From contig NZ_CP058215.1 of assembly GCF_013388255.1 (NCBI RefSeq), positions 1,426,001 through 1,490,000 of the forward strand: DNA of 64,000 bases, written 5' to 3'. Source of the DNA: Methanolobus zinderi (GTDB lineage Archaea > Halobacteriota > Methanosarcinia > Methanosarcinales > Methanosarcinaceae). Below the pieces are notes generated by a model that saw nothing but the letters and a program-made list of their open reading frames with translations, was not told the DNA's origin and did not search any database. Below, piece after piece: positions 1 through 64,000 of this stretch. Positions within the stretch are counted from its first letter, which is position 1. Each line of letters starts with the position of its first letter. A program made the translations under genes and the position numbers.

Positions 1-1534
1 TGACCTCTCCTGTCCGGAATACTTCCACAGCATGACATGGCTCACACGGTTTATCGCGATGCATGAAACAATTATAACATAAGGGGTTGCTGAGCTTTTC
101 TTCTTCACTTATGTATCCGCGATCCTTCCAGTTACTCAGCATGACACGCAGGTCTTTATCTATTACCGCAAGGAAATCTGGTATTGAATCGAACGTACTT
201 GCAAGAAGCTTTTTTTGTTGCTGTATTTCTGAGATAATACTTTTCCGTCCAGTGATATTACGTATAACACCTGCAACAATAGGCTGATAGACATCATCAC
301 ATACATAATGGGCACTGGTGGAAACATTTATCGTTTCACCGTCCTTTTTCAGCATATCCATCTCAAAATCATTAACATAACCATTGGCGTCGAGTATCGA
401 ACGCAAAAAATCACGATCTTCCGGATACTTATATACAGTATCCACATGACATCCGATAAGCTCCCAGGGTTCATAACCAAGATGCCTGTATACAGAAGGA
501 CTGGTGGTCAGTATCCTGCCCTCAAGGTCAACTTCAAAATATATGTCATGGAATTCATGGAATATCCGGCGATACTTTTCTTCACTCTGCCTTAGCTTCC
601 AGGAAGCTCGCTTTCGCTCAATACTGTTTACAAAGATCTCACCCAACATTCCGAACAACTGCAGATATTCAAGGATCCATTTGTTTTCTTTTTTCAGGGG
701 AGTAAAAGCTATGAAGCCCAGCAGTTTACCTTTGTTCAGCATTGGTATGGCCAGAAATGAATTGATGCCAAGCTGCTTTAGAAGTTTTCTTTCTTCTTTT
801 CCTTCAGCCGCATCAGGGCTATCTGACAGAAAAATGGTGCTTTGCTTTTTCAGGCTGTTGATCAGCCATTCAATTTCCTTTACAGGTAATTCCTGAAATC
901 CAAAACCCTGATGTTGCGAATTGATCTCATGCCATTCATGTGTTACAATAAAGTGCTCTCCATGTAACTCCAGCAGGCAGGCACTTTCAGCTTCAATTGC
1001 TTCTGATATGGATTGGAGAGCCATGCTTATTGTCCGGTCCATATCAACGGATTTGCTGCCTATAAAAGCTGCAGAAACATCGGCTATAAGGGATTCCATT
1101 CTAACACGATGCTCCAGGAGAAGTTCAGCCTGTTTCCGCCTGGAGATATCCTCTGCGGTACATACACAGCCTGTGATATTTCCGTTTTTATCCCTGAAGG
1201 GTTTAACTTTTATTCGCAAATAGAGCTCTTTTCCCCATATCGTCGTGTAGGGAACTTCAGCTGTCAGGTTCTTATTATTTCTGATACTATTTTCAACGAT
1301 ATCCGCTATACCTGCATCCTGAAGGGGTTTGAAAGTGAAGATATTGAAAGATTTTGTAACCTCTTCGGACCTGGAACCAAGCAATTCCAGTATTGTCCGG
1401 TTCACAAAGAGTATATCACCGTTGATATCAAGATGTATTACACCTACAGGTAGCTCATATATCATATCCCTGTAGTTTATTCCTTCCGGAGGAACTAATG
1501 AAGGATCATCTTCAGTATCAGATATTTTCAGCAT
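1..1534 (-). CDS. PAS/GAF multidomain sensor protein (3' part outside window)
   Basis: The reading frame opens with ATG at 1534 and runs open off the left edge, so about 511 N-terminal residues are visible. I read a PAS domain (about residues 15-130, ending in a GNITGCVCTAEDISRRK-type linker), a GAF-like segment (about 145-290), a second PAS (about 300-425) and the start of a third. The third carries a cysteine-rich stretch (CYNCFMHRDKPCEPC), common in archaeal PAS sensors. Such proteins sense small ligands or redox state in the cytoplasm and usually end in a histidine kinase, but the C-terminus is missing, so kinase activity cannot be judged. No membrane segment is visible. It diverges from the TRAM gene. 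Confidence 0.8.
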   Translation of the reverse strand, partial: MLKISDTEDDPSLVPPEGINYRDMIYELPVGVIHLDINGDILFVNRTILELLGSRSEEVTKSFNIFTFKPLQDAGIADIVENSIRNNKNLTAEVPYTTIWGKELYLRIKVKPFRDKNGNITGCVCTAEDISRRKQAELLLEHRVRMESLIADVSAAFIGSKSVDMDRTISMALQSISEAIEAESACLLELHGEHFIVTHEWHEINSQHQGFGFQELPVKEIEWLINSLKKQSTIFLSDSPDAAEGKEERKLLKQLGINSFLAIPMLNKGKLLGFIAFTPLKKENKWILEYLQLFGMLGEIFVNSIERKRASWKLRQSEEKYRRIFHEFHDIYFEVDLEGRILTTSPSVYRHLGYEPWELIGCHVDTVYKYPEDRDFLRSILDANGYVNDFEMDMLKKDGETINVSTSAHYVCDDVYQPIVAGVIRNITGRKSIISEIQQQKKLLASTFDSIPDFLAVIDKDLRVMLSNWKDRGYISEEEKLSNPLCYNCFMHRDKPCEPCHAVEVFRTGEV

Positions 1535-1845
1535 TGGAACAACACTTTTTATACGAGAGTAAGATGATAATCGCAGATGGGCATAATTGTTCAGCTAATA
1601 TATATTATTGTTGCTATTTTGTGTAGGTTATTCATAACCTATATAAATTTATTATAGAATAAATTCAAAAATACCAGATATCAAGCAGGAATAAGAATAT
1701 ATACTGGAAAGACCTAGTAGAGCTGCTTAAGATAATAACTGAACTATTTTGTTAAACGTATGGCATTAGATTGTATTCATTAAGTACATTTCCTTTACCG
1801 TTATGTTTTCAAGCGCTTGGTTAGATTTTTTTAAGCTCCACTAAA
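1535..1845. other. Intergenic region between divergent sensor and TRAM genes
   Basis: About 310 AT-rich bases without a gene. A palindrome AGGTTAT-TC-ATAACCT (1625-1640) runs into a TATA-like sequence CTATATAAATTT. Transcription from it toward the TRAM gene would start near 1665-1670 and give a leader of about 175 nt. Long leaders are known for cold-responsive archaeal mRNAs; here this is inference only. Confidence 0.35.
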
Positions 1846-2067
1846 ATGGATGTGAAATATTTGTTTAACAGAAATGAATCTACAGCTCCGGTCGAAGCCG
1901 GTGAGAAGTACGACGTAACAATTGAAGATATCGCAAGAGAAGGCGACGGAATCGCAAGAGTAAGCGGCTTTGTCATCTTCGTACCTGAAACCCAAGTCGG
2001 CGATGAAGTTACAATCGAAGTAACAAAAGTAATGCGCAAGTTCGCTTTCGGACAGATTGCAGAATAA
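1846..2067 (+). CDS. Single-domain TRAM protein, probable RNA chaperone
   Basis: 73 residues. After a short N-terminal tail, residues 17-73 form a TRAM domain: V.IEDIAREGDGIAR, then VPETQVGDEVTIEV, ending KFAFGQIAE. TRAM domains are small beta-barrels that bind RNA in the cytoplasm. Stand-alone TRAM proteins of psychrophilic Methanosarcinaceae have been reported as cold-responsive RNA chaperones, a close match in size and sequence. No strong ribosome binding site precedes the ATG. It lies next to aIF1A and a DEAD-box helicase, so three RNA-remodelling or translation genes are clustered, though on different strands. Confidence 0.9.
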   Translation: MDVKYLFNRNESTAPVEAGEKYDVTIEDIAREGDGIARVSGFVIFVPETQVGDEVTIEVTKVMRKFAFGQIAE

Positions 2068-2237
2068 CTGCACTGACCTTTTTAATATCAATTTGAAGGA
2101 TCTTTCCTTCAATCTTTTTCTTTTCTTAGTAAAACCCTAACCCGGAATTCAGCAATAGTTTCCGGATAAAACGAAAAACATTTTTAGCATCTATTTGATG
2201 CAAAATTAAGAAGAAGATAAAATGAGCTTAAAGCTCA

Positions 2238-2576
2238 TTATTTCAGGTATCCCCTGTTTTCGAGCCAGTTTGCCTGCGGCCTTGTATACTTCCAAATGAC
2301 GTCTGCTTTTTCATCCTGGAATGACCACGGAGTAGCAATTACGATGTCCCCTTCATGAACCCACATTCTCTTCTTTTTTGACCCGGGGATCCTGCCCATA
2401 CGGACATTTCCGTCCATACACTGCAGTCTTACCCTGTTTGCTCCAAGAAGCCTTGAGACTGTTGCAAGAACTTCGTTCTTTTCCTTACGTGGAATCCTTA
2501 CACGTACTACCTGGGGTGCACCATCGGATTTACTGCCTGCGTTACTTTTCCTTTTCCTGCTGTTATAGTTCGCCAG
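2238..2576 (-). CDS. eif1A: Translation initiation factor aIF1A, apparent CTG start
   Basis: Recognised by reading the minus strand; 112 residues. A basic tail ([12 protein letters not shown]) precedes an S1/OB fold with [43 protein letters not shown], then [18 protein letters not shown] and C-terminal WLENRGYLK. aIF1A binds the 30S A site and helps scanning and initiator tRNA placement. The frame has no ATG, GTG or TTG early enough: the in-frame stop is 24 nt upstream, and the first possible start is CTG at 2576-2574, six bases after AGAGGT. ATT at 2582 touches the ribosome binding site and is less likely. Confidence 0.92.
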
Positions 2577-2810
2577 ATTAATACCTCTATTTATATCAGA
2601 TTATTTAGTCTATTATTATCAAAAGAATATTTCATGGGCCTGGAGAACTGATATGGAACCAGGTTCAAACCATAAAAATATCCGTTATTAATTAAAGTTG
2701 ATATCTGCAATTATTAAAAACCGGACTGAATTCTACTACCGTATGCAGATCACCTATGTGCATACCTATAATACTCACCCTATATAAGTTGAATTGAAAA
2801 AGTGAGTAAA

Positions 2811-2830
2811 TACCGGAAATTTTTCCGGTA
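2811..2830 (-). terminator. Hairpin after the DEAD-box helicase gene
   Basis: A perfect 9-bp inverted repeat, TACCGGAAA / TTTCCGGTA with a 2-nt loop, lies 33 bases after the helicase stop and before aIF1A. Its 3' flank on the minus strand is only moderately T-rich. Confidence 0.5.
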
Positions 2831-2862
2831 AAGCATCAAAAGTCATTCCTTTTTCAGGAAAC

Positions 2863-4158
2863 TTACTTGTTATCCTCGGCAAGCATAAGTTTTACAAGAC
2901 CTGCCGCTACATCAAGAGATGTATAGTCTTCTTCAAGTAAAGTTTCCACCCAATGCACATATTTTCCGAGATGACCCTCATCAATGGTATCCTTTACCTT
3001 TTGTGAGAGCAGATTGGCCCTGATGTCCTCAGCATCGCTTCTTGAAGGCACTTTCTTACGGGAGATCTTTACCTTGGTATATTTCTGGATATTCTTTAAC
3101 TTGTACATCTCCTTGCCTGATACAAAAGTAAAGGCAACTCCCTGTCTTCCTGCTCTTCCGGTTCTTCCTATGCGATGTACATATGACTCTTCGTCCTGGG
3201 GCACATTGTAATTGAATACAAGTTCTATATTCTCCACATCTATTCCCCTGGCAGCCACATCTGTTGCAACAAGTGTCTCTATATCCCCCTTCCTGAAATT
3301 GGCCATTACCCGTTCCCGTTGCTGTTGCTTCATATCCCCATGGAGACCGTCAGCCAGATAGCCTCTTGATTTGAGTGTCTCAACAAGTTGATCCACACCC
3401 TTTTTTGTGTTACAGAATACTAATGAGGATTTTGCATCATAGATATCTATGAGTCTGCAGAGAACTTCGGGTCTTGCATGAGGCTTTACTTCAAAATAGG
3501 CCTGTTCCACATTGGGTACTGTAAGTTTTTTGTGGATGGTCTTTACGACCTGCGGATCTTTCTGATAGCGCTTGGTCAGTTTCATTATGGCACGAGGCAT
3601 TGTAGCCGAGAAGAGTATGGTCTGCCTTGTGGTAGGAACATTATTGAGGATTATTTCAATATCCTCCCTGAAACCCATGTCCAGCATCTCATCCGCTTCG
3701 TCCAGTACGACCATGGACACATTATCAATCCTCAGTGTTTTGCGTTCGATGTGGTCGAGTATCCTGCCAGGAGTACCTATTACTATCTGGACACCTTTTT
3801 TCAGAGCCCTGATCTGCCTGTTTATGCTCTGTCCGCCATATACCGGAAGGATCTTGATATCCTTATATTTGGAAAGCTTGTTCAGCTCGTCAGCAACCTG
3901 GTTCGCAAGTTCTCTAGTGGGACAAAGCACAAGGACCTGTACCCTCCTGACATCCGGCTCGATCATTTCAAGGGCAGGTATACCAAAAGCTGCCGTCTTG
4001 CCAGTACCTGTCTGGGCCTGGCCGATAACGTCTCTGCCTTCCATTATAAATGGTATTGCCTGAGACTGGATGGGTGTGGGTTCTTCAAATCCAATTTCCT
4101 CTATTCCTTTTTCCATATTGCCTGAGAGTTGAAGATCCTTAAAAGTTATTGATTCCAT
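2863..4158 (-). CDS. deaD: DEAD-box ATP-dependent RNA helicase
   Basis: 431 residues, the usual size of a short DEAD-box helicase. Motifs in order: Q-motif with GFEEPTPIQSQAIP (about 23-36), Walker A AQTGTGKTAA, PTRELANQ, GG and TPGR, DEAD (VVLDEADEMLDMGF), SAT (LFSATMP), the ATDVAARGID helicase motif and HRIGRTGRAGR. The product unwinds RNA duplexes in the cytoplasm, probably helping ribosome assembly and translation. It resembles the cold-induced deaD of Methanococcoides burtonii. AAAGGA stands about 9 bases before the ATG. The adjacent TRAM and aIF1A genes fit a role in RNA structure control. Confidence 0.96.
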   Translation of the reverse strand: MESITFKDLQLSGNMEKGIEEIGFEEPTPIQSQAIPFIMEGRDVIGQAQTGTGKTAAFGIPALEMIEPDVRRVQVLVLCPTRELANQVADELNKLSKYKDIKILPVYGGQSINRQIRALKKGVQIVIGTPGRILDHIERKTLRIDNVSMVVLDEADEMLDMGFREDIEIILNNVPTTRQTILFSATMPRAIMKLTKRYQKDPQVVKTIHKKLTVPNVEQAYFEVKPHARPEVLCRLIDIYDAKSSLVFCNTKKGVDQLVETLKSRGYLADGLHGDMKQQQRERVMANFRKGDIETLVATDVAARGIDVENIELVFNYNVPQDEESYVHRIGRTGRAGRQGVAFTFVSGKEMYKLKNIQKYTKVKISRKKVPSRSDAEDIRANLLSQKVKDTIDEGHLGKYVHWVETLLEEDYTSLDVAAGLVKLMLAEDNK

Positions 4159-4520
4159 GTTATAAATTCCTTTAAATATAGATTGATTAGTTTGAAAATC
4201 ATGAACGAAAGATATGATTCGGTGTCTATCCCCGAGTTTCGATGAAAATTCAAATATCAGCTTACAATGTTCCAGCTTGCCCTGTTATCAAAGCAAAAAA
4301 GATCAATGCTCCTCCTTCTAGTACAACAAGTCAGTTAAGCCTATCGGTAAGTATAGAAAAACATAGCGCATCCAGACAGACCTTGAAATTAAATAACCGG
4401 TATAAAGTATGCATATCAGCGCATCATATTTAAACAAATGAGGTCGATAAATAAATGGGCCTGCAAGATCAGAAAAATCCAAAAGGATCCTGATCAAAAT
4501 TTGCAGCGGGGGTAACAGAT
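4159..4520. other. Divergent promoter/leader region, deaD and Rieske genes
   Basis: About 360 bases. TATA-like CATATTTAAAC near 4427-4437 can serve the plus strand. On the minus strand a possible 14-codon reading frame (TTG at 4306 to TAA at 4262) follows a perfect AAGGAGG (4317-4311); it could be a leader peptide of deaD or chance. A hairpin (GATCAG/CTGATC, 4467-4495) lies in the presumed leader of the Rieske gene. No longer gene is seen. Confidence 0.4.
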
Positions 4521-4844
4521 ATGTCAGAATGGGTCACAGCATTTGAAAAGGATACGCTAAGCGAAGATAAAATAAAGGTATACAAAGGACAGGACAAACA
4601 GATAGCATTGATCAGAAAAGCCGATCGGGTTTATGCACTTTTGAATGAATGTCCCCATGAGGGTTGTCCGCTCAAAAGCGGAACACTTGATGGTTATGTG
4701 CTAAAATGCGCCTGCCACAACTGGGGTTTTGATATCAGGACAGGCGAGAACGTTGATACGGGGGAATACGTGGACATGGAAGATCCACGGGTCGAGACCT
4801 TTGAAACAAAGGAAAATGATGGGAAAATAGAGATACTTATCTGA
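4521..4844 (+). CDS. Rieske-type [2Fe-2S] ferredoxin
   Basis: 107 residues, soluble, no signal peptide. It is essentially one Rieske domain: the first cluster motif is C44-P-H46 (NECPHEGCPL) and the second C63-A-C-H66 (CACHNWGFD), giving the two Cys and two His ligands. Stand-alone Rieske proteins of this length pass electrons to oxygenases or other reductases in bacteria; the partner in a strict anaerobe is unknown. A GGGGG ribosome binding site precedes the ATG by 8 bases. The neighbour downstream is on the opposite strand, so the gene appears monocistronic. Confidence 0.9.
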   Translation: MSEWVTAFEKDTLSEDKIKVYKGQDKQIALIRKADRVYALLNECPHEGCPLKSGTLDGYVLKCACHNWGFDIRTGENVDTGEYVDMEDPRVETFETKENDGKIEILI

Positions 4845-4878
4845 AGGTCAGAAATCATTAATATTCTTTCAAAGCAGT

Positions 4879-5319
4879 TCAGTCTGCCCAGAAAAACATC
4901 CACGAGAGCACTGCAGCGGCCAGATGGGTGAGATAAATAAGAGGAAAGTAACCCTTACCAATCCTGACCCAGGGATAGTAATTAACGAATCCGGGATTCC
5001 ATTCGGAAAATTTGACCACAGGATTGACTATGAACCATGTGAAGTCCTCGATGACAAGTCCTGTGAAGTAGGCACTCATAAGTATTCCAAAAAGACGGCT
5101 ATCCCAGCCATGAACAACCAGAGGCAGGGTTATCAGGAGAGGCCACATGACGAAGAATAAATAAAAATGATAGGCAGTGAGAGTTATGCTCTTGCTGAAC
5201 TGTATCTTCCAGCCGAATTTTCCCCGGTTACCTGCATTCCTGCCCTCGACATATGCCTCCCAGAATGCCGTGGCTATCATTGCACCCCATATCCATGCAA
5301 ATATCAGGTAAATGTTCAC
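4879..5319 (-). CDS. Hypothetical polytopic membrane protein
   Basis: 146 residues with about four hydrophobic segments: residues 2-18, about 47-70 (YHFYLFFVMWPLLITLPLVV), 77-98 and 122-143. Many Trp and Tyr residues sit at the membrane borders. I do not recognise the family. The start is GTG at 5319 without a clear ribosome binding site. It is convergent with the Rieske gene and leaves only 34 bases between stops. Confidence 0.65.
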   Translation of the reverse strand: MNIYLIFAWIWGAMIATAFWEAYVEGRNAGNRGKFGWKIQFSKSITLTAYHFYLFFVMWPLLITLPLVVHGWDSRLFGILMSAYFTGLVIEDFTWFIVNPVVKFSEWNPGFVNYYPWVRIGKGYFPLIYLTHLAAAVLSWMFFWAD

Positions 5320-5423
5320 AATAGGAATCTGTTCTTTTAGTTTATTCTGTTTACGGACATACCGGAACTTATTATCAGACCAGGTGCTGACATAATTATT
5401 TCTGAAGCAAAATATATAGGCAG

Positions 5424-5470
5424 GTATTTATTGGAATATATTTATATTCTAAAAATATATAAATAAATAC
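5424..5470. promoter_or_regulatory. AT-rich inverted repeat upstream of the pilin gene
   Basis: GTATTTATT and AATAAATAC form perfect 9-bp arms around an AT-rich centre containing several TATA-like sequences. It sits 50 bases before the pilin start and may hold the promoters of both divergent genes or an operator. Confidence 0.35.
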
Positions 5471-5520
5471 TGGAGTGATTGGACCCTGCTATCCCTCCCA
5501 TACCAAATTTGAGGTGAACA

Positions 5521-6009
5521 ATGAGCCGCATTATTAAAAATTCAAAAGCTGTTGCTCCTGTGGTTGGTACCATTGTAATGATTGCCGTTGCAGTCATCTT
5601 TGCATCTATTGCAGTTTCGGCATTTGGCCTGGATACGATAAAAAAAGCCCCGCAGGCAGACATAAGGGCTGTCAGTGACAGTATTGGTACGGATTCTGTA
5701 ATCAAAATGATACATCAGGGTGGTGAGGAATTACTGCTTAGCGAGTCACGGACAAAGATATTGATTTCCGGAACTTCGGGTAATAATGGTGAAGTATCTT
5801 TCACAAATCTGAATACTGAAGATGATCGAAGATTCATAACTGGGGATTCGATCTACCTGTATATGTCAGGTGGGAATATCTGTATCGCTAACAACACCCT
5901 TCCAAATGCAGACCACACAGACATAGCCGGAAGCGGTGATACACTTCAGCTCAGGATTCTGGATGTTAACAGTCAGCAGATGATAGCCGATGTTGATGTC
6001 AGGTTTTAA
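5521..6009 (+). CDS. Archaeal type IV pilin-like protein
   Basis: 162 residues. The N-terminus KNSKAVAPVVGTIVMIAVAV is the class III signal of the archaeal pilin_N family: a charged head, then AVAPVVGT and a hydrophobic helix that is both signal and assembly core. The remainder is a beta-rich domain (ILISGTSGNNGEVSF, GDSIYLYMSGGNICI) like a pilin head. It would be cleaved by an archaeal prepilin peptidase and built into a surface filament. GAGGTG precedes the ATG. A hairpin terminator follows. No assembly ATPase lies nearby. Confidence 0.85.
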   Translation: MSRIIKNSKAVAPVVGTIVMIAVAVIFASIAVSAFGLDTIKKAPQADIRAVSDSIGTDSVIKMIHQGGEELLLSESRTKILISGTSGNNGEVSFTNLNTEDDRRFITGDSIYLYMSGGNICIANNTLPNADHTDIAGSGDTLQLRILDVNSQQMIADVDVRF

Positions 6010-6017
6010 ACCGGATC

Positions 6018-6053
6018 AGTAACGCTACAGGCGTTACTACTGTTTTGATTTTA
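6018..6053 (+). terminator. Terminator of the pilin gene
   Basis: AGTAACGC-TACAG-GCGTTACT forms a perfect 8-bp stem at 6018-6038, followed by a T-rich run. Confidence 0.7.
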
Positions 6054-6080
6054 TTTAGTTCAACATATTCAGTTTTGAGG

Positions 6081-6344
6081 TCAGTATTTTCTGTAAACTT
6101 TACTTCTATGTCCCACTTCAATTACGAAAATTACAAGTTTTTCACCTTCAATGCTCATAATAACACGATATTCTCCCACCCTCAGTGAATAAAGTGGAGT
6201 ATCAGGAAATCCTTTGAGTTTTTTAAGATGTGTCTTCGGATCATCACTGATATCTTTGATAGAAGTAACTACTCGCTTTGCAACATCAGAGGGGAGCTTT
6301 TTAAGGTCTTTGAGTGCAGCGGATGAATAAAGTATTGAGTACAT
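6081..6344 (-). CDS. RelE/ParE-family toxin
   Basis: 87 residues with the RelE fold signature: YSILYSSAALKDLKKLPSDVAKRV at the start, DPKTHLKKLKG in the middle, then YSLRVGEYRVIMSIEG and the C-terminal IEVGHRSKVYRKY with the basic and His/Arg/Tyr residues used for mRNA cleavage on the ribosome. It overlaps the antitoxin stop by one base (TAATG), which implies translational coupling. Confidence 0.92.
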   Translation of the reverse strand: MYSILYSSAALKDLKKLPSDVAKRVVTSIKDISDDPKTHLKKLKGFPDTPLYSLRVGEYRVIMSIEGEKLVIFVIEVGHRSKVYRKY

Positions 6345-6580
6345 TACAGAAGCCCCAGTTCAGCCTCCACCTCTTCCTGTGTATAATACTTTCCACGCTT
6401 TAGATCTGCCAGAGCCTCTTCAATCCGGGATATGGTCTCATCGCTCAATGGCTCCTGATCATATGCCATATTCACCAGACGGGAAACTACTTCATTATAG
6501 GTTTCCCGTGGAAATAATTTCAGTTTGTCCAGGCTATCTTTCAATTCAGGATCTATCTTTATAGTGGTAACTGCAGACAT
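6344..6580 (-). CDS. RHH-type antitoxin of the RelE pair
   Basis: 78 residues. The N-terminal 45 residues (TTIKIDPELKDSLDKLKLFP, then TYNEVVSRLV) look like an archaeal ribbon-helix-helix DNA-binding domain; the C-terminal acidic part (EEALADLKRGKYYTQEEVEAELG) would wrap the toxin. It should neutralise the toxin and repress the operon at the palindrome next to its start. The TATA-like sequence in that palindrome sits about 25 bases before the ATG, so the mRNA is probably leaderless. Confidence 0.88.
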   Translation of the reverse strand: MSAVTTIKIDPELKDSLDKLKLFPRETYNEVVSRLVNMAYDQEPLSDETISRIEEALADLKRGKYYTQEEVEAELGLL

Positions 6581-6587
6581 ATACCAT

Positions 6588-6609
6588 AGTATAGTTCAGT
6601 ATACTATAA
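6588..6609 (-). promoter_or_regulatory. Palindromic operator of the toxin-antitoxin operon
   Basis: Arms ATAGTATA and TATACTAT are perfect inverted repeats separated by 6 bases, 8 bases upstream of the antitoxin ATG. The right arm merges with the TATA-like element TTTATAGTATAC read on the minus strand, so bound antitoxin would block TBP. Confidence 0.75.
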
Positions 6610-6669
6610 ATTCATTCCCCGGTTAAGACCAGTATGAGAGCGTATGCCAGGGAAAATAGAAAGAAAGAA

Positions 6670-6960
6670 TCATTTCACCACTTTCTGCAACACGAAGAAC
6701 GTATACCCGTACTCATCCGAATGTTCTCTGAAAACTTCCTTTTCCTTTCTGGAGAACTCTATTATCATTTCGGCGTCTTTATTGCCTTTGAACTTTGCTT
6801 CGGCTGATGCGAGCATTCTGTCAAAGTAGTTGTAATAATCGTCCCACCAAGCGGATGCAGGTAGTTTGAAGCTGGAGATTACCCTGTAGCCTGTGGACTC
6901 GATTACTTTTTCGGTTTCGGGAATGGTTTTTATGTCGGGGTAGGAAAAAAATTATTGGAT
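6670..6960 (-). pseudogene. 3' remnant of a SAM-dependent methyltransferase gene
   Basis: Minus-strand reading gives about 95 residues without a start: FFSYPDIKTIPETEKVIEST, then GYRVISSFKLPASAWWDDYY and a C-terminal helix ending VLQKVVK. The pattern YP.I.TI.....I...GYR.I..F.LP..AWW.DYY is the C-terminal end of class I methyltransferases of the UbiE-like group. The Rossmann core with the SAM motif is absent, and the frame meets AT-rich sequence near 6960. A deletion has probably removed the 5' two thirds. Confidence 0.7.
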
Positions 6961-7047
6961 AAGTTTTTTTCAATCTGAACTGATATATTGGGTTTTCTTC
7001 GGCACAATTAAGAAACGGTATATACGAGAATATACATACTTTGTTTA

Positions 7048-7971
7048 ATGGGGAATCGGGTAATTGTTTTATTATTGATAGCTTCGCTTGCACTCAACGG
7101 ATATCTCTGGGTATATGCCCAGCCTGCGGAAGATTCTGAGTTCAGACAGATGGAAGCAGAAATCGAATCACTGCAGGAACGAAACGATGAACTGAGGATG
7201 CAGGCAATGACAAATAACCAGTCTCTGCAGTCCTGCACAGCACAGCTTGATTTTTACAGGGAACGTATATTCGAACTTGAATCGGAATCCGGCAATATGA
7301 CCGGCATAGAAGGCGCTGCTACTCTGCAGGCCCCTGCTGTTATCCAGCAGATAGAGGTGGTCGATGAGGGACCTTTCTTCAGGAGGGTTGTTACAGAAGA
7401 AGGAACCATGATAGATGTTTCAGTTGAAATCAATTCTGGAAAGGGCAGAGTTCTGGTCCAGACCGTCCCCCTGATGGGAGTTGTGTTCCAGGATGCTGCC
7501 AACACGGCCTCCTTTGTTGCCCAGGACGTAACAGGTACGAGCCTTGCTGGAAGTGATACAATTTTCAGCATCACAGCCGAGCAGGAAATACCCGGTGTTG
7601 ACGGCCCCAGTGCCGGTGCACTGATGACACTTATAACAATATCAGCAATTGAGGGTGAACCGCTCAATCCTGACATCACTGTAACAGGTACCATTGATGA
7701 TGAAGGCAATATCGGATCTGTTGGCGGACTTGTCGAGAAGGCACAGGCTGCAAGTAATAGTGGTAAGGAACTGTTCCTGATACCTGAAGAGAACCGGATG
7801 CTCACTATTGATGATATTAATGAACAGAGAATAGGTGATATAGTCATCAGTAACCAGAACTCGGAAACCTTTGAAGCAGAGAGCTATATCGAAGAAGAAG
7901 TTGGCATCGATGTAGAATATGTGGAAAACATAGACGATGTCATAGCCTATGCATTCACGAACACGGAATGA
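7048..7971 (+). CDS. Membrane-anchored Lon-like (S16) protease
   Basis: 307 residues. Residues 5-24 form a signal anchor, 29-80 a probable coiled coil, and about 90-307 an S16 proteolytic domain. The catalytic Ser188 lies in VDGPSAGALM and Lys231 in VGGLVEKAQAA, with TGTIDDEGNIGSVGG between. No AAA+ domain is present, so it belongs to the ATPase-free archaeal S16 group (COG1750) and would act outside the membrane on unfolded peptides. A TATA-like GGTATATACG stands about 25 bases before the ATG and no ribosome binding site is visible, so a leaderless transcript is likely. Confidence 0.88.
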   Translation: MGNRVIVLLLIASLALNGYLWVYAQPAEDSEFRQMEAEIESLQERNDELRMQAMTNNQSLQSCTAQLDFYRERIFELESESGNMTGIEGAATLQAPAVIQQIEVVDEGPFFRRVVTEEGTMIDVSVEINSGKGRVLVQTVPLMGVVFQDAANTASFVAQDVTGTSLAGSDTIFSITAEQEIPGVDGPSAGALMTLITISAIEGEPLNPDITVTGTIDDEGNIGSVGGLVEKAQAASNSGKELFLIPEENRMLTIDDINEQRIGDIVISNQNSETFEAESYIEEEVGIDVEYVENIDDVIAYAFTNTE

Positions 7972-8228
7972 GAGTAAAAGAAGATCTTGAATTCAGGATA
8001 TATCGTCCTGCACATTAAGTAAAGTTCAGAGCCTGGCAAAAGATCTGCAATCTCACATGCCATAAAAATAAGTGTGGAGTTGGAGGTAGAATGATGGCCA
8101 TGTGACCCTTTCTTTTACCAGGCCCGTGAATGTGAATTGGAAGTGGAAATGGTTTTGATATGGATTTGCTTCAATTAAATTAAAAGGAAGAAGTTTTCCA
8201 GGGAAAACTTCTGTCCTGTGTTTTACAC
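7972..8228. terminator. Convergent gap with mtaB terminator hairpin
   Basis: The perfect hairpin GAAGTTTTC-CAGG-GAAAACTTC at 8190-8211 follows the mtaB stop and, on the minus strand, leads into a T-rich run. The rest of the gap shows no gene. Confidence 0.7.
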
Positions 8229-9608
8229 TTAGAGTGCGTAGTTTTCTGGCTTGAAGACTGGAACTTCTGCCTTGAACTTCTCGAGGTTGTCGCTCATGAA
8301 GGTTTCGGACTCTGATGTGAGTGCATTGAGTTCGGATGTTGCCTTCTCGAGTGCAGCGATCTCGAACTTGGTCATATCAAGACCCTCGGAGTCGTTCAGG
8401 AGGTTGCAGCATTCTACAGCAGCGTTCTTTGCACGGAGGTAGATGTCGTCTCCGTCCTTTACGATTGCCTCTCCTACCTTGTATGCGTTGTCGTATGCAA
8501 GGATGTATGACTGTGGATCTCTGAACCTGTCGGAAGCCATGAGGAGGTCTCTGAGCATCTTCTCGTTTCCTGACTTAAGTGCAGTGTTCATGAGTGCACA
8601 GTCGTAGTTGAGGGACTCTGCCCAGCACTGTACGGTTGTACCACCGAATTCACCGTGGTATTCAACGGACTCGTTTGACCAAAGGTCACAGCACTGCATG
8701 ATAAGGTTACCCATGACATCTGAGTGAGCACAGGTGGATGTCTTACCTTCGAAGGACATTGGCATACCTGAGATTGCCTTTACGATGATGTTCTCGTAAC
8801 CACAGTCCTTACCTGGACCTACTGCGCCAGCTTCGTATGCTGCGAGTGATCTTGGAGCGGAGATTGCCCTTGCGATGATTGCGAGGGTGTGTGCGAGGTT
8901 CTTGTCAAGGAGACCCCCTGCAATGAACATTGCAGTGTTTGCCTGTGCACAGTCTGTGTCACCAGCAGCGGTTACTCCCTTCTTCTGTGCGATACCTGCG
9001 ATCTCCTGCCAGAGGAACTCCATGTCCATGGTACCGAGACAGCCGATTGCGTAGAGCATACCTGCAATATCGTTCCTGAGTACTGCATAGTCGAAGATCT
9101 CCTTTCCGCCCATTGATTCGATGGACAGGAGGTCTGCGCCGCTTTCTGCGACCTGCTCGAAGGACTCTACAACGACGTTAAGCTTGTCGCCTCTGAGTTC
9201 CATGAACTCCTTGTTTTCCCTGATGTCACCAGGAGTGTGTCTGAGTGCACATTTGATACCATATTCTTCATAGTATTCTTCCATGATGGTCTTCTGTGCG
9301 TGTGCGACAGCTGCTCCCCACTCAGGATGGTTGGTCATCTGCTGGACGTGCTCTGTCTCGAGTACTACGGACGGGAAACCGACCTGGACCATTCTTGACA
9401 TGATGTCTTTTGTGATCCTCTGGTACTCGTTTACGAGCTTCTCCTTTGTCTCTCCTGCTTCTGGCCTTGGTGCGTAGTTGACTTCTGCGGTTGTGTAACC
9501 TGCACCGATCTCAAGACCGAGACCTGCTTTTACAGGTTTCTTTGCGTTACCGAAGACCATCTCATCAGCATCTGCATATGCCATTTCTGTGAATCTGTTT
9601 ACTGCCAT
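8229..9608 (-). CDS. mtaB: Methanol:corrinoid methyltransferase MtaB
   Basis: 459 residues from ATG at 9608, which follows AAGGTGA by 5 bases; a GTG nine bases earlier lies inside the ribosome binding site. MtaB activates methanol and methylates Co(I) in MtaC, the first step of methanol methanogenesis in the cytoplasm. The zinc ligands known for Methanosarcina barkeri MtaB fall at the same numbers here: Glu164 (SIESMGG), Cys220 (DTDCAQ) and Cys269 (GKDCGY). No in-frame amber codon is present, as expected for MtaB. It follows mtaC directly and ends at a strong hairpin. Confidence 0.98.
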   Translation of the reverse strand: MAVNRFTEMAYADADEMVFGNAKKPVKAGLGLEIGAGYTTAEVNYAPRPEAGETKEKLVNEYQRITKDIMSRMVQVGFPSVVLETEHVQQMTNHPEWGAAVAHAQKTIMEEYYEEYGIKCALRHTPGDIRENKEFMELRGDKLNVVVESFEQVAESGADLLSIESMGGKEIFDYAVLRNDIAGMLYAIGCLGTMDMEFLWQEIAGIAQKKGVTAAGDTDCAQANTAMFIAGGLLDKNLAHTLAIIARAISAPRSLAAYEAGAVGPGKDCGYENIIVKAISGMPMSFEGKTSTCAHSDVMGNLIMQCCDLWSNESVEYHGEFGGTTVQCWAESLNYDCALMNTALKSGNEKMLRDLLMASDRFRDPQSYILAYDNAYKVGEAIVKDGDDIYLRAKNAAVECCNLLNDSEGLDMTKFEIAALEKATSELNALTSESETFMSDNLEKFKAEVPVFKPENYAL

Positions 9609-9621
9609 TATTATCACCTTC

Positions 9622-10383
9622 TTAGTGTTTGTGGAATTCTGCTTTCAGTGCTTCCAGATCCTTTCCTGCGAGGATTGCATCAGCCATCTTTGGTGCGTCT
9701 GCTGCCTCTTCACCGTATACACCAAGTGCATAGGTTGATACGAAATCCTGGTTTACAGCTCCGCCACCGCACTGGAATGGAAGTTCGAGTCCTGCTTCAA
9801 TGAGCCTGTCGTTTACTTCCTTGAATGCGTACATTGTGGTTGTCATCAGTGCTGTTCCGGTAAGCATCATTGGCTTCTCTTCTTTGACAGCTGCGATAAC
9901 TTCATCAGCTGGTACGTCACGGCCAAGGTCTACTACTTCATAGCCGTTTGCTCTGAGAAGTGCTGCAACGATTGACTTTCCGATGTCGTGTACGTCACCT
10001 TCTGCGACGTGGACAACGACCTTTCCTTTTACCTTTGGTGCTGCACCCTGGTCCTTACAGTACTCGATACCGTCGAGCATTGCATCTGCGGACATCATAA
10101 CGTTTGGAAGGAAGATGACACCCTGGTCGTATAAGTCTGTTACAACTTTCATACCGACCATAAGAGCATCGTCGATAAGAGTGATTGGGTCCTTTCCTGC
10201 TTCGATCGCTGCCTCAAGACCTTCAACAACGTCGTCTTCTTCACCCTCGAAAATCGCTTCTGCGATCGGACGGATGAGCTCATCCTCTGGGTAGAGTTCA
10301 GCTGCTGCGTCCTCAGGGGTCATTGATTGTTCCATTTTTACGTTATACCTTATTAGTATGCCTTCTTTGTCTACTATAAGCAT
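9622..10383 (-). CDS. mtaC: Methanol-specific corrinoid protein MtaC
   Basis: 253 residues. Residues about 20-110 are the four-helix cap, about 120-250 the B12-binding Rossmann domain. The cobalt ligand motif is E-G-D-V-H132-D-I-G-K, followed by GTALMTTTMYAFKEV and QCGGGAVNQDF. MtaC carries the methyl group from MtaB to MtaA and coenzyme M. A canonical AAGGAGGT precedes the ATG, and mtaB begins 13 bases after the stop. Upstream is a leader of two hairpins around a conserved core (see that entry). Confidence 0.98.
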   Translation of the reverse strand: MLIVDKEGILIRYNVKMEQSMTPEDAAAELYPEDELIRPIAEAIFEGEEDDVVEGLEAAIEAGKDPITLIDDALMVGMKVVTDLYDQGVIFLPNVMMSADAMLDGIEYCKDQGAAPKVKGKVVVHVAEGDVHDIGKSIVAALLRANGYEVVDLGRDVPADEVIAAVKEEKPMMLTGTALMTTTMYAFKEVNDRLIEAGLELPFQCGGGAVNQDFVSTYALGVYGEEAADAPKMADAILAGKDLEALKAEFHKH

Positions 10384-10466
10384 TCTAAACCTCCTTCAAT
10401 AGGTTTTATCTATCAGTTGAGCCTGGAAGGCTCAATCCAATCTACACAAAAGGTTCTTGTGAACCT
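10384..10466 (-). promoter_or_regulatory. Structured leader of mtaCB with repeated core sequence
   Basis: In RNA order: hairpin AGGTTC-ACAA-GAACCT (10466-10451), then the core TTTGTGTAGATTGGA, then hairpin TTGAGCC-TTCCA-GGCTCAA (10435-10417), then AAGGAGGT and the ATG. The first hairpin can be replaced by CACAA pairing with TTGTG of the core, so two alternative folds exist. The 22 bases at 10432-10453 recur exactly at 13857-13878. Not a cobalamin riboswitch as far as I can tell, since no B12 box is seen. Confidence 0.55.
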
Positions 10467-10486
10467 CTATCAGGAAGAGATAGTAA

Positions 10487-10530
10487 TCATATATAAGTAT
10501 GGCGGATATAGTATACTCATATATAAGTAT
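10487..10530 (-). promoter_or_regulatory. Tandem TATA-bearing direct repeats of the mtaCB promoter
   Basis: TCATATATAAGTAT occurs at 10487-10500 and 10517-10530, exactly 30 bases apart. Read on the minus strand each contains a TATA box. The proximal copy would start RNA near 10465, exactly at the first leader hairpin. They may be two promoters, or promoter plus operator for a methanol-responsive regulator. Confidence 0.5.
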
Positions 10531-10938
10531 ATCTGTCAAATACATCAAAAATAAGATTTACAGTTACATATAAAATAAAGCCTATTGCTTTTTATTTTTA
10601 TAACTTTTTATGTTTAATCCAAGAAATACATATTGTAGTTTGCATAAAAACTTATATATCATCAGCTGGCATGTGTATTTTCTAAAACAATATAAATAGA
10701 TATAGTTGACAAAATATATACTATAAAATACTTATCAAATAAAACAGCTTCAGTAGCAAGCTTATAATAATTACACAAATAGCATATCCAGCAACATCTG
10801 TTTTAAGGAGATAGTTTTATATAGTATATTCAATCCTGATTTTAAGACTAGGTAAAGATCTTAATAGGAAGGCTGAATAAAAACAATAGAAGAAATAAAG
10901 GATTCGAGTATGCTACAACAGGATCCGATAAATTATTT
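10531..10938. other. AT-rich gap upstream of the mtaCB promoter
   Basis: About 400 very AT-rich bases without a coding frame. Several further TATA-like stretches (for example near 10690 and 10720) are present. Related mtaCB operons have long upstream control regions, so this is probably regulatory, but no specific site is recognised. Confidence 0.4.
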
Positions 10939-13740
10939 TTATTGTGATGTCCTGGACAGGAGTATAACAACTTCCATCCCGTCAAGTTGTCCCCTGGTAC
11001 ATTTTGTTCCCACAGGGACAATTGTCTTGTCCCGGGCCTCAAAGGGAATATCATAAAATGGCATCTGACCCGCAATTACATCGCCAAGTACGGAAGCTGC
11101 TTCAAGTAATTTTTTCTGCGGATGCAGGTTCAGTATATTCATACCCTTTAGCTCATCAACGGAATAGCCCAGGAGATCGCAGGCAAATGGATTAACGTAG
11201 AGAATACAGCCGTCATCATCGACCATGAATACAAGGTCCTCGATGGAATCAAAAATCACCTGCAATCCATGAAGATCCTTTACAGAATCCGCCTGCTCTC
11301 TCATACGACCTATAACCGGACCTATCTGTGCAGTCACCGTTTCAAGGGAATTGCGTATACCAAAGGGTATTTCATATGCACTGTGAGAAGCAAGCATCAG
11401 TACGGCCACAGTTTCCTCACTGTGCTTTATCGGGATGATGGCTGTAGCCTCAAGTCCCTCATAGCTCAGGTTGTTTCCAGGTATCATGGAATTGAGCTCA
11501 TAATATCGCGTATATAGCGGATAATCCGTCATCAGGACCCTTGCATTGACAGAATTGGCAGCATAATGACGAGTGCTCTTCACAAATCGTGAGGAAAAGC
11601 CCCTGTGAGCTACAATGTTCATGTCTCCCGTGGACTCGTCTATCAGATACAATGCCCCGCAATCCAGGTTTTCCATTCCCGTGGTGAATTCAAGTAACTG
11701 GTAGAAAATATCACCGGGATCTCCGACCGGACTGAAGAAGGTGCCTGGATCGGAAACAAGGTGCATGAAGTTTTGCACGTTCTTACGTTCGGTAATATCG
11801 ACTATGATACCCTGGATATACAGAATATGACCTTCAGCATCTCGCTTTACCACAGACCTCTCATCCACCCATCTGATCTCACCGGATTTTGTAAGAATAC
11901 GATACTCGAAGGAAAGATTCTCTTCTCCCTTTGCCCACACTTCAGGTTCGGTGGTAAAACGTTCCAGGTCAGAAGGATGCACTATATCCCCGTAGAGGAT
12001 ATTTCCGGAGATCAGATCATCGGCATCGTATCCGAACTGTGAGATATTCTCGGAAACAAAATCCACCCTCCAGTCCTCTTCAGGTCTCCAGAAGAATACA
12101 ACCGCAGGGCTGCTTTTGATCACAGTTTCCATTACCTTCTGAACCTCAATGAGTTCAAGAAGTTTTTTCTCCTTATTCTTCTGGTCTGTGATATCCCTGA
12201 GAATTGCCATTATGGCAGGTTCGCCTTCGTGTTCGATTATCGAGGAGTTTATTTCCGCCGGGGTATTGACCCCTTCTTTTGAAAGCAGTTCGATCTCATA
12301 CTTCAACGGAGTCTCGCGGTTCTTTTCCAGGCTTCTCCTGAAACGCCTCAGGATGACCTGTCTGTATTCCAGTGGCAGGAAATTCTCGAACGGCCTTCTG
12401 AGTATTTCATCCTTGGAAAAACCGGTTATCTCGCAGAACTTCATATTTGCGAAGACAAGGATTCCGTTGCGAACTATAATGATACCGTCATTACTTTTCT
12501 CGACAAGGGTTGAATATTTCTTTTCGGAATCTCGCAATTCCTTCTCTGCCTGCTTTCGCTCAGAGATATCCCTGACATTCATCATAATTGAAGGTCTGTC
12601 CTCATGATGGATGAAAGAAAGCCCGATCTCCGCCGGCAGAAGATCTCCCTTTTTGGTATGGAACTCGATTTCATTGCTGCGTCGAAGACTTCGCCTGTCC
12701 TTGAGTACTTTCTTGAACCTCTTGGACACCATCCGCCTGTATTCCTCGGGGACATAGTCCAGAACTTCACTGCCCAGCAGATCATCCTTTGAGTAGCCGG
12801 TTAGTTCTGTGAATTTCGAGTTAATAAAATTCAGTATCCCGTCCTGTATGATCACAATTCCGTCGTTGCTCTTTTCAACCAGTGTGGAATATTTCTCCTT
12901 TGATGCCTCAAGCTGCAACTCTGCTTCTTTGCGCTCGGTAATATCCCTGATGTTGAGCATTATCGAGGGTCTGGAATTGTGTACTATATAGGAAAAACTT
13001 ACTTCCGTGGGTATAAGCGCCCCGGATGAGGTCAGAAGCTCCAGCTCATTGTTGCGGTGTGGGCCACGCATGTCCTTGAGAACCTTTTTGAACCTCTTGG
13101 ACATCATACGTCGATAGGTTTCAGGAACGTAGTTTGAAAAGTCAGTGTTCATCAATTCCTTTCTAGAATAGCCGGTAAGTTCCGAGAACTTCTTATTGGC
13201 AAATCTCAGCTTACCATTCTGCAGGATGACTATCCCGTCATTAATGTTTTCGACAAGCGTAAAATAACTGTCATCCGGCATACTGAAGATTTCTTCTTCT
13301 TTCTGCGGACCATCGAGTTCTTTGAATGTCAGCAGAATATGTGTATTGTATCCTGTGCCTGTATCCAGCCCACGGGCCCGCACGCGTAGCTCTGTCCTGC
13401 TGTTACTGGTGATATGTGTAGCTCTGAACTTATCTATTGAACTACCCCGACTGAAAATACGGGAAAGAAGATGCTCTAATTTATCTTCATCCCACTGGAT
13501 GTTCTTAAGGTCAAAGAGCAAAGTTCCCCTTACTTCATCAGAGCTGACTGCAAAATTGCTACAAAACGAGTGATTAGCATAGATGATCCTGAATTCCCTG
13601 TCCAGCACAACAAAGGACTCATCAATGGAATCCAGTATCGTTCTGAAACGATCGCATTCCCTGAGAACAGGATCGTCGCTGGATACTCCTAATCCATCCA
13701 GAGCATATGTCGGATCTTTACAGGATACATCAGTTTCCAT
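10939..13740 (-). CDS. PAS(5)-GAF-PAS protein without kinase domain
   Basis: 933 residues, cytoplasmic. Domains: PAS1 about 25-135, three closely related PAS repeats (about 148-265, 277-390, 402-515; two open YSTLVEKSNDGI and the first opens YFTLVENINDGI), PAS5 about 540-655 with a PAC end (ILYIQGIIVDITERK), GAF about 665-815, and a last PAS about 825-930. No HisKA, HATPase, GGDEF or DNA-binding domain follows; the protein ends in VVILLSRTSQ. It therefore must signal through a partner. AAGGTG precedes the ATG, and TATA-like GTATAAATATTATAT lies 25-40 bases before it. It stands between an orphan mtaC and mtaCB, so a role in sensing methanol metabolism is the natural inference. Confidence 0.85.
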   Translation of the reverse strand: METDVSCKDPTYALDGLGVSSDDPVLRECDRFRTILDSIDESFVVLDREFRIIYANHSFCSNFAVSSDEVRGTLLFDLKNIQWDEDKLEHLLSRIFSRGSSIDKFRATHITSNSRTELRVRARGLDTGTGYNTHILLTFKELDGPQKEEEIFSMPDDSYFTLVENINDGIVILQNGKLRFANKKFSELTGYSRKELMNTDFSNYVPETYRRMMSKRFKKVLKDMRGPHRNNELELLTSSGALIPTEVSFSYIVHNSRPSIMLNIRDITERKEAELQLEASKEKYSTLVEKSNDGIVIIQDGILNFINSKFTELTGYSKDDLLGSEVLDYVPEEYRRMVSKRFKKVLKDRRSLRRSNEIEFHTKKGDLLPAEIGLSFIHHEDRPSIMMNVRDISERKQAEKELRDSEKKYSTLVEKSNDGIIIVRNGILVFANMKFCEITGFSKDEILRRPFENFLPLEYRQVILRRFRRSLEKNRETPLKYEIELLSKEGVNTPAEINSSIIEHEGEPAIMAILRDITDQKNKEKKLLELIEVQKVMETVIKSSPAVVFFWRPEEDWRVDFVSENISQFGYDADDLISGNILYGDIVHPSDLERFTTEPEVWAKGEENLSFEYRILTKSGEIRWVDERSVVKRDAEGHILYIQGIIVDITERKNVQNFMHLVSDPGTFFSPVGDPGDIFYQLLEFTTGMENLDCGALYLIDESTGDMNIVAHRGFSSRFVKSTRHYAANSVNARVLMTDYPLYTRYYELNSMIPGNNLSYEGLEATAIIPIKHSEETVAVLMLASHSAYEIPFGIRNSLETVTAQIGPVIGRMREQADSVKDLHGLQVIFDSIEDLVFMVDDDGCILYVNPFACDLLGYSVDELKGMNILNLHPQKKLLEAASVLGDVIAGQMPFYDIPFEARDKTIVPVGTKCTRGQLDGMEVVILLSRTSQ

Positions 13741-13830
13741 GCTTTTACACCTTGAATTTGGTTTTATATAATATTTATACTCCTTTTTAAAAGAAAAAAA
13801 GAGGTTAAATACAAGTTAAACAGATACTAT

Positions 13831-13899
13831 TTGCTCACACCGATCAGACGCTTCCTTCAATCCAATCTACACAAAAGGATCTGTCTTGGGTGTGAGCAA
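13831..13899 (-). promoter_or_regulatory. Long hairpin carrying the same 22-nt core as the mtaC leader
   Basis: Perfect 11-bp arms TTGCTCACACC (13831-13841) and GGTGTGAGCAA (13889-13899) enclose weaker inner pairing (AGAC/GTCT, TCC/GGA) and a loop with TTTTGTGTAGATTGGATTGA. The 22 bases 13857-13878 equal 10432-10453. On the minus strand it lies after the orphan mtaC stop and before the PAS/GAF promoter; a T-rich run follows about 25 bases on, so it could also end the mtaC2 transcript. Confidence 0.55.
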
Positions 13900-13942
13900 C
13901 CAGAAACATAGCAGGAGCAACACACCACGTCTTTTTTAAGCT

Positions 13943-14707
13943 TCATTTGCTGTGGAATTTTGTCCGCAGATCATCAATTGTAGCATTTTTTAACACTTCA
14001 TCGGCTATTTTCGGAACAATCGCCGCATCATCACAGTAAATGCCAAGGTCATAGCGATCTACAAAGTCCTGGGTGACAGCACCTCCGCCACAGATAAAAG
14101 GGATATTGACCCCATTATCGAAAAGCCGGTCCCTGATCTCCTTGAAAGAGTACATTGTTGTGGTCATCAGTGCAGTACCGGTAAGCATTATGGGTTTATT
14201 TTCAATAACAGAGCCTACTACCTCATCTACAGGAACATCACTCCCGAGATCTATCACTTCATAGCCATTGGATCTCAAAAAGACCGTGAGTATCTTCTTG
14301 CCGATGTCATGCACATCACCTTCGACAACAAAGGAGACAACCTTTCCTTTATACTCATGGTTTCGGCCGGATATTTTCTTACAATACTCTATCCCGTCTG
14401 TCATTGCTTGTGAAGATATCATAACATCGGGCAGGAAAAGCATCCCCTCTTCATATAACTGGGAAACTATATCCATTCCGACTATGAGCGCATCATCTAT
14501 CAGGTCAATTGCATCCTTCCCCTGATCCACGGCCTTCTGCAGTGTCATAATCACCTCGTCCTCGTCACCTTCAAAAACAGCTTCCACGATATTGCGGATC
14601 AGCTCATCTTCGGGAAACATCTCTCTGGCAACATCATCAGGAGATCTTTCACTTTCAAGCTTGACGTTGTATCTGACCAGGATAGAAGATGGATCGATAT
14701 CAATCAT
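13943..14707 (-). CDS. Orphan MtaC-like corrinoid protein
   Basis: 254 residues, collinear with MtaC over its whole length: helical cap (PEDELIRNIVEAVFEGDEDE), cobalt-binding E-G-D-V-H133-D-I-G-K, GTALMTTTMYSFKEI and CGGGAVTQDF. All corrinoid-binding features are kept. No mtaB follows; instead the next gene is the PAS/GAF protein and then a complete mtaCB. It may serve another methyltransferase or act as a sensor of corrinoid methylation. Its sequence diverges clearly from the neighbouring MtaC, so this is not a recent duplication. Confidence 0.92.
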   Translation of the reverse strand: MIDIDPSSILVRYNVKLESERSPDDVAREMFPEDELIRNIVEAVFEGDEDEVIMTLQKAVDQGKDAIDLIDDALIVGMDIVSQLYEEGMLFLPDVMISSQAMTDGIEYCKKISGRNHEYKGKVVSFVVEGDVHDIGKKILTVFLRSNGYEVIDLGSDVPVDEVVGSVIENKPIMLTGTALMTTTMYSFKEIRDRLFDNGVNIPFICGGGAVTQDFVDRYDLGIYCDDAAIVPKIADEVLKNATIDDLRTKFHSK

Positions 14708-14925
14708 AATGTCACCGTTTTAAACATATTGGTTTGAATCCCTTGTCGTAATACTTGCGCTGTTATTCAAATGTCCTAGTATATACTTTTATCTCCCGGA
14801 AGTCTATATAATTTCAAAACAATTTGGAATAACTTATAAATGCGCCATTCCTACCGAAAATATAACTAAAATTCATATTGAAAAAAAAATATAAGGAAGA
14901 AGTATTCGCAAATATCCTTGATTTC

Positions 14926-15294
14926 TTATTTTGCGTCGCTGTTCTCCTCCCACAGCCCGAAAATATTGTTTTCCGTATCAAGACAGATCGCAAGATATCC
15001 CCAGCCCGGCACAGGCATCCTGTTCAAGATCTTTCCTCCCGCATCAGTGACCTTTTCTGCATATTCGTCCACAGAAGGTACTCCGATGTAGCCGGCCATT
15101 CTCTGTTCAGGAGATCCTCTGTGACCCATACCGCCCCTTACACCCTCTTCACCATCAAGACCTGTGGTTTCAATGAGATAGTAGTCCTCCATTCCGGGAG
15201 GGTGTTCGAAGTTCCAGCCAAAAAGTCCGGAATAGAATTCCTTGGCGCGCTCAAGATCATCTGCAGGGACATCAAAGTGTACTATAGTCGGCAT
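14926..15294 (-). CDS. VOC/glyoxalase-fold protein
   Basis: 122 residues built of two beta-alpha-beta-beta-beta units: VHFDVPADDLERAKEFYSGL then FGWNFEH at the N-terminus, and YIGVPSVDEYAEKVTDAGGK with FGLWEEN at the end. Metal-ligand positions are H6 and a Glu near the C-terminus (GLWEE). The family includes glyoxalases, dioxygenases and resistance proteins; the substrate is not evident. It appears monocistronic and is followed by the Rsm22-like gene on the same strand upstream. Confidence 0.85.
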   Translation of the reverse strand: MPTIVHFDVPADDLERAKEFYSGLFGWNFEHPPGMEDYYLIETTGLDGEEGVRGGMGHRGSPEQRMAGYIGVPSVDEYAEKVTDAGGKILNRMPVPGWGYLAICLDTENNIFGLWEENSDAK

Positions 15295-15349
15295 AAATTC
15301 ACCCGGTAAAAGTTAAAACCGGGAAAACTTAAAGTTTTCTTTTTGCTTT

Positions 15350-16840
15350 TTATCCTTCCACAGCTTCAACAAGACTGCCCTTGCTGAGTAGCAAATTGTA
15401 GGAATCGTTAGCTTCGTTATACCTTACAAGTATATTCTGGAATGATAACAGACTTCCGTACCTGGCATTTGTAATGACCTCATTTTCAGGGGTCAGGTTA
15501 TGGCCGGGAAGAACGGCATATACCGGTTTTGCAGATGTGCCGTCACATATCTTGAACAGGTGGTTCTTTTCGTCACCCAGATCCCCTGACATAAGTGAAG
15601 CTATAACGTTAATTCGTTTGCCTGTATGCTTTCCGAGTTTGGAGAGCTTTGCAAATTTAGCCTTGGGGGAAACCCTGTACTTTATGCGTGTGAGATTATC
15701 CTTACGCAGGATAACATATGTGTACTTGATATCAAGATTGATGTAGCGGTAGGGTTCATCACATTCTGCCAGCCTTGTCATAAGTCTTGTCGGATCGATG
15801 TCCTCTTGCTGTTCAAAACTCCAGCAACCCTGGGGATTGCAGCCGGAGCCCCATATAAAAGAACAAGGACTGTATATCCCAAGACCCATAACCTTTAGAC
15901 TGATAGCAAGTCCCCTCATTTCAGTGGAATTGACCTTGTCAGCGGGCTCAATTATCAGAATGCTGCCATTCTGGTTGAGCTTTTCAGACATTTCTTTTAC
16001 AAGTTCGGCCTTTTCTGAATTTGATAGGTCCTTTATCTCATTCAGTACATTTGAAAAGACCATCAGGTCGATATTTTCCGGCAGTTTGCCAACATCCAGT
16101 TTTTTAATGTCGATCTTTTCAGGTTCCCTGACATCAACTTTATCCTTTATCCCGGCATATTCAGGTACCAGGAAGTTATATGCCTCGATATTCTCATCAT
16201 ACATTTCTATGGAGTGCACAAGTGCCTTATTGTCTTCCAGCCGGTTATAAAGGTCAGTGATAGCCAGAGGAACTGTTCCGGGCCCGGAGCCTACATCCAG
16301 TACTTTCATGCGCTTTTTTAGCAGGCCATCCTCTGCCATACCATACAGGATATGCTGGAACTGCACGAAGTATACCGGAAACTGGTATGCAAGGTATCCG
16401 AGGATATCATAACCCTTTTCATAACTTATATTGCGAGATCCTTTACTCTTCCAGTAATCAGCCTTCTGGGAAACAACAGCTTTTCTGATCCTGTCAAGTA
16501 TAACCGGGTCATCCCAGTCCTTACCTGTCTTTTTTTCTATAAACTGCTCGATGAGTCTTTCAAGTTTTCTTGAAACACCTGCAGTTCGGAAGAACGCTTC
16601 ATTGATCTGCTCTTCCCTGTCACTTAGCTCAATAAACCCTCCGGGAGCACGGAACACTTTAAAATCATCATCAACAGGAACTATATCAAGTCCCAGATCA
16701 AAGAAAGATGAACTTGCTATATTGTAGATTTCCTGTGTGTACATCTCGCTCTTAATATAATTTCGCATCTCTGACAGCATGAACTCCGGTTTCATACGTG
16801 AGACGTACTTCAGTGCGGATATTATCTCCTTTTCAGACAT
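15350..16840 (-). CDS. Rsm22-like SAM-dependent methyltransferase
   Basis: About 496 residues from ATG at 16840 (MSEKEIISALK); an upstream ATG at 16930 adds 30 residues that look non-coding and would crowd the divergent promoter. SAM site: KVLDVGSGPGTVP; then NVLNEIKDLS and ILIIEPAD. A cysteine set C-SFIWGSG-C-NPQG-C-W corresponds to the cluster-binding cysteines of the Rsm22/METTL17 family, which acts on the small ribosomal subunit during assembly. The C-terminal beta-rich part (from about residue 400) may bind RNA. It is divergently transcribed from the next gene. Confidence 0.8.
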   Translation of the reverse strand: MSEKEIISALKYVSRMKPEFMLSEMRNYIKSEMYTQEIYNIASSSFFDLGLDIVPVDDDFKVFRAPGGFIELSDREEQINEAFFRTAGVSRKLERLIEQFIEKKTGKDWDDPVILDRIRKAVVSQKADYWKSKGSRNISYEKGYDILGYLAYQFPVYFVQFQHILYGMAEDGLLKKRMKVLDVGSGPGTVPLAITDLYNRLEDNKALVHSIEMYDENIEAYNFLVPEYAGIKDKVDVREPEKIDIKKLDVGKLPENIDLMVFSNVLNEIKDLSNSEKAELVKEMSEKLNQNGSILIIEPADKVNSTEMRGLAISLKVMGLGIYSPCSFIWGSGCNPQGCWSFEQQEDIDPTRLMTRLAECDEPYRYINLDIKYTYVILRKDNLTRIKYRVSPKAKFAKLSKLGKHTGKRINVIASLMSGDLGDEKNHLFKICDGTSAKPVYAVLPGHNLTPENEVITNARYGSLLSFQNILVRYNEANDSYNLLLSKGSLVEAVEG

Positions 16841-16973
16841 TGTCAATGTTGATTGTTGCAGGGACTGATAAATCTGGTGATAAGGAATGATATGGTTGGT
16901 GATAAGGGTAACAGATTGTTTCAAATACATTCAGAATCCTGAATATTGAGGAATCAAGAATAGAGGAAAACAT

Positions 16974-17783
16974 ATGAACAGTCTTAAAAAAACAATGCTT
17001 GCTTTTGTCCTGTTACTGATAGTTGCAGCAGGAGTCCTTGCGATCTGGTGGGATAGCAAAACTCATGAGATGTATCAGGACAGTTTTCAGAGCAGCTACA
17101 ATTACGAGATCAGCATAAAGACAAATGAGACACTGGATAACTTGACCCTGTACTTACCGCTCCCGGTTCTCAACGGCTCATCTTCGATTGGCGAGGAATT
17201 TGTTACAAGGGATTTCTATGAGAGTTCACCTGGCTGGAATTTCAGTCTTGTTGATACCATGTACGGACCTATGCTAAGTGTAGAAACAGAGACACTCAGA
17301 CCCGTATATAGATCCCGTCCGATACCTATATCCGATGAGCCGGGGAGCGAATCTCCCGAAGCAGCTGTTAACGAGTCCGGCAGTTATTCGGAAAAGACAC
17401 CAATACTGGTACCTGTTGACTTTTATGCATCACAAACCTCTGACAGTATAATCGATACAAGATATCCGCTTGGGAACGAACCCGTACTGAGACCCAAGTT
17501 CAATCTCACGGAATCCGAAGACACCGTCACGATACAGCCTCCCGAAGGCATAGATCCGCAGTACTACGATTACGAGGGACTTATCTTTGCAAGGTATGAA
17601 GCATCATCGAATGCTGATGTCGAGATACACATAAGCGTGGAAGGTTTTAATGAAGGATGGGAACTTGGATGGACATCCAACGATTATCGGGACAGCGTGG
17701 ATGCCACCCTTACAGGCCCCCAGGATGGCTGGGTCTCTGCTGAAGGTAATCTTGTAACAGGCGATGGTGTATATAAAGAATAG
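16974..17783 (+). CDS. Hypothetical membrane-anchored extracellular protein
   Basis: 269 residues. Residues 6-25 form a hydrophobic signal anchor (MLAFVLLLIVAAGVLAIWW), the rest is extracytoplasmic, beta-rich and Asn/Ser/Glu-rich with several N-glycosylation sequons (NLT, NGS, NFS, NES). No known domain is recognised. It stands 127 bases before a lipoprotein gene on the same strand, with which it may share surface location. Confidence 0.7.
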   Translation: MNSLKKTMLAFVLLLIVAAGVLAIWWDSKTHEMYQDSFQSSYNYEISIKTNETLDNLTLYLPLPVLNGSSSIGEEFVTRDFYESSPGWNFSLVDTMYGPMLSVETETLRPVYRSRPIPISDEPGSESPEAAVNESGSYSEKTPILVPVDFYASQTSDSIIDTRYPLGNEPVLRPKFNLTESEDTVTIQPPEGIDPQYYDYEGLIFARYEASSNADVEIHISVEGFNEGWELGWTSNDYRDSVDATLTGPQDGWVSAEGNLVTGDGVYKE

Positions 17784-17910
17784 ATTCCTTTGAGGCGGGG
17801 ATAAAGCCTACGCCTTATTTTGCCTTTTTACCGGCAGGTCAACTTCTGCCGAAAACATTAACATAAAAGTAATTCAGAAGAAAAGGTAGAAACTAAATAA
17901 GGGAGTGAAT

Positions 17911-18957
17911 ATGAACAGAATTATACCTATATTTGTTTTAATGCTTATAGTGCTTGGTTCCGGTTGTATCAACACTGATAATGGCAACGATGCTGAATCT
18001 ATTTCAGACGATGCAGTGATAGTTCATCTTACATACGGTGCATTTACCCTGCCTGAGATGGCGATCCAGGAACTGGTTGTCAACGAAACTGCCGTGAATT
18101 TCAGTATCTACAACTATGATTACCAGTTGACTGAGAGGTACATAAAACCTCTGAACGAAAGCATGCGCAGTGAAGTACTGGAAACGTTCAGAAGCAATGA
18201 TTTTCTTGAACTGAATGCGACATATGTCCCGCAGGAAAGACAGCCTGTGGTAGCCGATGTAGGTGTTGTCGAAATAACCCTTGTAGAGGACAATTTCAGC
18301 AAGACTGTAAAGGTGGATCCTTATTATGATGCCTACATGCCCGAGAACCTGCAGGAGATCGATCAGCAACTGCGCGACCTCAGAGAGTATGCAGTATCCA
18401 CATCCCCTGAAGAAGCTGAGGATATCGCAGAGGATTGGATAATGAACGCACCTACCTATAGCTACGATGGGTCCAATCTTACACTGGAGAGTCATGAAAT
18501 ACTGGAAACCTATCCTGAACAACACCGTCTCAACTACAGTTTTGTCAGCAGTCATGCAGGCTATGGTAACAGATCAGGTGAAATGGTGGCCCAGGTCATC
18601 ACACCTCACAACATAGTCGTTACAGTTGAAGGAGGAGAAGTCACATCCGCAGTGATCGATGGTGTCTGGGATGAAAGAAGTCAGCGAATGCTTGCAGATA
18701 TGGTGGCAATGGAGACCAGTATGCCCTGTAATGAAACACCCTGGGAGGAATGGTACGGACAGGGGGATATCCAATTCATAACAGAACCTACCGAAGAGGA
18801 GCTTGTCATAGCTTACTTCGGGGAGGTATATGATATCGAAGTCTCAAACTTCGAGAGTACACGGATGGATGCAGTGACATGCAGGTTCACTCTCGAAACA
18901 GGCCAGGAATATGTTGACAGGATGGAAGAGCTGGGATGGAAAACCAGCACTTCCTGA
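17911..18957 (+). CDS. Hypothetical lipoprotein
   Basis: 348 residues from ATG at 17911, preceded by GGGAG at 5-base spacing; a GTG six bases earlier is less likely. The signal ends in a lipobox VLGSGC, so the mature protein would be lipid-anchored at Cys20. Two regions can be told apart: about 35-160 (with repeated N-glycosylation sequons) and about 170-348. No enzyme motif is recognised. Confidence 0.75.
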   Translation: MNRIIPIFVLMLIVLGSGCINTDNGNDAESISDDAVIVHLTYGAFTLPEMAIQELVVNETAVNFSIYNYDYQLTERYIKPLNESMRSEVLETFRSNDFLELNATYVPQERQPVVADVGVVEITLVEDNFSKTVKVDPYYDAYMPENLQEIDQQLRDLREYAVSTSPEEAEDIAEDWIMNAPTYSYDGSNLTLESHEILETYPEQHRLNYSFVSSHAGYGNRSGEMVAQVITPHNIVVTVEGGEVTSAVIDGVWDERSQRMLADMVAMETSMPCNETPWEEWYGQGDIQFITEPTEEELVIAYFGEVYDIEVSNFESTRMDAVTCRFTLETGQEYVDRMEELGWKTSTS

Positions 18958-19027
18958 ATCATTTTTCCAAATTGCCTGAAGAGATAATCCAAAAAATATA
19001 TCAGTTGATTTTTAAAATATAAACTTC

Positions 19028-20308
19028 ATGGAAATTTCAGGAAAACTGGGCCTGAAAGAGGTCATTGCCATGGGTGTCGGAGGAATGGTCTCCGGTGGCA
19101 TATATGCAGTCCTGGGTGTGGCAATGCAGCAGGCCGGTAATGCGGTCACTTTCTCATTTCTCCTGGCAGGCATTCTGACTCTCCTCACAGCCTATTCCTA
19201 CGTAAAACTTACACTCCATTTCAAAGAAGAGGGCGGAACATTTTCCTTTATAGAACATGTTGTAAGTAACAAGCATATAGCAGGTGTTTTCGGCTGGCTT
19301 CTTGTGGTAGGTTACGTGGGTGTCATGGCCCTATACGCTTTTGCATTTGGTTCCTATCTGGTCAGTATACTGGGATATCCCCCGGATTCATTTCTCAGAC
19401 AGGCAATCTCGGTTATTATTATAGCCATTTTTGTGGGCCTGAATATTTCAGGAGTCAAGGAGACAGGCCTCTATGAGGATATTTCCGTTTATATCAAAAT
19501 AGCTCTGCTGCTCTCACTGGCAGGGCTTGGCATCTATTTCTCAGACCAGAGTATAGCAGTCCTGTCATCTTTTTTCAATAAAGGGATACTGAGTTCTGTT
19601 ACTGCGTTTGCGATAATATTCGTGGCTTATGAGGGTTTCCAGTTGCTTACATACGACTACAAGGAAATAGAGGATGTAAACAAGAACCTTCCACGTGGCA
19701 TGTATACCGCTATAATCATTGCTATCTTGATATATATCACAATTTCCTTTATGTCCACACTGCACCTGACACCTGAGCAGATAATAGAGGACAAAGAGTT
19801 TTCACTGGCAGTTGCTGTAAGATCATTTCTTGGAACCGCCGGATTTATAGTCGTCATTATTTCCGCCCTTCAGAGCACATCTTCCGGGATCAATGCAACA
19901 CTGTTCGGAACTTCCAGGCTGACCCATAAGATAGCTACGGAAAAAGAGCTTCCAAAGGCATTTTCATTCAGGGATAAAAGAGGCATTCCCGTATATTCCC
20001 TGCTTATCATAGGTAGTCTGAGTGCCTTATTTGCTTTTGTCGGCACACTTGAGGAGATAACAAGTTTCGGATCCATTGTTTTCCTTGTCGCTGATGCTGC
20101 GGCTAATTATGCCAATCTGAAACTATACAAAGTTACAGATTCCAGCCCCTGGACACCATTAACAGCTTTTGCAGGATGCCTCATAGCGATACCGATAGTG
20201 ATCTATCACCTGTACACCACCCAGCTTCACATACTGATATCGATTGCTTCCATATTTGCAGCTGTGTTCTTCCTTGAGTTCCTGTATCTGGAAAGACAAA
20301 GGATCTGA
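19028..20308 (+). CDS. APC-family amino acid permease
   Basis: 426 residues, about 12 membrane segments. The first helix carries the family motif GVGGMVSGGIYAVLGVA, and SGVKETGLYEDISVYIKI follows in the middle. It would import an amino acid or amine coupled to a cation gradient. No clear ribosome binding site precedes the ATG; TATA-like sequence lies just upstream. The COG4742 regulator gene is convergent with it 47 bases away; whether it controls the permease cannot be said. Confidence 0.9.
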   Translation: MEISGKLGLKEVIAMGVGGMVSGGIYAVLGVAMQQAGNAVTFSFLLAGILTLLTAYSYVKLTLHFKEEGGTFSFIEHVVSNKHIAGVFGWLLVVGYVGVMALYAFAFGSYLVSILGYPPDSFLRQAISVIIIAIFVGLNISGVKETGLYEDISVYIKIALLLSLAGLGIYFSDQSIAVLSSFFNKGILSSVTAFAIIFVAYEGFQLLTYDYKEIEDVNKNLPRGMYTAIIIAILIYITISFMSTLHLTPEQIIEDKEFSLAVAVRSFLGTAGFIVVIISALQSTSSGINATLFGTSRLTHKIATEKELPKAFSFRDKRGIPVYSLLIIGSLSALFAFVGTLEEITSFGSIVFLVADAAANYANLKLYKVTDSSPWTPLTAFAGCLIAIPIVIYHLYTTQLHILISIASIFAAVFFLEFLYLERQRI

Positions 20309-20354
20309 GAGCTGTAAGTAATCTACTTGAGCAGAACGGTATCGGAAAAAGATA

Positions 20355-21140
20355 TCATATATCTACAATCTGTACGGAGCTTTGCTTAAAGTATTCTGTG
20401 AGCTCTTTGCCCCAGTTGACCGCACTCTCGCCGGTAAACATTGCCTGCAGATTACTGAATGAACCGTCTTTTTGTAAGAGCCTTAGCAAAACACATTGAT
20501 CGTTCAGTACAATAGAGAAGAACTGCATTTTTTCCTGATAAAGATAAAAGGTTGTCTTTTCATTTTCCAGCAAAGACCTGAATTCCTCATATTTTTCCCT
20601 CTTAAGATAATCAAGAAGATCCTCGGATATCAAAAACGTCATCTCAACACCCAGCTCAGCAAGCTCTGAGAAGAGTGTAAAGAATTTGGGATGCATGGAT
20701 GAACATATTTTCACAAAGAAGCCGGATTTCTTGGATCTCTCATGAACCTCTTTATTGAATTCAAATATTTCCGGTATCGGGGGAACTATGATTTTACATT
20801 CTCCAAGTTCATCAATTCTTTTTAAAAGGTGTAAAGGGATAAAATCAAAATAATGGGTTCCCCAGTAATCTATATTGTTATCGAAAACTTTAACCGTATC
20901 AATCAAAGGTTGCATTTTTGAAACCGTCATCTCACCCAGAGTTGTCAGTTCATAACTGTCTTCATAATGTGTGATAAGATGATGGTCTTCAAGAATCCTT
21001 ATCTGTGGAAGTAATGATTGCCTGGTTGTTTCCAGAGAACTCAGAAGGTTTTCTGTTTCCTTTGGCCCCTCTTTCAGAAGCATGAGAACATTTTTTCTTT
21101 TATCGGAAGCAAATATTACATCAAGTAACGGTTTCTTCAT
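20355..21140 (-). CDS. Winged-helix regulator, COG4742/DUF1724 family
   Basis: 261 residues from ATG at 21140 (MKKPLLDVIFASDKRKNVLM), 8 bases after AAGGTG. Residues 1-80 are an ArsR-like winged helix (NLLSSLETTRQSLLPQIRIL as recognition region), and 100-261 the DUF1724 ligand or partner domain (DYWGTHYFDFIPLHLLKRI, LLRLLQKDG). This family includes the methanol-specific Msr regulators of Methanosarcina, which control mta operons. Here it is 10 kb from mtaCB, so any link is speculative; the divergent neighbour is an AhpD-like gene. Confidence 0.88.
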   Translation of the reverse strand: MKKPLLDVIFASDKRKNVLMLLKEGPKETENLLSSLETTRQSLLPQIRILEDHHLITHYEDSYELTTLGEMTVSKMQPLIDTVKVFDNNIDYWGTHYFDFIPLHLLKRIDELGECKIIVPPIPEIFEFNKEVHERSKKSGFFVKICSSMHPKFFTLFSELAELGVEMTFLISEDLLDYLKREKYEEFRSLLENEKTTFYLYQEKMQFFSIVLNDQCVLLRLLQKDGSFSNLQAMFTGESAVNWGKELTEYFKQSSVQIVDI

Positions 21141-21351
21141 TCCCATCACACCTTGGCAAATATGCAGCACTTATCCCCAACAATTAAAGTATGTAAATGG
21201 AACTATTTATAGAAAACTGAACATTTTTAATGTCGATTATATTGTATTTTGTTTTTATAAGAGATATTGACCATGAATATCCAACAATACATTTAAATAA
21301 AAGGTATCAACGAATATGAATATAGCATTTCAATATATTTTGAATCAGATC

Positions 21352-21378
21352 CACGACTGTGATATCAGTCGATCGTGA
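21352..21378. promoter_or_regulatory. Inverted repeat at the AhpD-like promoter
   Basis: GACTG-TGATAT-CAGTC lies within a longer imperfect CACGA/TCGTG palindrome, about 20-25 bases after TATA-like CAATATATTTTG and before the ribosome binding site. It is placed where a repressor would block transcription start. Confidence 0.4.
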
Positions 21379-21418
21379 AATGTTAACAGTGTTAAGCAAA
21401 ACACACCGGAGTGATAAC

Positions 21419-21757
21419 ATGAGAATGCTTGAAGAATTTTTCCCTGAATTCACAGAGAAGCTTGATGAGATCGATAGCTTATACGCCGAGAAAAGACCGA
21501 TTGACGAAAAAACATACCAGTTCCTCTGTTTTGCACTTTCCATCAAAGCCAGGTCAAAGCCATGTGTCCTTAAACATTTTAAGGGAGCACTGGAGGCAGG
21601 TGCAACTGTAAAGGAGCTCTCATACATCCTTGCGCTGACCATGAGAGAAGCTGCAGGTGCCGATGACTGCTGGACCCATGATGTACTGGGAGACTGGAAG
21701 GAAATCCTAAAAGGTAATGTATCCTGCACTTGCTGCGGTGACGAAGATCAGGACTGA
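21419..21757 (+). CDS. AhpD/carboxymuconolactone decarboxylase-like protein
   Basis: 112 residues from ATG at 21419, 7 bases after GGAG. The CMD helix bundle is clear (FLCFALSIKARSK, HFKGALEAGATVKEL, ILALTMREAAGADDCWTHDV). AhpD enzymes use a C-x-x-C...H redox site; here the first Cys is Ser (SKPCVLKH), leaving one Cys and the His. A C-terminal CTCCGDED tail adds three further cysteines that might substitute or bind metal. A terminator hairpin (21772-21799) follows. Confidence 0.82.
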   Translation: MRMLEEFFPEFTEKLDEIDSLYAEKRPIDEKTYQFLCFALSIKARSKPCVLKHFKGALEAGATVKELSYILALTMREAAGADDCWTHDVLGDWKEILKGNVSCTCCGDEDQD

Positions 21758-21771
21758 TACCTGGTTTGGAT

Positions 21772-21799
21772 TGTGTTTGCATACACAGTCATTTTTTTT
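21772..21799 (+). terminator. Terminator of the AhpD-like gene
   Basis: TGTGT-TTGCAT-ACACA followed by a run of eight T. Confidence 0.6.
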
Positions 21800-21923
21800 A
21801 CCACATACAAACGGTACTGCTGAAAAACAGCTTATTTCTGATTTAGTCGCAAACTCTTAAAACTACCCCCTTCAAATGAATCTATATTAGAATTATTATC
21901 AAAGCATTTTAAGAGGATCATAG

Positions 21924-22244
21924 ATGACATCAGAAGTAACAGTCAATTCAGCCATATGTGGTTTTAAACATAAGATAACCGGCCAGCTAGAAGGAAAGAA
22001 GATAATTACTGACATAGATACTGACTGTAAAAAAGTTGCCACTCTTGCACATATGGAGATACCAAAGAAGGAAACACTGAATATTAAGGAAAACTACGTT
22101 ATGGATCAGGCAAAGGATGCCTGTTGCTCCACATGCATAGTTCCCGCCGGGGTACTGCATGTATGCAGAATGGAGCTTGGTATGCTTTCCAAAACCCTGG
22201 CCAAACAATCCGAGAGAGTCAGTATCGAATTCAACGAAGAATAA
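21924..22244 (+). CDS. Cysteine-rich conserved protein, DUF6951-like, copy 1
   Basis: 106 residues, soluble. Conserved cysteines occur in SAICGFKH, DTDCKK, DACCSTCIVP and LHVCRME. The following gene is a paralogue, with about half the residues identical, including most cysteines and the SHMEIP/AHMEIP block. I place both in a methanogen family annotated as DUF6951 from memory; function unknown. The cysteine pattern suggests a metal or Fe-S site. The two genes are 11 bases apart and form one transcription unit. Confidence 0.75.
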   Translation: MTSEVTVNSAICGFKHKITGQLEGKKIITDIDTDCKKVATLAHMEIPKKETLNIKENYVMDQAKDACCSTCIVPAGVLHVCRMELGMLSKTLAKQSERVSIEFNEE

Positions 22245-22255
22245 AAAGGGATTAG

Positions 22256-22579
22256 ATGCCAACAACTGTCAAAGTAAACTCAGCTATCTGTGGTTTTACA
22301 CATAAGATCACAGGAGATCTGGATGGTAAGAACATAATCGTGGATATTGAAACAACCTGTCCCAAAATACAAAAGATGTCACATATGGAAATCCCCATGA
22401 TGGAAACCATGGACATAAAGGATAACTACATCCTGGACAGGGCAAAAGAAGAACAATGTACACCAGGTTGTATCGTGCCTTCAGGCATCCTGCATGTATG
22501 CAGGTTTGAGACAGGAATGATCTCAAAGAACCTGGCAAAGAAGGCAGGCAATATCAGCATCGATTTCGATGAACTCTGA
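22256..22579 (+). CDS. Cysteine-rich conserved protein, DUF6951-like, copy 2
   Basis: 107 residues, tandem paralogue of the preceding gene: SAICGFTHKITGDLDGKNI, SHMEIPMMETMDIKDNYI, QCTPGCIVPSGILHVCRF. All cysteines that it shares with copy 1 (positions about 12, 38, 75-80 and 88) are retained, while the extra Cys of DACC is lost. AAAAAGGGATTAG precedes the ATG. The duplication is old, since only about half the residues agree, which argues that both copies are functional, perhaps as a heterodimer. Confidence 0.75.
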   Translation: MPTTVKVNSAICGFTHKITGDLDGKNIIVDIETTCPKIQKMSHMEIPMMETMDIKDNYILDRAKEEQCTPGCIVPSGILHVCRFETGMISKNLAKKAGNISIDFDEL

Positions 22580-22903
22580 TATTGCTTTTAAGGTTTATTG
22601 TAATACGGTTTTTTTAGGAGAAATTGTCATGGAGTTCCTGTCCTCCGGATGGAGAACTCCTGACCGGTCTACGCAAAAGATAGCAGATGAATTCTGTTTT
22701 TTGCCTTTTGAAGATAGATGATAGCGTACTCTGCTAAGCATACATCGCCTGAAATGGTTCAGGTTTATTATCATATATCTCATTTTGACTTCAAAGTTCA
22801 TACATTTCACCGCCGTTGATCGGTATCTGTATTCTGATGTCAAAATATATTAAACTTTTGCTTAGATGATTCAAAAACAGGAATAAATGATAAAACGAAA
22901 AAA
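22580..22903 (-). ncRNA. Intergenic region with possible small structured RNA
   Basis: No protein gene in 324 bases. On the minus strand TATA-like GAGATATATGA (about 22783-22773) would start RNA near 22750. That RNA would contain TTTTGCGTAGACCGG (22678-22664), 13 of 16 matches to the core of the mtaC leader with all differences transitions, followed by a hairpin GGAGTTC...GAACTCC (22660-22631). On the plus strand the same hairpin could end the DUF6951-like transcript. Confidence 0.35.
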
Positions 22904-23425
22904 TCAGAGATCCTTAAGATAACCTATCAGGTTATCAAGGTCCTTATCGGTCATTTCCCAGCGTGGCATATTCATATCAAGCGGAATGCCTTCCGAATCA
23001 ATACCTTCTGTTATGGCTATTTTGAGGGTTTCTTCATCGTATGGTACATGATTCATATGGTGTTCGCCCGAACTCAGCGTACTGTACCTGATGTCAGGTG
23101 ACATTATATTTCCCATCATTATCGGTACTCCGCCTCTGCCATCTGTTCCATGGCAGTTCACACAGCCTCCCCCGTACATATAGATCCAGTGTGCATCACC
23201 ACTGGTATCTATAAGGTCACCAGACTCGTTGATTCCTGTATAATAGATCTCCTCTCCGTTAGAACTAAAGGACCGGTACCTATGCTTTTCATCCTCATAA
23301 GAGAGGTCATATCCTTCCGGACCCTCCAGGTCGGCTACATATTCCGGAACAAAGGTAACATACAAAAGTGCCACTGAAAGCATTACGAAAAAAAGGAAAA
23401 CCATTAAAAGGGATATTTTAATCAT
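22904..23425 (-). CDS. Membrane-anchored monoheme cytochrome c
   Basis: 173 residues. Residues 4-26 form an uncleaved signal anchor; the rest is extracytoplasmic. One haem site C88-V-N-C91-H92 lies in GGGCVNCHGTDGRGG, with Met151 or Met153 (DMNMPRWEM) as the likely sixth ligand, followed by the C-terminal helix LDNLIGYLKDL. This is a class I cytochrome c, an electron carrier at the outer membrane face. It is unlike the multihaem cytochrome (MmcA) of methanogens. It stands 45 bases after a 57-aa membrane protein gene and near a copper ATPase gene. Confidence 0.92.
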   Translation of the reverse strand: MIKISLLMVFLFFVMLSVALLYVTFVPEYVADLEGPEGYDLSYEDEKHRYRSFSSNGEEIYYTGINESGDLIDTSGDAHWIYMYGGGCVNCHGTDGRGGVPIMMGNIMSPDIRYSTLSSGEHHMNHVPYDEETLKIAITEGIDSEGIPLDMNMPRWEMTDKDLDNLIGYLKDL

Positions 23426-23470
23426 ATCACCGTGGTTTTTGTATCATTGCTTCTTTGCGGACACTCTGAT

Positions 23471-23644
23471 TCAATACTCAAGCTGGCTGACAGGTTCCAC
23501 AGGCTCTATACTACCTGTTCCCGTACTCTCAGATCCGGACATAACCCTCCGGAAAATGAAAATTGCACCAATTATAATAAGCAGCCACATTGGCAGTTTC
23601 ATAAGCTTACCGATCAACCATCCCTGTACTAACATCTGAAGCAT
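23471..23644 (-). CDS. Small single-span membrane protein, 57 aa
   Basis: Read directly from the minus strand: ATG at 23644, TGA at 23471, with GGGGAG 8 bases upstream of the start. Sequence features: a short amphipathic start (MLQMLVQGWLIGKLMKL), one membrane span (PMWLLIIIGAIFIF), then RR and a Ser/Glu-rich tail. Positive residues after the span suggest a cytoplasmic C-terminus. Its place between copper ATPase and cytochrome c recalls the small membrane factors of cytochrome oxidase assembly loci (ccoS), but no homology can be claimed. Confidence 0.65.
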   Translation of the reverse strand: MLQMLVQGWLIGKLMKLPMWLLIIIGAIFIFRRVMSGSESTGTGSIEPVEPVSQLEY

Positions 23645-23720
23645 AACTTAATCTCCCCTGAACCTGATTTAAAAGATCTCCCATATGGATTGTTACTCTT
23701 TATATTAAATATAATTTTTG

Positions 23721-23744
23721 ACCGCCGCAGAGATGTGCGGCGGT
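23721..23744 (-). terminator. GC-rich hairpin after the copper ATPase gene
   Basis: ACCGCCGCA / TGCGGCGGT, a perfect 9-bp stem with a 6-base loop, 10 bases after the ATPase stop on the minus strand and followed by AT-rich sequence. It may separate or attenuate transcription into the small membrane protein and cytochrome genes. Confidence 0.65.
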
Positions 23745-23753
23745 ATGGTAAAT

Positions 23754-25808
23754 TTACATTTTCAGGGTCTTCGCGTTTATTGCCACGATCACGGTACTCA
23801 GGCTCATCAGCAACGCACCGGCTGCTGGTGAAAGCAGGATACCGTAACTGAACAGCACACCTGCAGCCAGCGGGATCGCAAAGGCATTATAGCCTGTAGC
23901 CCAGATCAGGTTCTGCACCATCTTTGAATAGGTGTTCCCCGAAAGCATGATGATGTCCGTTACGTTCCTGGGGTCGTTCTTTACCAGCACGATATCCGCA
24001 CTTTCCACTGCGACATCGGTACCCGCACCAATAGCAATCCCGACATCTGCCTGAACCAGTGCAGGTGCATCGTTTACACCATCACCCACCATGGCCACAA
24101 CATAGTCCTTCTGTACATCTTTTATAGTCTCAGCTTTCTGATGTGGCAGCACTCCGGCGAAATACTCATCCAGACCCAGCTCTTCTGAAACCTGTCGGGC
24201 TACGAACTCATTGTCTCCTGTGAGCATCATGCATTTAATATCCATGGACTTGAGATTTGCAATAGCCTCCTTTGACTCGTTCCTGACTATATCAGCAAGT
24301 CCGAGAGCCCCCACGGTTTTATCGTCTTCCAGCAGGAACACAACGGTTTTACCCTTCTCTTCTATTTTTTCGACCTCATCATCCGTGACAGTGATCTCAT
24401 TTTCCCTAAGATATCCCGGGCTGACAACTTTCAGTTTCCTGCCATTTATGATACCTTCTATTCCTTTTCCAGGCATGGAGTTGAATTCATCTGGACCTGT
24501 AATATCGAGATCTTTCTCTTTTGCACTGCTGACAATTCCCACTGCAAGAGGGTGAGCTGAATTTGATTCAAGTGATGCTGAGAGGGCCAGCACCTCATCC
24601 TCCTCCATAGCAGCAAGTGAAACCACATCTGTCACACCGAACTTGCCCTGGGTAAGCGTACCGGTTTTGTCAAACACAATTGCCTGCACGTTCCTTGCTC
24701 TCTCAAATGCCTGCCGGTCCCTGATAAGCAGACCGGAGTTGGCAGCCAGGGACGTAGATACCGCAACCACAAGCGGAATGGCCAGTCCGAGGGCATGAGG
24801 ACATGTGATTACCATTACAGTAACAGCTCTCTCCAGTGCAAAAACAAACTCACTACCGAAATACAGCCAGGCAGCAAGCGTAATCGCACCCACACTCAGG
24901 GCAATTACAGTAAGTATTAGAGCTGCCCTGTTTGCCAGATCCTGTGTCTTTGAACGGCTCTCCTGTGCATTGCGGACAAGGTCTATAACCTGATTAAGAT
25001 AAGTGTCCTTTCCTGTTTTTCTGACCTCTACCTCGATAGAACCCTGTTCATTGACCGAACCGCCGATAACCTCGTCTCCCTCGCTTTTTGTAACAGGCAT
25101 GGATTCACCGGTCAGCATGGCCTCATTTACACTTGTCTCTCCCTTTAAGACATCACCATCAACAGGTACCTTCTCACCGGGTTTTACCAGCACCCTGTCC
25201 CCGGTTTCCAGTTCGTCAACACGGACGTCCTTTACATCATCACCCTTTAGGAGATGGGCCTCCGATGGCATGATCTTTACCAGCTCCTCGAGTGCCCTTG
25301 ATGCTCCCATGACAGAACGCATTTCAAGCCAGTGTCCGAGAAGCATGATATCTATCAGCGTAACCAGTTCCCAGAAGAACATCTTACCCGATAGCCCGAA
25401 AACAACTGCGGAACTATAAAGAAAAGCAACACTTATGGCAACGGCTATAAGTGTCATCATTCCGGGAGTCTTTTTCCTCATCTCATCGATGAAACCGGTA
25501 AGGAAAGGATATCCTCCATAGAAATAGACAACAGCAGAGAGCAGGAAGAGTATGTATTCAGAACCCGGAAGCGGAAGATCAAATCCCAGAAATCCCTGAA
25601 TAGCCGGGGACAGGATAAGTACCGGGACCGTCAGGATAATTGAGACAATGAAACGTCTCTTAAAATCAGCCAGCATGTGGGCATGATGACTGCCATGATC
25701 TTTATGCTCCTCATGGTCCATGTGGTCCCCATGATCCTCATGACTGTCATGGTCCATATGCTCCATATCTTTTTCCTGATCATCCGGCTTTTTTTTGTCC
25801 ATGTTCAT
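23754..25808 (-). CDS. copB: CopB-type heavy-metal P-type ATPase
   Basis: 684 residues. The N-terminus is His/Asp/Glu-rich (many HxxH and DH pairs within residues 15-48) and lacks CxxC metal domains. Eight membrane spans are expected; the metal-binding motif is CPH (VITCPHALGLAIP), typical of the P1B-3 group that moves Cu(II)/Ag(I). TGES (MLTGESMPV), the phosphorylation site DKTGTLTQGK, the HP motif (NSAHPLA) and GDGVNDAPAL are present. It likely exports copper to protect the cell or to supply extracytoplasmic cuproproteins. GGGG(T)AG precedes the ATG. The cytochrome c gene downstream is unusual company. Confidence 0.93.
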   Translation of the reverse strand: MNMDKKKPDDQEKDMEHMDHDSHEDHGDHMDHEEHKDHGSHHAHMLADFKRRFIVSIILTVPVLILSPAIQGFLGFDLPLPGSEYILFLLSAVVYFYGGYPFLTGFIDEMRKKTPGMMTLIAVAISVAFLYSSAVVFGLSGKMFFWELVTLIDIMLLGHWLEMRSVMGASRALEELVKIMPSEAHLLKGDDVKDVRVDELETGDRVLVKPGEKVPVDGDVLKGETSVNEAMLTGESMPVTKSEGDEVIGGSVNEQGSIEVEVRKTGKDTYLNQVIDLVRNAQESRSKTQDLANRAALILTVIALSVGAITLAAWLYFGSEFVFALERAVTVMVITCPHALGLAIPLVVAVSTSLAANSGLLIRDRQAFERARNVQAIVFDKTGTLTQGKFGVTDVVSLAAMEEDEVLALSASLESNSAHPLAVGIVSSAKEKDLDITGPDEFNSMPGKGIEGIINGRKLKVVSPGYLRENEITVTDDEVEKIEEKGKTVVFLLEDDKTVGALGLADIVRNESKEAIANLKSMDIKCMMLTGDNEFVARQVSEELGLDEYFAGVLPHQKAETIKDVQKDYVVAMVGDGVNDAPALVQADVGIAIGAGTDVAVESADIVLVKNDPRNVTDIIMLSGNTYSKMVQNLIWATGYNAFAIPLAAGVLFSYGILLSPAAGALLMSLSTVIVAINAKTLKM

Positions 25809-25960
25809 ATTGCACTACCCCTTCAATCTTTTGTATACACTGCTATAAATCACTGACTGTATGCAATAATGGAGAATAATCCGGTTAAAACAGAATAAAA
25901 CAGTGGAATTAAAAAAGACATAAATATTCATAAGTCAATTTTGAATAGGAGGAATGGTGG

Positions 25961-26719
25961 ATGAAAGTGGAGTTTATATTTTTAATTCTCATTCTCATGT
26001 TATCCGTACTGGTTTCCGGGTGCACCGAAACCGAAAGTATGACAAATAACGATGCACTGCTACCAGGTACGGATGATCTGTGGGAAGAAGGGGAAGAGCT
26101 GGATACGGAAGATATCGGCATTACGGATGAACAGAACATTTCAAATGGTGGGGACGGGGTTGAACCTATCACGTTGAGATTTACACAGAACGATAGTGGA
26201 ATGACTACGAATGCCATCAAGGGAGATACTCTGATAATCACACTTGAGGAGAATCCTACTACTGGATATTCATGGAACCTTTCTGCAAGTCCCGGACTTT
26301 CACTGGTAAACGAATCCTATGAGGAAAATACCGATGAGGACAAACTGATCGGGGCGGGGGGAACCCACCAGTGGCAATTCGAGGTAGAAGAAGAAGAGGA
26401 GCAGAACATTTCAGCGGTCTACAAACGTCCCTGGGAGGATATAACAGGAAACGAAACACAATTCAATCTGACCATAAATGTGATACCCAAAGATAAATTG
26501 ATAAAAGCAAACGGTACCGTCAACTACATAGAACTTGAGGGTGGATTCTACGGAATCACCGACAAAAACGGTACTCAATACGATCCTGTTAATCTAAGTG
26601 ATGAACTCAGGAAGGACGGGCTTGAGATATTCTTTGTTGCATACCCTGTAGATGACCGGGCAAGCATACACATGTGGGGTCAGCTTATACATATACGAGA
26701 GGCAACAGTTATTGGGTAA
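25961..26719 (+). CDS. Lipoprotein with chagasin-type protease inhibitor domain
   Basis: 252 residues after a strong GGAGG site. The signal ends in lipobox LVSGC. After an acidic linker, residues about 75-175 form an inhibitor I42 (chagasin) domain with all three loops: NPTTGYSW, GAGGTHQW and KRPWED. Such proteins block papain-family cysteine proteases, here at the cell surface. The C-terminal 75 residues (IKANGTVNYIELEGGFYGI) look like an additional small beta domain. A 69-aa acidic gene follows within 45 bases. Confidence 0.85.
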   Translation: MKVEFIFLILILMLSVLVSGCTETESMTNNDALLPGTDDLWEEGEELDTEDIGITDEQNISNGGDGVEPITLRFTQNDSGMTTNAIKGDTLIITLEENPTTGYSWNLSASPGLSLVNESYEENTDEDKLIGAGGTHQWQFEVEEEEEQNISAVYKRPWEDITGNETQFNLTINVIPKDKLIKANGTVNYIELEGGFYGITDKNGTQYDPVNLSDELRKDGLEIFFVAYPVDDRASIHMWGQLIHIREATVIG

Positions 26720-26763
26720 AAGGAAGAATTTGAGAAATAATCTGTTTACAGGAGATACATCGA

Positions 26764-26973
26764 ATGGATAAGCAAAAAAAGGATAAAAAGACAGAAGACC
26801 TGGAACTTCCACCTCTGGAAGAGGAAATAAAGGACTGGTGTGAAGTACCCACTGAATCGGATGATACAAAGAGTGCCGATGACCTTGAGATCGATGCATG
26901 GTGCCAGGAAACAACCGAGGAAGATATAGAGACCGATGTAGATAGTGATAAAACAAAAAAGGATAAAAAGTGA
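26764..26973 (+). CDS. Small highly charged protein with two D-x-W-C repeats
   Basis: 69 residues, almost wholly Asp, Glu, Lys and Thr, with KKDKK at both ends. Two internal repeats are seen: EEEIKDWCEVPTES and DLEIDAWCQETTEE, each centred on a Trp-Cys pair. It is probably disordered. Whether the paired Trp-Cys motifs bind metal or a partner is unknown. It likely shares the transcript of the chagasin lipoprotein. Confidence 0.65.
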   Translation: MDKQKKDKKTEDLELPPLEEEIKDWCEVPTESDDTKSADDLEIDAWCQETTEEDIETDVDSDKTKKDKK

Positions 26974-26975
26974 AC

Positions 26976-27734
26976 TTATTTGTTTTCAAATACGGGAAGT
27001 AGTGACTGGAAAATTATAGTGTTGTTCTCAAATGAGAACTGAATCGGGAAGACTTTTACGCCTGAGTCTACAGCCTTCCTGAAAGTCATGGTAAAATCAG
27101 GATCAAGCTCTCCGTTTGGAGCAAACGAGTGAGCATCCTGTCTGAATATAAGGATCATGATCACGGCCTCATGTCCTTCATCCCTTGCTTTGATAAGCTC
27201 TTCAAGATGCCTCTTTCCACGAACTGTAGGTGCATCCGGAAACAGTGCCACCCCATCCATGGCAAGCGTGCAGCCCTTCACTTCCACCCAGAAATTCCTT
27301 TCATTTTCCCTCAGAAGGAAATCAAGCCTGCTATCTCCGAACTTTTGCTCGGGGATGACCGTACCTATATCACTCAAAAAGGGGATTATTTTCTTATTCA
27401 GTACCCACTCGGATATCTTCCTGTGCCATGCTGAGTTTACAAGCACCCATTCGCCTTTGATATCCCCGGCAATAAGGTCCCAGGCAGTCTTTCTCTTAAC
27501 ACTGCTTGCTTTTCTGAGCAGTACACGGTTTCCGGGATAGACTATGTCCACAAGCCTGCCGGGATCATGGACATGCACCAGCTCTGATCTCAGTTTTTCA
27601 GGTTTTACAATATCAACGACACACAGGAACCTGTTAGGTCGTTCGACCACGATACCCTCGGCATCTGTCCCTATATTCAGTACGGGACTTCCTGAGAGCG
27701 GATAATCATTTCCTTCAGAGGTTTGACCGGACAT
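26976..27734 (-). CDS. sfsA: SfsA family protein
   Basis: 252 residues, the normal length of SfsA. An N-terminal OB-like part (RFLCVVDIVKPEKLRSELVH, HDPGRLVDIVYPGNRVLLR) is followed by a PD-(D/E)xK nuclease-like core: SRLDFLL, then WVEVKGCTL, FPDAPTVRGKRHLEEL and FPIQFSF. SfsA binds DNA; its biological role in archaea is unsettled. Its start overlaps the end of the upstream membrane-protein gene by 20 bases, so the two are probably coupled. Confidence 0.93.
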   Translation of the reverse strand: MSGQTSEGNDYPLSGSPVLNIGTDAEGIVVERPNRFLCVVDIVKPEKLRSELVHVHDPGRLVDIVYPGNRVLLRKASSVKRKTAWDLIAGDIKGEWVLVNSAWHRKISEWVLNKKIIPFLSDIGTVIPEQKFGDSRLDFLLRENERNFWVEVKGCTLAMDGVALFPDAPTVRGKRHLEELIKARDEGHEAVIMILIFRQDAHSFAPNGELDPDFTMTFRKAVDSGVKVFPIQFSFENNTIIFQSLLPVFENK

Positions 27735-28332
27735 TCTTAACCACTTCTTCTGCTATTGAATCGGCAACATGTCTTTCATAGTATCTGGCTGAGAACAGCC
27801 CCTGTGTTTTGTCCCTGAGCTCAATTGATCCACGTATGAGCAACACATTTCTGTGTTCACTGGATGTGAATACCACTGGAACATTATCATCGCTTGCCCG
27901 GAATTTTCTGAAGTATTCGGAACTTCCGGTTGACGAATAGACATACATCACATCAATTTCCGACTCCGCAGAGAACGGAGTATAAGATATATCTTCATCT
28001 GTTATAGATACGAACAAGGCCGGGTAGGGATAGTCTGCCTGTAAGCCTGAGTCAGAGGCAACTGAGACATCAAATCCTTCTGATTCAAGCTGGTTAGCTA
28101 TTTTTTTACTTAAAGCTTCATCATACATCTGGTTCTTTTCTACAAAAAGAAAAATATTTTCAGGAGCATGATCCGTCCCGTTACCTGTTGAGTAAGCACC
28201 TGAATTGGAATTTGCCATATTTTCACTTGAAGAGAAACCAAAATCCAGATATGAAAATGACAATGCGGCAAGAAGGATAACTGCAGCCGAAGCGGATATC
28301 AGTATCTTTTTATTTATTCTAAAGCGTGTCAT
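27715..28332 (-). CDS. Hypothetical membrane-anchored protein
   Basis: 205 residues from ATG at 28332 (MTRFRINKKILIS), close after GGGAG; an upstream ATG at 28392 coincides with the promoter TATA region and is unlikely. Residues 7-30 are a signal anchor, followed by a Ser/Asn-rich linker and an alpha/beta domain (FLFVEKNQMYDEALSKKIA, YPYPALFVSITDEDI, ARYYERHVADSIAEEVVKN). The layout suggests an outer-face domain. No family recognised. It overlaps sfsA. Confidence 0.65.
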   Translation of the reverse strand: MTRFRINKKILISASAAVILLAALSFSYLDFGFSSSENMANSNSGAYSTGNGTDHAPENIFLFVEKNQMYDEALSKKIANQLESEGFDVSVASDSGLQADYPYPALFVSITDEDISYTPFSAESEIDVMYVYSSTGSSEYFRKFRASDDNVPVVFTSSEHRNVLLIRGSIELRDKTQGLFSARYYERHVADSIAEEVVKNVRSNL

Positions 28333-28441
28333 CGTCTCCCGGGAAGAAAATTCATTTTCATAATCTAAATAACTTTGTCTGTACACAACCATATGTGTTT
28401 AAATAAATGATAATCAAAACTACAAATAAAGGGGATTTGCA

Positions 28442-28732
28442 ATGGATCTATTCCTGACAGAGCAAGAACTGGACGAATACACTAAGCTAAGCAGTAAGGT
28501 AGAAAAGGTTCTCATCCGGCAGCTTGACAAGATATGGAGAATAAGGGAGGGAGCACCTTTCAACGGGGAAATCCTGTTCTTTTATATTGAAGACGAGAAT
28601 ATCGTTATACACACCAAGGATCCTGTGGACAAGCTGGATCATGTGAATGTGGTCAATGTGGAGAATCTGCTGAACGACAGCAGGATAGAAAAATATAAAG
28701 AAGAGATTGAAGAGCAAAAAAAACAAGTGTAA
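28442..28732 (+). CDS. Hypothetical small soluble protein
   Basis: 96 residues after AAAGGGGA. N-terminal helical half (TEQELDEYTKLSSKVEKVLI), a central beta section (GEILFFYIEDENIVIHTKDP) and a charged C-terminal helix (IEKYKEEIEEQKKQ). Compact alpha-beta-alpha order suggests a real folded protein. Family not recognised. It shares a divergent promoter (TGTTTAAATAAATG) with the preceding minus-strand gene. Confidence 0.65.
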   Translation: MDLFLTEQELDEYTKLSSKVEKVLIRQLDKIWRIREGAPFNGEILFFYIEDENIVIHTKDPVDKLDHVNVVNVENLLNDSRIEKYKEEIEEQKKQV

Positions 28733-28760
28733 GCGAAACAGAATTCACTTAAGAACGAAT

Positions 28761-29282
28761 TCAATATATCGCTTCAAGGGTTCTCAGAGCTGCATTTTTA
28801 ATGAAACCATCCACTTCCACTTCTGATTCACCCTGATCCACCGAATCCATAAACGTACTCAGCGGCCTGTCAGAAGCAAGTACTTCTCTTACAACATCTT
28901 CGGTTGTTGTTATCTCTACTGTAGATTCTACTTCACTGGCCGATGAAACCTCACGGAAACCGGTGACTTCACCGCTATTGGTTACCGCTGTGACCATGAG
29001 ATTGTTTCCATCATTCATTTCAATGTCAGCAAATATCACATCATCCCCGGCTACTGTCAGTATCAACTGCGGAAGGATTGAAAGATTCTGGTTGTATTCG
29101 TTAACACTTTGATCCAGCTCCTCGAAAAGATCATTGCTTGCTGTACTTGTCTCGTTTGCAGTATCGGTATCATTGCTTATGTTACCGTCAACTGCATTGG
29201 CTGCCAGTACTGGGGTTGATAGCACAAGGATCCCTGCGATCAGTACCCCCAACGCTACTGCCCACTTATTGTCTATCAACAT
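28761..29282 (-). CDS. Hypothetical secreted protein
   Basis: 173 residues from ATG at 29282; the longer frame from 29381 has no support. Residues 7-28 are a Sec signal (VALGVLIAGILVLSTPVLAA) with likely cleavage after AxA. The mature part is acidic: a helix (NDLFEELDQSVNEYNQNL), then a beta-rich section (IFADIEMNDGNNLMVTAV) and helix ends (VVREVLASDRPLSTFMDSV). No family is recognised. It is divergent from the HIT gene. Confidence 0.7.
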   Translation of the reverse strand: MLIDNKWAVALGVLIAGILVLSTPVLAANAVDGNISNDTDTANETSTASNDLFEELDQSVNEYNQNLSILPQLILTVAGDDVIFADIEMNDGNNLMVTAVTNSGEVTGFREVSSASEVESTVEITTTEDVVREVLASDRPLSTFMDSVDQGESEVEVDGFIKNAALRTLEAIY

Positions 29283-29422
29283 AGTATCACTAATTAATTG
29301 TGTTCGTATGGTATAAGACCATATCCTTATTGCCGTATAGCAAATCAGGAAATAACATGTTAAATTACCAGACTCCAACAATGATAAATAATTGAATTTC
29401 CAACTTGATAAAGGTGATAAGC

Positions 29423-29836
29423 ATGGATTGTCTGTTCTGTAAGATCATTTCCGGGGAGATCCCCTCTCACAAAGTATACGAAGATGAGTTCGTTTACGCT
29501 TTTCTGGATATCTATCCCTGTTCAGAAGGCCATACCATTGTACTTCCGAAAAAGCATATTCCACGTTTTACTGAAATGGAAGAAAACGATACTTCAACTC
29601 TTTTTGAGGCTGTGAACAGAATATCAAAGGCTGTTGAGAAAACACTGGATGCCCAGGGTCTGAATGTCGGTATAAATAACGGAGAAGTTGCCGGTCAGAC
29701 GGTACCTCATGTTCATGTTCACATAATTCCGAGAGCTGAGAACGATGGAGGCGGATCCATGCACACGATCGTTGAGACCCATCCGAGTACGGATAATATA
29801 GCAGAACTTGCAGACAGGATCAGCAAGGAGTTCTGA
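29423..29836 (+). CDS. HIT-family nucleotide hydrolase/transferase
   Basis: 137 residues from ATG at 29423, after AAAGGTGA. The N-terminal CLFCKIISGEIPSHKVYE and the zinc cysteines C-x-x-C are typical, LPKKHIPRFTEM follows, and the catalytic triad lies in HVHVHIIPR. These proteins hydrolyse AMP derivatives such as aminoacyl-adenylates or dinucleoside polyphosphates in the cytoplasm. A strong terminator follows. Confidence 0.95.
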   Translation: MDCLFCKIISGEIPSHKVYEDEFVYAFLDIYPCSEGHTIVLPKKHIPRFTEMEENDTSTLFEAVNRISKAVEKTLDAQGLNVGINNGEVAGQTVPHVHVHIIPRAENDGGGSMHTIVETHPSTDNIAELADRISKEF

Positions 29837-29854
29837 ACCATAAAAAAAGCTGAA

Positions 29855-29880
29855 AATCCGGGCAAGCGGATTATTTTTTT
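29855..29880 (+). terminator. Terminator of the HIT gene
   Basis: AATCCG-GGCAAG-CGGATT stem followed by ATTTTTTT. Confidence 0.75.
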
Positions 29881-29924
29881 GAATTTTTACTTTTTGTTAA
29901 GTTAAAGCCAAATCCCTCTTAAGC

Positions 29925-30320
29925 TCATTTGCCAATAACCGTAATATCCACATTCCTTGTTCTGGGCCCGTCAAGTTCCACAAAGAATATGCTCTGCCAC
30001 GTACCAAGCATGAGTTTACCGTTATCGACATGTAATGTCTCGCTGCTGCCAAGCAGGACCGCTCTCAGGTGAGCATGTGCATTGTCATCGATCCGGTCGT
30101 GTGAATAACCGGCATTCTCGGGAACAAGCTTCCCGAGCAAGGAGAGTATATCCTTACGGAGACCGGATTCATTCTCGTTCACTATAACCGCTGTTGTCGT
30201 ATGTCTGGTGCTGACAGCGCATATGCCCTGCTGCACATTACTTTTTCTGATATGTTCACGGACTTGATCGGTTATATCTATCAGTTCCGCCTGCTTTGAT
30301 GTCTCAATCCTCATGTGCAA
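29925..30320 (-). CDS. YjbQ family protein
   Basis: 131 residues, complete single domain. Signature stretches: STRHTTTAVIVNENE, DDNAHAHLRAVLLGSS, GKLMLGTWQSIFFVELDGPR and the C-terminal VDITVIGK. The three His/Asp clusters form the metal site of the family. Members show weak thiamine phosphate synthase activity in vitro, but the physiological role is unknown. The likely start is ATG at 30314 or 30320. Confidence 0.93.
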   Translation of the reverse strand: MHMRIETSKQAELIDITDQVREHIRKSNVQQGICAVSTRHTTTAVIVNENESGLRKDILSLLGKLVPENAGYSHDRIDDNAHAHLRAVLLGSSETLHVDNGKLMLGTWQSIFFVELDGPRTRNVDITVIGK

Positions 30321-30388
30321 TCATACAAGACATTGTCTTGAATTAATAAAAAGCGAACTGTAAATCCGATGAAAATAAAAAAGAATTG

Positions 30389-30411
30389 AATTCCGGGAAA
30401 TACCCGGAATT
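30389..30411 (-). terminator. Terminator of the subtilase gene
   Basis: AATTCCGGG-TATTT-CCCGGAATT on the minus strand, followed by a T-rich run. Confidence 0.75.
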
Positions 30412-30427
30412 ACAAAGAATTCGATAT

Positions 30428-32017
30428 TCAGTATGCTGCACTGTCTGCCGTAGCAGTGTTCAGTGAAGAGTCGTATTCATACCCTTCAAGTGAAACATCT
30501 GTCACCGTGAAGGTGAATGTACCATCAGGATTCTTTTGCTGATCGGAACTCAGTACAAGCACACCGTCAGCATCGGTAACACCTGAAGCTGTCATTGTTA
30601 CCAGTCCACTCCAGTCACCTGTAACAGTTGCACCTGAAACAGGATTACCATCTGCATCCGTGATCTCTACAGTTGCATCAGCCCATACGAAATAGTTTTT
30701 CTTGCCTCTTAGGACTGAATCAGTTACAACATCCAGACTACTGACATACATCGTGACAGACGGTGCAGGATCTTCCGGTGCAGGTTCTGTGGATGAACCA
30801 TCATCAACAGAATCATCGGCAGGTTCTTCTGTGGATCCATCTGATGTGTCGTCTCCAGGTACTGCCAGACTGAAGCCGTTTACTGCTGCAAGAGCATTTA
30901 CAAGACCGTATCCGTAATAATTATCCTTACCGGTGGCACCAATATCGGTAGCAGTGTCCTGGAGTCTTGAACGGACCTCTGCAGGGTCCCATACTCCGTC
31001 ATTATCTGCATCATAGGATGTACCGGACACATCAGTATTGAGCAAAAGGGAAACTGCTCCTGATACGTGCGGTGTGGCCATACTTGTACCGCTCTTGGAG
31101 CCGTATGAACCACCCATGAGTGTGGATATTATGCCAACACCGGGAGCTGCAAGCTCGACTTCAGGTCCGTAGGATGACCAGGAAGCCCTGTTGTCATAAT
31201 AGTCAGTTGCTGCAACCGCAATAACAGAATCGAATCCTGCAGGGTAGATCACAGAGTCTCCGGTATTACCTGCAGCTGCAACTACGACAACACCACTCTC
31301 ATATGCACTGTCTACCGCATTCTTTAAAGTATAGCTGTCAGATGAGCCGCCGATACTCATTGAGATTACATCCGCGCCGTTATTTACAGCCCACTCGATA
31401 CCGGCTGCTATATCACTGTAGTAACAGACTCCTGTTTCATCACAGACCTTTACTGAGTAATATCCTGCATAAGGGGCAACACCAAGAACTCCAAATCCAT
31501 TATCTGCTGCTGCGATTGTTCCAGCTACATGGGTTCCGTGACCATAATCGTCCATAGGATCTGCATCGTTGTATGCAAAATCATAGCCACCAAGATAGTT
31601 TGCAGCAAGGTCCGGATGGTTATAATCAACACCTGTATCGATCACTGCAACTTTGATCCCACTGCCATTGAAACCTGCTGCCTGTGTGTCATCAGCATTG
31701 ATCCTGCTTACACCCCAGGGAATATCATCTTCCAGAACCTGAGCCTGAGCATCCTGCTCGATTATCTCCACATTTGGATTCTCTGACAGAGCTTCGATTG
31801 CCTTTGGTGGAAGTTCTGCGGCTACCGCAGGAATGATAGAATATTCATACTTTACATTTCCACCATGTGCCTTCACAAGTTCTGCATCTGCTTTTCCTTT
31901 GAAGCTGATCATAACCGGTACTTTTTCAATCCCGTCGGACTTTGCAGTGGCAGGTACTAACGAAAATGAAAACAAGACCGATAGAACGATTAAAAACGTT
32001 ATTGTCTGTCTGGTCAT
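30428..32017 (-). CDS. Secreted subtilisin-like serine protease (S8)
   Basis: 529 residues after AAGGTG. Signal peptide 1-25 (cleavage near PATAKS), inhibitor-I9-like propeptide about 30-95, catalytic domain about 100-385 with Asp127 (AVIDTGVD), His160 (GHGTHVAG) and Ser311 (GTSMATPH), oxyanion Asn250 (AAAGNTGD). A Ser/Asp/Pro-rich linker (about 390-425) leads to a C-terminal Ig-like domain (VEITDADGNPVSGATVTGDW). No membrane anchor or sorting signal is visible at the C-terminus, so it is probably released or held by the Ig domain. Confidence 0.95.
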   Translation of the reverse strand: MTRQTITFLIVLSVLFSFSLVPATAKSDGIEKVPVMISFKGKADAELVKAHGGNVKYEYSIIPAVAAELPPKAIEALSENPNVEIIEQDAQAQVLEDDIPWGVSRINADDTQAAGFNGSGIKVAVIDTGVDYNHPDLAANYLGGYDFAYNDADPMDDYGHGTHVAGTIAAADNGFGVLGVAPYAGYYSVKVCDETGVCYYSDIAAGIEWAVNNGADVISMSIGGSSDSYTLKNAVDSAYESGVVVVAAAGNTGDSVIYPAGFDSVIAVAATDYYDNRASWSSYGPEVELAAPGVGIISTLMGGSYGSKSGTSMATPHVSGAVSLLLNTDVSGTSYDADNDGVWDPAEVRSRLQDTATDIGATGKDNYYGYGLVNALAAVNGFSLAVPGDDTSDGSTEEPADDSVDDGSSTEPAPEDPAPSVTMYVSSLDVVTDSVLRGKKNYFVWADATVEITDADGNPVSGATVTGDWSGLVTMTASGVTDADGVLVLSSDQQKNPDGTFTFTVTDVSLEGYEYDSSLNTATADSAAY

Positions 32018-32163
32018 AAAAACACCTTTTTCTTAACTTAGTCGAACAATAAGGTAAGTGGATAGTGACCAAGTATAAGTAATTTATGAAATTAAATTAT
32101 AAAATAGCAGAAAAATAAAAGTAAAAAGATATGCAGAGCTTATATTAAAAGCTCAAAAAAATA

Positions 32164-32184
32164 AAGGACATTCAGAATGTCCTT
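32164..32184 (-). terminator. Terminator of lysA
   Basis: AAGGACATT-CTG-AATGTCCTT on the minus strand followed by TATTTTTTT. Confidence 0.75.
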
Positions 32185-32208
32185 ATAAGCCTATTCTTGA
32201 AGGATAAC

Positions 32209-33468
32209 TCAGATATCATCCAGGCCACTGAAGTCCAGCGTGGCGAAGTAGTCATCCAGTGTTTCGGCCCTTCTTATCTGTTTAAAACTTCCGTCCTCAT
32301 TGAGCAGTATCTCCGCAGAACGAAGCTTGCCGTTGTAATTGAAGCCCATTGCATGTCCATGGGCACCTGCATCATGAATTGCGAGGATATCGCCTCTTTC
32401 AACCTCCGGAAGGAGCCTGTCAATGGCAAACTTGTCGTTATTCTCACACAGGGAACCTGTAACATCGTATAGATGTGTGGGCTCATCCTTTTCTTTTCCA
32501 AGAACGGTTATGTGATGGTAGGCTCCGTACATTCCTGGACGCATGAGGTTTGCCATACTGGCATCAGTACCCACATAATCCTTGTAGATATGCTTGAGAT
32601 GCCTGACAGTTGTCACAAGATATCCGTAGGGACCTGTGATTACCCTGCCACATTCAAGATACACCTTAAGAGGATGCAGATCATTGGCCCTTATATATTC
32701 ATCATAGGCATCCCTTACACCTTCTGCTATTCTTTCATAGGATACAGGCTCCTGGTCAGGCCTGTAAGGAACTCCTATACCTCCTCCGAGGTTCACGAAT
32801 TCAAAGCTTATGTCAAGTTCCCTTGAAAGCTCTGCAACCAGTTCGAACAGTATTCTTGCTGTCTCAACAAAATAATCTGGTTCCAGTTCGTTGGATGCAA
32901 CCATTGTATGGAGTCCGAACCTCTTTACACCTTTTTCCTTCATCAGCCTGTAACCCTCAAAAAGCTGCTCTCTTGTGAAACCGTATTTTGCCTCCTCAGG
33001 GTTTCCTATAATGGCATTACCCTCTTTCAGGGAACCGGGATTGTAGCGGCAGCATACAAGCTCGGGAAGACCTGCAGTCTCTTCAAGATATTCGATATGA
33101 CTGATGTCATCCAGATTTATGATGGCACCAAGTTCCTTTGCCTTGACGAATTCCTCGGCAGGTGTATCGTTGGAGCTGAACATTATGTTCTCACCCACAA
33201 TTCCGGTCTTTTCCGCGAGAACAAGTTCAGCCAGAGAACTGCAGTCCGCACCGAAACCTTCCCTTTTTAAGATCTCCATGATGTAAGGATTAGGGAGAGC
33301 CTTTACTGCAAAATACTCCTTGAAGCCGTTAACGATGCTGAAGGCTTCTTTCAGTTTCCTTGAATTCTCAAGGATTGCCTTTCTGTCATATATATGAAAT
33401 GGAGTTGGATGTTCGGAGATTATCTCTTTGATCTTTTCCTCTGTAAATGGTAATTCCTTTGAAGCCAT
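32209..33468 (-). CDS. lysA: Diaminopimelate decarboxylase
   Basis: 419 residues after GAGGAAAACTA. Fold type III PLP enzyme: PLP lysine in YFAVKALPNP, the glycine loop in VNLGGGIGVPY, the ECGRVITGPYG substrate motif and the conserved C-terminal CENNDKFAIDR with the catalytic cysteine, then GAHGHAMGFNYN. It forms lysine from meso-diaminopimelate in the cytoplasm. It is monocistronic, bounded by a terminator. An ornithine/carboxynorspermidine decarboxylase is an alternative but the motifs favour LysA. Confidence 0.9.
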   Translation of the reverse strand: MASKELPFTEEKIKEIISEHPTPFHIYDRKAILENSRKLKEAFSIVNGFKEYFAVKALPNPYIMEILKREGFGADCSSLAELVLAEKTGIVGENIMFSSNDTPAEEFVKAKELGAIINLDDISHIEYLEETAGLPELVCCRYNPGSLKEGNAIIGNPEEAKYGFTREQLFEGYRLMKEKGVKRFGLHTMVASNELEPDYFVETARILFELVAELSRELDISFEFVNLGGGIGVPYRPDQEPVSYERIAEGVRDAYDEYIRANDLHPLKVYLECGRVITGPYGYLVTTVRHLKHIYKDYVGTDASMANLMRPGMYGAYHHITVLGKEKDEPTHLYDVTGSLCENNDKFAIDRLLPEVERGDILAIHDAGAHGHAMGFNYNGKLRSAEILLNEDGSFKQIRRAETLDDYFATLDFSGLDDI

Positions 33469-33675
33469 TAGTTTTCCTCATTTTATAGCTAGTTCGCGAT
33501 ATAGTCCATTAGAGGTAAGTACACAGATAAATAATTGTTCGGTTCCGGTTTAAGATAGCTGCTTCCTGCGGACGCATATTATATATAGAACTTGTTCGCA
33601 TAAGATAGAACGAAAATCAGCTATAAGCATAGTCATATAAATGAAGAAAACGCAAATATAAATGGAGATGAAACA

Positions 33676-34167
33676 ATGGACGATAATAGACGTCATGGAA
33701 ATGACGATGAGTCCAATGAAAAAAAGATCGAAACGATTGACCAGTTGATTGAACACATACTGGGCATGTTCGACGATGCCATCAATGAAAACAATAGGTC
33801 CGTGGTTCATGGTTTCACTATTATCAATCAGCCTGGGAAGAATCCGACAATCTTTGGTTTTGAGGGGAGGAAGCCTGTGAAACAGCACGATGAAGAGGAA
33901 AAAGAGGGAAATTTCTATATCCTGAAACAAGAACCTTTCATTGAAGTACAGCAGACAGGTGACAAAGTGCATCTGATCGCTGATCTGGGAGTCGATGAAG
34001 ACTGCATCGAATATTTTGCTTCAGATATACAAGTCGAGATCAATATGATCATTGACGGTGTGGGTGAGTCAAAAATCGTCAGACTACCAACCAAGGTGGA
34101 TCCGGAAACGGCCACATCTTCATGCAGGAATGGTGTACTGGAAGTCACCTTCGAATATCCGGAATAA
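33676..34167 (+). CDS. Hsp20-like protein (GvpH-type)
   Basis: 163 residues. N-terminal charged helix (IETIDQLIEHILGMFDDAIN), a middle segment with FTIINQPGKNPTIFGFEGRK, and a C-terminal alpha-crystallin-like beta sandwich (EPFIEVQQTGDKVHLIADLG, LPTKVDPETATSSCRNGVL then EVTFEY). This arrangement is typical of the archaeal Hsp20 relatives named after gas vesicle GvpH. No other gas vesicle gene is present, so a general chaperone role is likelier. Upstream TATA-like ATTATATATAG lies near 33580. Confidence 0.82.
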   Translation: MDDNRRHGNDDESNEKKIETIDQLIEHILGMFDDAINENNRSVVHGFTIINQPGKNPTIFGFEGRKPVKQHDEEEKEGNFYILKQEPFIEVQQTGDKVHLIADLGVDEDCIEYFASDIQVEINMIIDGVGESKIVRLPTKVDPETATSSCRNGVLEVTFEYPE

Positions 34168-34352
34168 ATGTTACAGGATGGTTCACGCTTTTAAATAAGA
34201 GCCATCCACTTTGAATTAATCTCCGGCAAATACTTAAGATACTCCTTGTTTTGTATTCAGCTTAAATGCCATTACTTATGCATCCAGACTGATGATGCTT
34301 TATTCTAATTCAGGTATGCAGGAATATGAATACAAAAAATCTTTATTAACCA

Positions 34353-34376
34353 GATTCCAATCCACAGAACGGAATC
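34353..34376 (-). terminator. Hairpin after the sirtuin gene
   Basis: GATTCC/GGAATC arms with a 12-base loop, 23 bases after the sirtuin stop; a T-rich run follows on the minus strand. The loop (TTCTGTGGATTGG) weakly resembles the core of the mtaC leader. Confidence 0.5.
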
Positions 34377-34398
34377 TTATGAGTGAGCTCCGGAAATT

Positions 34399-35136
34399 TT
34401 ATTCATCCCTGAAATAAGAGTCAAGAATCTCAAAAAAGAGCCCCAGATCCTCATATCGCAGGGTTGCATATTCATCCAGAGGAGTTTTTTTATTATTTAC
34501 TATCACGAGCTTGCCGTTATTTTTGACAGAATAAAGAGGTAGTGAAGCTGCCGGATGTACTACGAGTGAAGAGCCTATTACCACAAAGAGATCGGCACGG
34601 GAACTTTCATCAATTGCTCTTGTGATAGCTTCATGATCAAGCATCTCCCCGAAAAAGGTAATATTTGGTTTTATGAGACCATTGCATTCATCGCACCGCG
34701 GAATCAGGTCATCTCTTACTATATCTGCGATATGCTCATAGGAAAATGTTTTTCCACATGACAGACAGGTATTATTTTCAGGAGAACCGTGCAGTTCGAT
34801 GACATTCTCCAATCCTGCTTTTTGATGCAGAAGATCGATATTCTGCGTTATCACGGTTTTCACCATACCTGTTTTAGCAAGTCTTGTCAGTACATGGTGA
34901 ATGATATTGGGATCTTTCTCATGAACGTTGTAGATAAAATCCTTTGAGTGAGAATAGAAATAATCAGGATCGGAATAAAAATAATCTATATCGAATATCT
35001 TATCGGCATCGAACTTCTTATAGATACCATTGCTGCCTCTGAAATCAGGAATACCGGAAAGTGTGGAAATACCGGCACCACTGAGAAAGACACAGTGCTT
35101 CGATTCCCTGAGAAGATCGATGAATCTGTTCATCAA
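34399..35136 (-). CDS. Sir2-family NAD-dependent protein deacylase
   Basis: 245 residues. NAD site GAGISTLSGIPDFRG, catalytic region TQNIDLLHQKAGL with the active His in VIELHGS, zinc cysteines C-x-x-C (NTCLSCGK) and C-x-x-C (RCDECN), then PNITFFGEML, GSSLVVHPA and VNNKKTPLD. It removes acyl groups from lysines, for example of chromatin proteins or acetyl-CoA synthetase. TATA-like CTATAAAC 25 bases before the ATG suggests a leaderless mRNA. A spaced repeat array precedes the promoter. Confidence 0.95.
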   Translation of the reverse strand: MMNRFIDLLRESKHCVFLSGAGISTLSGIPDFRGSNGIYKKFDADKIFDIDYFYSDPDYFYSHSKDFIYNVHEKDPNIIHHVLTRLAKTGMVKTVITQNIDLLHQKAGLENVIELHGSPENNTCLSCGKTFSYEHIADIVRDDLIPRCDECNGLIKPNITFFGEMLDHEAITRAIDESSRADLFVVIGSSLVVHPAASLPLYSVKNNGKLVIVNNKKTPLDEYATLRYEDLGLFFEILDSYFRDE

Positions 35137-35147
35137 TCATAGTTGCA

Positions 35148-35251
35148 GGACAAAGTTTATAGATTTTTCTTTACTTGAGCTTTGTCCGAAAAATAAGGTA
35201 TTTATCGGACAACAACACAAATTTTCGGACAAAATAGTATTATTCGGTCAA
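35148..35251. promoter_or_regulatory. Spaced TCGGACAA repeats upstream of the sirtuin gene
   Basis: GGACAAAG at 35148; TTGTCCGA at 35182-35189 and TCGGACAA at 35205-35212 form a perfect 8-bp inverted repeat; TCGGACAA again at 35225-35232 and TCGGTCAA at 35244-35251. Same-strand copies are 20 and 19 bases apart, two DNA turns. A further pair TCGGTGAA (36915) and TCGGACAA (36935), again 20 apart, lies at 36.9 kb. Confidence 0.5.
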
Positions 35252-35350
35252 AGTGTACAGTACCTTACCTCTTTCATTGACTACTAACGCAGTTACTGGC
35301 ATTATCACTTATGGAAATGTCATCAGCTGGTAATTACAAATATATTAGTT

Positions 35351-36286
35351 TCATGCAACCGTCAATCCAAATTCCATTTCATCAACAAGATCTGCATTTA
35401 GTCCAATATCTTCAAACATGGTCTTAAGGACCACTTTCCCTTCTTCAAGTGAAACACCATCGAGCCATGTCCCGATATCTGCGTTTAGGTTTCCCGACCT
35501 ATCGATCATGATTTCATATCTGGCACTTTCTTTAGTATGGGTTATTTTTAAGTATTGAGTATGAACAAAAATATTTCCTGCAGTTTTATATTCATAAGGC
35601 AGAGAATCATTAAAGAATTCGATCAAATAATTTCCATTTCCAAGAGGCTTTATACTCGGATCTCCACTTTCGTTCAGGTAGGCAAAGATGGATCTGACTT
35701 CAGGTTGATGTGGAATGGATACCTCTGAGATTTTATTTTCACGGAACATTTCAGCATATATATCACTTTCCCTACCAGATACATTAAACGATAGCTTCAC
35801 AATGTCAGCAACAAACTCTTGTGGATAACTACTGGTACTTCGAGGAATTGCGGACCATGCCATACTAGTCTCATCCTGATGAACGAAGAATGTTAGATAT
35901 TCTGGATATTCATCATCAAACATTTTTTCATCAGGTGGGACCCGTACTTTTACAAGGTAAATAGTAGAGTTGTTTTCAAATTGTGAAGGCAATATATCAG
36001 TATTTTCGGGAGGTATGCCCTCAGTCGGAGAAACATCTTCAACAGAATAGTATTGCGATGCCAGCGTACTCACATTTCTAAGAGTCTGATTGTTTTCTTC
36101 GAAGTTGACATTAATAGTTGATGAATCATATACATTGGTATACCCATCTATTTTAACTCCTATCTCATCTTTTGCTTTATCTCCGAGGTCAACACATCCC
36201 CCTGTGAATAGCATGGAACTTAGCAAAAACAGTACCAATATCATCCCCAGCTTTTTCGGATTTCTGAAATCTTTGTCGAACCCCAT
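35351..36286 (-). CDS. Hypothetical lipoprotein
   Basis: 311 residues from ATG at 36286 (MGFDKDFRN), 7 bases after GGTGG. Signal with lipobox FTGGC near residue 30. The mature part is rich in N-glycosylation sequons (NQT, NVS, NNST, NVS) and beta strands (YLTFFVHQDETSMAW, NYLIEFFNDSLPYEY, RYEIMIDRSGN). No family recognised. The upstream gene ends 20 bases before, so they form an operon. Confidence 0.7.
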   Translation of the reverse strand: MGFDKDFRNPKKLGMILVLFLLSSMLFTGGCVDLGDKAKDEIGVKIDGYTNVYDSSTINVNFEENNQTLRNVSTLASQYYSVEDVSPTEGIPPENTDILPSQFENNSTIYLVKVRVPPDEKMFDDEYPEYLTFFVHQDETSMAWSAIPRSTSSYPQEFVADIVKLSFNVSGRESDIYAEMFRENKISEVSIPHQPEVRSIFAYLNESGDPSIKPLGNGNYLIEFFNDSLPYEYKTAGNIFVHTQYLKITHTKESARYEIMIDRSGNLNADIGTWLDGVSLEEGKVVLKTMFEDIGLNADLVDEMEFGLTVA

Positions 36287-36305
36287 GCCAATTCCACCAT
36301 TAATT

Positions 36306-36815
36306 TTATGATCTTCGTAACATGAAACCAACACATACGAAAACAAGTATTAAGACATAACTTTCAATAAATGAGAGTGCATTATCAGGTTCTTTCATCG
36401 ATTCCAGCTCACTTATTATTTCATCCCTATCGGTAACAGGGTGTTTTCCGGGTTCACCAATCGTTACTTCAAATCTGTTTTCAGTTACGTTTATGTCCTG
36501 AAGCATCAGGATAACTGATTCACCTTTGTAAAACCGAGGTTCATTGTTGTTGATATATGTAGAACCAATTTCCGTAATTACTTCGATTTCAGCTGATGGA
36601 AGTGGTTCCATTAACCATTCATCCACTTTTATTATTACCACTGAGTATTCAGGATATTCCTGAATATCAGTTACATTTCCAGCAGCAATTCGGTCAGATT
36701 TGTCAATCTGGTACGATAGTTCACCCGCTTCCGGAGGCCATGAACCTTGTACATTTGTCGCAGTGATCAAAATCAAAAGACTCGTTAAGATCAATAATTT
36801 CTGCATTGTTAGCAT
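36306..36815 (-). CDS. Hypothetical secreted or membrane protein
   Basis: 169 residues; ATG at 36806 is the more natural start. Signal peptide 1-22, one beta-rich domain (SDRIAAGNVTDIQEYPEYSV, FYKGESVILMLQDINV) and a C-terminal hydrophobic helix (YVLILVFVCVGFMLRRS) ending in two Arg, the outline of a C-terminally anchored surface protein. The segment VIIKVDEWL...EIEVITEIG resembles domains of unknown function in other methanogen surface proteins. Operonic with the lipoprotein downstream. Confidence 0.65.
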   Translation of the reverse strand: MLTMQKLLILTSLLILITATNVQGSWPPEAGELSYQIDKSDRIAAGNVTDIQEYPEYSVVIIKVDEWLMEPLPSAEIEVITEIGSTYINNNEPRFYKGESVILMLQDINVTENRFEVTIGEPGKHPVTDRDEIISELESMKEPDNALSFIESYVLILVFVCVGFMLRRS

Positions 36816-36914
36816 CTTACAGCATATATAATTTTACTAAAACATATAATTTTCTAATTACTATGGCACAATTTCATCACTTTGTACTCAATAAGCACAT
36901 CAATTGCCCAAATT

Positions 36915-36942
36915 ATCGGTGAAAATACGATTTTTCGGACAA
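36915..36942. promoter_or_regulatory. Second TCGGACAA-type repeat pair
   Basis: TCGGTGAA (36915-36922) and TCGGACAA (36935-36942) are 20 bases apart, about 100 bases upstream of the 169-aa secreted-protein gene (minus). It matches the spacing of the array at the sirtuin gene. Confidence 0.4.
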
Positions 36943-36993
36943 AATGTTTGCTTGGTGCCAGATTAATTTGCTGGATTTTTACCGTTATGCCTT

Positions 36994-38928
36994 TTATTCT
37001 TTCAGCACCATCATTGGATTCCCGACACCTACAACAGTTATCTTTGTTTCAAGAGGAGGATGTGACCAGTTGTCAGGTGAATGGGTCTTTTTTGAAACGC
37101 TGATCTTCGTATCCTCTTTGAGTATTCCACATCTTTTCTCATAATCCAGAACAAGCTTTTTACCGAGTTCGGTTGAAAACTCAACTGCCTGTGCATATGT
37201 CTCAAAGCGCTCCCTGCCAGCAGGTGAAAATACAAGAAAATCCTCATCCGGGTTCTGTATCGATGCGGGTACGATGGAGATCTCTATCCTCTTTACGCCC
37301 TTTCCTGCAAGAGCACCCACTGCATTGCCAACCTCCGCAAACTCGGGTACGATAATTTCGGCATCGATAATCGAGCGCAGTTCATCTGCATATGCCTTTA
37401 CGGGCCCGCCAAGCAGTACCACAGGAATCTCCACCTTGAATTTTGCAGGATATGTACTGTCCAGCAGATCAGCTATCATAGCCGAAGGATGATGTGGCAG
37501 GATAAAAGACATCAGATCCGCAGCCATGTTCTTTGCCACTATTTCTCTTACAGACATGCAGAATTCGTGTTTGCCTTCATGGACATACCTGGAAAGACTG
37601 GCAGCTCCCGCCTCCGCTGCAGTGCCGTCCCATTCATTGTACAGGCCGAGCACATGCAGGGCATCGGTGGGTGTAAAACCTACTGCCTGAAGCAGCCTCT
37701 TGTTCATGAGCGCGTCCAGAACCTCCGAAGAAGGATCTCTTTTCAGTGATATGGAAAGCTCATTGATGGAGACAGGTTCATCCCCAACAAGTGCAAGGAT
37801 TTCTTCTTCCTGCTTACTCAGACCCAGGGCTTTATAACCTGTTGCCACAAAGAATTTTGTCGGCTGGTAGTTCTCATTGAGCAGGCTTCTTGAAATGATC
37901 CTGCTGCGTTTGAGTTTATTGCCAAAGCCAGGATATATGCTGGCAGCCACACAGAGAGGGATCACTCTTCTGGGGCCGGTATGTATCCTTTCATCCTTTA
38001 CCCAGATATGACTGTCACCACCGGTTGCAGAGGTTTCCATTTTCATTGCCCTGACCCTTGTCTTCCAGCCTCCAACAACAGCCCCCGAAGAACTTATCTC
38101 TGGCACACCATGGTGAAGCATGGAAACATCCGTGCTGGTGCCCCCTACATCAATAACCGCACATGTTTCTATCTTTGAGAGATAGGAGGCGCCAAGCAGG
38201 CTGGCCGCAGGTCCTGAGAAAATTGTCTCTATGGGTTTTTCAAGGGCATCCTCGATATTATAGACAGAACCGTCACATTTGAGCATGAGCATACGGGCAT
38301 GGATCCCGCGGCTTTTGATATCCTTGATCACGGAATTTACAAAATGATAGGTGATTGGGATGAGTTGTGCATTCAGGACGGCAGTAACGGCTCTTTCATA
38401 TGCACCAAGTTCCTGAGACAGTTCGTGTCCGCAGACTACCGGCATTCCGGTGATCTCTGTTATGACCTCTTTTACTTTCAATTCGTGTTCGGGATTGCGT
38501 GCACCAAAGTAGGCCGAGACAGCATATGCAGCCACCCTGTCCTTTGTATTTATTGCAAAATCCCAGACAGAATCCAGATCCAGGGGGTATTCTTCATCAC
38601 CTCTGGTATCATGGCCTCCGGATATCCATTTAACGTGATCGGTGGGCAGGTCCTTCTCGACAATGTGCTCCCCTACCAGTATGAGGCCCACAGGTGCACC
38701 TGTCCCCTCAAGCAGGGAATTGGTTGAAAGCGTTGTCGAAACCGAAACCAGGTTAACATCTTTCAGGATGTCCTGATCAAGGGAATCAAGAACTTTCTTT
38801 ATCCCCCTCTGAAGATCCGGGTATGTGGTAAAAGATTTCTTTGTATCAACAACCGCTCCGTCAGAACCCCGGATGATAACCGCATCCGTGTAGGTCCCGC
38901 CTGCATCGATCCCAAGTCCGTAGTGCAT
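36994..38928 (-). CDS. Hydantoinase/oxoprolinase-family protein
   Basis: 644 residues after AGGTGA. N-terminal actin-like nucleotide fold: GIDAGGTYTDAVII, later STTLSTNSLLEG, GPAASLLGASYLS and VIDVGGTSTDVSML. The family includes ATP-dependent hydantoinases, 5-oxoprolinases and acetone carboxylase subunits; the methanogen paralogues have no proven substrate. No HyuB partner follows, which is unusual for the bacterial enzymes. The end of the protein carries LLGGPVKAYADELR and an AGKG segment. The gene is divergent from the XRE-cupin operon. Confidence 0.85.
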   Translation of the reverse strand: MHYGLGIDAGGTYTDAVIIRGSDGAVVDTKKSFTTYPDLQRGIKKVLDSLDQDILKDVNLVSVSTTLSTNSLLEGTGAPVGLILVGEHIVEKDLPTDHVKWISGGHDTRGDEEYPLDLDSVWDFAINTKDRVAAYAVSAYFGARNPEHELKVKEVITEITGMPVVCGHELSQELGAYERAVTAVLNAQLIPITYHFVNSVIKDIKSRGIHARMLMLKCDGSVYNIEDALEKPIETIFSGPAASLLGASYLSKIETCAVIDVGGTSTDVSMLHHGVPEISSSGAVVGGWKTRVRAMKMETSATGGDSHIWVKDERIHTGPRRVIPLCVAASIYPGFGNKLKRSRIISRSLLNENYQPTKFFVATGYKALGLSKQEEEILALVGDEPVSINELSISLKRDPSSEVLDALMNKRLLQAVGFTPTDALHVLGLYNEWDGTAAEAGAASLSRYVHEGKHEFCMSVREIVAKNMAADLMSFILPHHPSAMIADLLDSTYPAKFKVEIPVVLLGGPVKAYADELRSIIDAEIIVPEFAEVGNAVGALAGKGVKRIEISIVPASIQNPDEDFLVFSPAGRERFETYAQAVEFSTELGKKLVLDYEKRCGILKEDTKISVSKKTHSPDNWSHPPLETKITVVGVGNPMMVLKE

Positions 38929-39146
38929 TTTTTAATCACCTATTGGTATTTCAAATTATTTTGTAACTACTGGGATATATACCTAAGCAATTGTTTTTTT
39001 ACAGATGTACACAAGTTGATACCAGCAAGGAATTTAACTATCCTCTGTCATTTATGCTGAAATCTGATTAGTAATCATTATAAATGAAAATATCATAAGC
39101 CTAACGTTCATTTGTTTTTCACGAAAAACCGTTGGAGGTAAACACT

Positions 39147-39722
39147 ATGGCAGACAAAAACATTATAGGCAGCAAAATTCGCCAGCTAAGAGAATCGCGC
39201 GAAATGTCAGTTGAGGAACTGGCAGAAGCAAGCAATACCAATACCGAACTGATCAAAGAGCTTGAGAACGGAGCACTTGTCCCGTCCCTTACACCGCTTT
39301 TGCAGATCGCCCGCGCTCTGGGTGTAAGGCTTGGTACCTTCCTTGATGATATGCCCCATGAAGCTCCTGTTGTTGTAAAATCCGGAAAATCCGAAAATGT
39401 CATGCACTTCTCAGGCAACTGCGAAAAATGTGATAACAGTACCCTGGAATTCTTCTCCCTGGCCGCAAACAAGGCAGACCGCCATATGGAACCCTTTTTG
39501 ATCGATGTACACCCGGCCGGGTCAGAAGAAGAAAAACTCTCATCCCACGAGGGAGAGGAGTTCATCTATGTGCTCAAAGGTGAGATAGAGATCGTCTACG
39601 GCAAAGAAAGATACAGTCTCAGTGTTGGTGACAGCATCTACTATGATTCCGTAATACCACACCATGTCTATGCAAAGGACAGCGACGCGCAGATACTTGC
39701 AATTGTATACGCTCCTTACTGA
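39147..39722 (+). CDS. XRE-cupin transcriptional regulator
   Basis: 191 residues from ATG at 39147 after GGAGG; a TTG at 39132 is ruled out because it overlaps the ribosome binding site. Residues 6-62 are a helix-turn-helix of the Xre type ([20 protein letters not shown]). Residues about 105-190 form a cupin ([37 protein letters not shown]) that may sense a metabolite. It begins an operon with a thioesterase and an acyl-CoA synthetase, so it probably regulates them and itself. The second XRE-cupin gene in the window (50083) has the same partner type. Confidence 0.92.
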
Positions 39723-39736
39723 AAAAGAAGATCAAC

Positions 39737-40153
39737 ATGTTCAAAACAACTGTAACTCCGAGATTCGGTGATATCGACGGGCTGAAACATGCCAATAATA
39801 TTGCCATAGCCATTTGGTTCGAACAGGCACGTAATCCCGTATTCAGGCTCTTTACCCCTGACCTTGACTTAAGCTACGAGAACTGGAAACTCATCATGGC
39901 AAGGACAGAATATGATTACGTGGGAGAGATGTTCTACGGATATGATGTCGATATCATAACCTACATTTCAAGGATCGGAAACTCGTCTTTCACTGTCATC
40001 CAGGAAGCATGGCAGAATGGTAAAAAAGGTGCTATCGGCAGATCTACCATTGTTCACTACGATTTTATCAATAAAAAATCCGTATCGATACCGGATGATA
40101 TAAGAAAGGAACTTGAAAAGCACTTCCAGGAAGAGGAGAGCAGTTGTAAATAA
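39737..40153 (+). CDS. 4HBT-type acyl-CoA thioesterase
   Basis: 138 residues. Hot-dog fold with the family N-terminus FKTTVTPRFGDIDGLKHANN, where Asp and His near residues 12-18 form the usual active site, and the C-terminal IGRSTIVHYDF. It would hydrolyse acyl-CoA in the cytoplasm. It lies 14 bases after the XRE-cupin gene and 18 before the synthetase gene, a tight operon that could set the acyl-CoA level. Confidence 0.88.
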   Translation: MFKTTVTPRFGDIDGLKHANNIAIAIWFEQARNPVFRLFTPDLDLSYENWKLIMARTEYDYVGEMFYGYDVDIITYISRIGNSSFTVIQEAWQNGKKGAIGRSTIVHYDFINKKSVSIPDDIRKELEKHFQEEESSCK

Positions 40154-40171
40154 ATCCCGGGAGACCTAACC

Positions 40172-41815
40172 ATGACTTTTACTGATGATACAATTGGTGA
40201 TTTTTTCGAAAAACAGGTCAAAAATGATCCTGACAGGGAATTCATAATCTACCCTGACAGGGACCTGAGATTCACCTATAAGGAATTCGACGAACGGGTC
40301 AATATGCTGGCCAAGGGCCTGCTTGAGATCGGAATAAAAAAGGGTGACCATGTAGGTATATGGGCTACCAACGTGCCTGACTGGCTTACATTCCTGTTCG
40401 CAACGGCAAAGATAGGTGTTGTCCTTGTTACAGTCAACACCGCATACAGGATACATGAAGTAGAGTATCTCATGAAGCAGGCCGATCTGAAAGCCATTGC
40501 CATAATCGACGGTTTCAGGGACGTAAGCTATATCGAGACGATCTACGAACTTGTTCCCGAACTCAAAACCCAGAGCCGTGGGAACCTGAAGAGTGAAAAG
40601 TTCCCACATCTGAAGAATGTCATTTTCATCGGTCAGGAAAAACACAGGGGAATGTACAATACCCGTGAGCTCTTCCTGCTGGGACAGCAAAGAAGTGACG
40701 AGGATATCCATGAGATAATGAGTACACTCGACAAAGATGATGTCATCAACATGCAGTACACCTCAGGTACAACAGGATTCCCGAAGGGTGTAATGCTGAC
40801 ACACTACAATATCCTCAACAACGGATACTATATCGGTGAGCGCCAGAAGTTCACCCAGGATGACAGGCTCTGTCTTCCGGTCCCACTCTTCCACTGTTTC
40901 GGGATAGTACTCGGAGTGCTTGCAACCCTGACCCACGGCGGAACGCTGGTCATGCTCGAGCTCTTTGACCCTCTCATGGTGCTGGCTGCGGTCCAGAAAG
41001 AGAAATGTACTGCACTCTATGGTGTGCCGACAATGTTCATTGCCGAGTTCAGCCACCCGATGTTCGAGATGTTCGACCTCTCATCCCTCAGGACAGGTAT
41101 CATGGCAGGACCACCGTGTCCCATTGAGGCAATGAAACGTGTTATCAACGATATGCACTGTAAGGATATCACCATCGCGTACGGACTTACCGAAGCATCA
41201 CCTGTCTTCACCCAGACCAGCACTGATGATTCTATCGAGCGCCGTGTGAGTACGGTGGGAACCTCCATGCCTGATATAAAAGTAAAGATCATCGACCCCG
41301 AAACCGGAGAAATTGTCGAACCCGACGTACCTGGTGAGATATGCTGTCGTGGTTACAATGTCATGAAAGGATACTACAAGATGCCTGAAATGACAGAAAA
41401 GGCAATAGATGAGGATGGATGGCTGCACAGCGGTGATATTGCGACTGTGGATGAAGACGGCTATTACAAGATCACAGGTCGTATCAAGGACATGATCATC
41501 CGTGGCGGGGAGAACATCTATCCCAGGGAGATCGAGGAATTCCTGTTCACCATGCCCGGTATCAAGGACGTACAGGTGGTCGGTATTCCCGATGAAAAAT
41601 ACGGGGAGATCGTTGGTGCTTTTGTTATCACTTCCGATGGTACCGATATCACTGAGGCGGACGTCCGCGACTACAGTATTGCAAGGATAGCGCGCTACAA
41701 GGTGCCCAAGCATGTGTTCTTCGTGGAAGAATATCCGCTTACAGCAAGCGGCAAGGTCCAGAAGTTCAAGCTAAGGGATATGGCAGTTGATCTGCTGAAG
41801 GAAAAACAGAGCTGA
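40172..41815 (+). CDS. AMP-forming acyl-CoA synthetase
   Basis: 547 residues. ATP loop [13 protein letters not shown], later YGLTEASPV, the motif [22 protein letters not shown] split by D-x-D/G, the hinge [20 protein letters not shown] and catalytic Lys in LTASGKVQK. It activates a carboxylic acid to acyl-AMP and acyl-CoA; medium-chain or short-chain specificity cannot be read off. Downstream partner genes suggest a turnover cycle with the thioesterase. It ends 33 bases before a palindromic terminator shared with the convergent gene. Confidence 0.92.
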
Positions 41816-41829
41816 AAAATAAAAACAAA

Positions 41830-41853
41830 ATGATGTGATTAATCACATCATTC
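41830..41853. terminator. Bidirectional terminator between convergent genes
   Basis: A perfect palindrome AATGATGTGATTAATCACAT continuing symmetrically through 41853, with T-rich flanks on both strands. It overlaps the stop of the DUF2341 gene. Confidence 0.7.
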
Positions 41854-43827
41854 TTTTCTCATCATAAATACCATTGTGATTACAGCAGCAACAGCCAGAA
41901 CAATACCAAATCCCGGAATACCCGGTATCGGACCACTTTCTTCGGTACTGCCTGTGGTTGCCTCTATATAATCGAGATACTCACTATAGACCACGATCTC
42001 GGTACCCATGAACGCGGAATCCTGTGCATAATAGTCCTGCAATCCTTCAAGCAGCTCCTGCACATTGTCATCCGTCATGAAACCATCATCGACTGCTACA
42101 CTGATCAGCGCATCCCCGCCTGCAGCCCTTACCTCACCCATCTTGGCTGCAACGGAATCCACGATATCAGCAGTCGAATCCAGTGAATCACCCTCTGCAT
42201 CATAGGTAAGGATCACAAACAGTTCAACATAATCCGCTACCTCCCCAATTGACGACCTGTCATATGAAAAAGGCACGTCTACCGCAAGTGGCAGGGAATT
42301 ATCCGTGCTCTCACGTATGCCCTCAACCAGCATCAGATTGTCCTCACAGGCAGCCTCCGAATCTTCAGCACACGGGTTCAGTGCAATACTTATCCCGTCA
42401 TAGCGTGCCAGCGACTTATTATTATAATCAGTGATTGCAGATACGGTCTCCTGTACAGATGCAGAGTTATCCTCTGTGACACCTGTGGGATCACTGAGTA
42501 TCATGGCATAGACAAGCATATCATTGTCATGAGCATTCTTTACGAATCTCTCAAGACCCCATATGTTATCAGGAGTCACTCTCAGCATTACCATATTAAG
42601 GCCGCTTTCCCTCATATCAGCAACCATCGAGTCATTGTACCCGGCTGCATCAAAGATCCTGACGGCATTTATCTTGCCGTCGGGGGGTGTGACATTGATC
42701 TTCACGGGTGCGGGAGTTGTCTCAGAACTGGTATTCTCGGAAAGTTTTGCTTCCTCTTCAGACGCAGTAGTACCGGAAATGCTGACAGTTGGCTCATCAG
42801 ATACGAACTTACGCACATATGCATAGTCAAAGGCTGCATATCCCATATTCTTCGAAACATCGGAATAAGTGCTTGCAAAGAGATATGCTTTCATTTCTTC
42901 AACAGGTACGTAGTTCTCTTCCTCGGTGGATGCCAGATCCATACTGCCCACTCTCTCACCATTCTCAAAGAAAGCAACCCTGCCTAGTTCATCCACCATA
43001 TACCAGGCAACACCTGTAGTATACCATGTGTCTTCGGCTACGTTCAGGGAAGCGGTGTCCTTCGGGAAGTATCGTGCATCACTTTTCTCATTCTCAAGCA
43101 CCCAGGATACATATGTCTCGTTCTCAAGTTCGGTACGAACAATTACCTGATTTCGGTTCTGATTATTGGGATCCACAAATCCCTGCTCTATTATCGGTCC
43201 GCGGGTATCAGATCCTGTTGTGACCTTTTTTCTTTTTACAACGAGCATTGAGTTAACAGGAAAATCATCATCGGATTTTACCTGTGCGACATCTTCGGGG
43301 TGGAATTTCGGAACTATAAGCTGGAGAGTACCTCCTGTCACGTCAACCTCACCCCCGCCGGTATAGTACTGGTCCCATTTACCGAAATTGATATTGAAAT
43401 TGCTGAAATCATCGAAGAGTTCAAAGGTGGAAGGACCTGAACTTACGTCGCTTGCATCAGGATTACCATAATACATTTCTATTCTTGCATTCCCGTTGGC
43501 AGCGATATATGGCACTCTTACCCAGACACGTGCAGTTTCATCCTCTGCATCCCATTCCTCAACCCAGTGTTTGAGCTGCGTATCACCTGAGGTGAAACGG
43601 ATGTCCTCACCTTCGGATTCAGCCAGGGAAAAGTCGAAGTTGGAGCTGTTCAGAATGAGAAGTACCTGGTAATTTACAAGGTTCTGACCGGAATTCTCCG
43701 AGATTGTAATTTCTTCAGAATAATTCCACTCTCCTCCTCCCGAATATGTTAATGCGGCACCTACCTGCGTAAATGCAAGTAAAAATAACAAACTAACAAG
43801 TGTATATACTACAATTCTTTGTATCAA
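41848..43827 (-). CDS. Surface protein with DUF2341 domain and PGF-type sorting tail
   Basis: About 659 residues from a TTG at 43827, placed six bases after AAGGTG; frames starting further upstream lack a ribosome binding site. Signal peptide at 1-25 (VVYTLVSLLFLLAFTQVGA). DUF2341 follows (about 35-150: INSTSNFD-like core with WVRVPYIAANGNARIEMYYG), then a lectin-like beta region, and a glycosidase-like alpha/beta half with DGISIALNPC. The C-terminus PGIPGFGIVLAVAAVITMVF followed by MRKE fits a PGF-CTERM signal, so the protein is probably processed by an archaeosortase and lipid-anchored. Confidence 0.85.
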   Translation of the reverse strand: MIQRIVVYTLVSLLFLLAFTQVGAALTYSGGGEWNYSEEITISENSGQNLVNYQVLLILNSSNFDFSLAESEGEDIRFTSGDTQLKHWVEEWDAEDETARVWVRVPYIAANGNARIEMYYGNPDASDVSSGPSTFELFDDFSNFNINFGKWDQYYTGGGEVDVTGGTLQLIVPKFHPEDVAQVKSDDDFPVNSMLVVKRKKVTTGSDTRGPIIEQGFVDPNNQNRNQVIVRTELENETYVSWVLENEKSDARYFPKDTASLNVAEDTWYTTGVAWYMVDELGRVAFFENGERVGSMDLASTEEENYVPVEEMKAYLFASTYSDVSKNMGYAAFDYAYVRKFVSDEPTVSISGTTASEEEAKLSENTSSETTPAPVKINVTPPDGKINAVRIFDAAGYNDSMVADMRESGLNMVMLRVTPDNIWGLERFVKNAHDNDMLVYAMILSDPTGVTEDNSASVQETVSAITDYNNKSLARYDGISIALNPCAEDSEAACEDNLMLVEGIRESTDNSLPLAVDVPFSYDRSSIGEVADYVELFVILTYDAEGDSLDSTADIVDSVAAKMGEVRAAGGDALISVAVDDGFMTDDNVQELLEGLQDYYAQDSAFMGTEIVVYSEYLDYIEATTGSTEESGPIPGIPGFGIVLAVAAVITMVFMMRKE

Positions 43828-44027
43828 TCCACTCACCTTCTTATAACCTATAATAAGATGATATTTATTACTATTTAAATAGATTATATGTGCATAAAAT
43901 GGCACTATACATTATCCTTTTGTAAGCAAAAGCTTAAATATCTGGCCAGACGGGTATAAAAATATAAAAAATGTTTCCAAACTATGTAGCCAGAAAACGC
44001 CGCTACCATTCTAATTTAAAAAAAAGA

Positions 44028-44876
44028 TTATGTTCGACTTCTGGACATAAAATATTCCACAAGTTCTCCAGATATGCTGTTACTCCCAGGGACATGTGGT
44101 ATCTCGTCACAGCTAAACCACCCGGCATCTTCTATCTCTCCATCAATAAAACGAATCTCCCCATCTCTGTATTTTGCTGTGAACCCGATCATTAAGGAAT
44201 CAGGATACGGCCATGGTTGACTACCAAAATATGAGATATCTGTAATACAGAGGCCCACCTCTTCCATAACTTCCCTGACAACAGCCTCTTCAATGGACTC
44301 ACCGGGTTCCACAAAACCAGCTATCAGACCATAACGACCTGAGGGGAAATGAGGTGATCTTGCCATAAGGATCCTGTCATCCTTCTCGATCATAACGATA
44401 ATAGCAGGAGAGATCTTCGGGAAGAAAAGCAGACCGCAATCAGGACATTGTTTGGCTCTCTCATCTTCTTTCCTGAAGGTTGCGGTACTACATCGTCCAC
44501 AGTAAAGGGTGTTGAAGTCCCATTCAAGCAGATGTACAGCCCTCCCTGCCACAGCTGCCATAGATTCTCCGATAATTCCGGGCAGTTTTCTGAGATCCTC
44601 AAATATGATACTGTCATTCTCTGCAAAATCGTCTGCAATTTTAGCTGCAAAACATGAAGAATTCCGGAACTCACCAAGATACTGTTCTCTTTGAAGATCG
44701 ACACCAAGAGATGACAGATGATCTGCTGACGGCAAAAAAATGCTGTCTTCGTCGGATATGAGTAATATTTCCCGATCCTTGAATACGAAATAATGATCAG
44801 AATCTTTTCCCTGTTTTTCCGGAGGTGTTAACAGGGGTAAAAAGTCAAGTTCAGAAAGAATGCATTCACGGATCAT
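44028..44876 (-). CDS. nudC: NAD(+) diphosphatase of the NudC type
   Basis: 282 residues. Zinc ribbon C-x-x-C (LYCGRCSTA) and C-x-x-C (AKQCPDCGL), then the Nudix box GFVEPGESIEEAVVREVMEE followed by VG, and the NudC-specific SQPWPYPDSLM. It cleaves NAD(H) and in bacteria removes NAD caps from RNA. No ribosome binding site is visible. Next to a thioredoxin-like gene on the same strand, upstream. Confidence 0.95.
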   Translation of the reverse strand: MIRECILSELDFLPLLTPPEKQGKDSDHYFVFKDREILLISDEDSIFLPSADHLSSLGVDLQREQYLGEFRNSSCFAAKIADDFAENDSIIFEDLRKLPGIIGESMAAVAGRAVHLLEWDFNTLYCGRCSTATFRKEDERAKQCPDCGLLFFPKISPAIIVMIEKDDRILMARSPHFPSGRYGLIAGFVEPGESIEEAVVREVMEEVGLCITDISYFGSQPWPYPDSLMIGFTAKYRDGEIRFIDGEIEDAGWFSCDEIPHVPGSNSISGELVEYFMSRSRT

Positions 44877-44961
44877 ATCAGAAATAATACAGAGTAGACA
44901 CTTATTTGTCTGCCGGTAGCAGGAATAAAAATATCAAGGGCAGACTGGATCTTATCCCGTC

Positions 44962-45369
44962 TTACTCGTAGGGAGAAACCTCATCGGGCATTGGAGTTGT
45001 GTGTAGTACACATTCGTTACCGTGCCTTACCAGGTCCTCAATTGATTTTCGAAGTATGGATGGATAGACCATACCCACTTCTTCCTTTATGGGCTTTCCG
45101 CGGCAGAAGAACTTGAATGTCGGAGTTGCCCTGACAGCATATCGCCTTGCAGTTCTGGCACTAAGCAGGCCGTTCATCCTTATGAATGTACATGAATCCC
45201 GGAATTCAGTTGCATATTGTCTGAAATAAGGTTCTATATCCTTACAATGGGCACATGTCGGAAGATAGAACATAACAACCATTGGTTTTTCCTGATTCTC
45301 AATGAGTTCTTCCCAGTTCTCGTCAGTTGCTTCGATTACATCCGATTCGTTAAAATCATCTTCATTCAT
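44962..45369 (-). CDS. Thioredoxin-like protein with CAHC site
   Basis: 135 residues after GGGAG. Thioredoxin fold with active site FYLPTCAHCKDIEPYF and the cis-proline stretch VRATPTFKFF. The redox pair C-A-H-C resembles that of more oxidising members. An acidic N-terminal 20 residues precede the fold and the C-terminus is extended (CVLHTTPMPDEVSPYE, with an extra Cys). Cytoplasmic by absence of a signal. It might reduce disulfides of metabolic enzymes; the partner is not indicated by the neighbours. Confidence 0.88.
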   Translation of the reverse strand: MNEDDFNESDVIEATDENWEELIENQEKPMVVMFYLPTCAHCKDIEPYFRQYATEFRDSCTFIRMNGLLSARTARRYAVRATPTFKFFCRGKPIKEEVGMVYPSILRKSIEDLVRHGNECVLHTTPMPDEVSPYE

Positions 45370-45436
45370 TTTTACCGCTCCCGAATAAGCTTTGATTTTT
45401 CAACTATAAATAGTTCTGCAAAAAAAGAAAATTACT

Positions 45437-45457
45437 CAGGCTTTTTTAAAGCCTGAA
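45437..45457 (-). terminator. Terminator of the 2-oxoacid oxidoreductase operon
   Basis: TCAGGCTTT-AAA-AAAGCCTGA on the minus strand, followed by a long T-rich run. It ends just downstream of the stop at 45463. Confidence 0.75.
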
Positions 45458-45462
45458 TGAAC

Positions 45463-46884
45463 TTATACATTTTCCTTTGCCCAAGTAACTGCTGCATCCA
45501 GCACATCATGGTTCAAAGAAACAAGCTTTGGCTTTTTGGAGAATGTTTCGGCAATCGCGGACCTGAAATCATCCTCTGAAAGACCTGTGACCCCGAGAGC
45601 CAGCATAACACCGAGCATTACAGTGTTTGCAGCCTTGCCAGAGCCTGCTTCTTCTGCTATTTTGATTGCAGGTACTGCTATTCCCCTGACACCTTCGGGA
45701 ATTTCACACTCACCGATGGTCGAGTCGTAGAGAATAACTCCACCTTCTTTCACATCACCTGCGAACTTCTCGAGTGATGGCTGGTTCATGGCTACAAGTA
45801 TATCAGGTGTGTAAACAACAGGGGAACCTATGGAGTCGCCTGATATGACCACGGAACAGTTGGAAGTACCTCCCCTCTGCTCGGGTCCGTAGGAAGGATA
45901 CCATGAAACAAAACGCCTTGCGTTACATCCTGCATGCGCAATGGTAAGTCCCATACTCAGTACTCCCTGACCACCAAAACCTGCAGCCTTTACCTTCACC
46001 TGAGGGAAATCCGGATCATGCACTGCATCAGGTGATGATTCTGTTTCAAGGTTGAATAATTTGTCAACTGACTCCCTGGAGAAATCACTTACACCTCTTT
46101 TCAGTGGTTCTGTCTCTGCCGAGAGGTCCCTGAAATTACCAAGCGGGAATTCCTTTTCCATTTCCTCGTTCACAAAACGGGTACTCTGTTCCGCATCCTG
46201 CCTTAAGTTTGTGGGACAGGTTGACAGTATCTCCACAAAGGCATAACCCTTGCCGTCACGCTGTATCTCAAGAGCCTTTTTGATAGCTTTCCTGGCTTTT
46301 CTTATGTGTGATATATCAGATATCGAGACCCTTTCAATGAAAACGGGAGCTTTGAGGTTGTCCAGAATCTCGCACATGTGAAGCGGATAACCTGCAAATC
46401 TTGGGTCCCTGCCGTCAGGACAGGTCACGGTCTTCTCACCGATCAGTGTGGTCGGTGCCATCTGACCGCCTGTCATTCCATACACCGTGTTGTTAACAAA
46501 GAATACTGCAATCTTCTCACCACGGTTTGCAGCCTGCATGGTCTCATTGAGTCCAATGGATGCAAGATCGCCGTCTCCCTGATAGGCAATCACCACCGCA
46601 TCATCTTCTGCTCGGGATGAACCGGTTCCAACAGCAGGTGCCCTTCCGTGAGCAACCTGGAGATTGCCACAGTCAAAGTAATAATAAGCAAAGACAGCAC
46701 AACCTACAGGACTTATCATAATGGAGCGGTCCTGTATCTCAAGATCTGACATTGCCTCACCTATGAGCTTGTGGATAATACCGTGTCCGCAGCCGGGACA
46801 GTAGTGAGTTGCAGTTGGTGCTGCACCTCCCTTACGCGGGAATTCGGGATACAGACCTGCGCTCTTAATTATTTTCTCAGCCAT
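45463..46884 (-). CDS. vorA: 2-oxoacid:ferredoxin oxidoreductase, fused beta-gamma subunit
   Basis: About 473 residues from [10 protein letters not shown] (ATG at 46884). Residues about 1-270 are the beta subunit with [12 protein letters not shown], ThDP/Mg binding [12 protein letters not shown] and [12 protein letters not shown]. Residues about 300-473 are the gamma subunit ([32 protein letters not shown]). Natural fusion of these parts is known for the 2-ketoisovalerate-type enzyme, so I favour Vor (branched-chain 2-oxoacids) over Kor. Reaction: 2-oxoacid + CoA + oxidised ferredoxin to acyl-CoA + CO2, reversible. Its start overlaps the alpha subunit stop. Confidence 0.85.
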
Positions 46885-46886
46885 GA

Positions 46887-47948
46887 TCACTCCTCCCTTG
46901 CAGCAATGTCACGTATCTTTTCCATAACCTGGTCCATTGTTATGAGATTTCCACCCATGCGGTTTACAAGTTCAACTTCCCTGTCACAACCCACAGCAAG
47001 CTGAATATCCTCCTGCATCTGTCCGTTGCTCATTTCCACGGACACAAAGGTACAATCCCTTGAATCGGCAATGTCCCTGAGTTCCTTTTCCGGGAACGGG
47101 AAGAGGGTCCTTGGCCTGAAAAGACCCACTTTAAGACCTTCTTTCCTTGCCTGGTCCACAGCAGACCTGCATATACGGCTGCTGATTCCGTAGGAAACGA
47201 GGATGATGGAGGCATCTTCTGTCATGTAATCCTCATAGTCAACTTCCTTTTCCCTGATAGTTGCATACTTCTCCTGTATCTTATAGTTAAAATCCTCAAG
47301 CAGGTTGAAGTCAAGGAAGATGGATGTAACAAGATTCTCTCTTGTTTCAGCGGTACCGTTTACGGCCCACGAAGTATCTATCTCGAGATGCACTGACTTT
47401 TCCGGGAACTGTATGGATTCCACCATCTGGCCAAGCACACCATCCGCAAGCACGAAAACCGGGTTCCTGTACTTGAAGGCAAGGTCAAAGCCCTTGATCA
47501 CCATATCGCACATTTCCTGCACGGAGTTTGGAGCAAGCACGATGTTTCTGTAATTACCGTGACCTCCTCCTTTGACGACCTGGCTGTAATCTCCCTGCTC
47601 GGGTCCGATATTACCAAGACCCGGACCTGCACGCATGATATCAACTATTACACATGGAAGCTCCGAGCCTGCGAGATAGGAGATACCTTCCTGTTTCAGA
47701 CTGATACCCGGACCGGAGGATGCAGTCATTACCCTGTGTCCGGCTGATGCTGCACCGTATACCATATTGATGGCAGCTTCCTCTGATTCGGCCTGCACGA
47801 ACTTTCTTCCCACCTGTGGGAAGTATTTGGAGGCTTCCTGCAGGATCTCACTTGCGGGAGTGATGGGATAGCCGAAATAACAGTCGCAACCCGCATACAG
47901 GGCACCGATAACTGCCGCCGTATTTCCTTTAACTAATTGTGTTGCCAC
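46887..47948 (-). CDS. vorB: 2-oxoacid:ferredoxin oxidoreductase, alpha subunit
   Basis: 353 residues. Pyrimidine-binding and CoA-binding domain with [32 protein letters not shown], then [20 protein letters not shown] and [16 protein letters not shown]. The central [13 protein letters not shown] loop is typical for the alpha chain. Together with the fused beta-gamma and the ferredoxin-like delta gene it builds a full heterotrimeric or four-part enzyme. Terminal region [18 protein letters not shown]. Spacing to the delta gene is 18 bases, to beta-gamma a few bases. Confidence 0.92.
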
Positions 47949-47966
47949 TTTTGATCACCTTGATAT

Positions 47967-48209
47967 TTATTTTTCTTTTACGGGAATGTGGATCTCTATT
48001 GCGAGTGGCTCGGGACATGTATAGTAACAGTTTGCACAGCCCGTGCAACCCTCACCTGCATACTCCACATAGTGATAGCCTCTTTCGTTGAGATCGTCAC
48101 TTAATTTAAGAAGGTCTTTAGGGCATGCAACTATGCAACGACCGCATGCCTTACACTCAATAATATTGATAACCGGGTAAGGTTCCTTTTTTTCCTGAAG
48201 ATCTGACAT
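47967..48209 (-). CDS. vorC: 2-oxoacid:ferredoxin oxidoreductase, delta subunit (2[4Fe-4S])
   Basis: 80 residues from ATG at 48209, after AGGTTA; an ATG five codons earlier overlaps that site. Two ferredoxin motifs, C-x-x-C-x-x-C-x-x-x-CP ([16 protein letters not shown]) and a second [14 protein letters not shown], carry two [4Fe-4S] clusters that take electrons from the ThDP subunit to ferredoxin. It is the first gene of the vor set and follows a terminator-like hairpin. Confidence 0.93.
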
Positions 48210-48242
48210 AGTATCTAACCTCATGATAATTTAAAATAAAAG

Positions 48243-48293
48243 TTCCCGGACAGGAACAAAGCCCGTATAAGAATAACTGCTTTGGTCCGGGAA
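48243..48293 (-). terminator. Long hairpin between the acyl-CoA synthetase and vor genes
   Basis: TTCCCGGAC/GTCCGGGAA arms (48243-48251, 48285-48293), with inner AAAGC/GCTTT pairing. On the minus strand CTTTTATTTT follows. It can end the synthetase mRNA or lower read-through into the oxidoreductase genes. A weak TATA-like TTTTAAATTATC follows, which could give vor its own promoter. Confidence 0.65.
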
Positions 48294-48312
48294 TGCCTTT
48301 CTTCTATATAAG

Positions 48313-50070
48313 TTATTGCGGCTCTTTATCGTGGTCACGTATCTCCACTCGTCTTATCTTACCACTGATAGTCTTTGGAAGCTCTGTGACAAACTCGATG
48401 GCGCGCGGGTACTTGTAAGGAGCTGTTACCTTCTTGACATGGTCCTGAAGTTCCTTTTTCAGCTCCTCGCTTGCGGTATAGTTCTTTGTAAGAACTATGG
48501 TGGCCTTGATGATCTGACCCCTGATAGGATCGGGAACACCTGTGATGGCACATTCGAGTACAGCAGGGTGCTCGATCAGTGCACTCTCAACTTCAAAGGG
48601 ACCGACCCTGTAACCTGAGGTCTTTATAATATCATCGGCCCTTCCAACGAACCAGAAATAGCCGTCCTCGTCCTTCCATGCCATGTCACCGGTATGGTAA
48701 TAACCGTCATGCCAGACAGCTGCTGTTCTCTCAGGTTCTGAGCCGTATCCTGTAAATATCCCGGGAGGATTTCCAAAGCTTGTGTGGATCACAATCTCGC
48801 CTTCCTCTCCGACCTCGGCAGGCTTTCCTTCTGCATTGAGCAGCTCTATGCTGTACTCGGGTGAAGGTTGTCCCATAGAACCGGGCTTTGGTTCAAGCCA
48901 GGGATATGTAGCCAGGGTAACGACGGTCTCAGTCTGTCCGAAACCTTCCATGAGTTTAAGGCCTGTGATCTCCAGGAACTTTTCATACACTTCAGGGTTC
49001 AGCGGTTCTCCTGCTGTCACACAATACTTCAGGTTGCTGAAATCATATTTACTCAGGTCCTCCCTGATAAGGAAGCGATAAATTGTCGGGGGTGCGCAGA
49101 AGGTTGTGACACCGTACTTTATGGCATTATCCAGCATCCTGTCAGCAGCGAATCTTTCATAATCATAGACAAAAACAGCACTTCCTGCGATCCACTGGCC
49201 GTAGATCTTTCCCCATTCACATTTTGCCCATCCGGAATCCGCTACTGTGTAATGCAGTCCGCCGTCCTCCACATTCTGCCAGTACTTGGCGGTAATGATA
49301 TGTGCCAGAGGATATGTGAACTTGTGAAGTACCATCTTCGGGAAGCCTGTGGTACCGGATGAGAAATAGTTCAGCAATATGTCATCATTGTCTGTAGCTT
49401 CCTCACCAACAGGTCTTTCAAATTCAGCAGATTCAGCTTCGAGTTCTTCCTCGAAGGAGATCCATCCGTCTCTTTTCATGCCAATTGCGATCCTTGTCCT
49501 GAGGATAGAGCTTACTTCATCGTAAGCCTCATCAACGTAGTCCAGCACATTTACATCAGGTGCACAGATCACCATACTGATATTGCCTCGCTCCACCCTG
49601 TAGACGATGTCCTTCTTTGTGAGCATGTGGGTGGCAGGGACGGCTGTGGCACCGATCCTGTGCAGTCCAAGCAGACAGAACCAGAACTCATACCTGCTTT
49701 TGAGCATAAGCATGACACTGTCACCTTTCTTGATGCCGAACTTCTTCAAGATATTCGCGGCTTTGTTGCTGTATTCCGCCAGGTCCTTGAAGTTGAATAT
49801 TCTTTCATCGCCATTGTCATCGCACCAGACTAGTGCTTTTTTCTCCGGCTGTTCCTCTGCATATACATCGACAACATCATATGCAAAATTGAAATTGTCC
49901 GGGATATTGATCCCTAGTGCTTTTTTCTCCGGCTGTTCCTCTGCATATACATCGACAACATCATATGCAAAATTGAAATTGTCCGGGATATTGATCCTGA
50001 AATTCTGTTTAAAATCTTCGTATGAATCAAAGTCTGTCTGTGATACATACCTGTTAAGTAATGAAGCCAT
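48313..50070 (-). CDS. AMP-forming acyl-CoA synthetase with internal 28-residue duplication
   Basis: 585 residues; the normal form would be about 557. Key motifs: [67 protein letters not shown] and the catalytic Lys in [11 protein letters not shown]. It activates an organic acid to acyl-CoA. Near the N-terminus a block of 28 residues (starting [20 protein letters not shown]) occurs twice in tandem, caused by an 84-bp repeat. The operon partners (XRE-cupin before, vor after) suggest acyl-CoAs feeding reductive 2-oxoacid synthesis or the reverse. Confidence 0.9.
49830..49997. repeat. Perfect 84-bp in-frame tandem duplication
   Basis: 49830-49913 and 49914-49997 are identical base for base and adjoin directly. 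The unit is exactly 28 codons, so the frame is kept. No mismatch suggests a very recent event, or an assembly artefact. Confidence 0.95.
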
Positions 50071-50082
50071 TTTTCCTCCGAA

Positions 50083-50637
50083 TCATAAAATAACTGCTAG
50101 GAACTTTGCCGGTTTTCCACCTACTGCCTGCATGCAGTGATCATAGCCTGAATCAAAGAAGATCGAATCTCCTTCTTCAAGGATGATCTCATTGTTGTGG
50201 ATAACGATCTTCAGGGTCCCTTCAAGCACATAATCGAACTCCTGTCCGGGATGGGAGTTCATAGATGGTTTTGAATCCCCGGATTTTGGTTCTACCTTTA
50301 CGACAAAGGGCTCAGCCTTTTTATGGATGAAGTTTGCAGCCAGGTTCTGGTACTTATAGTCACTGCGCCTGTCGACACTTACTCCTTTGTCCTTCCTGGT
50401 AACTGTGAACACATGCATCCTGGGATCCTCGCCGGTGAGCAGCACGGTCATATCCACATTCAGATGCTGGGCGATCTCAAAAAGGACACTTGCAGGCATG
50501 TCCTCTTCAGCATTTTCATACTTGCCGTATACATCGGCTGGTACGTCCACAAGCTCTGCCATCTTTTCGGGTGAGATACCACATATCTCACGTAACTCCC
50601 GGACACGGGATGCGATTTCTTTTATTTTTTCCTGCAT
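50083..50637 (-). CDS. XRE-cupin transcriptional regulator, second copy
   Basis: 184 residues from ATG at 50637, after GAAGTGAT; the longer frame from 50709 lacks a binding site. Residues 4-62 are the helix-turn-helix ([20 protein letters not shown]), about 108-184 a cupin ([39 protein letters not shown]). Its gene is 12 bases before the acyl-CoA synthetase, so it likely controls that operon. It is the second regulator of this architecture next to an acyl-CoA synthetase in the window. Confidence 0.92.
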
Positions 50638-50986
50638 GGATATCACTTCAATGAGAAATTGTATTGAAAATGACCGCACGGGAAGAGCTTCCTCCATTTC
50701 AGTCTGCATTTAAAGAAGTTATGGACAAAACTGTATGAACAAGCCCTTTACGATGTGCTGTTTTTGTAATAGCCGGGATTTTAAGGCCTCCTCATATTTT
50801 AATATATTCCTTTTTACGGAATGCTAAAATTGAGTTGATCTTCATGCATGAACAGTAAAAAGCTTCAAAAACAAAATATATAATCAGAAACATATATAAA
50901 CAGATAGAATAAAGCATGATGAGACATATGGAATTAATCATTATTGATTTATACTTTCACCAAGTACTCAACTACCAAAAACGAAA
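50638..50986. other. Divergent promoter region
   Basis: About 350 bases, no gene seen. TATA-like ACATATATAAACAG near 50890-50902 faces the DUF92 gene. Other AT-rich stretches near 50800-50820 may serve the XRE-cupin operon. Confidence 0.4.
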
Positions 50987-52426
50987 ATGATCCCTATGCA
51001 TGTAGCCTTTGAAAGCATTGAAAAGATGGAACATGAATACCGACGACAGATAATCCATGCCGCTTTCGGTCTGCTTATTTTTGCCTTCCCTTTCTTCAGC
51101 ACACTGACACTTATGGTGATGAGTCTGCTTCTGGTAATAGCGCTGGGTAATTTCAGGGATTATCTTCCTGTTGAAAAATACCTTTACAAAAAACCTCCGC
51201 CTGGTTCGAGGGAGATGCTCACCAACGGGATCAACGAGGGTATAAGAAGCGCTCAGTACCTGACCCTCTCACTGTTCATACTGCTATTGATAAGCCTTAT
51301 ACATGAATATACATCACTCTCTTTTCCTCTCTATGTGGTGGGAGGTGCCATGGCGATATCTACTTTCGGCAGCAGTGCGGCCTCATTTATCCGCCACCGC
51401 AAGAAATTGCAGATGGCCAGAATTGCAAACTCGCCCGGGAAGATCGAAGAACATCATCTTCTTCCCTCCAGCATAGTCATGCTCGGTGTGGGTATAGTCT
51501 CCGCCTATATTGCAGGAGCATGGATTGCAGGCTGGGGCGACGTTGCTGTTAGCAGAAACCTCATCTTCTTTGTAGCTGTTATAGGCTCGATCACAGCCGC
51601 TCTTTTCGAATCGATTCCGTCAGAAGTTGACGATAATCTCTCGGTGCCCCTGGGTGCGGGAATGGCAATGTGGACTTTCAATGCATTCGGCTTTTCGGTA
51701 CCACCTACCCAGATGTTCATAGCCCTTGTTTTTTCACTAGTGCTGGGCTACCTTGCCTATAAAACAAAAATTGCCGATCTTTCAGCATTGTTTGGTGCAG
51801 CACTGCTCGGAGTGCTTATCATAGTATTCAGCGAGATTTTCTGGTTTATCCTGCTGCTTACATTTTTCATACTCGGAGGCGCATTTACGAAGTATAAGTA
51901 CAGGTACAAGAAATCAATCGGTCTCGCACAGTCAGATGGCGGTGTACGCAGCTATGAGAACGTGTTCAGCAACAGTACGGCTGCTCTTGTACTTGCCATT
52001 TTTTACGGTATATATCCCCAATATGCCGAGCTTATAATTTTCGCATATCTGGGAACAGTGGCCACGGCAACAGGTGATACACTCGCAAGCGAAATCGGAA
52101 CGACAGCCCACTCACAGCCTATTATGATAACCACACTCAAACATGTCCAGGCAGGAGTTGACGGGGCGGTTACAGTACTTGGTGAATTTGCCGCAATACT
52201 GGGTGCTATGGTCATAGGAATATTAGCGGTGATCTTCGGAATGGTTGATAATGCTTTCATGGTCATCCTGATCACAACTGCCGGTGGCTTCTTCGGAACA
52301 AATGTGGATAGTCTACTGGGTGCGACCCTGCAGAAAAGAGGATTACTTTCAAACAGCGGGGTCAATTTTGTAGCGACCTTTGCTGGTGCGGCAATTTCCG
52401 GTATTCTTTATCTTTTATTGGTCTGA
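50987..52426 (+). CDS. Polytopic membrane protein, dolichol-kinase-like plus DUF92
   Basis: 479 residues, about 12-13 membrane spans. The first half (HEYRRQIIHAAFGLLIFAFP, FRDYLPVEKY) resembles CTP-dependent polyprenol kinases; the second half is DUF92 (FSNSTAALVLAIFYGIYP, ATATGDTLASEIG, GVDGAVTVLGEFAAILGA, FFGTNVDSLLGATLQ). DUF92 relatives such as plant VTE6 phosphorylate phytyl phosphate, so a role in isoprenoid phosphate metabolism for archaeal lipids is possible. The ATG at 50987 has no evident ribosome binding site; M5 is an alternative. Confidence 0.8.
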   Translation: MIPMHVAFESIEKMEHEYRRQIIHAAFGLLIFAFPFFSTLTLMVMSLLLVIALGNFRDYLPVEKYLYKKPPPGSREMLTNGINEGIRSAQYLTLSLFILLLISLIHEYTSLSFPLYVVGGAMAISTFGSSAASFIRHRKKLQMARIANSPGKIEEHHLLPSSIVMLGVGIVSAYIAGAWIAGWGDVAVSRNLIFFVAVIGSITAALFESIPSEVDDNLSVPLGAGMAMWTFNAFGFSVPPTQMFIALVFSLVLGYLAYKTKIADLSALFGAALLGVLIIVFSEIFWFILLLTFFILGGAFTKYKYRYKKSIGLAQSDGGVRSYENVFSNSTAALVLAIFYGIYPQYAELIIFAYLGTVATATGDTLASEIGTTAHSQPIMITTLKHVQAGVDGAVTVLGEFAAILGAMVIGILAVIFGMVDNAFMVILITTAGGFFGTNVDSLLGATLQKRGLLSNSGVNFVATFAGAAISGILYLLLV

Positions 52427-52506
52427 CAGACTGGTAAACTGCGGTTACTGAAGTCATAAAGCATGTTTTAAAGAAAAGTTATAAACCGTCGTGAGAATGC
52501 TCTATT

Positions 52507-52914
52507 ATGAAAAAGAACACCGAGATTGAAGGCATTGCCAGAGAGACACTTGACTTTATTCTTGAGGTCAGCAGGTCCACTTATCCAAACGAGTTTGCAG
52601 GACTCCTTGAAGCAAAGGACGGCATAATAACCGATGTGCTCTTTTTACCGGGTACAGAATCAAGCGAGAGCAATGCTGTACTAAAACTTTTCATGATGCC
52701 GAATATCTCGGCGGTGGGATCGGTGCACAGTCATCCAAGCTCGGTCATCCGTCCCTCAAAAGCCGACCTTCGCCTCTTCAGTAAGACCGGAACACGACAT
52801 ATAATTACAGGTCATCCCTACAAGAGTAAAAACTGGAAATGTTATGATGGTAGTGGGGAAATAGTTGATCTGCCGGTGCTTGATGTGGAACTTCAGGATG
52901 ATGATGTGTTGTAG
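52507..52914 (+). CDS. JAMM/MPN metalloprotease-like protein
   Basis: 135 residues. Single JAMM domain: conserved Glu in YPNEFAGLL, zinc ligands in SVHSHPSSVIRPSKADLRLF (H-x-H...Asp with the catalytic Ser) and ITGHPY. Archaeal members cleave ubiquitin-like SAMP conjugates or related isopeptides. No SAMP or E1 gene is nearby. The gene is 80 bases after the DUF92 gene and is convergent with hsdR. Confidence 0.92.
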   Translation: MKKNTEIEGIARETLDFILEVSRSTYPNEFAGLLEAKDGIITDVLFLPGTESSESNAVLKLFMMPNISAVGSVHSHPSSVIRPSKADLRLFSKTGTRHIITGHPYKSKNWKCYDGSGEIVDLPVLDVELQDDDVL

Positions 52915-52945
52915 GTATTTCTTAACCTGAAAACAGAATCAAATA

Positions 52946-55900
52946 TTATGCAGTTGCAACTATGTCGCTGCACATTAATTCTGCCTGTTCGAGAATATTT
53001 TTGGTGGCCAGTATTTGCATATCAGGCGGATAACCATATTTTTTCAAGAGCTTTTTCACACTCACCCTCATCTTTGCCTGGATATTCTTTCTCACTGTCC
53101 AGTCTATTGTGGCATTGTTTCTGATAATTCCGACAAGCTCTATGGCCATAAGTCTTAAAGTTTCATCTCCAAGTACATCCACAGCACTATCATTTGCCGC
53201 CAGAGCGTCATAGAATGCAATCTCCTCTGCATTCAAACCAAGTTCTTCATTGTGTTTGTCAGAGTCACGTATCTTTTTAGCCAGTTCGATCAGTTCTTCA
53301 ATTACCTGAACTGTATCTATTCCTCTATTCTTGTACTCATTAACTGCACGCTGAAGCATCTCAGCAAAGGATTTACTTTTTACCAGGTTCTTACGCTGAC
53401 GTATTCTTATTTCATCATTGAGCAGTTTTTTGAGTACTTCATAGGCGAGATTTTTCTGAGGAAGATCACGCACTTCAGTTAAAAAGTCCTCAGATAGAAT
53501 TGAAATGTCAGGCTTTTTGATCCCTACGATATCAAATACATCAATTATTTCTTCGGATACAACCGATCTGGAGACGAGTTCCTTGATCGCGGAATTTACT
53601 TCATATTTGGAGGTAGTTGTCTTGCGATCTATCTTAACGAGTATGGACCGCACTGCCTGGAAATAACCAACTTCATCCCTTATCAGATCTGCCTGTGCAT
53701 GTGGTTTTGAAAGTGCAAATGCTTTGGATAGTTCAGTTACGTGCTGTATAAATCTCTTCCTTTCATGCTTACTTTGTTGTTCTGTCCTGCCTAGAGAAAG
53801 AATGAAGTCTGCACCTTCTCTGACAATGGTAAGTTTCTCTTTCGGGGAAGCCGTTAAAATTCTACGGTAATTAAAACCGTGAAACATATCACGGACGATC
53901 TCATACTTTTCAAGCATCAGGTCTACGGCTTCATCTTTGAGGTCAGCGGGTTTTCCACGACCTCCGCTTCTTGTATAATTTGCCATAGCATACTTAAGAT
54001 CATACAGCAGACCTACATAATCCACTATAAGACCGCCAGGCTTGTCCTTGAACACTCTGTTAACACGCGCTATTGCCTGCATTAGAGTATGACCCTTGAG
54101 CCACTTGATAAAGTACATCGTATGCAGACATGGTGCATCAAAACCCGTAAGCCACATATCACAAACAATGACGATTTTGAGAGGATCGTCAGGGTCCTGC
54201 ATCCTGTCCCTGATCTTCATCCTCTTGCTTTTGCTTCTGATGTGAGGTTGCATTGATTTTTCATCAGCAGCACTTCCGGTGATTATGACTTTAACAGCAC
54301 CTTTCAGATCATCGTCATCATGCCAGTTGGGTCTGAGTGCTATGATCTCATTGTAGAGATCCACGCAAGTCCGGCGATTCATGCAGACGATCATTCCTTT
54401 TCCTTCAAGGGTCGCTACTCTGCTCTCAAAATGGGGAATAATATCTGCTGCCAGTTTTTTCAGGTTACTTTTACTACCGACAACAGCATCCAGCCGCGAC
54501 CATCTGGATTTTAATTTCTCACTTTCATATTCTTCTCTGTCTTCCGTGAGTAAAGCGAACTGCGTATCGAGAGTATCTCGTGCCTCTGCAACAATATCAA
54601 TTCTGGAGAGCCTGTTCTCATAGAATATTTTGACGGTTACTCCATCTTTGACTGCCTGTTCAATATCATAGATGTCGATGTAGTCTCCAAATATAGCAGG
54701 CGTGTTCCTGTCATCAAATTCTATGGGTGTGCCGGTGAAGCCTATAAAAGATGCGTTTGGCAGAGCATCACGCATATGTTTTGCAAAACCATATGAGAAT
54801 CTGGCTTCATCGTCTTTTTGTGACATTTTCATCTCCAGACCGTACTGGCTCCGATGAGCTTCATCAGCTATGACAATTACATTGCTGCGTTCAGTGAGAG
54901 CAGGAAAACTATCTTCGCTGTTCTCTGGCAGGAACTTCTGAATCGTCGTAAAGACAATGCCGCCGGATGCCACTGATAACAAATCCCTGAGCTCTGCGCC
55001 TGTATTTGCCTGTACTGGATGTTGCCTGAGCAGGGAGCTGCATCTTGCAAAGCTTTCAAAGAGCTGACCGTCAAGATCGTTGCGGTCCGTTATGACAACA
55101 ATGGTAGGGTTGTCCATATCCACCACAAGCTTGCCTGCGTAGAATATCATTGAAAGACTTTTACCCGAACCCTGTGTATGCCAGATGACACCACACCTTC
55201 GATCTCCGTCGGGACGGGAGGCTTCTATGGTCTTTTGAACCGCCTTGTTCACGGCATGATACTGATGATAACGTGCGAGCTTCTTGATTATCGGGCCATG
55301 GTCTCCTTCAAATACCATGAAATTCTGTACAAGGTCGAGTATAACATCCTTATTACACATTCCTTTTAACAGAACTTCCATTTCAGGAATCAGGAAATCG
55401 GCAGTATTCTCTCCATCGATGGTTTTCCAGGATGTGAACCATTGCCTGCTTGAAGTAATGGTGCCTGCCCTTGCCTCCTGACCATCGCTTATTATCAGGA
55501 AGGCGTTGTACCTGAAAAGTGAGGGGATCTCATCCTTGTAGGTCTGGAACTGATTGTAGGCTGTCCATATGAGATCATCATCTTCATATTCACTGTCATC
55601 CTCAGGTCGTTTGAGTTCCATAACAACAAGAGGCAATCCATTTATGAACAACACTATATCCGGTCTGCGATTGTTCCTGTTTTCAACTACAGTGAACTGG
55701 TTGACTGCAATGTATTCATTGTTACAATATTCTTTGAAGTCAAAGAGCCATACCTTGTCATAGACGACCTCACCTTCATTATTCCTGTATTCAACATCAA
55801 CACCATTTACAAGCATGTTATGGAATACCTGATTGCTGTGTATCAGGTCCTGTGACTCGGTTCTGACTACTTTTTTCAGTGCTTCCTCCCTTGCTGGAGA

Positions 55901-56092
55901 AGGAATATGCGGATTAAGTGTAGCTATGGCTGCTCTGAGTCTTTCAATAAGGAACACATCAGAATAGGTAACTCTTTGAGAATCAGGAGTTTCCGGGGCT
56001 ATGTCAGGTCCGTAAAAGTATCCATAGCCAAGCTCGGTAAGTATCTCAAGGGCTGCTTCTTCAACTTCTGATTCGGAGACTATACAGGACAT
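52946..56092 (-). CDS. hsdR: Type I restriction enzyme R subunit
   Basis: 1048 residues. N-terminal endonuclease (RRPDIVLFINGLPLVVMELK, the PD-(D/E)xK site near residues 145-165), Walker A HTQGSGKSLSM near 310, DEAH box (VIADEAHRSQYG), then GFTGTPIEFDD, the later helicase motifs (CDMWLTGFDAPCLHTMYF, QAIARVNRVF) and a helical C-terminus that joins HsdM. It translocates and cuts DNA without the proper methylation. HsdM and HsdS lie 3.5 kb upstream on the same strand, separated by five other genes or remnants. Confidence 0.96.
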   Translation of the reverse strand: MSCIVSESEVEEAALEILTELGYGYFYGPDIAPETPDSQRVTYSDVFLIERLRAAIATLNPHIPSPAREEALKKVVRTESQDLIHSNQVFHNMLVNGVDVEYRNNEGEVVYDKVWLFDFKEYCNNEYIAVNQFTVVENRNNRRPDIVLFINGLPLVVMELKRPEDDSEYEDDDLIWTAYNQFQTYKDEIPSLFRYNAFLIISDGQEARAGTITSSRQWFTSWKTIDGENTADFLIPEMEVLLKGMCNKDVILDLVQNFMVFEGDHGPIIKKLARYHQYHAVNKAVQKTIEASRPDGDRRCGVIWHTQGSGKSLSMIFYAGKLVVDMDNPTIVVITDRNDLDGQLFESFARCSSLLRQHPVQANTGAELRDLLSVASGGIVFTTIQKFLPENSEDSFPALTERSNVIVIADEAHRSQYGLEMKMSQKDDEARFSYGFAKHMRDALPNASFIGFTGTPIEFDDRNTPAIFGDYIDIYDIEQAVKDGVTVKIFYENRLSRIDIVAEARDTLDTQFALLTEDREEYESEKLKSRWSRLDAVVGSKSNLKKLAADIIPHFESRVATLEGKGMIVCMNRRTCVDLYNEIIALRPNWHDDDDLKGAVKVIITGSAADEKSMQPHIRSKSKRMKIRDRMQDPDDPLKIVIVCDMWLTGFDAPCLHTMYFIKWLKGHTLMQAIARVNRVFKDKPGGLIVDYVGLLYDLKYAMANYTRSGGRGKPADLKDEAVDLMLEKYEIVRDMFHGFNYRRILTASPKEKLTIVREGADFILSLGRTEQQSKHERKRFIQHVTELSKAFALSKPHAQADLIRDEVGYFQAVRSILVKIDRKTTTSKYEVNSAIKELVSRSVVSEEIIDVFDIVGIKKPDISILSEDFLTEVRDLPQKNLAYEVLKKLLNDEIRIRQRKNLVKSKSFAEMLQRAVNEYKNRGIDTVQVIEELIELAKKIRDSDKHNEELGLNAEEIAFYDALAANDSAVDVLGDETLRLMAIELVGIIRNNATIDWTVRKNIQAKMRVSVKKLLKKYGYPPDMQILATKNILEQAELMCSDIVATA

Positions 56093-56237
56093 AGGACATT
56101 ATTCATCAGAATAGTTTTTAATTCCAAAAGAAATTCATATTTAAATTATTTAAATTTGACCACTCATCCAGATTGAAATTTTGCGTAATTAGTTTCAAAT
56201 TTATGCATGAAAAAAAGAAGATATTTTTCTTCCGGAA

Positions 56238-56444
56238 TCAGTCATTGTATGCATCAAATATCTGCCATAGCCAGATGAGTGGAGCGGTTATGAATCCAAT
56301 TACAAGAAATGTAAGTAGCCCGCTAACAAAAAGACCTACCCATATACCAATTGCTTTGAATATCTGACCCTTTACGAGTTGACCCAACCCTGGTAAGAAA
56401 AATGACAACAACGCCGGAACTCCGTGTTTTTTATTATCGCTCAT
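56238..56444 (-). CDS. Small two-span membrane protein in the defence island
   Basis: 68 residues after GAGGAAACTTAC. N-terminal VPALLSFFLPGLGQLVKGQI is the motif of the DUF5683/TM2-like small membrane proteins, followed by two hydrophobic spans (AIGIWVGLFVSGLLTFLVIG and ITAPLIWLWQIFDAYND). Such proteins occur widely and often without known function. Placed between hsdR and hicA; whether it belongs to the defence set is open. Confidence 0.75.
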   Translation of the reverse strand: MSDNKKHGVPALLSFFLPGLGQLVKGQIFKAIGIWVGLFVSGLLTFLVIGFITAPLIWLWQIFDAYND

Positions 56445-56706
56445 GTAAGTTTCCTCAAATATGTAGAACAGACATTCTATATTTACAATAATATAAAAAG
56501 ACTTTTGCCTGATTTGTTTCTATGTTTAACTGTATAGGCAAAACCTAAAAACTGGTATGCTTATATCAAAAAATGGGGTACTCCGCAGCTGCTTCAAAGA
56601 CCTCCTATGGATACGGAATTTCTTCGAAGTCTTCTAAGGTATCTTCGTAACTACCAATCTGGTAGAAATTGGTAGTTATTGGTAATTCACAACTAAAAAT
56701 TAAGGA
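56445..56706. repeat. Gap with inverted repeat AACTACCAAT/ATTGGTAGTT
   Basis: AACTACCAAT (56649-56658), 9 bases, ATTGGTAGTT (56668-56677) and directly ATTGGTAATT (56678-56687). The same arms and spacing occur at 57556-57583. The rest of the gap holds no gene. Confidence 0.6.
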
Positions 56707-56937
56707 TCATTTCAGATTGTGAAGAAAATCATCCAGTGAGACATTTGCCTGTTTAAGAATACTGCTTAATGTACCTTTCTTGAGTGGATTATGCAAAGGC
56801 ACAGTTACAGTATCCTGACCACGCTGCAAAAAAACATGGCTCCCTTTTTGTCTGACAACCACAAAGCCAAGTTTTGTAAGAGACTTGATGGCCTTCTGCC
56901 CGGAAGTTACTGGTAATTCAGGCACTTGCAACATCAA
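56707..56937 (-). CDS. hicA: HicA-type mRNA interferase toxin
   Basis: 76 residues, full length. Double-stranded RNA-binding-like fold: GQKAIKSLTKLGFVVVRQKG, active His in GSHVFLQRG, then VPLHNPLKKGTLSSILKQAN. It cleaves mRNA on release from HicB. The antitoxin gene precedes it and overlaps it by 20 bases. The likely start is ATG at 56937 or 56934. Confidence 0.93.
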   Translation of the reverse strand: MMLQVPELPVTSGQKAIKSLTKLGFVVVRQKGSHVFLQRGQDTVTVPLHNPLKKGTLSSILKQANVSLDDFLHNLK

Positions 56938-57124
56938 CCTTTACGATCTCACCAAGAACTCTTGCCTGCTCTCCCGTTACCTCGAGCACAAGTTCAATGG
57001 CTTCCTTGATGTTCTCAAGAGCCTCTTCTTTTGTATCGCCCTCACTGATGGCTGCAGGGAGTTCAAGACAACGAGCAGTGTATCCTCCTTCCTCCGCAAC
57101 TTCAAGAACTATTGTGTACTGCAT
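56918..57124 (-). CDS. hicB: HicB-type antitoxin
   Basis: 68 residues, the short HicB form without a DNA-binding domain: YTIVLEVAEEGGYTARCLEL, PAAISEGDTKEEALENIKEA and IELVLE. It covers the HicA active site. Because the DNA-binding part is absent, autoregulation must use another protein or none. TATA-like CTTAATATATC about 25 bases before the ATG suggests a leaderless mRNA. Confidence 0.93.
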   Translation of the reverse strand: MQYTIVLEVAEEGGYTARCLELPAAISEGDTKEEALENIKEAIELVLEVTGEQARVLGEIVKVDVASA

Positions 57125-57210
57125 GATTATTCATCAGTTCTTATGATATATTAAGTTTGATTGGTACATGGCGGAGACGAAGTGCTGACAAAAAGTATCA
57201 GATAATTACT

Positions 57211-57562
57211 TTATCTGTTCACTCCCATGTACCTGTACAGGTAACTTCTACCCCTTTTGACCTGTTCGATATAATCAAGTTCTGCAAGATATTGCATGTC
57301 ATTCCTTGCTGTATCATAGGCAACATTATATTTTCCTTTGATCTCAGCAATCGAGAAGTACCTATCAGGTTCCTTGAGCAGGCTTTTGAGTATATCCGCC
57401 TGCCTGAGATTCAGATCCCTGGATCTTTCAATGATCTGCATGGTCTCATGCTGCTCCTGCTTCTTCAGAATTATGTGCTCCTCAAGGTCATCCAGTGCTT
57501 TTTCTATTGTCGAGAGGTTATAGTTTACGAAATAAGTAAGGTCGTTCCAAGATTTACTACCA
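57211..57562 (-). pseudogene. 3' remnant of a Fic-family gene
   Basis: A frame without start, reading SKSWNDLTYFVNYNLSTIEK, then ALDDLEEHIILKKQEQH, and a winged helix (RQADILKSLLKEPDRYFSIA, YNVAYDTARNDMQYLAEL) ending YLYRYMGVNR. This is the C-terminal linker and winged helix typical of Fic proteins that AMPylate targets. The Fic catalytic core (HPFxxGNGR) is missing: an in-frame stop TAA precedes the fragment inside an inverted repeat. An ATG at 57441 could still give a 76-aa winged-helix protein. Confidence 0.78.
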
Positions 57563-57583
57563 ATTTAGTGGAGATTGGTAATT
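57556..57583. repeat. Inverted repeat ACTACCAAT/ATTGGTAAT at the break of the Fic remnant
   Basis: ACTACCAAT (57556-57564), 9 bases, ATTGGTAATT (57574-57583), the same design as at 56649-56687. Confidence 0.6.
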
Positions 57584-57598
57584 AATAATAATCCGTTT

Positions 57599-58201
57599 TC
57601 ACTTGAAATCCTCAATAATGTCTATAATTTCAAAAACTGTTGTGCAGGGGTTGCTTTCGGTGCTGATAAGTTCTGTATCACTGTCCAGATGTATTTCAGC
57701 GATCTGTTTTGAATTGATCAATGCACGCCGGATTTTGGGGATAGTTCTTTCATAAAGAGTTGGATCGTTTTTCTGATAGTTGGAAATGAAGTTTTCTATC
57801 TTTCTTAAAAGAGTTTCTTTTTCAAAACGATTGGGAAAATAGCCAAAATGGCAAAGTATCCAGTATTCGAACGAAGGATTGGAGAATATGAGACCGATAT
57901 TATGTTTGCTTGCGGTATTAATTGCTTTTTGAAAATCATTATTCGTATTCGCATCTCTGTCAAAGATGCAGAATATGAGGTCATCAGCTCGAAAATCTCT
58001 CTTGTGATGTTCCATGAACTTTATTGTGTATTCCAGTAATCTGTTAACTGCTTTGTCACTTCTGGATGAATATATTTTAATGCTGAGTCTGGGGATTCTC
58101 TGGTTAATTCTCAGTTTTTCAAAATACAGTCTCTCGGTCTTCTCACCCTCACAGAATATCCACATATTACGTGTGGATTTTCTACCTTCTCTTCTAGCCA
58201 T
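57599..58201 (-). CDS. rloB: RloB-like (AbiLii-type) protein
   Basis: 200 residues after GAGGATATGAA. RloB domain: MWIFCEGEKTERLYFEKLR near the start with the Toprim-like Glu, DLIFCIFDRDANTNNDFQKA with the Asp cluster, and SNPSFEYWILCHFGYF. RloB occurs in type I restriction loci and, paired with an ATPase, forms the AbiL phage-abortive system. It follows the ATPase gene by 12 bases, and both stand between hsdS and hsdR. Confidence 0.92.
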   Translation of the reverse strand: MARREGRKSTRNMWIFCEGEKTERLYFEKLRINQRIPRLSIKIYSSRSDKAVNRLLEYTIKFMEHHKRDFRADDLIFCIFDRDANTNNDFQKAINTASKHNIGLIFSNPSFEYWILCHFGYFPNRFEKETLLRKIENFISNYQKNDPTLYERTIPKIRRALINSKQIAEIHLDSDTELISTESNPCTTVFEIIDIIEDFK

Positions 58202-58213
58202 TTCATATCCTCA

Positions 58214-59440
58214 TCAAAAGAAAGCTGTTTCGTCAATGAAAGGGAGTCCTCCAACTCTGCCTGTGAGGTAGGCTCTTTCAAAATCCGCATCCTGTCTTAT
58301 GTCGTATTCAAGAAGAGAATACAGTTCTGTGTTTCTGTTCGGTTCTTTTGAACAGAAATATATCTGGTCTTTGCGGAACAGTTCATTGTCCAGCAGGGAT
58401 GTGTTGTGAGTTGTGAAAATGAGCTGTGCGTTCTTTTCGTTCTTTTTGCTGTTGAAGAGTCTTACAAGAAATCTTGTAATGGAGGGATGCAGGCTCAGTT
58501 CTAACTCATCGATGAAGGCTACCTTTCCGTTTTCCAGAATATCGAAGATGGGGCCCAGGAGTGCAAGTGTCCGCCGGGTTCCTTCCGATTCCTCAGAAAG
58601 GTCCAGTCCGATAAGTTTGTTGTCTGCGGTTCTGTGGAGGAAACTTACAGAGAATTTCTCTTTTTCGTCTTTGTGGAAACTAAAAGGTTCTTCTTTAAGC
58701 AGAAACCCCTCATTAGCGACTTGTTCCTTTTCTATGATTATGTCCTCTATGCCACCGAAATCGGCTGCTTTGAGAATTTCCAGGACCTTCTCTTTAAGCT
58801 GCCTGTTATGAGACATCTGTGAGATGGTGTAGTCTGTCCATGCAGGATCATAGTTTATAACCAGATACTTGCTGAAAAATTCGTAGGCTTTTTTTGTTCC
58901 TTCAAATCCAAGTTGTGTTGCCCTTGATAGATAAAGAGTGTTGTCTATTGTCTGATCTTTGAGCTGTTCCTGTTGCTTTTTTTCTTTTGAGCCAAATTTG
59001 TATTTGCTGGTATTCGTCCTGCTGAACACAAGCCTTTCTCTTTTTTGCGGTCTGTGATACAGATATTCGTCTATCACTTTGCTGTCGGTACATGAGAACC
59101 CATAGCGATAACGCACATTCTCATGTATGAAGCGTATCTCGAAGATGCTTGCCTTTTTTCCGCCCTTTTCACCGAATTTAAAAGGCACAACCGGAATCCG
59201 CGAGTCAATATTGAACTTGTGTGAATTCAAAACCATGTTTCGCATGAAATGAATCCCTTTAATGATATTGGATTTCCCCGAAGCGTTAGCCCCGTAAATG
59301 ACAGCTGACCGGAGCAAATTCTCCCTGCCGGAAATAGCTATCATGTTCTCTGACAACTTTTTGCCCGGCCCGGAGTCCAGACTCAATATAACTTCGTCCC
59401 CGATGGACAAAAAATTGGAAATCTTAACGTCGATTAGCAT
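58214..59440 (-). CDS. rloA: RloA-like (AbiLi-type) AAA ATPase
   Basis: About 408 residues from ATG at 59440 (MLIDVKISNFLSIGDEVILS); residues of the longer frame before this do not look coding. SMC/RecF-like ATPase: Walker A VIYGANASGKSNIIKG near residue 50, signature region LSEESEGTRRTLALLGPIFD, Walker B VAFIDELELSLHPS and the switch IFTTHNTSLLD. OLD-like ATPases of this kind sense phage infection. Pair with RloB directly downstream. Confidence 0.92.
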   Translation of the reverse strand: MLIDVKISNFLSIGDEVILSLDSGPGKKLSENMIAISGRENLLRSAVIYGANASGKSNIIKGIHFMRNMVLNSHKFNIDSRIPVVPFKFGEKGGKKASIFEIRFIHENVRYRYGFSCTDSKVIDEYLYHRPQKRERLVFSRTNTSKYKFGSKEKKQQEQLKDQTIDNTLYLSRATQLGFEGTKKAYEFFSKYLVINYDPAWTDYTISQMSHNRQLKEKVLEILKAADFGGIEDIIIEKEQVANEGFLLKEEPFSFHKDEKEKFSVSFLHRTADNKLIGLDLSEESEGTRRTLALLGPIFDILENGKVAFIDELELSLHPSITRFLVRLFNSKKNEKNAQLIFTTHNTSLLDNELFRKDQIYFCSKEPNRNTELYSLLEYDIRQDADFERAYLTGRVGGLPFIDETAFF

Positions 59441-59584
59441 GATATTAAATAAAACGTTAGATTTGATAAACTTATCGTTGATTTTTGCAGAAATAATGCA
59501 AATTTCGGAATTAAAGTTATTGAATTGATCATTTACCCGCAGATACACCCCATAAAGATAAAATATGAATATTGTTTTGTAATC

Positions 59585-60841
59585 TCATTGTTTTACCCTT
59601 ATTTTTCCAGACATGAGTTTTGGGAGGAGAGAGTCTCTAAATTGAGAAAGAGTATCTGCTTGTTCAAGATTATAGTGAATCTGGTTAACAATTGGTTCAG
59701 CTATTTGATCAAATCTCCTAATCAAATCTATAGGAGGACATGTAACCTTTAAGTTTCCGAGCAATTTGGTTGTAAGACTGCCTCTTGAACTATGGGAATC
59801 AGAAATTCGACGCATTTCATCATAACGCCTAGCTAGATTAAAGAACAAGTAAAAGTCTGAGATTAGTTTAGTATCAGCAGCTAAAGATACAACTGATTGA
59901 TTGACATACGTGTCTAATAACAATAACGATGTTTGCCCGCGGGTGTGACCTTGACCAGCACTTGCAATTACAGTACTTCCGGATCTTGCTAATCGCGTAC
60001 TTGAGTTTTCTACTCCAATTTTTGAAATTGATTTTTCTGTGTTGATAATAAAACGATTGCGAGTTTCACCTGAAGATAGCCAGGGAATATCTCCATCCCA
60101 ATATTCAGGTACCTTAGTACGAGGAGTTCCACCACTCATTATGTATTCACATAAATCCGACAATATTTTTACTTCCCACCCCGCCGGAATCTCCCCCAAC
60201 TCAGAATCAACCATCTCACCACCACTTGACCTGTAAGGCTGCCCGTTCTCATCAGGAAACTCAAAGTCGATGAACCAGTGTTTGAAGATGGCCTGTGCCA
60301 TCTGTTCGAGGATGGTGTTCATCTGGCGGTTGAGTTCGATTTTGTCGTCTAAATCTTCCAAGAATTTAGAAATTTTTTTCTGGATGATCAAAGGAGGCAA
60401 TTTAAATGTAAAGTCTCGCATCAATTTCAGTGATACATTTTTTATGGTTGTGCCTGTAGCTAATGAAGTTATGTAGTTCTGAAAATAATCACTCATTAAA
60501 ACATACTTAATATATTGCTTATCAATTTCATCGATGACATTGAAATAACAAGCACTCTTGCCCAAAAATACTTTTTCTCCTTTATATAATGCAATATTAC
60601 CTAAAGTACCATTTATAGAAACTAAGATTGTCCGTTCATTTAGGTTTTTTTTGTGCTTCAAATATTCTTCTTTAGAAGCTCTTTTTGTTTTATCGTTGAT
60701 TACAATTGTACCGTTACTTAGGTTATTTCCATTTATAAAGTAATACTCCCCATTCTCATCATATTTGGGAGTACCATGAAGTCCATCTCCTAAGACGGAT
60801 GTTATATCTTCAAGCCTTACTTCTTCCCATTCACAACTCAT
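59585..60841 (-). CDS. hsdS: Type I restriction specificity subunit
   Basis: 418 residues from M3 (ATG at 60841). Two target recognition domains: about 5-145 ([20 protein letters not shown]) and about 215-370 ([40 protein letters not shown]). Between and after them lie the conserved helices ([20 protein letters not shown] and [20 protein letters not shown]). It determines the bipartite DNA target. It overlaps the end of hsdM. Complete in frame. Confidence 0.94.
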
Positions 60842-62366
60842 ACCCAATCCCCTTCAGATTCTCCCTTATTTTCTCCTCAAGCTCCCTCGACCTCTCGAAC
60901 TGCTCCGACAACTGCGAGGTCAGCCTTTCCATCTTCTCTTCGAAGGGTTCGTCGTCCTCTTCCTCTTCGGCAAAACCTACGTACCTGCCGGGGGTCAGGA
61001 TGTGGTCATGCTTGCGGACGTCCTCAAGGGTTGCTGACTTGCAGAATCCCGGCACGTCCTCGTACTCTCCGCCTTCACCGCGCCAGGCATGATAGGTGTC
61101 GGCAATCTTTTTGATCTCCTCCTCTGTCAGTTCGCGGTGGGTGCGATCGCGGAGGATGCCCATATCGCGTGCGTCAATGAACAGCATCTCACCTCTGCGG
61201 TCACGGAACTTGTTGTTCTGCTTGTCCCGTGAGATGAACCAGAGGCATGCGGGAATGCCGGTGTTGTAGAACAACTGGCCAGGGAGGGCTATCATGCAGT
61301 CCACAAGGTCGGCTTCCACGATATTCTTCCTGATCTGGCCTTCGCCGGAAGTGTTGGAGGACATAGAGCCGTTGGCCAGGACAAATCCCGCAATGCCTGT
61401 TGGTGAGAGATGGGAGATGTAGTGCTGCACCCATGCGAAATTGGCATTGCCCTTTGGCGGAACTCCGTAGGTCCATCTGCCGTCATCCTTTAGCTGCTCG
61501 CCCTTCCAGTCGGAATCGTTGAACGGGGGATTTGAGAGTATAAAATCCGCCTTCAGGTCCTTGTGCTGATCGTTGTGGAAAGTATCGCCCCATTTTATAT
61601 TGCTGTCAATTCCACGGATGGCTAGGTTCATCTGGCAGAGCCTCCAGGTGGTCTGGTTGGATTCCTGGCCGTAAACAAATATGTCACCAACCCTTCCTCC
61701 GTGTGCCTCCACAAACTTCTCACTCTGCACGAACATTCCGCCGGAACCGCAGCATGGATCGTATACACGGCCGTGGTATGGTTCGATCATCTCCACAAGC
61801 ACCCTGACAATACTCTGTGGTGTGTAGAACTGTCCGCCACGTTTTCCTTCCGCATCGGCGAACATGCCAAGGAAATACTCGTACACTCTGCCAAGAATGT
61901 CCTTGCTCTTACTCTCCTTATCTCCGAGTCCTATGGTTCCAACAAGGTCAATAAGCTCTCCAAGGCGCTGCTTGTCAAGTCCCTCACGTGCATAGTTTTT
62001 CGGCAATACGCCCTTAAGTGTCTGATTATCCCTTTCGATGGCTGTCATGGCATCATCAACAAGCTTGCCAATGGTGGGGCGCTTGGCGTTCTTCTCAATG
62101 TATTCCCAGCGGGCTTCAGGTGGCACCCAGAAGATATTCTCTGCAAGATACTCATCCGGGTCCTCGGAATCGGAATACTCATCCTCTAGCAGTTCATTGA
62201 ACTTCTCTTCAAAAGCATCGGAAATATATTTCAGAAAAATAAGACCCAGAACCACATGTTTGTACTCGGCGGCATCCATATTGTTTCTGAGCTTATCAGC
62301 CGCCTGCCACATCTTTTCTTCAAAACCAAGGTTCGCACCATTAGAAGCTTTTTTATCCTTAGCCAT
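60831..62366 (-). CDS. hsdM: Type I restriction-modification DNA methyltransferase subunit
   Basis: 511 residues from ATG at 62366 ([20 protein letters not shown]). A further 19 residues up to 62423 are possible. Helical N-terminal domain ([20 protein letters not shown]), SAM motif [12 protein letters not shown], catalytic NPPF ([13 protein letters not shown]), and the C-terminal coiled coil that holds HsdS. Adenine-N6 methylation is expected. First gene of the island transcript on the minus strand. Confidence 0.95.
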
Positions 62367-62423
62367 CGTATCAACTACCCTTAACAGTGGTTTAAACAAG
62401 AAAAAACTTTCTTCCATTATCAT

Positions 62424-62974
62424 AATATCCTGAGATATGTCTGCTGGCAGACCGGATTACAACATACGTAAAAAATAATTGTTCGTAAGTCAGCGATTGA
62501 ATTTACAAAGCCATTGGAATATACAACAGCCCCTGTAATTCAGCAGGGTTTAGGTTAAATAAAAATATGCTCTACTAGCTATTGCGGGTTAGGGAAAAGC
62601 CGCGGGTTAGCAACCATATATCCGGAATATCGGGGAATGTCCGGATTTGCAACGAGAGGCACCAGAAGCGTGGTGGTTTATCGGTGCCTCATCTTACCTT
62701 ATTATTGATTATTATTGTGCTTTAGATGTGAATCCAGTTACTAGGTCCCAATTCCTGATACCAATTCCATTGCACTCATGAACCAGACTTCTTAATGTAA
62801 TCCCAGTACAAAAGTGTTCCGATTTTAATTTTTAATACTAAATTTTATTCAGTATCTCTGATATAACTTGTTATCTCAGACCCATGACTCTGAAAGATTT
62901 ACATATCCTTCCCGACAAAGGATACATAAAAAGTATATCTTACCAAATGTAAATTAATACAGAGATGGGAGTAC
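62424..62974. other. Long intergenic region with hairpins
   Basis: 550 bases with no gene. Three features stand out: direct repeat GCGGGTTAG twice at about 62584 and 62602; TCCGGA twice around 62620-62645; and a perfect 8-bp stem GAGGCACC/GGTGCCTC at 62656-62690 with a 19-base loop. These are unlike the AT-rich surroundings and may belong to a small RNA or the scar of an integrated element at the edge of the defence island. Promoter-like AT-rich sequence for the following gene lies near 62930. Confidence 0.4.
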
Positions 62975-63805
62975 ATGAGTAAAATCAAAGATCTGGCTAC
63001 GCAGACGTTTAAACGCTGGAGTGACTATGACGGCATAACCGACAGTGCAGCTCTTGCATTTATCTTCTTAATGAGTCTGCCTGCTCTTCTGTTATTTACC
63101 ATATCACTTGGAAGCATATTTGTAAAAGATGTGACACTGCAGCAAAGAATCATCAGCTATGCTTCAAATATTGCGGACCAGACCACCCTGAACTTGCTGA
63201 ATTCCCTGTTTCAGCAAATTCCGGACACAAATACGTTAACTATGGGCTTGATCATCAGTATTCTGCTTTTTCTCTGGACAGCCGGGAACCTCTTCAGGCA
63301 GCTTCAAAAAACAATTAACGGAATGTGGGATGTAGGATATCAGCCAGGTGCGTGGTATGAAGAATCCCTGAGAAAAAGGTTCTCAGCCATGCTTGCAGTA
63401 TTTGTTTTTGTGCTGCTCCTTGTGGCATCTACATTTCTGGAAGTGATCCTCCTGAACATATCCCAGAGCTTCCAGAATATACTCCCCTTGCCTCTTAACG
63501 TGATACAATACAGCACCTCGGTCATCAACCTGATAATACTGCTATTGCTGTTCATTTACCTTTACAGGGTCCTTCCGGAAACAAAGCTGGATATGAAGTA
63601 CGTCCTTACAGGATCCTTCCTTACGGTATTGTTTATCCTGATAGGAAAATATGCTTTCAGTCTCTATCTTCTGTTCGGAAATCCAAGAAGCGCCTACGGG
63701 AGCATCGGCTCCCTGATAGCAATGTTCCTGTGGATATACATCTCCGCGATCATAATTACCGTTATGGCCGAATTTACCAAGGTCTATGCTGATTATGACA
63801 GTTAA
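62975..63805 (+). CDS. YihY/BrkB-family membrane protein
   Basis: 276 residues, six membrane spans. N-terminal KRWSDYDGITDSAALAFIFL, then LMGLI-like span (TMGLIISILLFLWTAGNLFR), GMWDVGYQPGAWYEESLRKR and the last helices ASAYGSIGSLIAMFLWIYI-like. The family is often labelled ribonuclease BN by error; its true role, perhaps transport or export, is not known. GATGGGAG precedes the ATG region. Confidence 0.88.
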   Translation: MSKIKDLATQTFKRWSDYDGITDSAALAFIFLMSLPALLLFTISLGSIFVKDVTLQQRIISYASNIADQTTLNLLNSLFQQIPDTNTLTMGLIISILLFLWTAGNLFRQLQKTINGMWDVGYQPGAWYEESLRKRFSAMLAVFVFVLLLVASTFLEVILLNISQSFQNILPLPLNVIQYSTSVINLIILLLLFIYLYRVLPETKLDMKYVLTGSFLTVLFILIGKYAFSLYLLFGNPRSAYGSIGSLIAMFLWIYISAIIITVMAEFTKVYADYDS

Positions 63806-63837
63806 GAATATGGCTGGAGCTGACAGCGGATCTGCAA

Positions 63838-63849
63838 AGCATATTTAAA
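63838..63849 (+). promoter_or_regulatory. TATA-like element of the last gene
   Basis: GCATATTTAAAG about 25 bases before a likely start near 63872, followed by the strong GGGGG ribosome binding site of the next gene. Confidence 0.45.
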
Positions 63850-63903
63850 GCACCGTCGACTAAATATTGAACGTTAAGACATTCAAGTATCAGGGGGTTC
63901 AAA

Positions 63904-64000
63904 ATGTCTGAAGAAACCAGAAAGAAAATATCCAGCTACCTTTCAAGCCACGACTGGCTTAATCTTGGAACAGTTGATGAAGATGGCAAACCCATGGTCC
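63904..64000 (+). CDS. Pyridoxamine 5'-phosphate oxidase-like protein (5' part only)
   Basis: Only 32 codons are inside the window: ATG at 63904 after GGGGGTTCAAA, reading KISSYLSSHDWLNLGTVDED then GKPMV. The pattern WLNLGT.DEDGKP is typical for the flavin-binding split barrel of PNPOx-like proteins. The rest of the gene lies outside. Confidence 0.65.
   Translation, partial: MSEETRKKISSYLSSHDWLNLGTVDEDGKPMV

Follow-up and report, generated by a model that had tools for sequence, protein, structure and literature searches.

Methylotrophic methanogens need to sense which methyl compound they meet. In Methanolobus zinderi, a gene for an MtaC-type corrinoid protein without an adjacent methyltransferase gene lies close to a gene for a PAS/GAF protein and to an mtaCB operon, which raises the question of what such an orphan does there. 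An earlier note on this DNA had offered two answers: that the orphan reports its methylation state to the PAS/GAF protein, which would control mtaCB through a partner, or that it serves an MtaB elsewhere. We analyzed the locus within a window of 64,000 nucleotides (contig NZ_CP058215.1, positions 1,426,001 to 1,490,000 of the forward strand); the genome is one contig of 2,704,953 bases.

Gene organization of the locus

The features of the locus are listed below in window positions, with the evidence for each.

13943–14707, minus strand: orphan mtaC2, MtaC-type methanol corrinoid protein, 254 aa, without mtaB partner (ORF, NCBIfam MtaC equivalog, 2i2x_B, tree, selection)
13828–13901, minus strand: RNA-like element m1, between mtaC2 and the PAS/GAF gene (CM R1 match, covariation, fold z -2.7)
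13857–13878, minus strand: 22-nt sequence CCTTTTGTGTAGATTGGATTGA common to both elements, copy within m1 (repeat search)
10939–13740, minus strand: PAS/GAF protein gene, 933 aa, six PAS and one GAF (Pfam, AlphaFold model, 26-member alignment)
10490–10497, minus strand: TATA-like box CTTATATA of mtaC1, approximately 52 nt upstream of the m2 core
10381–10471, minus strand: RNA-like element m2, mtaC1 5' leader (CM R2 match, P1/P2 compensatory changes)
10432–10453, minus strand: 22-nt sequence CCTTTTGTGTAGATTGGATTGA, copy within m2 (repeat search)
9622–10383, minus strand: mtaC1, catalytic methanol corrinoid protein, 253 aa (ORF, NCBIfam MtaC equivalog)
8229–9617, minus strand: mtaB1, methanol:corrinoid methyltransferase, 462 aa, outside the interval 9622–14707 of the earlier note (ORF, domain match)

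The order described in the earlier note, with an mtaC-like gene, a 933-aa PAS/GAF gene lacking an output domain, mtaC and mtaB on the minus strand, was borne out by the open reading frames and Pfam matches. The genome holds two mtaB genes, one in this locus (8229–9617) and one (C1:805344-806711) in a second mtaCB operon at C1:805344-807487, each with its own mtaC. There is no mtaB beside the orphan; the gene that follows it, approximately 203 nt downstream, encodes the PAS/GAF protein.

Upstream of the orphan, on the minus strand, are an Rsm22-like methyltransferase gene (15350–16930) and a glyoxalase-fold gene (14926–15294), and one or both are also found at this place in many other Methanolobus genomes. 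A corrinoid-protein gene elsewhere in the genome (L015, G000 C1:189963-190616) has one in-frame TAA and may be broken.

The arrangement mtaC2, PAS/GAF, mtaC1, mtaB1 was found in 23 of the 23 Methanolobus loci examined, which represent all genomes carrying the locus, and the PAS/GAF gene adjoins an mtaC gene in seven genera. A lack of conserved order in relatives had been named in the earlier note as a refutation of its reading; the order is instead retained, more than by chance, as judged from the 23 loci, and the reading was not refuted by this check. The locus is conserved and the gene arrangement is genuine.

Origin and properties of the orphan MtaC2

In Methanomethylovorans the order is PAS/GAF, mtaC2, mtaC1, mtaB1, and mtaC2 is an orphan there too. 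The usual order in Methanococcoides, Methanohalophilus and Methanosalsum is mtaA, ramA, (cobW), PAS/GAF, mtaC2, mtaB2, mtaC1, mtaB1, and in two further genera, g9 and g3, it is ramA, cobW, PAS/GAF, mtaC, mtaB. The PAS/GAF gene is thus located directly upstream of an mtaC-mtaB pair in all five of these genera, and so the orphan is not so much a stray copy as the PAS/GAF-linked MtaC after the loss of its mtaB. The orphans form one clade (support 100/98) in a tree of 61 MtaC proteins, next to the PAS/GAF-linked, mtaB-paired MtaC2 proteins of the other genera. This topology fits a single loss of mtaB2, which probably occurred before the split between Methanolobus and Methanomethylovorans. In Methanococcoides, Methanohalophilus and Methanosalsum, where mtaB is retained, MtaC2 may be catalytic.

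In Methanohalophilus, Methanosalsum, g9 and g3, ramA and m1 are separated by a CobW/COG0523-type GTPase gene (L122:12888-13931, L121:3091-4167), and such a gene also precedes the second mtaCB operon of M. zinderi (L077). A role as corrinoid or metal chaperone is possible.

The orphan scored 453.5 bits against the NCBIfam MtaC equivalog model, above the cut-off of 420, which MtaC1 also passed; the two neighbors are 58% identical, and the nearest solved structure to the orphan is 2i2x_B. In agreement with the earlier note, which described a full cobalt-binding motif without a methyltransferase partner, the orphan has the sequence GDVHDIGK (the DxHxxG cobalamin motif) and the lower-ligand residue H133, which is invariant. 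All cobalamin residues that are invariant in the family have been retained by the orphans. Strong purifying selection is indicated by a dN/dS of approximately 0.055; the dN/dS of mtaC1 is no fair standard here, its dS being lowered by codon bias. Eleven positions conserved in the paired MtaC proteins are altered in most orphans, which could reflect the lost partner or drift.

The codon index, computed against each locus's own mtaB, was 0.60 for mtaC1, 0.287 for the orphan and 0.298 for the PAS/GAF gene in Methanolobus. The corresponding values for mtaC1, mtaC2 and PAS/GAF were 0.60, 0.48 and 0.45 in Methanococcoides, and 0.64, 0.55 and 0.54 in Methanohalophilus. Thus, the codon usage of mtaC2 tracks that of its PAS/GAF neighbor in each genus, suggesting a regulatory rather than a bulk catalytic expression level. 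Taken together, the retained cobalamin residues, the low dN/dS and the PAS/GAF-like codon usage support a putative role of the orphan that is regulatory rather than bulk catalytic.

The PAS/GAF protein

Pfam analysis of the PAS/GAF protein yielded PAS and GAF matches only, spanning almost the full length of the protein. No HisKA/HATPase output domain was matched after them, and thus the protein does not qualify as a sensor histidine kinase. The AlphaFold model, built from 26 orthologues, contains six PAS domains and one GAF domain with a mean pLDDT of 77. Its last PAS strand, at residue 931, is also the end of the model, so that neither a kinase nor an HTH domain could be accommodated. Of the 24 genomes that were tested, only those with m1 had a strong PAS/GAF orthologue (at least 480 bits); the genomes without m1, some from the same genera, had weaker PAS/GAF paralogues or none.

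A sequence common to two intergenic elements

A 22-nt sequence, CCTTTTGTGTAGATTGGATTGA, is present in two exact copies, one before the PAS/GAF gene and one before mtaC1. No further copies were found in the 2.70-Mb genome with up to 3 mismatches allowed. Motif matches with at most 3 mismatches in L071, L072, L074, L075 and L076 were located within open reading frames and were discarded as chance. The 17-nt 3' part is near-invariant at both sites in Methanolobus.

The cores of the surrounding elements, m1 and m2, vary together between genera: GATTGGAG is found in both elements of Methanohalophilus, and GATTGGATC is the core of both in Methanococcoides. The within-genus sum of mismatches between the m1 and m2 cores was the lowest of 120 permutations over five genera, as computed from representative, hand-entered sequences. 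The two elements differ in their flanking stems, and the part in common is therefore short. With such different stems, copying of one element onto the other is no simple explanation; a common binding partner is one. A trans-acting antisense RNA was considered and rejected, since no sequence complementary to the m1/m2 core was found elsewhere in the genome.

Element m1

The m1 element consists of an outer helix, GCUCACAYC/GRUGUGAGC, around the core GAUUGGAUUGAAGGAAG. It is located 50–76 nt past the mtaC2 stop codon in Methanolobus, and it precedes the PAS/GAF gene in the loci mapped, regardless of whether the gene upstream is mtaC2, cobW or ramA. The outer helix is paired at 85% in 27 sequences from five genera, with double changes at six of the twelve helix pairs. 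The covariation score was 0.195, as compared to 0.074 for shuffled alignments (none of 500 reached 0.195) and at most 0.097 for slid versions. An inner stem was nominally significant in some sequences only, and the claim is limited to the outer helix.

The CM R1 search identified m1 in 51 of the 112 genomes of the family, representing 7 genera, almost always as a single copy. The model, trained on five genera, also matched two extra genera, directly upstream of PAS/GAF-mtaC-mtaB, and in one non-training genus the helix is wholly re-paired (TAGGGTTCCCATCT/AGATGGGAACCTA). No convincing match was obtained among 186 genomes of the order and 393 of the phylum outside the family; a match in the distant genome G422, with an E value of 4.8e-4 over 393 genomes, was taken as chance. 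The stretch from the mtaC2 stop codon to m1 showed no good TATA box, which suggests that m1 is probably transcribed by read-through from mtaC2.

Two exceptional copies were observed. One Methanococcoides genome (G026) has a second m1 (L165:7758-7857, minus strand) with no PAS/GAF or mta gene nearby, which may be either a free-standing RNA or a remnant. The m1 of Methanomethylovorans G069, at a contig end (L167:220-294, minus strand), has an altered core, GATTGGATATAAAA; no PAS/GAF match was found in that genome at E 1e-60, and decay following loss of the PAS/GAF gene is possible.

Element m2

The layout of m2 is a hairpin P1, the core, a hairpin P2 and then the Shine-Dalgarno sequence GAAGGAGG. 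P1 usually ends 7–9 nt upstream of the core (2–4 nt in most Methanococcoides leaders), and P2 begins at core position +9 or +10, or further downstream in Methanococcoides. The stems differ in sequence yet pair, at 98% for P1 and 99% for P2 with many double changes, the arms having been placed by hand in a manner that favors pairing. The fold z value was -3.8 for the part 10400–10470.

This element was identified in 37 of the 112 genomes of the family, in 4 genera. In the Methanolobus and Methanomethylovorans genomes with m2, it is always the top CM R2 match; the model also detected m2 before mtaC1 in Methanohalophilus, outside the training set (E 3e-5 to 1e-3), and before both mtaA and mtaC1 in Methanosalsum. 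In most loci, a TATA box lies 49–53 nt upstream of the m2 core. Since the usual spacing from TATA box to transcript start is 25–30 nt, the start is expected at approximately P1. A switch in which the 3' arm of P1 would pair with the Shine-Dalgarno sequence looked plausible by eye in Methanolobus; it is not claimed here, since inspection by eye did not reveal it in the Methanomethylovorans leaders.

Alternative explanations

The alternative that survives best, although we regard it as doubtful, is that MtaC2 carries methyl groups in metabolism on a minor scale, with MtaB1 or the second MtaB as its borrowed partner, the PAS/GAF protein being a neighbor of unrelated function and the RNA elements only stabilizing or processing abundant mRNAs. 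This would account for the retention of every family-invariant cobalamin residue in the orphan, and it fits with the two MtaB proteins of the genome and with the close orthologues still paired with mtaB2 in Methanococcoides, Methanohalophilus and Methanosalsum. In a cold-adaptive methanogen, the mtaA and mtaC mRNAs are reported to gain stability at low temperature from their long 5' UTRs (PMC5378194). However, the orphan resembles ordinary genes in its codon usage, as does the gene behind m1, which is not an abundant one, and the adjacency to PAS/GAF in seven genera and the co-changing m1 and m2 cores are left unexplained.

Improbable in our judgment is that m1 and m2 are not RNA elements but DNA sites for a transcription factor, such as one of the FilR1/Msr type. 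Candidates are available, with 34 matches to the FilR1 family (PF08350) in the genome, one of them an HTH regulator gene in the window (20355–21170, minus strand), the mtaCB operons of Methanosarcina acetivorans are under the control of Msr proteins (PMC11619418), and the arms of m1 are partly conserved in sequence (CTCACA/TGTGAG). Yet the stems diverge across genera while remaining paired, with G-U pairs, every mapped copy has the sense orientation relative to the gene that it precedes, and m2 starts at the expected transcript start approximately 25 nt past the TATA box, which would be odd for an activator site. The FilR1/Msr gene in the window, located 6 kb away, was rejected as the regulator of the locus because with 34 matches per genome its proximity is uninformative. 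The compensatory changes, G-U pairs, fixed sense orientation and position of m2 at the predicted mRNA start support the view that m1 and m2 would act as RNA; compensatory helices combined with a constant strand and an upstream position are what is expected of structured cis-regulatory RNAs.

Least probable is a new class of riboswitches, in which m1 and m2 would themselves bind a ligand and the PAS/GAF gene would be merely another target whose product is not needed. In its favor are the conserved loop core amid variable helices, the positions of m2 before the Shine-Dalgarno sequence and of m1 upstream of the sensor gene, and the genus-dependent targets (mtaC1, and also mtaA in Methanosalsum). 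Against it are the common part limited to a short core, where one aptamer class normally keeps one fold, and the concurrence of m1 with the PAS/GAF gene in the tested genomes.

A proposed regulatory unit

We consider the locus to be a methanol-methyltransferase regulatory unit, in which the PAS/GAF sensor is tied to MtaC2 and the m1/m2 core is recognized by one factor, with a probability of about 0.5. As predicted from sequence, m1 and m2 are two previously unlisted structured RNA leaders with one binding-site-like loop in common, and it is because of them that the locus is more interesting than first described. Overlooked in the earlier note, these elements support the view that the PAS/GAF protein may bear on mtaCB.

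In the proposed unit, m1 and m2 would function as RNA in mRNA leaders, and a single trans-acting factor, either protein or metabolite, would bind their common core and thereby set the expression of PAS/GAF and mtaCB jointly. Since m2 occupies the predicted start of the mtaCB mRNA, just before the Shine-Dalgarno sequence, control would most likely be exerted on translation or mRNA stability. MtaC2, charged by an MtaB, and the PAS/GAF protein would form the sensing arm; MtaC2 most likely tells the PAS/GAF protein about methanol availability or the corrinoid state, and the signal would be relayed via a partner. The model thus supposes transcription of m1, a binding partner, a direction of control, contact between MtaC2 and the PAS/GAF protein, and the methyl state as the signal. 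The corrinoid-based methanol sensor of the earlier note is a plausible and partly supported reading: selection and codon usage argue for a regulatory orphan, m1 and m2 argue for the tie between PAS/GAF and mtaCB, and the corrinoid-sensing step is one that we infer.

A more specific version, which we find unlikely, is that the MtaC without a methyltransferase is the methyl-state receptor of the PAS/GAF protein and that their complex, or a ligand, binds leader RNAs of a new class, one of which lies in the sensor's own mRNA, providing feedback. If true, such a loop of methyl-state receptor and leader RNA would work without a kinase or a DNA-binding domain.

Comparison with known systems

The equivalog model, the structural match and the cobalamin residues all identify the orphan as a full-length MtaC of the MtaABC methanol:coenzyme M methyltransferase system (MtaC, 2i2x). 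It differs from that system in having no mtaB in its operon, a low codon bias and a tie to a PAS/GAF gene.

Msr regulators carry DNA-binding domains, whereas the neighboring gene here encodes a PAS/GAF protein without one. The likeness lies in regulatory genes located beside mtaCB and corrinoid methyltransferase genes, as known for the Msr regulators and the fused corrinoid/methyltransferase genes mtsD/F/H of M. acetivorans (PMC11619418). In Methanosarcina, neither m1 nor m2 was found, except for one marginal R2 match with an E value of 0.04.

Control of the mtaCB isozymes of M. acetivorans through their 5' UTRs is cited in PMC3600222, and PMC5378194 cites mtaA and mtaC transcripts with long 5' UTRs; dRNA-seq of Methanolobus psychrophilus R15 has also been published (PMC5378194). 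These cases of leader control concern the same operons and post-transcriptional control through leaders; the available text of the two papers describes no conserved element, common core or PAS/GAF link. RNA-level control of the methanol/methylamine switch is also known from sRNA162 of Methanosarcina mazei (PMC3510493), which differs in being a trans-acting antisense RNA, while this genome has no core-complementary site elsewhere.

Like the cis-regulatory RNAs in Rfam, m1 and m2 are predicted structured leaders upstream of metabolic genes, but neither matched any family at the gathering score; the sole near-match, potC (24.6 bits against a cut-off of 44), lay elsewhere in the intergenic region. 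To our knowledge, few structured regulatory leaders have been described in Archaea. Our results suggest that methanol use in the Methanolobus group may be controlled at the RNA level, and they add m1 and m2 as a candidate system of this kind in archaea. With a demoted corrinoid protein, a sensor without output domain and two related leaders, methyl-compound sensing in Methanolobus and its relatives becomes testable.
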